Of a stretch of 31,431 nt of DNA, positions 1 through 31,431 are shown one piece after another. The notes under the pieces were generated by a model that ran no database searches, was not told where the DNA came from, and worked only from the letters and a program-made list of their open reading frames with translations. The stretch is taken from positions 1 through 31,431 of the IMG/VR virus record IMGVR_UViG_3300024346_000323; one strand, written 5' to 3'. Source of the stretch: a virus. Numbering within the stretch: position 1 is the stretch's first letter; every line of letters begins with the position of its first letter. A program made the position numbers and the translations under genes.

Positions 1-1
1 A

Positions 2-394
2 GCCAATTTGTTAGTCACTGCTAAAAAGATATTTGAGCCAGCAAGAGAGCATTTTGGTGTTCCAATCATCATCAGTAGTGGTTATCGTTGCCCAAAATTG
101 AATACAGCGATAGGAGGAGAGCCAACAAGCCAACATACAAAAGGCGAAGCATTGGACCTTGTAATGACAAATGGCAAATCAAACAAGGAATTATTCCTGT
201 TTCTATTGAATAATGTCGAATTTGATCAATTAATTGCTGAGGATTACCTAAATGGACAGCCTAAATGGATTCATTGTTCCTACACATCATCCAAGCCTAA
301 CCGAAAGGAGGTGTGGGTAGCAAAACGCAACTTATTAGGTAAGATGACCTATGTTAAATACACCCCTAACGTATGGAAAGCAATCTATGGATAA
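2..394 (+). CDS. M15-family peptidase, probable endolysin (5' end outside window)
   Basis: The frame is open to the left edge, so the true start lies upstream; the TTG at 8 is probably internal. The protein carries the zinc-peptidase signature of the M15 family (D-Ala-D-Ala carboxypeptidase / L-Ala-D-Glu endopeptidase type): SSGYRCPKLN, then SQHTKGEALDL (S-x-H-x2-G-x-A-x-D, with His and Asp as zinc ligands), then WIHCS near nt 270 supplying the third ligand. In phages this family usually cleaves the peptide stems of host peptidoglycan at lysis. It is followed directly by a 30-residue membrane peptide whose ATG lies inside its last codons. The family call is secure. The endolysin role is inferred, and a virion-associated cell-wall hydrolase is an alternative. 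Confidence 0.85.
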   Translation, partial: ANLLVTAKKIFEPAREHFGVPIIISSGYRCPKLNTAIGGEPTSQHTKGEALDLVMTNGKSNKELFLFLLNNVEFDQLIAEDYLNGQPKWIHCSYTSSKPNRKEVWVAKRNLLGKMTYVKYTPNVWKAIYG

Positions 395-479
395 TCAAAT
401 CATAATTTTATTAGAATTTAGCACCGTGTTACTAATTATTGGACTAATCCTATTGTTTAAATCCCTAAATGACGATTAA
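387..479 (+). CDS. 30-residue single-span membrane peptide
   Basis: A very short reading frame fills the gap between the peptidase and the nuclease genes. Its ATG overlaps the last codons of the peptidase gene, and its TAA shares a base with the ATG of the next gene (TAATG). The product is a short polar N-terminus (MDNQ), a hydrophobic stretch at about residues 5-24 rich in Ile and Leu, and a polar tail KSLNDD, so a single transmembrane helix is predicted. Position and coupling at both ends argue that it is real. A helper role in lysis beside the peptidase is possible but unproven. Confidence 0.5.
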   Translation: MDNQIIILLEFSTVLLIIGLILLFKSLNDD

Positions 480-871
480 TGACTTGGAATAAGTATAAAA
501 GCACCGAAGCACCTGCTAAAAAGAAAATCAAGCACCACGAATCCGATATTCAAAAGAATTGTGTGCGTTGGTTCAGATTCGCCTATCCGCAATTGATTAT
601 TTTCTCTATCCCTAACGGAGGGAGCAGAAACGTAATTGAAGCAGTTAGGTTAAAGGATGAAGGATTATTGGCAGGAGTGAGTGACCTATTTATGCCAAAA
701 CCTAATAGCAAATTTGCAGGATTATTCATTGAGATGAAGGCTCCAGGAGGAAAGCCAACCTTATCACAGGTTCACTTTATGGAAAAAATGCTATCTTTGG
801 GTTATGAATGCAAAATATGTCATTCATTCGATGAATTTAGAGAAGTTGTGGATAACTACCTAACCACTTAA
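479..871 (+). CDS. VRR-NUC domain endonuclease
   Basis: A 130-residue protein matching the VRR-NUC fold, a small PD-(D/E)xK nuclease family common in phages. Visible signature: HESDIQ (Glu21, Gln25), PNGGSRN (46-50 region), EAVRLKDEGLLAGVSDL with the metal-binding Asp69, FIEMK with Glu85 and Lys87, then Gln97 and a GYE segment near 108. The N-terminal 20 residues are lysine-rich. Stand-alone VRR-NUC proteins are thought to act on branched or structured DNA. Sitting next to the terminase genes, it may resolve junctions before packaging, but that is inference. The start is fixed by a TAATG overlap with the preceding peptide gene. Confidence 0.85.
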   Translation: MTWNKYKSTEAPAKKKIKHHESDIQKNCVRWFRFAYPQLIIFSIPNGGSRNVIEAVRLKDEGLLAGVSDLFMPKPNSKFAGLFIEMKAPGGKPTLSQVHFMEKMLSLGYECKICHSFDEFREVVDNYLTT

Positions 872-894
872 AAACTGAAAAAAAACGGCTAATT

Positions 895-1170
895 ATGGCA
901 AAATTTGGAGAAGGTCAACCGATTAATCGTGGAGGCAGACCGAAAGGCGCAGTCAGCAAATTAACAAGGGAGTTCAAAGAGATGGTACAAACTACTATGT
1001 CAGAACTTCAGGATGATCCAAGAGCAAATTTGACTACTTGGGCAAAAGAAAACACTACCGAATTCTACAAGATAGCATCGAAACTAATACCTACCGAGAT
1101 GAAAAACGATGTTTCAGTAACCGATAACAAAATTGTAGTAATTCGTGAAGACAGTCAAATTAAAAAGTAG
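895..1170 (+). CDS. putative terminase small subunit
   Basis: A 91-residue basic protein just before the large terminase gene. It starts with a glycine/arginine-rich segment (NRGGRPKGAVSKLTREF), as in many small phage packaging proteins, followed by a helical stretch with ATEFY-like spacing (NTTEFYKIASKLIPTEM) and a polar tail. The segment resembles small-subunit proteins that bind the packaging start site. The call depends mostly on position and general resemblance, not on a defining motif. The gene overlaps the large subunit gene by 26 bases, suggesting translational coupling. Confidence 0.6.
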   Translation: MAKFGEGQPINRGGRPKGAVSKLTREFKEMVQTTMSELQDDPRANLTTWAKENTTEFYKIASKLIPTEMKNDVSVTDNKIVVIREDSQIKK

Positions 1171-2386
1171 GCACGTTAATCAGGAACACATCATTCAAAC
1201 TGCCAAGCGGTTCAATGTACTAAAATGTGGTCGAAGATTTGGGAAGACATCATTAGCAGAAGAACTAATCATTGAGCCTGCTTTAGATGGCTTTCCTGTT
1301 GCATACTATTCACCAACTTATAAGGACTTATCCGACTTTTGGCGCGTAATAACCGAAACGTGCTATGAAGTTATTGCGTCTAAGAATGAGCAGTTGAAAC
1401 AAATACGATTAATTACAGGTGGGGTGATTGATATGTGGTCATTGGATGAGCCTGATAGTGGACGAGGCAGAAAGTACAAACGCGTGGTGATTGATGAGTG
1501 CGAAAAGGCGCGTAAGTTAGAGCAGGCGTGGAATGGTACCATCCGTGCGACACTAACCGACTATGTTGGGGATGCGTGGTTTCTATCCACCCCTAAATTT
1601 GGCGATACCTATTTCAAGGAATTGTGTCGATTGAAGGATAATGAAGAATATAGCCACGAATGGCAATCGTGGACGTTTACAACTTATGACAATCCGCATA
1701 TCCTATCAAGCGAGGTAGATTCAGCCAGGCGAACAATGAGTGACCTTTATTTCCGTTGCGAATATTTGGCAGAGGATGTGGACTTGAAAGGAATGCTATG
1801 GGCATTTGCATTTGATAGCAAAAAGCACATTACTGATCAACCAATCAACCTTAATAAAAATGAGCCTGTTTACCTATCATTTGACTTTAACAAGAATCCC
1901 ATTTCGTGTAGTGTTGTCCAGCATTACGATAGGACCATATGGGTATTGGAAACCATCAAGCTCGAAAATTCCGACATTTACGCATTATGTGATTACATCC
2001 TATCATACTACCCAAATTGTCTATACATTGTCACAGGGGATGCTACAGGAAGAAACACATCAGCATTAGTAAAGGACAATTTGAACTATTATACTGTTAT
2101 TCGTACCCGATTGCGTTTAGGTAGTGGACAAATGCGCCAACCGATTATAAATCCACCAATTCAAGAGAATCAGGTATTAGTGAATAGTTTGTTAGCCAAT
2201 TATGGGGTGCAAATCCAGGATAAAAAAGCAAAAGCATTGATTTATGACCTGAAGAACGTGAAAATCAGTGAGGATGGCAAGATTGAAAAGAGCAATCGTG
2301 CGGATTTAAGCCAACAAGCGGATGCGTTAGATACGTTCAGATATTGGTGCAATAGTTTTATGGGATGGTTCCTGAAGGCTAAATAA
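1145..2386 (+). CDS. terL: terminase large subunit
   Basis: The packaging motor: an ATPase that pumps DNA into the prohead plus a nuclease that cuts concatemers. The ATPase half shows a Walker A motif (GRRFGKTS, residues 29-36) and Walker B (RVVIDE, acidic residues 117-118). The nuclease half shows SFDFNKNP with Asp247, TGDATG with Asp299, and QQADALD near residues 390-396 for the third acidic ligand. At 413 residues it is near the usual length. The start is a GTG at 1145 inside the preceding gene; the next Met is far inside the ATPase domain, so GTG (or a nearby non-ATG codon) must be used. Confidence 0.93.
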   Translation: MKTVKLKSRHVNQEHIIQTAKRFNVLKCGRRFGKTSLAEELIIEPALDGFPVAYYSPTYKDLSDFWRVITETCYEVIASKNEQLKQIRLITGGVIDMWSLDEPDSGRGRKYKRVVIDECEKARKLEQAWNGTIRATLTDYVGDAWFLSTPKFGDTYFKELCRLKDNEEYSHEWQSWTFTTYDNPHILSSEVDSARRTMSDLYFRCEYLAEDVDLKGMLWAFAFDSKKHITDQPINLNKNEPVYLSFDFNKNPISCSVVQHYDRTIWVLETIKLENSDIYALCDYILSYYPNCLYIVTGDATGRNTSALVKDNLNYYTVIRTRLRLGSGQMRQPIINPPIQENQVLVNSLLANYGVQIQDKKAKALIYDLKNVKISEDGKIEKSNRADLSQQADALDTFRYWCNSFMGWFLKAK

Positions 2387-2389
2387 AAA

Positions 2390-2417
2390 AAAGGAGGCAC
2401 ATTTCTGCACCCCCTTT
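2390..2417 (+). terminator. weak hairpin after the terminase gene
   Basis: Just after the terL stop there is an imperfect inverted repeat, AAAGGAGG against CCCCCTTT, with one mismatch or bulge. It lacks a proper T tract afterwards, so it is a weak candidate terminator at best. It sits in the 138-base gap that ends with a clear promoter box. Confidence 0.25.
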
Positions 2418-2498
2418 CCCAATAACCAACCACTACGGCTACCACCCCGCAATGCGTAACAAAAATACAATTATTTTCCACTAATTGATGTGAATAAG

Positions 2499-2506
2499 TA
2501 TATTTG
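2499..2506 (+). promoter_or_regulatory. Bacteroidetes-type promoter (-7 box TATATTTG)
   Basis: A perfect TAnnTTTG box lies 18 bases before the ATG at 2525, in the largest gap of the left part. The upstream element is only TTTT at about 2474-2477, with a 21-base spacer. It would start transcription of the tail module at 2525 and beyond. Confidence 0.6.
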
Positions 2507-2524
2507 TGTTAAAATATTAAAATT

Positions 2525-2896
2525 ATGCCCTGTTTAGAATGCGTCACGTACACATTGCCATCCTGCCCTGAATTCATCTCAATGAAGTGGAGCGGATTGG
2601 ATGAATCATTAGATTACCTAATCGAATTCACCGATAAGTTCGATAATGTTTATACCACATTGATTGAGCAACCATATCCGACAGTAGGATTGATTCATAT
2701 CCCTGTTTTAGGTAACGCAGATATTCCTGAAGGATTATTCACACAGCATAGCGGGATGTTCAAGATGCGTGTCTTAAATACGCAATATTTAACTCCACTT
2801 AACTTTTATGTGGGGGTTGTATTAACACAATGCGTTCTATTATCGTTCCAACATTATGAAGGAGTGGTTCCACCTGCAACTATCATAGGCGATTAA
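2525..2896 (+). CDS. unknown late protein, first gene of the tail unit
   Basis: A 123-residue soluble protein that I do not recognise. Its N-terminus holds three cysteines within 14 residues (MPCLECVTYTLPSC), then a probable beta-rich body (DYLIEFTDKFDNVYTT) and one more Cys near the C-terminus. Short Cys-rich starts recur in other late proteins here (at 18835 and 20918), so it may be a virion or assembly protein. It is first after a clear promoter and is followed one base later by a membrane protein gene. Confidence 0.7.
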   Translation: MPCLECVTYTLPSCPEFISMKWSGLDESLDYLIEFTDKFDNVYTTLIEQPYPTVGLIHIPVLGNADIPEGLFTQHSGMFKMRVLNTQYLTPLNFYVGVVLTQCVLLSFQHYEGVVPPATIIGD

Positions 2897-2897
2897 T

Positions 2898-3182
2898 ATG
2901 TTACAAGCAATAATCATCATCTCGCTATTTTGCACAGGGGTAAATATGGTATTCCGCGATGGCTTCCTTTTAGGATGTATCGGCAACATATTCCGTTCAA
3001 TGCTACCACATTACGTGAGCAGTCCGTTATTCGATTGTTTGGTATGTATGGGTGGTTTTTGGGGTGCAACAGGGTTAATCTTCATCACCAATGATTACAC
3101 AAACGTGCTTTATTTCCCTTGCGTCATTGGATGCAATGCAATTCTCAACGGACTTATTAACAAAACCTATGACCAATTCTAA
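2898..3182 (+). CDS. small membrane protein with DCLVCMGGFWG motif
   Basis: A 94-residue protein with hydrophobic segments at about residues 2-18, 48-65 and 70-86, so two or three membrane spans are predicted. Between spans lies FDCLVCMGGFWG, a C-x2-C-x-G-F-W arrangement reminiscent of small phage and bacterial membrane proteins such as the DUF1360 type. That resemblance is only to the short motif. It begins one base after the previous stop and overlaps the next gene by 14 bases. Function unknown. Confidence 0.7.
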   Translation: MLQAIIIISLFCTGVNMVFRDGFLLGCIGNIFRSMLPHYVSSPLFDCLVCMGGFWGATGLIFITNDYTNVLYFPCVIGCNAILNGLINKTYDQF

Positions 3183-3420
3183 CCTACAAACAGGGGAGCA
3201 GATGCACAACTTTGCGCTCACAATGGGTTGGACGCATTTCCATTCGTGTATGTGTCCAGGCTATCCTGAACGCAGATATAAGCATCCTGAACTACCACAA
3301 TCCGTCTTAAAGATTTACCCAACCAAGAAAGCGTGGGCATATTATGACAAATTTGGGAGAAGGTCTTTGAGTGGCAATAATGAAATATTTGATGTATCTT
3401 TGACAAAACTAACGCCATAA
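3169..3420 (+). CDS. small protein of unknown function
   Basis: An 83-residue protein. I chose the ATG at 3169 (MTNSNLQTGEQ) because the longer frame from 3091 would overlap the membrane protein gene by 92 bases. Another ATG lies at 3202. The product has a His/Cys/Met cluster (WTHFHSCMCPGYPERRY) that could bind a metal, then a basic segment (KIYPTKKAWAYYDKFGRR). I do not recognise it. It is packed between the membrane protein gene and the tail chaperone gene, three bases before the latter. Confidence 0.6.
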   Translation: MTNSNLQTGEQMHNFALTMGWTHFHSCMCPGYPERRYKHPELPQSVLKIYPTKKAWAYYDKFGRRSLSGNNEIFDVSLTKLTP

Positions 3421-3423
3421 CCG

Positions 3424-4086
3424 ATGAACTTTATTGAGAAACTTAAACTACGCTTTGCTTCCGTCCCTACTTCCAAGTATAGGATCAAGAAAGCATTTGT
3501 ATGTGGTGGAGTGGAATACTACCAATTCGATGATGTGTTTAACCTACCTTACCAAAGAGGACTAACAGCCATTACGTTCTTCAGAGAGATGCAGATGAAC
3601 TGCGATAGGGACTTCTTGATGTCGTTTTGTGAAGCAAAAGCCAACATTGGGCAGAAGATTATCGATTCAATGAGCGTAAAGAATAATAAGTTGGACCTGA
3701 ATAAGACCATTGCTTTGTTGAATCAGTCAGCACAATTGGATATTAACCTAAAGGAGCGTGTGGCAATGATTACTGACTCGGATTTGATTTACAAGTTGGC
3801 GAGTGTGGTATTCTTTGACAAATCAGAAAGTCCAACGCATTACGAACACGGATATAATCAAAAAAAGATTGAATTTTGGAAGAAAAACGCATCCATGTAT
3901 GATTTTTTTTTGCAAATGCCAGTGCAGGAGTTAGTTCCCTTTTTGAAACAATCCGCAGGAGATACCCAACAGTATTTGCAGAAGATTATGGAGATGACGA
4001 TACAAGCGGAGGAATTAGCGAAGAACTCGCAGTTAGTTTTTTCGCACTTGTCATCCGAACAGAAGACGAAGTCCGTAGAGCAATAA
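3424..4086 (+). CDS. putative tail assembly chaperone, unshifted product
   Basis: A 220-residue protein directly upstream of the tape measure gene, the usual place of the G / GT chaperone pair in long-tailed phages. No family motif is obvious. The N-terminal half contains YYQFDDVFNLPYQRGL and a helical body; the C-terminal 55 residues are charged and helical. Codon 160 is followed by a run of nine T at 3903-3911, and the -1 frame opens exactly there (separate entry). The C-terminal part in this frame also has coding-like codons, so both products may be made. Role inferred from position and the frameshift arrangement. Confidence 0.65.
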   Translation: MNFIEKLKLRFASVPTSKYRIKKAFVCGGVEYYQFDDVFNLPYQRGLTAITFFREMQMNCDRDFLMSFCEAKANIGQKIIDSMSVKNNKLDLNKTIALLNQSAQLDINLKERVAMITDSDLIYKLASVVFFDKSESPTHYEHGYNQKKIEFWKKNASMYDFFLQMPVQELVPFLKQSAGDTQQYLQKIMEMTIQAEELAKNSQLVFSHLSSEQKTKSVEQ

Positions 4087-4229
4087 CAACCTTAGCCAAA
4101 CATTGTCCTGAACTGCACGATTGGACTACCATAGACGATTATTACTTCAAATGGAATGATGTAATAATAACAGCACAAAATCAATCAAAACAATCTTCCA
4201 ATAATGGAGAAGGTTACGATACAATTTGA
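3424..4229 (+). CDS. putative tail assembly chaperone, -1 frameshift fusion (GT-like)
   Basis: After the T run the -1 frame has no stop until TGA at 4227-4229. A TGA at 3900-3902 closes this frame immediately upstream, so entry is possible only at or after the run. The zero-frame codons GAT TTT TTT TTG offer T-TTT-TTT, on which both tRNAs re-pair perfectly after a -1 slip. The fusion would be about 268 residues with a 106-residue extension including ELAVSFFALVIR and HDWTTIDDYYFKWND. It covers the otherwise empty 4087-4203 gap and overlaps the tape measure start by 26 bases, as GT genes often do. Transcript slippage on the homopolymer would give the same product. Confidence 0.6.
3903..3911 (+). 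promoter_or_regulatory. slippery T9 run, programmed -1 frameshift site
   Basis: Nine consecutive T inside the chaperone gene, with TGA of the -1 frame ending one base before it. The heptamer T TTT TTT is in the correct phase for -1 slippage. I did not find an obvious strong downstream stem-loop by eye. Confidence 0.6.
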
Positions 4230-6561
4230 TGCCGATTTAAGTCCGTTGCAGGATAAATTAGGGCAATTAAAATCTTCAGGATTAGAGCAATTATCAACAG
4301 GGGCGAATGAAGCATCTTCCTCTATTGATAAATTAAGTCAGTCGGCAAAGAATATGCCGATGAATGTCATATCGCAAGGATTTGATGAGGCAACTACATC
4401 CATCAAGGAAAACAGCCAGGCAATAACGGAGAACGTTAGCAAACAGCAATCAATGAAGGCTGAATTGCGCGATTTGAAGAATAAGTTGCAAGAGATGGAG
4501 GATGCAGGAAAAGCAAACACTGCAGAATTCAATCGAATGGCAGAACGAGCAGGTCATTTAAGCGATCAAATTGGTGATACATCCAATCGTATTCGTGTTT
4601 TAGGGGATGATTCAAAATATATCAAGGCGGTAAGCCAGGCAGTTGGAGCAATGGCATCTGCTTATTCCGTTGCGCAGGGTGCATCAGCATTATTTGGAAA
4701 GGAGAATAAGGAAGTAGAAAAAGCGTTGTTAAAGGTAAACGCGGCAATGGCAATTGCTAATGGAATCCAACAAATCCACGAATCTTTATTAAAAGATAGC
4801 ACACTCGCGGTTGTATTAAATACATCAGCGACTAAAGCATATTCATTTGTTGTTGGAGAAAGCACAGGAGCGTTAAAGATATTCCGTGTTGCATTAGCAA
4901 GTACAGGTATTGGATTGATCGTATTAGCAGTTGGAGCATTAGTTGCTAATTGGAAGGAATTTGTTGGGTGGTTAACTAAATCATTCCCACAACTTGAAAT
5001 GGTTACAAAATTCTTCACCAATTTTAGACAAATTGCATCAGGTGCAATTGATGCAGTTGTTGCAGGGTTTAAAGGATTAGGTAAGATATTAAGCGATATT
5101 TTTACAGGTGATTTTACAGCATTAGCAAATGATGCAAAAGCATTCGGTGGTAATATTGCTGAAGCATATAATAAAGGATATGCAGAAAAAGACAAAGAAT
5201 TACAAATAAAAGCAGGAATTGAAACGCGTAGATTGGCAATTGAATTAGCCGAAAAACAAGGCAGAGATGTAAATCAATTGAAGTTACAATTGATGCGTGA
5301 TGAATTAAGCATCTTGGAAAAAGGAAGTGAAGATTATAATAAAAAGTTGGTTGAAATTGAAGGTGTAAGAGCGGATATTAAAAAGAAGGAAAGTGATAAA
5401 GACAAGAAACAATTAGAACGCGATAACGAACAAAGAATCAATGATATTGATGCAAGTTATCAAAAAGAAATAGTTATAAGGCAAGAGGCATTAGCCAAAA
5501 TGAATCAAGATAGCATAGAAGCGCGTGATTTGAGAAAAGAAATAGTAGACGCACAATATGCTTATGATTTGTTACAATTATCTAATCAAAATAAGAATGC
5601 ACAAGATTACGAAAACAAAGCAAAAGAATTAAGGATTAAAGCAAACAAGGAAAAAAGTGCGATTGATAAACAATATTTAGATGCTTATTCTCAACAATAT
5701 TCTGCGTGGATTAAATCAGTAACCGATGCAGAACAAAAGAAATTGGATGAAGCCAAAGCACTTAGGCAAGCATTAAAAAATGAAGCCATTGCATCTGCCC
5801 AAGAAATTGCAAATGGGGAATTCCAAATTGCACAAAATAAACGTGATGCTGAACTTCAAGCAAATATTGATGCGTTAGAAAAAAGAAAAGAAAACGAATT
5901 AGCCAATAAGAATTTATCCGAAGCACAAAAACAAGCAATTCAGGCTAAATATGATAAGTTAGAGGCTGAACAAAAGAAGAAAGCGTGGGAAGTAGAACAA
6001 GACGCAAAGAAAAAACAAGCCATCATTAATGGAGCATTAGCCATTACTAAAATATGGGCAGAAACAGGTGCAAATCCTGTATTAGCAGGTATTTTAACTG
6101 CCGCGTCCATTATTGCTACTGCTACCCAAGTGCGTGTGATAGATTCTCAGCCGGTACCAAAGTTCGCCAAAGGTAAGAACTTAGATGGCTATGAAGGAAT
6201 GGCAATCATTGGAGAAGCAGGTCGCGAATTACGATTAGATAGCGATGGAAGTATGAAGATGTATAATCGTGCAACCTTAGACCACGTGAATGCAGATAGC
6301 ATCATCCTACCTAACAATTTAACGGAGGCTTTGTTGAAGACCAACATCCCTGCGATGAACTTGCGTAATATGAATGCGGTTACCAAGCAAAATATATCTG
6401 CCAAGTTGGATATTGATTACAAGAAATTAGCGCGTACTTTGGGAGAGGAATTAAAGAATAGCCAAAAGGTAAGCGTTAACATTGATGAGAAAGGATTTGA
6501 AACGCGCATCCTCAATGGCATCAGTGAGCGCAGAGTGATTGATAACCGATATAAACTATAA
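4204..6561 (+). CDS. tail tape measure protein
   Basis: A 785-residue protein that sets tail length. It starts with a helical region rich in Ser, Gln and Lys, has a hydrophobic segment at about residues 226-250, a long charged coiled-coil region at about 330-600 (many EKK, QKR and NK repeats), a second hydrophobic segment near 608-642 (INGALAITKIWAETG and following), then a C-terminal domain beginning PVPKFAKGKNLDGYEG and including IIGEAGRELRL, typical of tape measure tails. At about 0.15 nm per residue it predicts a tail near 118 nm. Long stop-free frames on the opposite strand here are shadows of this low-complexity gene. Confidence 0.88.
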   Translation: MEKVTIQFDADLSPLQDKLGQLKSSGLEQLSTGANEASSSIDKLSQSAKNMPMNVISQGFDEATTSIKENSQAITENVSKQQSMKAELRDLKNKLQEMEDAGKANTAEFNRMAERAGHLSDQIGDTSNRIRVLGDDSKYIKAVSQAVGAMASAYSVAQGASALFGKENKEVEKALLKVNAAMAIANGIQQIHESLLKDSTLAVVLNTSATKAYSFVVGESTGALKIFRVALASTGIGLIVLAVGALVANWKEFVGWLTKSFPQLEMVTKFFTNFRQIASGAIDAVVAGFKGLGKILSDIFTGDFTALANDAKAFGGNIAEAYNKGYAEKDKELQIKAGIETRRLAIELAEKQGRDVNQLKLQLMRDELSILEKGSEDYNKKLVEIEGVRADIKKKESDKDKKQLERDNEQRINDIDASYQKEIVIRQEALAKMNQDSIEARDLRKEIVDAQYAYDLLQLSNQNKNAQDYENKAKELRIKANKEKSAIDKQYLDAYSQQYSAWIKSVTDAEQKKLDEAKALRQALKNEAIASAQEIANGEFQIAQNKRDAELQANIDALEKRKENELANKNLSEAQKQAIQAKYDKLEAEQKKKAWEVEQDAKKKQAIINGALAITKIWAETGANPVLAGILTAASIIATATQVRVIDSQPVPKFAKGKNLDGYEGMAIIGEAGRELRLDSDGSMKMYNRATLDHVNADSIILPNNLTEALLKTNIPAMNLRNMNAVTKQNISAKLDIDYKKLARTLGEELKNSQKVSVNIDEKGFETRILNGISERRVIDNRYKL

Positions 6562-6563
6562 CA

Positions 6564-8930
6564 ATGAATTGGAAGTTCAAATTAATAGATTTTACCTACG
6601 ATCCTGCAGGAGTGGAAACGGAAGTAACCGAACCACAAGGATGGGAGAATATCTCGTTAAACATTCGCAGGGATGAAGAAATGCATGGGATATTCTTTGA
6701 ATTCACAGGCAATGAACTGACATTCTACAAAGAAGGTATGAGCATCTTGCGTGATGCGTATAATGGTTATGGAGTGGAGGCGAATGTGAATATAGTGGTC
6801 CAGGCTTCCTGCGATGATGACAACTACGATACGTTCTATACAGGCAAGTTAATTTTCGATACCTATAAGGAAACAATCAGCGATTTGTGCAGTGTGTCTA
6901 TACGCACGGAGCAACAAGATGTGGTTACAACTTTCCGCAATCGTATTGATACTGCTGTGGATTTAGCCACTACAACTTCGTTAGATGGCACAGCACTCAC
7001 AACCTATACCAACCTTCCAAAAAACATTTATCTGCCATCAAAAGGACTATATAAGCGCACATTACGCTATATGGAAAATGATTTTTACATAGCACAAGGT
7101 TGTGTCTATCGTAAGAATGACATTAGCGCAGGTAGTGGATTAGAAACGAAAGATGTGACAATGTATTGGGATTTAGATTACGAGAACGCGCAAAATGATG
7201 AAGTAAAGAATTGGCAGGCAGTGGATATGTGGGATTTTAGTAGTGGCAGTATGTCCACAATGATCATAGAAGATGATGGGCAATATGATATTGACTTTCG
7301 TGTTAAAGGTATTGTATTAGGTGGAGCGCAAACGGAAGCAACAATTTTAGGAGGCAGTCCAGGTTCATTAGAAAATGGATTTTTGGATATGTGGGTAGAT
7401 GTAATATTTGCTGTAAATTATGTCGAAACAATTATAGGAAGTTATTATTTAAGCACTACTACGCAAAATTTATCTATTGCTTATCAAAGTCCAACAACAT
7501 CATCAGGTTTTTCAATGGAATGTCATCCTACATATGGAGGTGGACCTACACCAACATTGAATACATTTGATGAAAACAACCCTACAATTGCTAATATACC
7601 TATTGATGAATCATATACAACCACTGCTACATTGAGCAATGGCGATGTGGTGGCTGTTTATTTAAAGGTAAGGCAACAAGGCGAATACCATCGTCAATTA
7701 TTTAATAAAGAGGATATTTATTGGTCACAATCGTTCAAAAAGTCATCTGATAGTTACTTCAACATCAATTCCATTCTTTACAAGCCGACAACGAACACGG
7801 ACACGTTTTTAGTGAACGAATCATTTGCGCGTACAACCGAAGCAATCACGGATAACAAAATGAGCGTTTATTCGGATTATTTTGGAAGAACGGATAGCCA
7901 ACCTTATCAAGCGTTAACCGATGGCTGTGGTAGTTTAGAAAGCATCACCACAGGCTTACTAATCCGCGAGCAATTGGTATCAGGCAATACGCCTAAATTG
8001 AATATCTCATTCAAAGATTTGTTTACAGGGTTTAACTGCATCCACAATATCGGGATAGGTTTGGAGGATGATAATTACGGAGGTGGTCGCGAGAAAATTA
8101 TCCGCATTGAACCTGTTGCGCATTTCTATGATTCAACTACGCCAATAATGACTTGCGGTAATGTGTTCAACATTACAAGGTCGGTATTGCCTACCCGAAT
8201 GTATAGTGAGATTGAAGGAGGATATGCCAAATATGAGAGTGAGGACATTACAGGTATTGATGAATTCCTTTCCAAACGTGAATATCGCACGGAATGGAGC
8301 CAAACGCGCAACAAAGACAGCCGAGTGTGTAACTTCATTGCTTCAGGGTATGCGTTGGAAGTAACACGTAGAAAAGGGCATTTAACAACGAGTGATTGGA
8401 GATTAGACAATGACATATTTGTTATCTGCATGAAGCGTTATTCAGGGGATATTGTGGTGGAGCAAGGGCAAATATCAGGTGATGTGAATATTGTTGATCC
8501 TAACACAGTATACAATTTTGCGATTAGTCCAATTCGTAATGCAACGCGATGGTTAAAAACGTGGTTTGCAGGGTTGAAGAATCCATTGACAAGCAAGTTA
8601 ATATTCGCCAATGGAACAGGTAACTATTTTGCAGGTGGGCAATATACCCAAGCGTGTTCAACGGATGGGCAGGTATTGATTGAGAATGATGCGTTGGAAA
8701 GTGCAATGTTGACGGATCCTAATATTGCTGTTCCATTATGGAAGCCTGAACAAATCCAATTCGACTATCCGATGTCAATGGCTGACTATAATACCATCAA
8801 ATTATCACCTTATGGCTACGTGAAATATAGTTCCGATGGAATTACATATCAAAATGGGTATATTCTCAATATTGAGTATAAACCAAATCAGGGAATTGCT
8901 AACTTTACACTATTCTCCGCAAATTTTTAA
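6564..8930 (+). CDS. large tail / baseplate protein, possibly distal-tail or tail-associated
   Basis: A 788-residue protein starting two bases after the tape measure stop, in the usual place of distal tail and tail-hub proteins. The first 130 residues (WKFKLIDFTYDPAG, then GWENISLNIRRDEEMHGIFFEF) look like a beta-rich distal-tail domain. The rest is beta-rich, with few charges and many Thr, Ser, Asn and Tyr, ending in SDGITYQNGYILNIEYKPNQ. No enzyme motif is visible. It probably joins the tail tube to the host-recognition apparatus. The specific name is inferred from order; only the structural class is well supported. Confidence 0.7.
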   Translation: MNWKFKLIDFTYDPAGVETEVTEPQGWENISLNIRRDEEMHGIFFEFTGNELTFYKEGMSILRDAYNGYGVEANVNIVVQASCDDDNYDTFYTGKLIFDTYKETISDLCSVSIRTEQQDVVTTFRNRIDTAVDLATTTSLDGTALTTYTNLPKNIYLPSKGLYKRTLRYMENDFYIAQGCVYRKNDISAGSGLETKDVTMYWDLDYENAQNDEVKNWQAVDMWDFSSGSMSTMIIEDDGQYDIDFRVKGIVLGGAQTEATILGGSPGSLENGFLDMWVDVIFAVNYVETIIGSYYLSTTTQNLSIAYQSPTTSSGFSMECHPTYGGGPTPTLNTFDENNPTIANIPIDESYTTTATLSNGDVVAVYLKVRQQGEYHRQLFNKEDIYWSQSFKKSSDSYFNINSILYKPTTNTDTFLVNESFARTTEAITDNKMSVYSDYFGRTDSQPYQALTDGCGSLESITTGLLIREQLVSGNTPKLNISFKDLFTGFNCIHNIGIGLEDDNYGGGREKIIRIEPVAHFYDSTTPIMTCGNVFNITRSVLPTRMYSEIEGGYAKYESEDITGIDEFLSKREYRTEWSQTRNKDSRVCNFIASGYALEVTRRKGHLTTSDWRLDNDIFVICMKRYSGDIVVEQGQISGDVNIVDPNTVYNFAISPIRNATRWLKTWFAGLKNPLTSKLIFANGTGNYFAGGQYTQACSTDGQVLIENDALESAMLTDPNIAVPLWKPEQIQFDYPMSMADYNTIKLSPYGYVKYSSDGITYQNGYILNIEYKPNQGIANFTLFSANF

Positions 8931-8933
8931 ACG

Positions 8934-10547
8934 ATGACATTCATATTACAACGTAAATCAAGAGCAATATTTGGATTCGGAGTGCCAGGTGGAGCATCGT
9001 GTTCCACTTCATCCGATAAAGAATACACCGTTCAATATGCTTCCGTTGATGGTACGGCAAACACTATTTCTTGTGTAAACACAGGACATACAGGTACAAT
9101 CACCGTTGGTGGACCTGTGACACAAACTACGCATTGGGGTGGAGCAGGGAATGCCATTTGGCAACAAAAGGATTGGGAAACGGATTCAATCTATCCGTAT
9201 GGAGCCTATGCAGTACCTAAATGCCACGCGTATGGCTGTTATTTGGATGCAAGTTGCGTTGCAGGTAGTACGGTTAAGAATTATTATGCGATTCCTCGTG
9301 TAAATCTAACACAAACAGGTACAAGTCCAACTGATTGTACGTGTACTTTGCAGTTTGATGGTGATTTGTTACTACCTTATGAAACAAGTATCAGCGTATG
9401 GGAAGAAGTTAATGGCGTATGGACGAATTTAAACAGCGTGGTATGCCCTGCCAATACGCAATCATCTCCAGGAGGTTATACTGCTTCGGTAAGCATTACG
9501 ATTCCAATTAGTGAAGCAAATAAAGGAAAGCATTATCGTGCAAGATATTATTGCCCTTCGCTTAATTTAGTTGGATATGCGGATATGTATGCTTTGTTTG
9601 GAAGTAATAGTTATGATTTACCAACTATTAACGTAAGCGAGCATTCATTTGTAACATTCGGGCAAGGGCAGATAACACCTACTTGTGCCTATGATAAAAC
9701 TGCTTGTTTGCCTGTATTAGAAATGGATGATGTGCAATTCCAAATGTATGTGGATGTTTCAATCGGTGGACAATATGGTAATTTCCCTACACCAATTTTG
9801 GGGGATGGTATTAATCATGGAACACAATTATACCTTGCTCCATGTGATGATTGTACAATACCTACTGAAATTGCAACTGCACCTGATTTTGGAGGTCATG
9901 TTGCTAAATTAGATACGTGGATTCCTGTTCCAGGCACTGAAATTTATGTGAATGATTATATTGATTGGAGTGGATTATGGAATTACATTCAAGGGAATCA
10001 CGTAATAGGCGATTGTTTCAAAATATGCCTATGCAAACGCGACCCTGCAGAAGGGGGTGGCGGTGAATGGGTTGATACTATTTTAGGGTGTATGGATGGA
10101 TGCTTTGAATTGATCAATGATGAATGCTATACTACTGTTTTACGCTTCCGTTCAAACAATGACGAATTATGCTTCTATTATTCGCAGGATGCTAACTATA
10201 TCCAAAGCATTCGCCTACCGATGTACTTTAGAGATGTGCAATATCCATCCACAAGTACAGGCTATCAAAAGTCAGATGGCACGTGGGTTAAACTATCCGA
10301 GCGTATTCAGGAAGAATGGACATTGACAACGGATTGGTTAGAAGCAAGAACGCACAAAGCATTGAAGATAGCATTAGCACACGATACAGTGATAGCGTTA
10401 GGTAATATGGGGATAAATGACCAAATAACAGCGCAAAACAACTACACTATCAATTGGGAAAGCAAAACAAAGCCATATCCATTAGCCAAAGGAACGGTGA
10501 AGGTAAACAAGACAATTAATACGTGTAGTGTCAATACAAATTGCTAA
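8934..10547 (+). CDS. cysteine-rich tail tip / receptor-interaction candidate
   Basis: A 537-residue protein with about 22 cysteines, an unusual density for a phage virion protein. The sequence is beta-rich with many Gly, Thr, Ser and Tyr, and includes C-x-C, C-x2-C and C-x3-C-x-C groups (TDCTCTL, CDDC, DCFKICLC). The DCFxICxC pattern recurs at the C-terminus of the protein at 20290. It follows the baseplate gene and ends the tail block before a glycosyltransferase gene. The cysteines could bind metals or, in the mature extracellular particle, form disulfides. I do not recognise the family; a tail-tip or adhesin role is inferred from context. Confidence 0.6.
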   Translation: MTFILQRKSRAIFGFGVPGGASCSTSSDKEYTVQYASVDGTANTISCVNTGHTGTITVGGPVTQTTHWGGAGNAIWQQKDWETDSIYPYGAYAVPKCHAYGCYLDASCVAGSTVKNYYAIPRVNLTQTGTSPTDCTCTLQFDGDLLLPYETSISVWEEVNGVWTNLNSVVCPANTQSSPGGYTASVSITIPISEANKGKHYRARYYCPSLNLVGYADMYALFGSNSYDLPTINVSEHSFVTFGQGQITPTCAYDKTACLPVLEMDDVQFQMYVDVSIGGQYGNFPTPILGDGINHGTQLYLAPCDDCTIPTEIATAPDFGGHVAKLDTWIPVPGTEIYVNDYIDWSGLWNYIQGNHVIGDCFKICLCKRDPAEGGGGEWVDTILGCMDGCFELINDECYTTVLRFRSNNDELCFYYSQDANYIQSIRLPMYFRDVQYPSTSTGYQKSDGTWVKLSERIQEEWTLTTDWLEARTHKALKIALAHDTVIALGNMGINDQITAQNNYTINWESKTKPYPLAKGTVKVNKTINTCSVNTNC

Positions 10548-10552
10548 ATTTA
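10545..10552 (+). promoter_or_regulatory. -7 box variant TAAATTTA, four bases before an ATG
   Basis: TAAATTTA followed by CACT and then the ATG at 10557. It differs from TAnnTTTG only at the last base and has the same spacing to ATG as the two perfect boxes at 22016 and 24101. It overlaps the end of the preceding gene and has no clear -33 element, so it is weaker on its own. Confidence 0.4.
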
Positions 10553-10556
10553 CACT

Positions 10557-11441
10557 ATGAAAGGTATCTTACTAATCGCTTGTGGACATAGAAATTACGG
10601 AAGGATGGCAGTCAATTTGGCTTCATCCATCCGTTTAGTTGACAAGGACATTAATATCTGCTTGGCATATACTGATAGCGCAGTTACCCATATCAGCGAG
10701 GAAGAAAAGGCACTTTTCAATCATTTCGTTGAGGTCAACAAAAAGATGCATACATTAGGCAAGAACAACAAAGCCTACATCAAAACAAAGGCTCATCTTG
10801 ATCAATTAACACCATACGAGGAGACATTGTTTTTGGATGTGGACCAGGTGTGGCTTTGGGAAAAGACACCTTCACAAATATTCGAAGAATTAGGACAGCA
10901 CGAATATGTGATTGAAAATAGTGGTTATGTTCGATTCGATAATATCATCTTCCCACAGGCTGAAAATTGGTCAGATATGCAGGATGTACGTACTGCTTAT
11001 GAATTTACCGATGAGCGATTCTACAAGATTCACTCGGAGTTCATATTCTTTAAACGTACGGATAATATACGTACACTTTTTGAAAAGATACGTGAAGTAT
11101 ATACTAAGCCGAAAGTTAAACCACAAGAATTTGAAGGTGCTTATCCTGATGAATATGCGTATGCAGTGGCAATGAGCATCTTACAATTTTACCCAAGCAT
11201 AGACAACTATGTGCCTACTTTTTGGTACCCACGAGAAAAAAAAGACCTACATTTGCATCAAATAGCCGAACTTTATCTTACTTTATCAATCGGAGGAGCG
11301 TATGTTGACGAATCCTCAAAGAAGCAATACAATGCAGTAGTCAAAAGAGCGTTTAACGAATTAGGGTTGCAATCAATCCCATTCCAAATAACGAACTTCA
11401 CCGACAAACGCACTTATCTAACTGAACGTACCAAAGAATAA
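10557..11441 (+). CDS. GT-A-type glycosyltransferase (GT8-like)
   Basis: A 294-residue protein with the layout of a short GT-A glycosyltransferase: an N-terminal strand-helix segment (GILLIACGHRNYGRMAVNLASSI) for nucleotide-sugar binding and a metal-binding DxD in LFLDVDQVW (Asp94, Asp96), preceded by a K-x-K-x-H-L-D-Q-L-T-P-Y segment like the GT8/glycogenin group. Such enzymes move a sugar from a nucleotide sugar to an acceptor. It lies between tail and portal genes, so a virion protein is a likely target; DNA or a host surface glycan are alternatives. It has its own candidate promoter and is followed two bases later by the portal gene. Fold call good, substrate unknown. Confidence 0.75.
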   Translation: MKGILLIACGHRNYGRMAVNLASSIRLVDKDINICLAYTDSAVTHISEEEKALFNHFVEVNKKMHTLGKNNKAYIKTKAHLDQLTPYEETLFLDVDQVWLWEKTPSQIFEELGQHEYVIENSGYVRFDNIIFPQAENWSDMQDVRTAYEFTDERFYKIHSEFIFFKRTDNIRTLFEKIREVYTKPKVKPQEFEGAYPDEYAYAVAMSILQFYPSIDNYVPTFWYPREKKDLHLHQIAELYLTLSIGGAYVDESSKKQYNAVVKRAFNELGLQSIPFQITNFTDKRTYLTERTKE

Positions 11442-11443
11442 AA

Positions 11444-13291
11444 ATGGCACTTCTTCCTTCTTCTGATCCAATCGAATTATTGGCTAATTATTATTCGCAT
11501 CACCAAAAGCATCCTGCCTATGTGATAGCGAATGAGATCTATCGTTCACTACGCATCCACGCAAATGGAGAATATCCTAAAGAATTGATTGATGAATTGC
11601 GTCCAAGCGAAAGCCGAGAGATAAAGGAATATCGTAAAAAAACCTATCAGCCACATACAAAGCCGATAGTAAATAAGATTATTTCATCGCTATATAAGAT
11701 TCGCAGAAGTCCTGATTGGTCCGTGAAGTATGAAAACGAGGTTGAAAAAACAATCGGAACTATCCCAGTGGGTGAATCAATGTACGATTACTGCGAGGAA
11801 CATTTCCCATTCTTTACAAGCATCACCAATTGGATGTTTAATGTAGGATTGAAAAACTATTTGATTGATCCTAACGGATTGGTAGCAGTTATGCCATTGA
11901 ACACAAACGTGGCACCTACTGAATTATTAAAGCCATATCCATTAATCTTCAATTCAAACCACGTAATTGATTTTTGCATTGATGAATATGCTATTGTAGA
12001 ATCGCAAGATACGATTCCTTATCAAATGAATAGCATCACCAAGCAAGGCAAGGTGTTCTATATCTTTGATAAAACACGCATTTTGCGTTACAAGGAAGCA
12101 TACAGCGAGGCAGAAAAGAAGGTAGTATTAGTATTGGACTTAGAATACATCCATAACTTGAATAAGTTGCCTGTGTTCCAATTTCAAGGTATTTTCCGTC
12201 AGGCTTTAGATACGCATTTCATATTTGAAAGTCGCATATCTTCCATCGTTCCACGCTTAAATGAATTTGCTACCTTATGGAGTGATTTCAAAGCCGAGAT
12301 TGTTCAGCACGTACATTCAACGCGTTGGATTTTGGCTACACAAGATTGTACACATTGTAATGGTACAGGTAGCATCATCGGGAATGGCGCAACAGGGACT
12401 GTGATATGTCCTACGTGTAATGGTAAGCAGAAAGTAATGACTTCACCTTATGAGAATTTGGTGATTGTTACACCTACTAACCAAAACGCAGGTGAAGCCC
12501 CATTACCTTCAGGCCCTCCTGCAGGATATATCCAAAAAACGGATGTGGCACAAATGACACAAACGCTTAACGAGATTATCAAAGAACAAGCCTATTATGC
12601 CCTATCCGCCATCAATATGGAATTCCTTGCCGAAGCACCATTGAATCAGTCAGGAGTAGCAAAGGAAATTGATAAGGATGAATTAAATAACTTCGTTCAC
12701 GCAATTGCGGAAGATATTGTTGCTATTTTAGATAAAATCTACGGATTTATTGCCGATTATCGTTACTTCCAAGCAGTGCCTGATCCTATGATGCGTGAAG
12801 AATTGTGTCCTGATATTGCAGTTCCTGAAAAGTACGATTTGTTAAGCACTAAATCATCCTTTGAAGAATTGAAGATTGCGCGTGATTCTAAAATCAATGC
12901 AACTATTATCACTCAAATGGAATTGGATATCGCACGTAAGTATTTCAGCAGTGATGATGAGGTTGCAGATGAATTGGTTTGTACTATGAACTTAGATCCA
13001 TTTCCAGGCAAGAGCATAGATGAAATCAATGCAGGATTGCAAAATGGCGGTATTGATAAATTGGACTTTGTTATTTGGTGTAACTTGGTGCAGTTTGTTA
13101 AAAGTGCGATTGCCGAGAATGAAGAATTCACTGATTTACCATTAGCAGAGCAAAAGAAAATAATGGCTAAATTTGCACAAGTAACATTAGCACAAAGCAG
13201 TTATACTATCGATCCTAAAAAGTATATGCCTGCTATCCCTGAAGAAACTGAAGAACCAATGCAAAATCCATCTCCACTACCATTAGCATAA
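11444..13291 (+). CDS. portal protein with DnaJ-like zinc-binding insertion
   Basis: A 615-residue protein that fits a portal: an N-terminal segment with NKIISSLYKIRRSPDWSVKY, a helical core, the wing region, and an acidic/proline tail. It is followed by a MuF-like head protein gene, the usual portal neighbour. Between about residues 302 and 328 it contains C-x2-C-x-G-x-G (CTHCNGTG, Cys302 and Cys305) and, 16 residues later, CPTCNGK (Cys322 and Cys325), the spacing of a DnaJ-type zinc-binding hairpin. That insert is flanked by a Gly/Pro/Asn-rich linker. The portal role is inferred from size, order and general appearance. Confidence 0.78.
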   Translation: MALLPSSDPIELLANYYSHHQKHPAYVIANEIYRSLRIHANGEYPKELIDELRPSESREIKEYRKKTYQPHTKPIVNKIISSLYKIRRSPDWSVKYENEVEKTIGTIPVGESMYDYCEEHFPFFTSITNWMFNVGLKNYLIDPNGLVAVMPLNTNVAPTELLKPYPLIFNSNHVIDFCIDEYAIVESQDTIPYQMNSITKQGKVFYIFDKTRILRYKEAYSEAEKKVVLVLDLEYIHNLNKLPVFQFQGIFRQALDTHFIFESRISSIVPRLNEFATLWSDFKAEIVQHVHSTRWILATQDCTHCNGTGSIIGNGATGTVICPTCNGKQKVMTSPYENLVIVTPTNQNAGEAPLPSGPPAGYIQKTDVAQMTQTLNEIIKEQAYYALSAINMEFLAEAPLNQSGVAKEIDKDELNNFVHAIAEDIVAILDKIYGFIADYRYFQAVPDPMMREELCPDIAVPEKYDLLSTKSSFEELKIARDSKINATIITQMELDIARKYFSSDDEVADELVCTMNLDPFPGKSIDEINAGLQNGGIDKLDFVIWCNLVQFVKSAIAENEEFTDLPLAEQKKIMAKFAQVTLAQSSYTIDPKKYMPAIPEETEEPMQNPSPLPLA

Positions 13292-13292
13292 T

Positions 13293-14201
13293 ATGAGCCA
13301 AGAGGACTACATTAAACAACTGCATGAATTGATTGATGGGAGCGTTGACAAGTTCAATGCTTCCATTCCAGGCATTCAGGAAAACATAGCCATGCGGATG
13401 TCCGTATTGATCAAAGATTTGGATATTGACAATCAAGGAAACATTGTCAATAACGTAAAGAATCTGCGATTGATGGGACAAATCAAGCAGGAGATATCCA
13501 ATATAGTCCTTAATAAGCAATTAGAGGCGAATGTAGCCGAGTTCTTGAATAAGTTTACTGATGTAGCATCTTTGCAGAATCAGTACTTTAAATCGATGAA
13601 TAAGTCGTTTAAACCTGAAGCCATCCTAACCGAGATACGCAACCAATCTATCGAAGCAACAGCGAATAGTTTAACGGAGGCAGGAATCAATGCAAATGTG
13701 ATTGAACCAGTGACTGAAATGCTACGCACGAATATCACAGCAGGGGGAAGTTGGCGCGATTTGAATAAGATGGTGCAGGATTATATCTTGAATAATGAAA
13801 AGGGATTAGGCGCATTGCAACGCTACACCACGCAAATCACAAATGATAGTTTAAATCAATTCAGCGCACAATATACCTATACTATTGCGGATAGTTTAAA
13901 CTACAAATGGTTTATTTATACAGGCAGTTTATTGCGCACCTCACGAGCATTTTGTGAGGCATTAGTTGCCAAAAGATATGTTCATAAAAGTGAACTTCCT
14001 GCTATTGTTCGAGGCGATTTTGAGCCATTTAAAAAGACGGATAATATGAATCCAAAAACAGGATTACCGAAAGGGATGGTCGATGGAACAACAGCCACTA
14101 ATTTCTTTGTGTATCGTGGGGGATATAATTGTGGGCATCAATTGACACCCACTGATGCAAGATTTGTTCCGTTAGATATTCGTTCAAGATTTCCAGGCTA
14201 A
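13293..14201 (+). CDS. MuF-like minor head / head morphogenesis protein
   Basis: A 302-residue protein one base after the portal gene. The N-terminal two thirds are helical; the C-terminal third has the pattern of phage head morphogenesis (Mu gpF-like) domains: KWFIYTGSLLRTSRAFCEAL, then NFFVYRGGYNCGHQLTPTDARF, in which Cys and His fall in the usual positions. Such proteins attach to the portal and may be carried into the head. Its last 18 bases overlap the convergent minus-strand gene. Confidence 0.78.
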   Translation: MSQEDYIKQLHELIDGSVDKFNASIPGIQENIAMRMSVLIKDLDIDNQGNIVNNVKNLRLMGQIKQEISNIVLNKQLEANVAEFLNKFTDVASLQNQYFKSMNKSFKPEAILTEIRNQSIEATANSLTEAGINANVIEPVTEMLRTNITAGGSWRDLNKMVQDYILNNEKGLGALQRYTTQITNDSLNQFSAQYTYTIADSLNYKWFIYTGSLLRTSRAFCEALVAKRYVHKSELPAIVRGDFEPFKKTDNMNPKTGLPKGMVDGTTATNFFVYRGGYNCGHQLTPTDARFVPLDIRSRFPG

Positions 14202-14561
14202 CGAAGAAAAGTTCTTCGCATACCATTTCAACGCATTCTTCTCATTCAAGGCTGATACATACAAATGACCTTGTTTTAATTCAGCAATGATATTTCCAAT
14301 GTCATTCAATTCACGCTTATGCTTTTCTATCTTAATGAAGGTACAAGTCGGAGAATGATATATAAATCCATCAGCAGGTTCATCGCTTGTTTCAATCTTG
14401 AATAAGGTATGACCTTTTTTGATCGTCATACTGCCCAAATAATTGTCTACTTTCTCAACCTGTGGAGTAGAAATACGCGTTACTGCTAATGAATCTGCAT
14501 CTTCCATAGAGGATGCTAGTGCAGAGCCAAAAGACTTAATAAAAGTTGATAGTTTGCTCAT
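14184..14561 (-). CDS. unknown protein, last gene of the minus-strand island
   Basis: A 125-residue protein that I do not recognise. The N-terminus is Ser-rich and amphipathic (MSKLSTFIKSFGSALASSME); the middle is mixed strand (DNYLGSMTIKKGHTLFKIE). It shares a 4-base ATGA overlap with the gene before it and overlaps the head protein gene on the other strand by 18 bases. No function is suggested. Confidence 0.65.
   Translation of the reverse strand: MSKLSTFIKSFGSALASSMEDADSLAVTRISTPQVEKVDNYLGSMTIKKGHTLFKIETSDEPADGFIYHSPTCTFIKIEKHKRELNDIGNIIAELKQGHLYVSALNEKNALKWYAKNFSSLAWKS
14202..14218. terminator. 7-bp hairpin between converging genes
   Basis: CGAAGAA-AAG-TTCTTCG, a perfect stem with a three-base loop, starts one base after the head protein stop and lies within the last codons of the opposing gene. 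Without a T tract it is a weak terminator candidate, but it sits where converging transcripts should end. Confidence 0.3.
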
Positions 14562-14761
14562 TGTTTAGGTTTTTCGTTTTCTATTTTAACAAATTGTTCT
14601 GCTTTATATATACATTTTGATGCATGGTCTAAAAATGCTTCTATTAATTCAATTTCAGCAGTTATAACACGTAATTCTGCTCTTTTGTTATTTTCCATTT
14701 TTTTATACTCATCAAACAGCATTTTAAGAGTATTAATATCCATTTTTTCGTAGTCTAACAT
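14558..14761 (-). CDS. small coiled-coil-like protein
   Basis: A 67-residue, highly charged protein, predicted almost entirely helical (MDINTLKMLFDEYKKMENNK and a second helix rich in Glu, Ile and Leu), probably two helices in a coiled coil. It starts three bases after the preceding zinc-finger gene and ends with a 4-base overlap with the next. Family unknown. Confidence 0.6.
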   Translation of the reverse strand: MLDYEKMDINTLKMLFDEYKKMENNKRAELRVITAEIELIEAFLDHASKCIYKAEQFVKIENEKPKQ

Positions 14762-14764
14762 AGA

Positions 14765-15049
14765 TTAGTTTTTAACTGCTTCGCGCAATAATTTGTAGAT
14801 GGTTGCTTCAAGTCCAAAGTTACCACCAATTTTCTTCTTAATTTCGGTTTGTTTGTCCAGCAACAAGCAGTAGATGTCCTGCGGAACATTCTTCAGGGTA
14901 ATGCTTATTTTGATTGGACTATCGTTAATATCAGATTTGCCATTGTTAGCCATATTTCTGCATTTATTTGAACAATATTTTTTGTCCTTTCTGCCACTCA
15001 TTGCGGAATGGCAGAACTGACATTGTTGTGAATTAAAATGGTGAATCAT
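14765..15049 (-). CDS. zinc-finger protein with possible DNA-binding C-terminus
   Basis: A 94-residue protein. The N-terminus carries C-x2-C (Cys10, Cys13) and KKYCSNKCR (Cys26, Cys30), a four-Cys zinc ribbon of the kind ending in YCSxxCR found in many small prokaryotic and phage proteins. The C-terminal half (KISITLKNVPQDIYCLLLDK and following) looks like a strand followed by two helices, resembling a ribbon-helix-helix. It overlaps the upstream gene by 17 bases. A regulatory or nucleic-acid-binding role is likely but inferred. Confidence 0.65.
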   Translation of the reverse strand: MIHHFNSQQCQFCHSAMSGRKDKKYCSNKCRNMANNGKSDINDSPIKISITLKNVPQDIYCLLLDKQTEIKKKIGGNFGLEATIYKLLREAVKN

Positions 15050-15296
15050 CGTGTGAAGTAGTTGGTTTTGGCTTTGGTTCGTAAGTGCTTAGTTGCACAT
15101 ATTCCTTACCCGAGCGACCACGCTTAATATCCACATTCACCCATCCATTCTTCGAATTGGCTTTCAAAAAATTAATGGCTTCCTCCACTTTGAAGGACAT
15201 TTGACCGATTACAAAATCAGGAGCATTTGGACTGCGCTTAAATAAGATGCCATCTGCAAATACAGGTTCGGGTTTTTGGTTTAGTTCTACTGACAT
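15033..15296 (-). CDS. SSB-like small protein with acidic C-terminal tip
   Basis: An 87-residue protein counted from MSVELNQKPEP; a longer start at 15353 would add 19 residues and overlap the upstream gene by 20 bases. I prefer the inner ATG because the leader before it (AACAAACAATCCA) resembles other leaders in this phage. The protein has GWVNVDIKRGRSGKEYVQL, a strand-rich basic patch, then a Lys/Pro linker and the tip DDSPF. An acidic tip ending Pro-Phe is the hallmark of single-stranded-DNA-binding proteins that recruit partners. The body is shorter than a full OB fold, so the SSB function is a hypothesis. Confidence 0.6.
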   Translation of the reverse strand: MSVELNQKPEPVFADGILFKRSPNAPDFVIGQMSFKVEEAINFLKANSKNGWVNVDIKRGRSGKEYVQLSTYEPKPKPTTSHDDSPF

Positions 15297-15333
15297 TGGA
15301 TTGTTTGTTTGAAGGTTTAAAATTGAAATGAAA

Positions 15334-15525
15334 TTATTTAGATTCTGATTCATTGATTGCTTTCTTTAAGTACAAAGCCATATCCAATGCTTCCTCGTAT
15401 GCGTGTTGTAGCCACTCTTTATGCGTTAAATCGCTTCGGTCCATCGTGGTGTTGTATTTTGCTATTCCGCGTTGCTCTCTGCTCTCTAAATCGCTAATAA
15501 CGGATTGAAGGAGGTGTGAATTCAT
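15334..15525 (-). CDS. MazG-like short helical protein
   Basis: A 63-residue helical protein. The segment RGIAKYNTTMDRSDLTHKEW and EEALDMALYLKK resembles short phage proteins related to the all-alpha NTP pyrophosphatases (MazG-like), where E-E-x2-D binds a metal. Only part of that domain is present, so activity is uncertain. It lies four bases into the end of the thyX gene (ATGA overlap), consistent with a nucleotide-metabolism pair. Confidence 0.6.
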   Translation of the reverse strand: MNSHLLQSVISDLESREQRGIAKYNTTMDRSDLTHKEWLQHAYEEALDMALYLKKAINESESK

Positions 15526-16139
15526 AAGTTAAATGCTTTAATTGTAAATTCAAATGGGTTGCCATTGATTGCTTTTACCTGCTCCAACATTTGCCGAGCC
15601 ACATTGCGTACTTCAACCTGCGCGTGTTCAGAATCACGAAGGTGCAGGAAGTGAACAAAACTGCGCCAATTGAACATTATATCCATAGTAATCTGCGAAT
15701 TCATTGTCTTAAAGAATCGTGCGGATTCTTTTGCTCTTTTGCGACCTAAAATAGGGGTTAAATCAGCCAAGCATTCGTGATATAGTGTATTGCCTAAATT
15801 GGTATAAGTAAACAGCGCATTTGTCCATTTTTCATTCCAATCTTCAGGCATATAATGTTTATCTTCCTTTAGTTCCTTATATCGCGCAGATTCACCATTG
15901 ATGCTCACACCTATGCGATGCTTTAACAAATGGATGTGTGTTGCTTGATCAACTGTTACTAAAAAATGCAAACTACTTTTCTCAAATGGCGTGTGGTGTC
16001 CTTCCTTTGCTAACATAGTCAACAAAGCAGGGATGCGTTCAACTTTTTCTATTGTTAAATCTCTACTTGTGGAAGTCCAGGCAGATTGTGCGTGGATTTG
16101 GTCATTGCCATAGTGACCTATTAATTCAACTTTATTCAT
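15522..16139 (-). CDS. thyX: flavin-dependent thymidylate synthase
   Basis: A 205-residue ThyX that makes dTMP from dUMP using FAD, methylene-tetrahydrofolate and NADPH. It has HHTPFEKSSLHF (residues 48-59) and the signature KHRIGVSINGESARY (73-87). The classical form is RHR-x7-S; here the first Arg is Lys and there is one extra residue between Arg75 and Ser84. I chose ATG at 16139 (MNKVELIGHYGN), which matches ThyX N-termini; the 14 residues upstream are read from the promoter region. It is the first gene of the minus-strand island, behind a good promoter. Confidence 0.92.
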   Translation of the reverse strand: MNKVELIGHYGNDQIHAQSAWTSTSRDLTIEKVERIPALLTMLAKEGHHTPFEKSSLHFLVTVDQATHIHLLKHRIGVSINGESARYKELKEDKHYMPEDWNEKWTNALFTYTNLGNTLYHECLADLTPILGRKRAKESARFFKTMNSQITMDIMFNWRSFVHFLHLRDSEHAQVEVRNVARQMLEQVKAINGNPFEFTIKAFNL

Positions 16140-16165
16140 TTGGTTGCTTTGGTTTATTTGGTTCC

Positions 16166-16198
16166 GTAAAGATAAAAACAACCTATCAATTATCCAAA
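16166..16198 (-). promoter_or_regulatory. promoter for the thyX island
   Basis: On the minus strand TTTG (complement of 16195-16198), a 20-base spacer, then TATCTTTA followed by C (complement of 16167-16174, C at 16166). The -7 box differs from TAnnTTTG only at the last base. The box lies 27 bases before the chosen thyX ATG. Confidence 0.65.
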
Positions 16199-16206
16199 TC
16201 CTAAAT

Positions 16207-16214
16207 TACTTTTG
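16207..16214 (+). promoter_or_regulatory. promoter, -7 box TACTTTTG
   Basis: A perfect TAnnTTTG box 19 bases before the ATG at 16234, divergent from the thyX promoter. No clear TTTG element lies upstream at the right distance, so it may be weak or activated. Confidence 0.5.
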
Positions 16215-16233
16215 TGAAAACAACGAGGCAATT

Positions 16234-16659
16234 ATGTCTAATTCAATTATCGCCATATCCCCTAAAGGATTGGAATACAAAATGAGCAGATTGACGGCAG
16301 AAACACATAAGCATCTTATGTTACAAGCCAATGAGCGTGGATGGTTTTATGGAACACGTGAGGAAGTTAATGCTTGGCGTAATAAGTCAGGCTATTTCAC
16401 TACACCAAGTGTTCAAGAAATTAGCAAGGACAATGAAATCCTTGAATTAAAGCGACAATTGGCAGAACTTCAAGCAATGCAAATTGCACAGGAAGAAAAA
16501 GAATTGCCAAATGATATCGAAACACCTATGAATGCCAAAGTGGTGATAGGGTTCATTAATTCAGCACATACAATTGAAGAAGTAGAGCGCATTGCAGGTA
16601 CTGACAAGCGTTCAACAATATTGAAAGCGGTTAAAAAGCGCATTTCTGAACTGACCTAA
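16234..16659 (+). CDS. unknown protein opening the capsid unit
   Basis: A 141-residue protein. I chose ATG at 16234 (MSNSIIAISPKGLEY), 19 bases after a -7 box and preceded by GAGG; the longer frame from 16144 would read through that promoter. Residues 1-60 look globular, residues 65-95 are helical and charged, and the C-terminus (GFINSAHTIEEVERIAGTDKRS) resembles a short helical domain. It precedes the scaffold-like gene by 19 bases. It may be a head assembly or decoration factor; not recognised. Confidence 0.65.
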   Translation: MSNSIIAISPKGLEYKMSRLTAETHKHLMLQANERGWFYGTREEVNAWRNKSGYFTTPSVQEISKDNEILELKRQLAELQAMQIAQEEKELPNDIETPMNAKVVIGFINSAHTIEEVERIAGTDKRSTILKAVKKRISELT

Positions 16660-16678
16660 TCATCACAAAACAATAATT

Positions 16679-17587
16679 ATGGGTAAAATCAAAATTGGCG
16701 AATTGGTAAAACAATTGGCAGACAAGGTTGGAACTATTGACCAATCATCACAAGCGTTTATTGATATTTTGTCAACTAACGTGGAAGTAGAACAAAGCAT
16801 TGCAGATGCCATCTTGGAATCTACATTGACCATTAAAACTGCTTCACAACATCCTGAAGTGCGTAATAAAATCCGCGCGGAGGTATTCAATGGTGTAGAT
16901 AAGAATATCGAAAACTATTTGAACACATTAGAATTAGCCGATGACAAACGCGAAGGCATCCTTACTGAAAAGGAAACATTCAAGCGTTTAAAGTTGGTTG
17001 AAACTGCTATGAAGGAGCAATTAGATGCTTTGAAATCAGTACAAGGTAAAGCACCAAAAAATAGCGATGCTGAAGAAGCATTGAAGGCGCAAGTTACCAA
17101 GTTGACTAACGATTACAAAGCGTTGCAAGATACCTTTAACCAAGAAAAGCAATCTTTATTAGATAGCCATTCTCAATCGATGATTAATTATCAGTTGAGC
17201 AATATGTTGGCTTCTAAAAAGTATGCACTACCTGATGCTATGGCTTCCGATATGAAACAACAAATCGCTATGACTGCATTGCAGAACAAAATGAGCGAGA
17301 TGGGGTTAGTGGTAAAGAATGAAGGAGGTAAGTTACAATTGTTCACTAAAGAAGGAACAATGGCATTAGACAAACAAAACTCTCAAATCCTGATTGATAA
17401 GTTCGTGGATGAAACACTCGTCCAAAATAAGTTAATTGACCTGTCGGGTAGTAATCCTGCCCAAGGTAAACAACCTGTTGCAACTTCTGCTCCAGGTGTT
17501 ATCCAACCGAATGGAGGCATTAGTAAAACTTCTGCATTTGAAGCATCACTAACTGCTGATATTAACGCACAATTAGGTCAAGCATAG
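16679..17587 (+). CDS. putative scaffold / capsid assembly protein
   Basis: A 302-residue, strongly helical, Lys/Glu/Gln-rich protein just before the major capsid gene. A coiled coil is likely at about residues 105-165 (DALKSVQGKAPKNSDAEEAL and following), and the C-terminus is disordered (GSNPAQGKQPVATSAPG). This composition and position fit an internal scaffold of the capsid. No protease motif is seen. The role is inferred from position and composition. Confidence 0.62.
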   Translation: MGKIKIGELVKQLADKVGTIDQSSQAFIDILSTNVEVEQSIADAILESTLTIKTASQHPEVRNKIRAEVFNGVDKNIENYLNTLELADDKREGILTEKETFKRLKLVETAMKEQLDALKSVQGKAPKNSDAEEALKAQVTKLTNDYKALQDTFNQEKQSLLDSHSQSMINYQLSNMLASKKYALPDAMASDMKQQIAMTALQNKMSEMGLVVKNEGGKLQLFTKEGTMALDKQNSQILIDKFVDETLVQNKLIDLSGSNPAQGKQPVATSAPGVIQPNGGISKTSAFEASLTADINAQLGQA

Positions 17588-17649
17588 CCATAAAATAAAC
17601 AGGCAATTGCTTAATCTATTTTAAACAATCAAAACAAACATTTACTAAA

Positions 17650-18753
17650 ATGGCAAATGGTTTTTCTTTGGGGTTACTTCAGATGATGAAGGAAGTTACT
17701 AAAAGTGCTACCCCTGCGTACAAATTAGATCCTTACGGGTTCTTGGCTTCTCTTTACACTGCTCACTCTCCAGGTTCTATCAAAGTTGATTCTTATGATG
17801 GACACTTCAAGACGGTGAAAGTTAAGAAAAAGAAGCGTCTAACAGTTAGCGATACATCTACAAGCCTATCATGTGCTATGGGTGCGCCAATTCCTTACAC
17901 TGAAGATACAGTTAGCGTTGCTAACGTGCGTCAAGTGGCTTTCAGTTTATCTGACGAAACAGTTGCGGCGTTTGATGCTTATGCTTCTCAATTGCAATTG
18001 GTTCCAGGCATGGCTCCTGAAAATCCATTGATGTTCGAAATGTTGGATTCAATGATGGTTGCGGCTAACGCAATTCTTCAAGGTGTTAACGAAGATTTAG
18101 TTGCTTTAGCAGTTGCTAACGTAGGTAAAAACATCGTTACAGGTTCAACTGCCGCTACTACATTAAACATCACAAACGATGCGACTAAAAATTACCTTTC
18201 TGCAGGTGTCACTCAATTGATGAGCGAATTCAAGCAGAATCGTTTTTCAGGACGTCCTATCATCGTTGGTAGTGGTTTGATGTATAATTGGTTCTTACAA
18301 GCAGGTGCTTCAACAGGTTCTTCATTCACAGGTTTGGACACACGTGTACAAGCGGCAGGTATGGATTTCTTCTTGGATTACACTATGGGTAATGCAATCG
18401 AAGGTAATGGTAATGACATCGTAGTTTACGAAAAGGATGCTATCCAAATTGTAGAATACATGAAGTATCAAGGTTTCAAAGCAGGTGCTAAGCCAGGTGC
18501 TTCAATCTTCGGTACAATCACATTGCCTATGCCTAACGCAGATGGTACATTGGTTCCTGTGAAGTTCGATTACCAATTACGTTACAACGATTGTGCTGTA
18601 ACTGAAGGTGAAGAAACTTTCGAGAAAGGATATAACATGATTTTGAGCAAAAACTTCGGATTGTACACAATCCCAACTGATGCTTACAAAGCAAGTGATG
18701 TTCTTACAGGTAATCGTGGTTCATTGGCATACGAAGTTACAAACGTTGCTTAA
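17650..18753 (+). CDS. major capsid protein
   Basis: A 367-residue protein downstream of the scaffold-like gene and closed by a strong terminator, as expected for the most abundant virion protein. The sequence is well mixed helix and strand, Ala/Gly/Val-rich, with few Cys. The N-terminal 25 residues (MANGFSLGLLQMMKEVTKSA) may be an arm. The frame uses third-position C and T more than its neighbours (AAC, TTC, GGT, CGT), a sign of selection for high expression. The capsid fold is presumed, not shown. Confidence 0.75.
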   Translation: MANGFSLGLLQMMKEVTKSATPAYKLDPYGFLASLYTAHSPGSIKVDSYDGHFKTVKVKKKKRLTVSDTSTSLSCAMGAPIPYTEDTVSVANVRQVAFSLSDETVAAFDAYASQLQLVPGMAPENPLMFEMLDSMMVAANAILQGVNEDLVALAVANVGKNIVTGSTAATTLNITNDATKNYLSAGVTQLMSEFKQNRFSGRPIIVGSGLMYNWFLQAGASTGSSFTGLDTRVQAAGMDFFLDYTMGNAIEGNGNDIVVYEKDAIQIVEYMKYQGFKAGAKPGASIFGTITLPMPNADGTLVPVKFDYQLRYNDCAVTEGEETFEKGYNMILSKNFGLYTIPTDAYKASDVLTGNRGSLAYEVTNVA

Positions 18754-18775
18754 TCTGAATCAGCAATAAAATGAT

Positions 18776-18808
18776 AAAGGGGGGTTGGTTTATATCAATC
18801 CCCTTTTT
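18776..18808 (+). terminator. strong terminator after the capsid gene
   Basis: Stem AAAGGGG...TTG against CAA...CCCCTTT with one bulge and a G-U pair, about an 8-base loop, then TTTTT. The T tract runs directly into the -7 box of the next promoter, and the -33 TTGG lies within the left arm and loop. Confidence 0.8.
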
Positions 18809-18815
18809 ATCTTTA
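18785..18815 (+). promoter_or_regulatory. promoter TTGG-N19-TATCTTTA inside the terminator
   Basis: TTGG at 18785-18788, a 19-base spacer and TATCTTTA at 18808-18815 (one mismatch to TAnnTTTG), 19 bases before the ATG at 18835. It is superimposed on the capsid terminator. Confidence 0.6.
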
Positions 18816-18834
18816 CACAATAAAATCAAAAATT

Positions 18835-19860
18835 ATGTCTTGCTTTGAAGGTTTCATAGGGGTTAAAGGATGTCAGGGCGCGGAAAGCGAAAGCGGTTTA
18901 TACATCAATTCGTTGCCAGGCGTGACCTTGCAGAGCATTGATATGATTGCCAATTCTGAACAAATCACCTTTGTGGAGGTATTTAAGGAAGTTGAAGCAC
19001 GTGCAGGTTTGAAGATTCAACAAGACATTATCAACTACCTAAAGAAGCGTTACAAGTTAAAAACCATTACGCAATCCATAAATTTGGGCAAGCGTTTTAA
19101 TCCTGCGGTAGCAACTACACCAACAAGCACACAATATCGTGGCTTTAGTGTAGATTTAGGATATGTGCCAAATGGCAACCAATTAGCAGAAACACAATTA
19201 CAACATATACGCGTTCAAAGCCTATCGTTGTATGCAGATAATATCCCTGCAAATCCTGTTTTAGTTCAAATTGTGAACAAAGAAACAGGGGAGGCAATGT
19301 GGAGCAAATACATTACCATTACAACAACAGGATGGCAAGATATTAACGTAAATCAATCATTCCGTACTACTGCATTAATGTGCTATTATGATGCGAATGG
19401 ATTGGATAGCGTTAGTTTACCAATTCCACAAGCGGCTTATGGCTTATGTCAATCGTGTTCATTATTCCTTTATGGACCAAATTGTCGCGCGATGTTGTAT
19501 GGTATTGAATCACACGGAGCAGATGCGACTATTTATGATCAAAATTGGGACACATTTGGATTAACAGGCGTGTTCAGTATCGGTTGTTCTTATGATGGTA
19601 TTGTTTGCGATAACAAGATGAATTTTGCGGATGCTTACTTATACCTATTAGGTACGGAATTGATGGTTGAAACAGCCTATTCTGACCGATTAAATGAATT
19701 TACAACCGTTAAACGTGCAGATGCTGAAGAATTACGTGCCATCTTCCAAGTGGAATATGAAAAGCGTTTATCCAATGCGTTGGATGGAATAGAAATCAGT
19801 TTGCGCAATTGTTGTATTGAGTGCAATTATCCATATCAAGTACGTGAATCAAGAATGTAA
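18835..19860 (+). CDS. cysteine-rich virion protein, unknown
   Basis: A 341-residue protein right after the capsid transcription unit. It contains about 11 Cys, starting MSCFEGFIGVKGC and ending LRNCCIECNYPYQ. The middle is beta-rich (HIRVQSLSLYADNIPANPVL). The region at residues 185-240 has clustered Cys (GLCQSCSLFLYGPNC). It may be a head-tail connector component or a decoration protein. I do not recognise the family. Its TAA and the next ATG share one base. Confidence 0.65.
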   Translation: MSCFEGFIGVKGCQGAESESGLYINSLPGVTLQSIDMIANSEQITFVEVFKEVEARAGLKIQQDIINYLKKRYKLKTITQSINLGKRFNPAVATTPTSTQYRGFSVDLGYVPNGNQLAETQLQHIRVQSLSLYADNIPANPVLVQIVNKETGEAMWSKYITITTTGWQDINVNQSFRTTALMCYYDANGLDSVSLPIPQAAYGLCQSCSLFLYGPNCRAMLYGIESHGADATIYDQNWDTFGLTGVFSIGCSYDGIVCDNKMNFADAYLYLLGTELMVETAYSDRLNEFTTVKRADAEELRAIFQVEYEKRLSNALDGIEISLRNCCIECNYPYQVRESRM

Positions 19861-20306
19861 TGCCTGTATCGACTAACATAGATGCTTTAATAAACAATTT
19901 GGAGGCAAAGTTAAACGATGCCACTAAGCAGTTCATTGCATTGGAAGTCGCATCGGCTTTGTTAGGTCCTGTGAAGGCAAGAATACACAATGATGGATTA
20001 GCAGGTGATGGGAGTGAAATTGGAACATATAGCAATGCGTATCTTAGAGAAAGACAACGGAAATATAACCGAACAGCAGATTCAAAAGTTGTATTATCTT
20101 TGACAAGACAAATGGAGAATGATTTTACTGTTCAAGCAGTTGGCAATAATTCCTATGGGTTAGGATATAACAACGCGGAAAACTATAAGAAGGCAGTGTG
20201 GAATGATAATCGGTTCGGGCATACAGTTTATGCTCTTACAAAAGAAGAAGAACAAATAGCGAGTGAAATCGCCAAAGATGCGTTAATCAATGCCCTTACT
20301 AAGTAA
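19860..20306 (+). CDS. putative head-tail joining / tail completion protein
   Basis: A 148-residue protein with a long N-terminal helix (NIDALINNLEAKLNDATKQF), then LTRQMENDFTVQ and YGLGYNNAENYKKAVWNDNRFG, resembling HK97 gp10-type neck or tail completion proteins, where a basic helix is followed by a strand set ending in W-x-x-x-R-F-G. It is translationally coupled (TAATG) to the gene before it and overlaps the next by 17 bases. Identified from pattern and position. Confidence 0.6.
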   Translation: MPVSTNIDALINNLEAKLNDATKQFIALEVASALLGPVKARIHNDGLAGDGSEIGTYSNAYLRERQRKYNRTADSKVVLSLTRQMENDFTVQAVGNNSYGLGYNNAENYKKAVWNDNRFGHTVYALTKEEEQIASEIAKDALINALTK

Positions 20307-20883
20307 CATCGTAGCAAATATCAATGCGCAGATTCAAGCGAAACTGCCATCACAAGAATTTCAGATGGCACAATATAGTGGCATCACCATTCCAATCACG
20401 CGTACTTTAAAAGAAAATGGAACGGCCACTTTTCCAGGTGTACGTGTTCCAAATAGCAAAGATGCAAAAGCCATCGTATTAGATGACAAATACAATTTAA
20501 TCGTTTACCATAAATTAGTTGGGAATACATATAGCGTTGTGGAGGATGAAGATTATGGGGATGATTATTCAATCGTTAAACAGGTCACGACTATGCAAAT
20601 GGTTGTGTGGGCGCAGTCCTCTAAAGTAGGGTTTCTTTCGGAACACGAATTAGAATCTGCCATATCGGGAGCAATTTTTGGGCAAATGAATCTTAAACCA
20701 TTCTTTAGCCTATTTGTTGTGCCAACATCTACGAACTACGAAAAAAATTCGTTATTCGGTCAGGAATTTAAAGGTGTGAGCAATATTTTGCAAAACGACC
20801 ACTTGTATTTTGCTATCAATTATACAATTGATTCGACTTTTGAAAAGGATTGCTTCAGCATCTGCGACTGCACGGAGGTGTAG
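20290..20883 (+). CDS. putative neck / tail terminator protein
   Basis: A 197-residue protein in the order neck, terminator, tail tube. It has beta-strand-rich segments (GITIPITRTLKENGTATFPG, YNLIVYHKLVGNTYSVV) and ends with DCFSICDCTEV, a Cys cluster matching the DCFxICxC pattern in the tail protein at 8934. No family is recognised, and the assignment rests on position between the neck and tube genes. Confidence 0.5.
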   Translation: MPLLSNIVANINAQIQAKLPSQEFQMAQYSGITIPITRTLKENGTATFPGVRVPNSKDAKAIVLDDKYNLIVYHKLVGNTYSVVEDEDYGDDYSIVKQVTTMQMVVWAQSSKVGFLSEHELESAISGAIFGQMNLKPFFSLFVVPTSTNYEKNSLFGQEFKGVSNILQNDHLYFAINYTIDSTFEKDCFSICDCTEV

Positions 20884-20917
20884 TAAACAATCAATTTAAT
20901 TTTAAACTTTAAAGACA

Positions 20918-21460
20918 ATGTCTTACGGTACTACTTACGGCACAGGATGTTTGGCTTTGAGTGCATTCCAATGTGAGCCGTGCGCTCCTATTGAACACGG
21001 AAGAATTCGTGGTGTGGCTCTTATCCATAAATCTTTTGCTTTCACTGATCCTACCGATCCAACCGAATGGGCAACAGGTATCTCCGCAGGTTCAATTTTC
21101 GTTATTCCAAAAACTAACGGACAATTTGATGGAGGAACTGAGCAATACGGTGAAGGATTTGGTAATGATGACAAAGAGTACGAAACATCTGAATTCAAAG
21201 GTATGTTTAGCGACTTCAACTATGAAGCAAACGCTGTTGCTTATAACAAAGCACGTAAAACTGCCCACAAGGATTACAAGATTGCTTTCTGCTCTGAAAA
21301 CTTCGTTCACATTTCCGAAGGTATGGTTACAATTCAACCAAAAGCAGTCATTCAGAATGACAAGAAGAAACGCGTGGTTTGGGAAGTTAGTTTCTCATTC
21401 ATCCAGGAGGACCACCCTGTTCCTTACTTGAAGCCTGATGGCATCTTTGTATGTGATTAA
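20918..21460 (+). CDS. putative major tail tube protein
   Basis: A 180-residue beta-rich protein followed by the strongest terminator in the window, as for an abundant structural product. Its N-terminus holds a Cys group (GCLALSAFQCEPCAP); the rest alternates strands (HGRIRGVALIHKSFAF, DKKKRVVWEVSFSFIQED). Size and place after neck genes fit a tail tube. The 156-codon frame shifted by one base inside it is rejected as a shadow. Confidence 0.6.
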   Translation: MSYGTTYGTGCLALSAFQCEPCAPIEHGRIRGVALIHKSFAFTDPTDPTEWATGISAGSIFVIPKTNGQFDGGTEQYGEGFGNDDKEYETSEFKGMFSDFNYEANAVAYNKARKTAHKDYKIAFCSENFVHISEGMVTIQPKAVIQNDKKKRVVWEVSFSFIQEDHPVPYLKPDGIFVCD

Positions 21461-21461
21461 T

Positions 21462-21499
21462 AATAGGGGAGTGCTGTAACATTCCCCTATTTTAATTTT
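21462..21499 (+). terminator. strong terminator after the tail tube gene
   Basis: A 12-bp stem (AATAGGGGAGTG against CATTCCCCTATT, one G-U pair) with a 6-base loop CTGTAA and a T-rich tail (TTAATTTT). It begins two bases after the stop codon. Confidence 0.85.
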
Positions 21500-21505
21500 C
21501 TAACT

Positions 21506-21724
21506 ATGACACATTTCAGAGATTGGCTGTCCGTACATATCGAACAAACAATAGGCTTTGTAGGGGGATTCTCTTATGGCTTATTTTCGATTCATTTATC
21601 AAGCACAGTGCATGAATTCATTATAAAGTTAGTAATGGCTTTATTTGTTGGTTTCATTACTGCATTAGGTGGATGGCTTTTCAAGTTAATTGTGAAATGG
21701 ATTACACCTAAAAAACACCATTGA
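21506..21724 (+). CDS. small membrane protein, holin candidate
   Basis: A 72-residue protein with hydrophobic stretches at about residues 15-34 (IGFVGGFSYGLFSIHL) and 39-63 (ALFVGFITALGGWLFKLIV), so two membrane spans are likely, then a basic tail (KWITPKKHH). Size, spans and charged tail fit a class II-type holin. It is followed one base later by a second small membrane protein gene. Confidence 0.6.
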   Translation: MTHFRDWLSVHIEQTIGFVGGFSYGLFSIHLSSTVHEFIIKLVMALFVGFITALGGWLFKLIVKWITPKKHH

Positions 21725-21725
21725 T

Positions 21726-21974
21726 ATGGCTGATTTAACTATTAAAAAGAGGCTTACAACGAAAAGCCCTAAACTATTCCAAAAAATTGCGAAGATTGGC
21801 ATTGGTCTTGGTGCAGTGGGTGCTTCGATTGTGGCATTACCTGCAAGTGGTATTATTATTCCTACTGCAATTGTAGCAGTTGGAGGATATATGATTGCTG
21901 TCGGTTCGGTAGCAACTGCCATTTCCAAGTTAACCGTTGATCATTCGGAATTGGAAGAAACATCACAACCTTAA
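21726..21974 (+). CDS. second small membrane protein, holin-pair candidate
   Basis: An 82-residue protein with a basic N-terminus (KKRLTTKSPKLFQKIAK), then a continuous Gly/Ala/Ile-rich hydrophobic region at residues 24-66, long enough for two spans, and an acidic C-terminus (ELEETSQP). Paired with the preceding gene it could form a holin/antiholin set with the M15 peptidase at the left edge. Role inferred. Confidence 0.6.
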   Translation: MADLTIKKRLTTKSPKLFQKIAKIGIGLGAVGASIVALPASGIIIPTAIVAVGGYMIAVGSVATAISKLTVDHSELEETSQP

Positions 21975-21976
21975 AG

Positions 21977-22013
21977 AATTAGTTGGGGGATGCTTCGGTA
22001 TTCCCCTCTAATT
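21977..22013 (+). terminator. terminator with cUUCGg tetraloop
   Basis: Inner stem GGGGGATGC / GTATTCCCC (two or three G-U pairs) closed by C-UUCG-G, a very stable tetraloop, and an outer 6-bp stem AATTAG / CTAATT separated by a small internal loop. It begins three bases after the stop of the second membrane protein gene and ends two bases before the next -7 box. Confidence 0.85.
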
Positions 22014-22015
22014 TG

Positions 22016-22023
22016 TAACTTTG
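22016..22023 (+). promoter_or_regulatory. -7 box TAACTTTG, four bases before the fibre ATG
   Basis: A perfect TAnnTTTG box, then TTCT and the ATG at 22028. Start of transcription would fall at or next to the A of ATG. The upstream element would lie in the terminator loop (TTCG at 21994-21997). Confidence 0.65.
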
Positions 22024-22027
22024 TTCT

Positions 22028-23842
22028 ATGTCAACGCAAAAAGTATATCCTGTTTATTCCTTCCAATACATCCAAAATAAATTGGTGGAATTATCGCGTC
22101 AAAAATTGAATTATGCTGATTTACCTGAACAGGTACAAGCAGATTGGACGGAAACGGATATTACATCATACGCTTACATTAAAAACAAACCAACCATTCC
22201 TTTAGTGATTGGGGATGTCGTTGGTCCTGCTTCGTCCGTAAATGGCGATGTGGTTCTATTTGATGGAACAACAGGCAAATTAATTAAAGATAGTGGGGTA
22301 TTATTCACTGATGTGATGTTGAAGTCCGTTTATGATACGGATAATTCAGGGGTGGTTGACAAAGCAGAAGGGATTACTATTTTAGGGAGAAATTCAACAG
22401 GAGCAACCTTATATAAAGGTTCAATTGTTTATATTAGTGGTTCAACAGGTAATAGACCTAATTTTACATTATCACGAGCCAATGCTGAATCAACATCAGC
22501 AGGTACATTTGGGATGGTTTTAGTTGATATGCCTAATAATACGGATGGGTATGTAATGTGCGCAGGATTTGTTGATAATTTAGATACACGGACAACAGCA
22601 CCACACCCAATTACTGCTGTCACATTATCAGATGGTGATAAATTATATTTAGATCCAAATAACGCAGGGTATGTTACAAATGTAAAACCATCAGCACCTA
22701 ACCATCTTGTTTATATTGGTGTAGTTACGCGAACATCACCGACAAATGGAACAATAGTATTACGGATTCAAAATGGCTATGAATTAGACGAATTACATGA
22801 TGTTGCTATTGCCACTCCTACAAACAACGATATTCTAACCTATGAAAGTTCTACTTCATTATGGAAGAATAAAACAATTGCCACGATTTTAGGATATACA
22901 CCACAAGCGCAAATTACACTCACAACAACAGGTAGTAGTGGTTCTGCTACTTTTGTGAGCAATACACTAAATATCCCTACTTACACTGCCGATGGATTAT
23001 TACCATCTCAAACAGGCAATAGTGGTAAATACTTAACCACAAACGGAACAACGACAAGTTGGGCAACCGTTTCAAGTGGAGGGATGACTAATCCAATGAC
23101 CACAGCAGGGGATATTATATATGGTGGAGCAAGTGGTACCCCAACGAGATTAGGTATAGGTACATCAGGATTTATTCTTCAAGCAGGTGCATCTGCTCCT
23201 GCGTGGTTTGACTTATTTGGTACTGCTAATACATTCACAGCACAACAAACTATTCAATCCAATTCGAATCGCGTAATAAGGTTAAATGGTATCAATTCAG
23301 GCGGTTATGCTTCAGGCACAACCATAACAGCAAGTGCCGCGAATCAGCCTGTAACGGTTACCAATGCACAAGGAATTATATTTACACATAATGAATCGGT
23401 AAATACAAACACCTATTTCCCATTATTTACTTTTGCAAATAGGTCATTAGGTGGTTATGTGGCAACGGTTCCTGAATGGCAGTTGCGTATGTTTTCGCCA
23501 GGTTCAGGAAGCACAGGATGCCGAGTAATGGAAATCACTATTCCATCTTCAACTGCTTTCACAGCGTCACAAATAGCCGAGCGTTGGGATATATTCCAAA
23601 CATCATCAAGTTATGCGTTTAAACAGCATTATTTGCGTACTTCAATAGATACAGCAGGTGCGTTGAATACTGCATCGGCATTATTGCATATTGGGGCAGG
23701 TGCAACAGGGTATGCGCAAATTAACTTAAAAACATCTGCAGGTACTGCTCCATCTGCTCCTGCTGATGGTGATATTTGGTATGATGGGACCAATTTAAAA
23801 ATGCGTGTTGGCGCAACTACTAAAACATTTACACTCGTATAA
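22028..23842 (+). CDS. tail fibre protein
   Basis: A 604-residue protein of fibre type. It starts with a helical segment (VYSFQYIQNKLVELSRQK), then DLPEQVQADWTETDITSYAYIKNKPTIP, a motif seen in many tail fibres, then a long Gly/Ser/Thr/Asn-rich beta region, a segment DELHDVAIATPTNNDILTYE common in phage fibres, a Gly-rich insertion near residues 345-395, and a C-terminal tip APSAPADGDIWYDGTNLKMR. It probably forms a trimer that contacts the host surface. It may be translated from a leaderless message. Confidence 0.85.
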   Translation: MSTQKVYPVYSFQYIQNKLVELSRQKLNYADLPEQVQADWTETDITSYAYIKNKPTIPLVIGDVVGPASSVNGDVVLFDGTTGKLIKDSGVLFTDVMLKSVYDTDNSGVVDKAEGITILGRNSTGATLYKGSIVYISGSTGNRPNFTLSRANAESTSAGTFGMVLVDMPNNTDGYVMCAGFVDNLDTRTTAPHPITAVTLSDGDKLYLDPNNAGYVTNVKPSAPNHLVYIGVVTRTSPTNGTIVLRIQNGYELDELHDVAIATPTNNDILTYESSTSLWKNKTIATILGYTPQAQITLTTTGSSGSATFVSNTLNIPTYTADGLLPSQTGNSGKYLTTNGTTTSWATVSSGGMTNPMTTAGDIIYGGASGTPTRLGIGTSGFILQAGASAPAWFDLFGTANTFTAQQTIQSNSNRVIRLNGINSGGYASGTTITASAANQPVTVTNAQGIIFTHNESVNTNTYFPLFTFANRSLGGYVATVPEWQLRMFSPGSGSTGCRVMEITIPSSTAFTASQIAERWDIFQTSSSYAFKQHYLRTSIDTAGALNTASALLHIGAGATGYAQINLKTSAGTAPSAPADGDIWYDGTNLKMRVGATTKTFTLV

Positions 23843-23844
23843 AA

Positions 23845-24096
23845 ATGGAAATACAATTATCAAAGCAAATAGATGCGCGTTCCGCAATTAAGACGGATGT
23901 GGTTAGTTATACAACAATTACTGATAGTCAGGACTACAAGACAGTAGTTACTGAATTGTCAATGGCAATTGATGAATTGGGCAATCCTATCAAGCGCATA
24001 TTGGTATTATGGGAAGGCGAAGCCTATGATGCAGTAGGTCAATGGACCGATGAACAAGCCGAGCAACGCATCAAAGAATTGTTAGAATCAGAATAA
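23845..24096 (+). CDS. small protein coupled to the tail fibre gene
   Basis: An 83-residue protein starting two bases after the fibre stop. It is a strand-rich protein ending with a helix (DEQAEQRIKELLE). The central part (LGNPIKRILVLWEGEAYDAVGQW) alternates strands. Such proteins often follow fibre genes as fibre assembly factors; no motif supports a specific role here. Its end overlaps the -33 element of the next promoter. Confidence 0.55.
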   Translation: MEIQLSKQIDARSAIKTDVVSYTTITDSQDYKTVVTELSMAIDELGNPIKRILVLWEGEAYDAVGQWTDEQAEQRIKELLESE

Positions 24097-24108
24097 TTAC
24101 TATATTTG
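24079..24108 (+). promoter_or_regulatory. promoter TTG-N19-TATATTTG, four bases before ATG
   Basis: TTG at 24079-24081, a 19-base spacer and a perfect -7 box TATATTTG at 24101-24108, followed by TCTA and the ATG at 24113. It is the best-matched of the three leaderless-type promoters. Confidence 0.8.
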
Positions 24109-24112
24109 TCTA

Positions 24113-24499
24113 ATGAAATCTACCAAATTAACATTAGACCAAATTTTAGCATTGCAACTTGAATTGGAAGGCAACGACCAAATCAAAGGAATTTTAGCGC
24201 ATAAGTTACCATTCAAGACAAAGTATTATTTAAACGAATTATTGCAAAGCATCAAGCCGAGCGTGGAATTCGTGCGTTCTGAATCGGACAAATTAGTCAA
24301 GGAATTAGGCGTGGAGGATAATGGGCAGATAATCATCAAACAAGATAATCCTGCATTTGCTCAATATTGGAAGCAGATGGAAGAAATAACGAGTGTGGAG
24401 AAAGAAATCACACACTATCCATTTACATTTTCTGATTTTGAGCATTGTGAATTAGATGGCTATCATAGGCACATATTCCTGCTCATACAAAACAATTGA
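24113..24499 (+). CDS. unknown protein, probably translated from a leaderless message
   Basis: A 128-residue, mostly helical protein (LTLDQILALQLELEGNDQIK), with a Tyr/Lys-rich region and a His/Glu-rich C-terminus (FEHCELDGYHRHIFLL). I do not recognise it. It has its own strong promoter, separating it from the fibre operon, and the metallophosphoesterase gene begins two bases after its stop. Confidence 0.65.
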   Translation: MKSTKLTLDQILALQLELEGNDQIKGILAHKLPFKTKYYLNELLQSIKPSVEFVRSESDKLVKELGVEDNGQIIIKQDNPAFAQYWKQMEEITSVEKEITHYPFTFSDFEHCELDGYHRHIFLLIQNN

Positions 24500-24501
24500 C
24501 G

Positions 24502-25389
24502 ATGCCACGCTACGAAATCAAGAAACTTAACAAAATGGTATGCGAAGTTCGCGTTTACCTGAAAAAAGGAGAAAAGGACTTCAACATTTTTATCAGCCCT
24601 GACCACCATTGGGATAATCCCAAATGCGACAGGAAGCTATTAAAGAAACATCTCGATGAAGCGTTGCAAACGGAAGCATTGATTGTAATGCCAGGCGATA
24701 CATTCTGCTTGATGCAGGGGAAATGGGATCCACGCAGAAGCAAGAAAGATATTCGCCCTGAACATAATGTTCACAATTATTTGGATGCAGTTATCAATGA
24801 TGCCATTGAATGGTATAAGCCATACAGCAAGAATATGATATTGGGCAATGGGAATCACGAAACAGCCATTTTGAAGAATTTAGAAACGGATGTATTGGAA
24901 CGATTTGCAGGTGGAATGGGTAGAGCAGTTCCTGTTATGGGTTACCACGGATGGGTAATGATTAAGATAATTGAAACTAATAGTGGAAAGGTAAACAATG
25001 TTCTTAACTTATACTTTCATCACGGATATGGTGGTGGTGGTGCGGTTACACGTGGGCAAATATCAATGTCGCGCCATATGATGGCAGTAGAGAATGCTGA
25101 TATTATCAGCCAGGGACACATCCACGAGAAATCAAATACCGAAGTAATGATGCACTATTTGGATACAAGTCCTAGTAGCAACAAGGCTAAGATTAAGTCC
25201 GTATTGTTGGTTCAAAGTAGTACTTACAAACAAGAATATACCGAAGGTGGATTCCATATTGAAAAGGGCAGACCTGCCAAGCCATTAGGTGGTGTATTTA
25301 TTAATGTAGAACAAGTGCGCGATGAAAATGGTTCAAGAAAATTGATTAAGAAAGCTATGTTTTACGGAACGCAGACTATAGATTTGTAA
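24502..25389 (+). CDS. calcineurin-like metallophosphoesterase
   Basis: A 295-residue dinuclear metal phosphoesterase. All blocks of the family are present: DxH in PDHHWD (Asp34, His36), GDT near 65-67, GNGNHE at 115-120, HHGYGG with His173/174, and GHIHE at 205-209. Substrates in this superfamily include phosphoproteins, nucleotides and DNA ends. In phages such enzymes are often near DNA-metabolism genes. I chose ATG at 24502, two bases after the preceding stop, rather than the TTG at 24496, which overlaps it. The next gene codes for a small HExxH protein. Confidence 0.88.
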   Translation: MPRYEIKKLNKMVCEVRVYLKKGEKDFNIFISPDHHWDNPKCDRKLLKKHLDEALQTEALIVMPGDTFCLMQGKWDPRRSKKDIRPEHNVHNYLDAVINDAIEWYKPYSKNMILGNGNHETAILKNLETDVLERFAGGMGRAVPVMGYHGWVMIKIIETNSGKVNNVLNLYFHHGYGGGGAVTRGQISMSRHMMAVENADIISQGHIHEKSNTEVMMHYLDTSPSSNKAKIKSVLLVQSSTYKQEYTEGGFHIEKGRPAKPLGGVFINVEQVRDENGSRKLIKKAMFYGTQTIDL

Positions 25390-25393
25390 TGCT

Positions 25394-25693
25394 ATGGCGA
25401 AGCGTAGGAAACAAATTGAGGAAGTTACGATTAAGTATCGTAGATTAGGCAAGGAGAAGGCTTACGGAATTGCGGACCATTCAACAGGTACTATAGAAAT
25501 TGATATAAGAATTAATGGCAAAAAGCACTTGGAGATACTAACGCACGAAAGTTGTCATATCTTGTTGCCTGAAATGAACGAGGAAGGTATTGTTAGGCTT
25601 TCAACAGCATTAACACGCATTCTTTGGGACCAAGGTTACAGGCGAGTAGATAATAGGGATTTAATTCCTTTGCAGGATGAACATTTGATTTAA
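25394..25693 (+). CDS. small HExxH putative metalloprotein
   Basis: A 99-residue basic protein with the zinc-binding helix HESCH (His51, Glu52, His55) in ILTHESCHILLPEMNEE, the acidic residue at about 63-64 being a possible third ligand. This fits a short zinc metallopeptidase-like or metal-dependent hydrolase, such as a minimal SprT- or ImmA-like protein, but the chain is short for a full protease. It follows the phosphoesterase by four bases. Confidence 0.65.
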   Translation: MAKRRKQIEEVTIKYRRLGKEKAYGIADHSTGTIEIDIRINGKKHLEILTHESCHILLPEMNEEGIVRLSTALTRILWDQGYRRVDNRDLIPLQDEHLI

Positions 25694-25697
25694 AGAT

Positions 25698-25751
25698 ACG
25701 GAGGTTTGTTGTTAATAATGGGGGTTTGGCTTTAGTCCACCCCTTCTCCGT
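25698..25751 (+). terminator. two-level hairpin terminator
   Basis: Outer ACGGAG / CTCCGT stem and an inner GGGGT...GG / CC...ACCCC stem, with loop CTTTAGT, four bases after the HExxH gene stop. A run TTTTTTT follows about 20 bases later, so termination is plausible rather than certain. It separates the late module from the early operon. Confidence 0.55.
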
Positions 25752-25794
25752 TTAAATAGTGCCATTTTTTTATTATTCTTAAAAAATAGTTTGC

Positions 25795-25805
25795 CGTCCA
25801 GGACG
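25795..25805. promoter_or_regulatory. palindrome CGTCCAGGACG, candidate operator
   Basis: An 11-base inverted repeat (5-bp arms, one central base) 50 bases upstream of the -33 element of the strong early promoter. It could be an activator or repressor site. In the wider 232-base gap this is the only symmetric element besides the terminator. Confidence 0.35.
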
Positions 25806-25855
25806 ATGTTTGAGGCATATTTGATTAAAAAAGTGAAAAATAATTATAAAAAAAC

Positions 25856-25886
25856 TTGCAAAATGTAAAAACGCGTTTTATCTTTG
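25856..25886 (+). promoter_or_regulatory. strong early promoter TTGC-N19-TATCTTTG
   Basis: TTGC at 25856-25859, a 19-base spacer and TATCTTTG at 25879-25886, perfect for the -7 box. It is the best consensus promoter in the window, preceded by an A-rich stretch (UP-like). The leader to the ATG at 25926 is about 35 bases and carries the CTACCAC motif. Confidence 0.82.
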
Positions 25887-25908
25887 TTCTACCAAACAAT
25901 CAAAAAAC

Positions 25909-25932
25909 AATTAAAACCTACCACAATGAAAA
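25909..25932 (+). repeat. leader direct repeat, copy 1 (includes CTACCAC + ATG)
   Basis: A 24-base exact direct repeat, second copy at 26172-26195. Each copy spans the end of the leader, the CTACCAC motif, the start codon and the next four A. Confidence 0.85.
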
Positions 25933-26135
25933 TTTCAAAAAAATTCCAAGTTATTAGAGAACAAGCCGATGTATTATTTGCTCAACCTGTACGTAGATGG
26001 GAAAATTCTAATATTGATCGTGCAGAACTATTTGTTGGCTGTTTAGGTGAAGATTTTAATGTGTTATACGATAGCAATAAAAATTGGTACGTAGAAACAA
26101 CCACTAATTTGTATAAAGTTATTTTTTTAAATTAA
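25926..26135 (+). CDS. small unknown early protein 1
   Basis: A 69-residue protein from ATG 25926 (MKISKKFQVIREQADVLFAQ). The longer frame starting 42 bases earlier is rejected since it would read the leader, and the ATG chosen is one base after CTACCAC. Basic N-terminus, then strand-rich (GEDFNVLYDSNKNWYVETTT). No family recognised. First gene of the operon behind the strong promoter, a common place for host-takeover or anti-defence proteins. Confidence 0.65.
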   Translation: MKISKKFQVIREQADVLFAQPVRRWENSNIDRAELFVGCLGEDFNVLYDSNKNWYVETTTNLYKVIFLN

Positions 26136-26144
26136 TCAAATGGG

Positions 26145-26156
26145 GGATGCGCATCC
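26145..26156. promoter_or_regulatory. 12-base perfect palindrome GGATGCGCATCC
   Basis: A perfect inverted repeat, with no spacer, in the short gap between two early genes. Its GC content stands out in an AT-rich stretch. It could be a protein-binding site or a restriction-type target; it could also be chance. Confidence 0.35.
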
Positions 26157-26171
26157 ATCACGCATATAAAA

Positions 26172-26195
26172 AATTAAAACCTACCACAATGAAAA
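26172..26195 (+). repeat. leader direct repeat, copy 2 (includes CTACCAC + ATG)
   Basis: Identical to 25909-25932 over 24 bases. The repeat unit is leader plus start of an early gene, so it looks like reuse of a translation signal instead of a duplicated gene, because the two proteins are not alike beyond the start. Confidence 0.85.
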
Positions 26196-26422
26196 ACAAC
26201 ATTTACACCGAAATCGAATTAAATCTTATTGCAGGCATTCCTGTTCAAGTTGAAGTAATGGATGAAAATGGTCAATGGCATGAGCATAACTACGCATCCA
26301 CTAATATGCTTCAAATAGAAGTAGATTTAAAGCGCACCTATTCAGGTCAACTAATTGATGCTATGATCAACCAATTAGGCTTAAACTACGCTACTTTATC
26401 AATCGATTGTTCAATTAACTAA
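26189..26422 (+). CDS. small unknown early protein 2
   Basis: A 77-residue protein from ATG 26189 (MKNNIYTEIELNLIAG), one base after CTACCAC. Beta-rich with an acidic N-terminal half (VEVMDENGQWHEHNY), then helical (DAMINQLGLNYATLSID). Not recognised. The alternative start at 26147 lies within the palindrome and is not favoured. Confidence 0.65.
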   Translation: MKNNIYTEIELNLIAGIPVQVEVMDENGQWHEHNYASTNMLQIEVDLKRTYSGQLIDAMINQLGLNYATLSIDCSIN

Positions 26423-26436
26423 AACCAACAAATACA

Positions 26437-26733
26437 ATGAGCAAAATTATCACCAAAGAGAAAAAAATCACTTCACCAATCAGTGATGACAATGGCTACG
26501 AAATCTTCGTTACTTACACATTATTAGAAGTAATTGAAGGATGGGAACGCGATGAAGATGACTTATTCACTCCTATTGAATTTCATTATGAAATACAAAC
26601 AATTCACGATGTTGTATTGCAATATCATAGCCATTTTGTAAGCATAGGAGAAACAGTATTTACAAATAGTATAATGTTTGATGTAATCTGCAATACACTG
26701 CTTGAAAATGCTGAAGATAATTGGAATAACTAA
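26437..26733 (+). CDS. small unknown early protein 3
   Basis: A 98-residue acidic protein (EGWERDEDDLFTP) with a basic first ten residues. The leader ends AACAAATACA before ATG, related to but not matching CTACCAC. The middle is strand-rich with His (HYEIQTIHDVVLQYHSHFV). Family unknown. Followed by a gap containing a strong hairpin. Confidence 0.65.
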   Translation: MSKIITKEKKITSPISDDNGYEIFVTYTLLEVIEGWERDEDDLFTPIEFHYEIQTIHDVVLQYHSHFVSIGETVFTNSIMFDVICNTLLENAEDNWNN

Positions 26734-26748
26734 TCTGCTCGGTTGAAT

Positions 26749-26783
26749 GTGGGGTTGGTAGTATGCAGATAACACCACCCCAC
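26749..26783 (+). terminator. 10-bp hairpin with one bulge
   Basis: GTGGGGTTGGT pairs with ACCACCCCAC (one bulged T), with a 14-base loop, in the gap 26734-26807. There is no T tract directly after it, so a regulatory or processing stem-loop is as likely as a terminator. Confidence 0.4.
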
Positions 26784-26807
26784 CACTTCCCGACAAAAAA
26801 TAATCAA

Positions 26808-26993
26808 ATGCCAAAAACAAAAACAATCAAACGAGGTAGAAAGCCAGTAAGCAATGATGACAAGAAAGTACAAGTTACATTCTATGTTCAATATGCTAAA
26901 TTGCGTAAATTCGGATGTGAATTCAGTAATAACCGAGCAATCCACACCGAACAATTAGTTGACTTCTTAAATTCTAAAATTGACGAACAATGA
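26808..26993 (+). CDS. small basic, possibly ribbon-helix-helix protein
   Basis: A 61-residue protein from ATG 26808 (MPKTKTIKRGRKPVSNDDKK). The longer frame from 26763 would read the hairpin arm and is rejected. A basic patch (KRGRKP), a strand VQVTFYV and then helices (IHTEQLVDFLNSKI) resemble a ribbon-helix-helix DNA-binding protein. It overlaps the next gene by 4 bases (ATGA). Confidence 0.6.
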   Translation: MPKTKTIKRGRKPVSNDDKKVQVTFYVQYAKLRKFGCEFSNNRAIHTEQLVDFLNSKIDEQ

Positions 26994-27214
26994 AAAAATT
27001 ATTTAAATTAATCTACTACCGATTATTAAACAGCGAAACATTCCGCTATGCTTTCTTGATTCCAGGCAATGGAAGAAAATGGGAATGGTATATTGTTAAT
27101 GGCAAAAAGTATTGGAGAGAAGTTCCGCAGGATAAGCCAAAAGTAAAGTTGCATCATTCAATCAATCGTGATGGTTCAACTACTAATTACACGGATGTTC
27201 CAATGACTTGCTAA
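26990..27214 (+). CDS. small unknown basic protein
   Basis: A 74-residue protein with a Lys/Tyr-rich N-terminus (MKKLFKLIYYRLLNSETFRY), followed by strands (KWEWYIVNGKKYWREVP). Coupled to the preceding gene by ATGA. Not recognised. It ends before a 75-base gap containing a promoter box for the recombination genes. Confidence 0.6.
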   Translation: MKKLFKLIYYRLLNSETFRYAFLIPGNGRKWEWYIVNGKKYWREVPQDKPKVKLHHSINRDGSTTNYTDVPMTC

Positions 27215-27260
27215 CATATTCCTGTGCATAATTTAACCAAATTATTAATACCTTAATTCG

Positions 27261-27268
27261 TAATTTTA
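27261..27268 (+). promoter_or_regulatory. -7 box variant TAATTTTA
   Basis: TAATTTTA followed by C, 21 bases before the recT-like ATG. It differs from TAnnTTTG at the last base, and no good -33 element is visible. It could allow separate expression of the recombination genes. Confidence 0.4.
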
Positions 27269-27289
27269 CACCAACAAAACCAACCAATT

Positions 27290-28192
27290 ATGTCAAATTT
27301 AACTACTAAAGAATTCTTTGCCCAAATATCCGTTCAGGATAAGTTCAAAGAAATGTTAGGGAAGCGTTCCCCACAATTTATTACATCAGTATTGCAGATT
27401 GTCGCATCAAATGATTTGCTAAAGAAAGCCGATCCAATGTCGGTGTATCAATCTGCGGCAGTAGCCGCTACATTGGACCTCCCATTGAATAATTCGCTTG
27501 GATTCGCCTATATCGTACCTTACAATCAACGACAAAAGGACGGAAGTTATAAGACAGTAGCGCAGTTTCAAATGGGATATAAGGCATTCATTCAATTGGC
27601 TTATCGTTCAGGGCAATTTTTGACTATTTCATCCTCCAAGATTTATGAAGGACAAATTATCGAAGCAAATCCACTAACAGGATATAAGTTCGATTTCAGC
27701 AAAAAAACAAGCGATAAGGTTGTAGGATATGCTTCTTATTTCAAACTAATTAATGGAGCAGAAAATACCTTATTTATGTCAACGGAGGAATTGACTGCAC
27801 ATGGCAAGAAGTTCAGCCAAACATTTGCGAAAGGTTATGGATTATGGAAGGATGACTTCGATGCAATGGCAAGTAAGACAGTATTAAAGTTATTATTGAG
27901 CAAATTTGCACCTTTATCCGTTGAAATGCAGAAGGCAGTTATCAGCGACCAGGCAGTAGTATTAGATGCTGATTCAAATGAGGTGGAATATATTGACAAT
28001 GAAAAGACCACATTGGATATTGATGAAGTCAATAATCGCAAGGAACGTGAGCGCATTGTTGCACATATCAAGAAATTAGGAACAGCAGAAGAATTAAACG
28101 CATTTGAAGATACTGCCATCGGTAACGGGTGTTATGATGAATTGCAAGAGCAACGCGAAAATATCAGTAAAAAATCAACTAAAAACAAATAA
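27290..28192 (+). CDS. recT: RecT-family single-strand annealing protein
   Basis: A 300-residue protein of the RecT family, which binds single-stranded DNA and anneals homologous strands. Characteristic segments: SPQFITSVLQIVASNDLLKK, MSVYQSAAVAATLDLPLNNS, then LGFAYIVPYNQ, FQMGYKAFIQLAYRSGQF and an E-G-Q-I strand. The C-terminal 70 residues are charged and helical, as in other RecT proteins. The YqaJ/RecB-like exonuclease gene follows after one small gene, so the pair forms a complete phage recombination module (exonuclease plus annealer). Confidence 0.92.
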   Translation: MSNLTTKEFFAQISVQDKFKEMLGKRSPQFITSVLQIVASNDLLKKADPMSVYQSAAVAATLDLPLNNSLGFAYIVPYNQRQKDGSYKTVAQFQMGYKAFIQLAYRSGQFLTISSSKIYEGQIIEANPLTGYKFDFSKKTSDKVVGYASYFKLINGAENTLFMSTEELTAHGKKFSQTFAKGYGLWKDDFDAMASKTVLKLLLSKFAPLSVEMQKAVISDQAVVLDADSNEVEYIDNEKTTLDIDEVNNRKERERIVAHIKKLGTAEELNAFEDTAIGNGCYDELQEQRENISKKSTKNK

Positions 28193-28195
28193 AAA

Positions 28196-28202
28196 CTACC
28201 AC
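28196..28202 (+). promoter_or_regulatory. CTACCAC leader motif
   Basis: CTACCAC, then T, then the ATG at 28204. Same spacing as at 25918 and 26181. Confidence 0.6.
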
Positions 28203-28203
28203 T

Positions 28204-28425
28204 ATGAAGTACAAAGTAACACTATCAAGCGAAACGGACATTAACAATGTAGAATGGATTTATGTGCGCCTATTTGATGAAAATGGGTATTGTAAAGAAT
28301 CAAAACCATTTTATGCCAATGAAATTAGTAAAGCACAAGAAACCTACGATGCGTGGGTTGAATTCTTAACTATCAACAATGATATGTGGAAGAAAGTTGA
28401 ATTGAAAAGCACAATTATTGAATAA
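28204..28425 (+). CDS. small unknown protein between recT and the exonuclease
   Basis: A 73-residue protein with a beta-strand start (KYKVTLSSETDINNVEWIYV) and a helical region (NEISKAQETYDAWVEFL). Neutral to acidic. It has its own CTACCAC leader and could assist the recombination proteins, but this is only from position. Not recognised. Confidence 0.6.
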   Translation: MKYKVTLSSETDINNVEWIYVRLFDENGYCKESKPFYANEISKAQETYDAWVEFLTINNDMWKKVELKSTIIE

Positions 28426-28457
28426 TAAATTGCATATTTGCTGACCAATAACACTAA

Positions 28458-28464
28458 CTACCAC
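28458..28464 (+). promoter_or_regulatory. CTACCAC leader motif
   Basis: CTACCAC, then T, then the ATG at 28466. About 20 bases upstream lies CATATTTG, one base from a -7 box, so a promoter may also be present here. Confidence 0.6.
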
Positions 28465-28465
28465 T

Positions 28466-29167
28466 ATGAATCAAGTATTATTCCGTTGCTCTCAATTGGG
28501 CAAATTAATGACCGAGCCTAAATTAAAGGCTGATAAGGAGGCAGGATTGCTTTCTGAAACTACAAAGACATACATCAAAGAAATTTGGCTGAAGAATGAA
28601 TATGGCTACGATGAAATAGTTGTCACTGATGCTATGCTCAAAGGATTGCTGTGTGAACAAGATGCGATGCAATTAGTTCAGGATGTCGCAAATGATGGAA
28701 TCTTCCGCGAGAAGTTCAAAGATTTTTTAAAGAATGATTACATTATGGGTACACCTGATTTAGTAATTACTGATAAAGGTGAACGTATTGTGGAAGATAC
28801 TAAATGCTCGTTTACGATTAAGTCATTTATGGAATCGGATATGTCAAAGATATATGAATGGCAATTGCGTGGGTATATGTGGCTTACAGGAGCAACAAAA
28901 GCACGATTGCGCTATGCTTTGATTGATACACCATTAGAAATCATCCAGGAAGAACAAAAGCGTTACTTTTTTAAGTTCGGATGCGATGAGAATAATAAGC
29001 AATATCAGCGCATTTGTAAGCAGATTGAAAAGAATCATACATTTAGTCATATTCCTGCTGAAAAAAGGCTTAAAACATTCGAAATAAGCCACGATGATTA
29101 TAAGATATCTTATTTGATATCTCAAATTGAAAAATGTAGAAATTATTACAGCAAAATTGAATTATAA
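28466..29167 (+). CDS. YqaJ/RecB-like exonuclease
   Basis: A 233-residue PD-(D/E)xK exonuclease. The nuclease core is visible: GTPDLVI (Asp98), IVEDTK (Asp111, Lys113) and QLRGY (Gln133, Tyr137), the order of the lambda-exonuclease/YqaJ/Cas4 group. It would degrade one strand of duplex DNA to load the RecT-type annealer encoded 300 bases upstream. Its last base is the first base of the next ATG. Confidence 0.87.
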   Translation: MNQVLFRCSQLGKLMTEPKLKADKEAGLLSETTKTYIKEIWLKNEYGYDEIVVTDAMLKGLLCEQDAMQLVQDVANDGIFREKFKDFLKNDYIMGTPDLVITDKGERIVEDTKCSFTIKSFMESDMSKIYEWQLRGYMWLTGATKARLRYALIDTPLEIIQEEQKRYFFKFGCDENNKQYQRICKQIEKNHTFSHIPAEKRLKTFEISHDDYKISYLISQIEKCRNYYSKIEL

Positions 29168-29574
29168 TGTTTAAAGAAAGTAAAAAACAATATTTTGCTC
29201 CATACAATTTATGGGAAGATTACAAAGCAGGTATGTATAACACTTATAACATTATTGATAAGGATATTAAAATTCAAAATGCAATTAAATTGCTTTCAAA
29301 TAAACAAGAATTCTTCCAAGTATCAATGGAAATGGTTAGCAAATGGGAAGTATCTGCAAAAGTTAATTTAACCAATTTAAACCAAAATAGAAAGGCTTGG
29401 ATAGGAGCCGCATCTTGTATGTATAAATATAATGTTCCTGAAATATTAACACGTATTGCGTGGAATAGTTTAGATAAAGAAGAACAGGATAGAGCCAATG
29501 AATCGGCACAAGATGTAATTCAAATTTATATAAACCGTTTAAACTACCACAATAATGTCCAAACTTTATTCTAA
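29167..29574 (+). CDS. unknown 135-residue protein linked to the IbrA-like gene
   Basis: A helical protein with an aromatic N-terminus (YFAPYNLWEDYKAGMYNTYN) and Trp-rich body (SKWEVSAKVNL, NRKAWIGAASCMYKYNVPE, TRIAWNSLDKEEQ). It overlaps the exonuclease stop by one base and the IbrA-like gene by 20 bases, so translation of the three genes is tightly linked. It carries no recognised domain. Such coupling suggests a protein partner of the PAPS-reductase-like or ParB-like product. Confidence 0.65.
   Translation: MFKESKKQYFAPYNLWEDYKAGMYNTYNIIDKDIKIQNAIKLLSNKQEFFQVSMEMVSKWEVSAKVNLTNLNQNRKAWIGAASCMYKYNVPEILTRIAWNSLDKEEQDRANESAQDVIQIYINRLNYHNNVQTLF
29544..29550 (+). promoter_or_regulatory. CTACCAC leader motif inside the preceding gene
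   Basis: CTACCAC, then AATA, then the ATG at 29555. The motif is kept although the site lies in the coding region of the upstream gene. Confidence 0.55.
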
Positions 29575-30775
29575 TCAAAATGTCTTAGACGCATCCTTAG
29601 AAAGGATTGATTACACTTTCAATAATTTTGAAAAAATCTATCTTTCTTATAGTGGCGGTAAAGATTCTACTGTTATGCTTCATTTAGTAATGGAATTTGC
29701 TAAAAAGTATAATAAAAAAATAGGTCTTTTATTTATTGATTTGGAAGGTCAATATAAATTAACTATTGATCACATCCAGTTATGCTATGAAATGTATGCA
29801 GATTTAATTGAACCTTATTGGGTTTGCTTACCTATACATTTGAGAAATGCTGTATCAGTATTTGAAACACATTGGAAATGTTGGGATAAATCAGCAGAAA
29901 AATCTTGGATAAGAGAATTTCCTAAAAATGCTATTACCAATTATGACTATTTCCCATTTTTTCACGATGGAATGGAATTTGAAGAATTTGTACCTGAATT
30001 TGGCAAATGGTATGCAAAAGGTAAAACTTGCGCGTGTTTTGTAGGTATTCGAGCAGATGAATCTCTTAATCGTTTTAGAAGTATTAATAGCAAATCTAAA
30101 ATTAGATTTAATGATAAATCTTGGACTACAAAGGTAGTAGATAATGTTTACAATGTTTATCCAGTATATGATTGGAAAACACAAGATTTGTGGGTATATC
30201 ACGCAAAAAATAAACATTTACCTTACAATAGATTATATGATTTAATGCATTTAGCAGGGTTAAAATTGTCACAAATGCGTATTTGTCAACCATATGGTGA
30301 TGATCAACGTAGGGGATTATGGCTATTCCATTTAATTGAGCCTGAAACTTGGGGTAAAGTTGTAGCACGAGTTAATGGTGCTAATAGTGGAGCATTATAT
30401 GTAAATGAATCAGGTAATATGACAGGATATAGAAAAATAAGTAAACCTGATGGTCACACTTGGCAATCTTTTGCTAATTTATTAATTGATTCAATGCCAC
30501 CAAAAACAAGGGTTCATTATCAAAACAAAATATCAGTATTTGTTAAATGGTGGATGGATAGAGGATATTCAGATGGTATTCCTGATGAAGCAGATTACAA
30601 ATTAGAATCTGACAAAAAAGTACCAAGTTGGAGAAGAATATGCAAATCATTATTAAGAAATGATTATTGGTGTAAAGGATTATCTTTTACACAGCATAAA
30701 AGTGAAGCATACAATAAGTATTTAAAACTTATTGAATCGAAAAAAAACAAATGGCAATTAAATATTTTTAACTAA
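29555..30775 (+). CDS. IbrA-like PAPS-reductase-family protein (DUF3440 type)
   Basis: A 406-residue ATP-binding PP-loop protein. The PP-loop SGGKDS is at residues 33-38, followed by the family segment FVGIRADESLNR (162-173) and a Trp/Asp-containing block (NVYPVYDWKTQDLW) near 205. That arrangement matches DUF3440 proteins such as IbrA rather than the cysH sulfate-assimilation enzyme. PP-loop enzymes adenylate substrates, sometimes to pass sulfur. It is followed by a ParB-domain protein gene, as ibrB follows ibrA. The reaction in phages is unknown; a link to modified nucleic acid or regulation is possible. Confidence 0.85.
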   Translation: MSKLYSNQNVLDASLERIDYTFNNFEKIYLSYSGGKDSTVMLHLVMEFAKKYNKKIGLLFIDLEGQYKLTIDHIQLCYEMYADLIEPYWVCLPIHLRNAVSVFETHWKCWDKSAEKSWIREFPKNAITNYDYFPFFHDGMEFEEFVPEFGKWYAKGKTCACFVGIRADESLNRFRSINSKSKIRFNDKSWTTKVVDNVYNVYPVYDWKTQDLWVYHAKNKHLPYNRLYDLMHLAGLKLSQMRICQPYGDDQRRGLWLFHLIEPETWGKVVARVNGANSGALYVNESGNMTGYRKISKPDGHTWQSFANLLIDSMPPKTRVHYQNKISVFVKWWMDRGYSDGIPDEADYKLESDKKVPSWRRICKSLLRNDYWCKGLSFTQHKSEAYNKYLKLIESKKNKWQLNIFN

Positions 30776-30779
30776 TAAA

Positions 30780-30786
30780 CTACCAC
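30780..30786 (+). promoter_or_regulatory. CTACCAC leader motif
   Basis: CTACCAC, then AAA, then the ATG at 30790, following the stop of the IbrA-like gene. Confidence 0.6.
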
Positions 30787-30789
30787 AAA

Positions 30790-31431
30790 ATGAAACAAAC
30801 ATTAGAAACATTAATCAGTGAAATTAATAATTATTCACTTGATGAAAAAATTGAAGCAATTAATTCAATTAAAAAAGAATTGCACAAAATTAGTCCATTT
30901 AGCAATGAGCCAGTAGATTGCGTTATTTGGGTAAAAAATAATTCAGTACACGCAAATGACTATAACCCAAATTCAGTTGCTCCTCCTGAAATGAAATTAT
31001 TGCATATTTCAATTAGTGAAGATGGATATACACAGCCAATTGTATCAATGTTGGAAGAAAATGGTATGCGTGAAGTAATTGATGGATTTCATAGACATCG
31101 TGTTGGGAAAGAATATGAAGATGTGCAAAATCGTGTACATTCATATTTGCCTGTTGTAACTATCAATGAAAATAGAAAAGATAAAGCAGATAGAATTGCA
31201 TCTACTATTCGTCATAACCGTGCAAGAGGTAAACATAAAGTTACTGCAATGAGTGATATTGTAGTTGACTTAAAAAAACGTAATTGGAGTGATGAAAAAA
31301 TTGCACGTGAATTGGGTATGGATCCTGATGAAGTATTACGATTATCGCAAATTTCAGGACTTGCAGAAATGTTTGAAGACAAAGAATTTTCAATGTCTTG
31401 GGATATTGATTCAATTAATAATGATGATAAC
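30790..31431 (+). CDS. IbrB-like ParB-domain protein (3' end outside window)
   Basis: At least 214 residues, cut by the right edge. The ParB/sulfiredoxin-type fold is visible: TQPIV near 81, EVIDGFHRHRVG with the ParB box DGFHR at 98-102, IRHNRARGKHK at 140-150, then a helix-turn-helix-like region (SDEKIARELGMDPDEVLRLSQISG). The N-terminal 50 residues are helical. Proteins of this kind pair with IbrA-like PP-loop proteins in bacterial and phage genomes. ParB-fold domains can be DNA-binding, CTPase or nuclease; which applies here is not clear. Confidence 0.85.
   Translation, partial: MKQTLETLISEINNYSLDEKIEAINSIKKELHKISPFSNEPVDCVIWVKNNSVHANDYNPNSVAPPEMKLLHISISEDGYTQPIVSMLEENGMREVIDGFHRHRVGKEYEDVQNRVHSYLPVVTINENRKDKADRIASTIRHNRARGKHKVTAMSDIVVDLKKRNWSDEKIARELGMDPDEVLRLSQISGLAEMFEDKEFSMSWDIDSINNDDN

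Follow-up and report, generated by a model that had tools for sequence, protein, structure and literature searches.

A conserved run of nine T's joins two overlapping reading frames in a putative tail chaperone gene of uncultured phages

In a viral DNA stretch of 31,431 nucleotides (the window; IMG/VR record IMGVR_UViG_3300024346_000323), the gene that precedes the tape measure protein (TMP) gene, named here G, almost certainly gives rise to a second product, GT, generated by -1 slippage on a run of nine T's (T9), whichever enzyme slips. That the two frames overlap, that the T run is conserved and that both frames are under selection as proteins was shown by comparing the locus across its relatives; the slippage itself, the ribosome as its agent, the ratio of the two products and the chaperone role are what we infer. 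The features of the locus are given in Table 1.

Table 1. Position of the features in the window, or in the named contig for the last row.
Feature	Position	Strand	Basis
G (220 aa), read in frame 0, a putative chaperone of tail assembly	3424..4086	+	ORF; homologues in 99 loci (35-98% aa identity); between terminase and TMP
T9 slip site	3903..3911	+	read GAT TTT TTT TTG
T, extension in the -1 frame (106 codons and a stop), without canonical start	3909..4229	+	-1 frame with homologues in all relatives
Overlap coding in two frames: G tail in frame 0 (57 codons) and T in frame -1	3912..4083	+	no stop in either frame, both conserved across 26 lineages
T part read in the -1 frame only	4087..4229	+	third-position-biased variation in two clades of relatives
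Tape measure protein (TMP)	4204..6561	+	PHROGs tail length tape measure match, E 8e-17; TMP-annotated tblastn hits
Unannotated phrog_11996 -1 frame ORFs	L014:3364-3711, L015:3256-3555, L019:3499-3780		overlap the gene before TMP

The G frame is bounded by an ATG at 3424 and a TAA stop codon at 4084-4086, and T9 contains two heptamers in phase with it, T_TTT_TTT (3903-3909) and T_TTT_TTG (3906-3912). In the -1 frame, a TGA (3900-3902) immediately precedes the T run, from which the frame is open (3903-4226) up to a TGA stop codon at 4227-4229, thereby spanning the 117-nt gap between G and TMP (4087-4203) and overlapping the TMP start (ATG 4204) by 26 nt. The coordinates of the G stop, T9, the -1 frame and the TMP overlap had been given in a first-pass annotation of this DNA and were all reproduced when recomputed. 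The predicted GT fusion is 268 aa long, with 162 zero-frame residues followed by 106 from the -1 frame, and the predicted peptides include SMYDFFFANASAG... at the G-T junction, a T-only peptide containing HDWTTIDDYYFK, and QELVPFLK in the G tail. ATG, GTG and TTG are all absent from the T frame of the window, and because it has no start codon, T was missed by gene callers and is not listed as an ORF. G lies directly upstream of TMP, and in most lineages (defined below) the next long ORF follows closely.

Taken alone, the composition of the window and the chance of an open frame in it are only suggestive of a coding -1 frame. In shuffled sequences, the -1 frame stayed open across the overlap with a chance of 0.05-0.15, and past the G stop with a chance of about 0.03. 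GC content by codon position within the overlap was 0.60/0.49/0.26 in frame -1, as compared to 0.45/0.36/0.33 for the genes of the window, and codon usage and base composition by position fitted frame -1 no worse than frame 0. On codon usage and composition, the sequence beyond the G stop scored like ordinary genes. T9 is the only homopolymer of at least nine in the window; shuffles predicted about five elsewhere and none was seen. The overlap is less diverged than expected between the window and L003, but this was dropped as evidence, a neighbouring stretch being equally low.

Relatives were sought directly with G, T and TMP as queries, which returned near-identical contigs only, one of them DNA-identical over the G gene. 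When viral and genome contigs were scanned with these three, with the gene at 6564 and with alignments of them, near-identical contigs or nothing came back. Using as query the terminase gene located just upstream yielded 39 viral contigs, about 20 of which carried a reachable G between terminase and TMP, and the more distant G genes among these contigs were roughly 29-56% identical over the alignment. A profile built from twelve G proteins identified 116 relatives in IMG/VR, 80 of which were kept. Since the search patterns, terminase and the G profile, did not include the T run, the sets of relatives were not selected for it. A profile search of the collected loci found G in 99 and covered the junction in 98, with G homologues ranging from identical down to about 35% amino-acid identity. 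The 98 loci, which like all the relatives are uncultured viral contigs, grouped into 26 clusters at 80% amino-acid identity, referred to here as lineages, and into 14 at 50%; clustering at 90% gave an alignment of 36 sequences.

A T run was present at the junction in all 98 loci, being T9 in 96 and T8 in two, which by lineage corresponds to T9 in 24/26 and T8 in 2/26. The codon phase of T9 was the same in 95 of the 96 loci (it is shifted in L090), and the in-phase T_TTT_TTT heptamer was kept in 26/26 lineages, including the T8 pair, L082 and L107, in which the Leu codon is replaced by TAC and TCA. The codons for Phe161 and Phe162 were TTT in all 52 cases from the 26 lineages, which has a p of about 4e-12 given how often the family uses TTT, with lineages treated as independent, and Leu163 was encoded by TTG or TTA (23/23). 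The invariant Phe25 is encoded by 16 TTT and 9 TTC, and other invariant residues also have mixed synonymous codons. In a DNA alignment of 11 sequences, T9G was the sole invariant block. Elsewhere in 239 kb of relatives, only one T run and one A run of at least nine were counted; such runs, nearly absent there and absent from the rest of the window, thus look avoided. The occurrence of the same T run in about 100 related uncultured phages indicates a functional switch rather than a chance stretch.

Both frames were conserved beyond this site. The -1 frame was open at the junction in 98/98 loci, with a length of about 87-115 codons except in L124, whose contig ends early, and in L072, where it continues into TMP; in complete cases it extends 80-185 nt beyond the G stop, and 41-70 zero-frame codons are left after the slip in complete lineages. 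Within the 25 codons that follow the run, the 26 lineages contained no stop codon in frame 0, none in frame -1 and 99 in frame +1. The mean pairwise BLOSUM62 score per residue after the run was 1.54 in frame 0, 1.28 in frame -1 and 0.42 in frame +1, and upstream of the run it was 1.05 in frame 0 versus 0.31 and 0.20 in the other frames. In two clades, variation was concentrated at codon position 3 before the run and was spread over the positions in the overlap, while past the G stop it lay mainly at the third position of -1 frame codons (p 0.002 and 0.009, lineages taken as independent). As judged from these alignments, protein-coding selection acts on the -1 frame extension. The G tail is itself under selection as a protein, since Pro172 is kept in 26/26 lineages, which between them use all four Pro codons for it. 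Taken together, these results strongly support the hidden -1 frameshift product proposed by the first-pass annotation, the T run (T9 or T8 at every locus), its phase (an in-phase heptamer in every lineage) and both frames being retained in the 26 lineages, and none of the 98 loci lacking the open -1 frame. The product had been described as an extension of G. This is correct as regards the 106 added residues, but the tail of about 57 residues that G carries in its own frame is conserved as well, so that G and GT would bear alternative C-termini encoded by the same stretch. In L072 (3397-4495), the T frame lacks its own stop codon and continues in phase into TMP, for 366 codons to the end of the contig. 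A frameshift there would yield a G-T-TMP fusion, which, seen in one contig, could be real or an error.

A -1 frame open by mere chance, with a probability of about 0.001-0.004 in the window alone, would be rare without being negligible given the many genes in which it could arise, but its retention in 98/98 relatives, down to about 35% identity, makes this explanation extremely improbable. Homopolymers being error-prone, the T run could also have been missequenced or misassembled, splitting a gene that is truly continuous in one frame. Against this, T9 is identical across contigs of independent metagenomes and in nearly all of the loci, and the G tail is conserved as a protein while its synonymous codons vary, which indicates that both frames are real; we therefore give such an error very little credit. 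The protein-level selection that acts on T by itself past the G stop would also fit a separate gene with its own start. However, the T frame of the window offers no start codon, in 24/26 lineages none was found among the -1 frame's first 40 codons, and a separate gene leaves the conserved T run unexplained, so that we consider this possibility highly unlikely.

G-T frameshifting of the lambda type is ribosomal and widespread; in lambda itself, a few per cent of the ribosomes shift to the -1 frame, both products bind TMP, and the T part recruits the tube protein (PMC5009743). Tail chaperone sites of HK97-like phages gave 6-7% frameshifting in reporter tests (PMC3711429). For the locus described here, we lean slightly towards programmed -1 ribosomal frameshifting at T9 as the source of both G and GT from one gene. 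The majority of ribosomes would read through in the zero frame and produce G, and a minority would slip back by one base as they decode Phe-Phe(-Leu) on T_TTT_TTT or T_TTT_TTG, producing a GT made of the first 162 residues of G and a different C-terminus of 106 residues. If lambda gpG/gpGT is a guide, G and GT may coat TMP, the T part may recruit the tail tube protein, and both would then leave the tail. The locus resembles the lambda system in that a gene just before TMP would give two products through -1 slippage, the long form having its C-terminus in the -1 frame (PMC5009743), and in that a conserved in-phase slippery sequence, found in 26/26 lineages, joins the frames. It differs by the T9 site and the absence of visible sequence homology, and by the location of the slip, which in lambda is near the 3' end of G whereas 41-70 conserved zero-frame codons remain here. 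A dual-coded overlap with two conserved C-termini thus departs from the textbook lambda case.

No significant match to G or T of the window was found in PHROGs, Pfam or PDB, nor to the twelve relatives in PHROGs or PDB, and INPHARED contained no family member when the window or L067 was used as query. The INPHARED tblastn hits of G and T were due to chance only, the one in MT835762 being an unrelated ORF, and homology to the genes at the chaperone position of Rhodobacteraceae phage LS06-2018-MD05 and Tenacibaculum phage JQ was not found. Modelled with AlphaFold, G and T each reached a mean pLDDT of 45; these models were excluded from fold searches. The first-pass annotation had called G a tail chaperone. 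A probable tail chaperone role of G and GT is argued for by the position upstream of TMP and by the G/GT architecture; no homology in sequence to known chaperones was seen. The locus would thus add to the known tail-chaperone frameshifts an uncatalogued chaperone family, with 116 relatives in IMG/VR and none found in INPHARED.

A likeness was noted with the phrog_8914 chaperones of Bacteroides, Parabacteroides, Flavobacterium and Croceibacter phages, which are also encoded upstream of TMP and are about 250 aa long. Both have a homopolymer at the G/T junction, T9 here and poly-A in phrog_8914, and so share the strategy but not the sequence. The poly-A lies at the VKKK codons of the junction in 12/12 members examined (L016, L018, L020-L029). 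The frame is split in three of them, from Flavobacterium phage 1/32, Croceibacter phage P2559S and Bacteroides phage BF8P1, and is continuous in the rest; the chaperone of Flavobacterium sp. phage 1/32 is annotated as a joined CDS, F132_38. The near-identical genes of B40-8 (A10) and BF8P1 (A11) differ in frame. These genomic sequences suggest that slippage on a homopolymer also takes place in a second family of Bacteroidota chaperones, where the fusion would often be made already without a slip. The end of T in the window family aligned in register, weakly, with the C-terminus of phrog_8914 (hhalign E 0.0028, probability 11%); the hhalign probability for G was 0.2%, and the window-family profile found nothing in phrog_8914 phages such as OP172640, OP172815, KJ018210, JQ867099 and FJ008913. 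Homology to phrog_8914 is not claimed; the sequences compared have no significant overall similarity.

Slippage by RNA polymerase on T9 would lead to the same GT, since transcripts with ten U's would put standard translation into the T frame. We take this as a real possibility that falls short of an even chance, and the caveat of transcriptional slippage raised by the first-pass annotation is justified. A run of at least nine A or T at the frame junction, which defines the 9A/9T class of transcriptional slippage, was found in 24/26 lineages, all T9, the other two having T8. Holding the run at nine speaks for the polymerase and against the ribosome, as the heptamer needs only seven, and the near absence of runs of at least nine elsewhere in the relatives and in the window also speaks for the polymerase. 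No stem or pseudoknot that could stimulate a ribosomal shift was found after the T run in the window, and none was conserved, with a mean z of about 0 in the 26 lineages; a Shine-Dalgarno-like element upstream of the site was not evident by eye. The poly-A at the matching junction of the different Bacteroidota chaperone family, with a genomic frame that differs between members, points in the same direction. U_UUU_UUU, moreover, is a modest ribosomal site in E. coli, where it is far less shift-prone than A_AAA_AAG (PMC5009743). The last two T's could nevertheless be fixed by a joint constraint, a conserved Leu in frame 0 and a Phe in frame -1. The T8 lineages argue against the polymerase, as they fall short of nine yet keep the ribosomal heptamer, and to our knowledge the tail-chaperone frameshifts studied experimentally are all ribosomal. 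The fuller combination of a large uncatalogued chaperone family, polymerase slippage on exactly nine T's and alternative dual-coded C-terminal domains appears somewhat doubtful as a whole. If the polymerase is indeed responsible, the stoichiometry of tail assembly would be set by transcription and not by the ribosome. With a nearly invariant T9, no RNA structure found and 26 diverged lineages, the family represents a natural set for deciding between ribosome and polymerase, in which L082 and L107 are natural test cases.

A comparable layout was observed in Porphyromonas phage 013a and Elizabethkingia phage TCUEAP3, which have a phrog_14983 / phrog_11996 pair, and in phage 005b, with a phrog_15994 G and a phrog_11996 T. 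As in the window, an unannotated -1 frame ORF fills the gap before TMP and overlaps the upstream gene in 013a, 005b and TCUEAP3. Unlike in the window, the proteins belong to different families and T9 is absent; T_TTT_TTG occurs, in phase, in the overlap of 005b only. The phrog_11996 ORFs are probably hidden T products.

Several other features of the window were noted. The chaperone and TMP genes (3424-6561) follow the terminase gene and lie about 17 kb from a possible tail tube gene (20918-21460), a gene order that would be unusual if the gene at 20918 does encode the tube protein, its assignment being a guess from position. The window and L010 diverge sharply in the middle of TMP (5200-5950), by as many as 73 mismatches per 150 nt, with flanks that are near 95% identical. 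The relatives of TMP, which are the only indication used here, suggest a Bacteroidota host. The phage also carries auxiliary metabolic genes, with PAPS reductase-like (29555-30775) and ThyX-like (15522-16181) matches in PHROGs.
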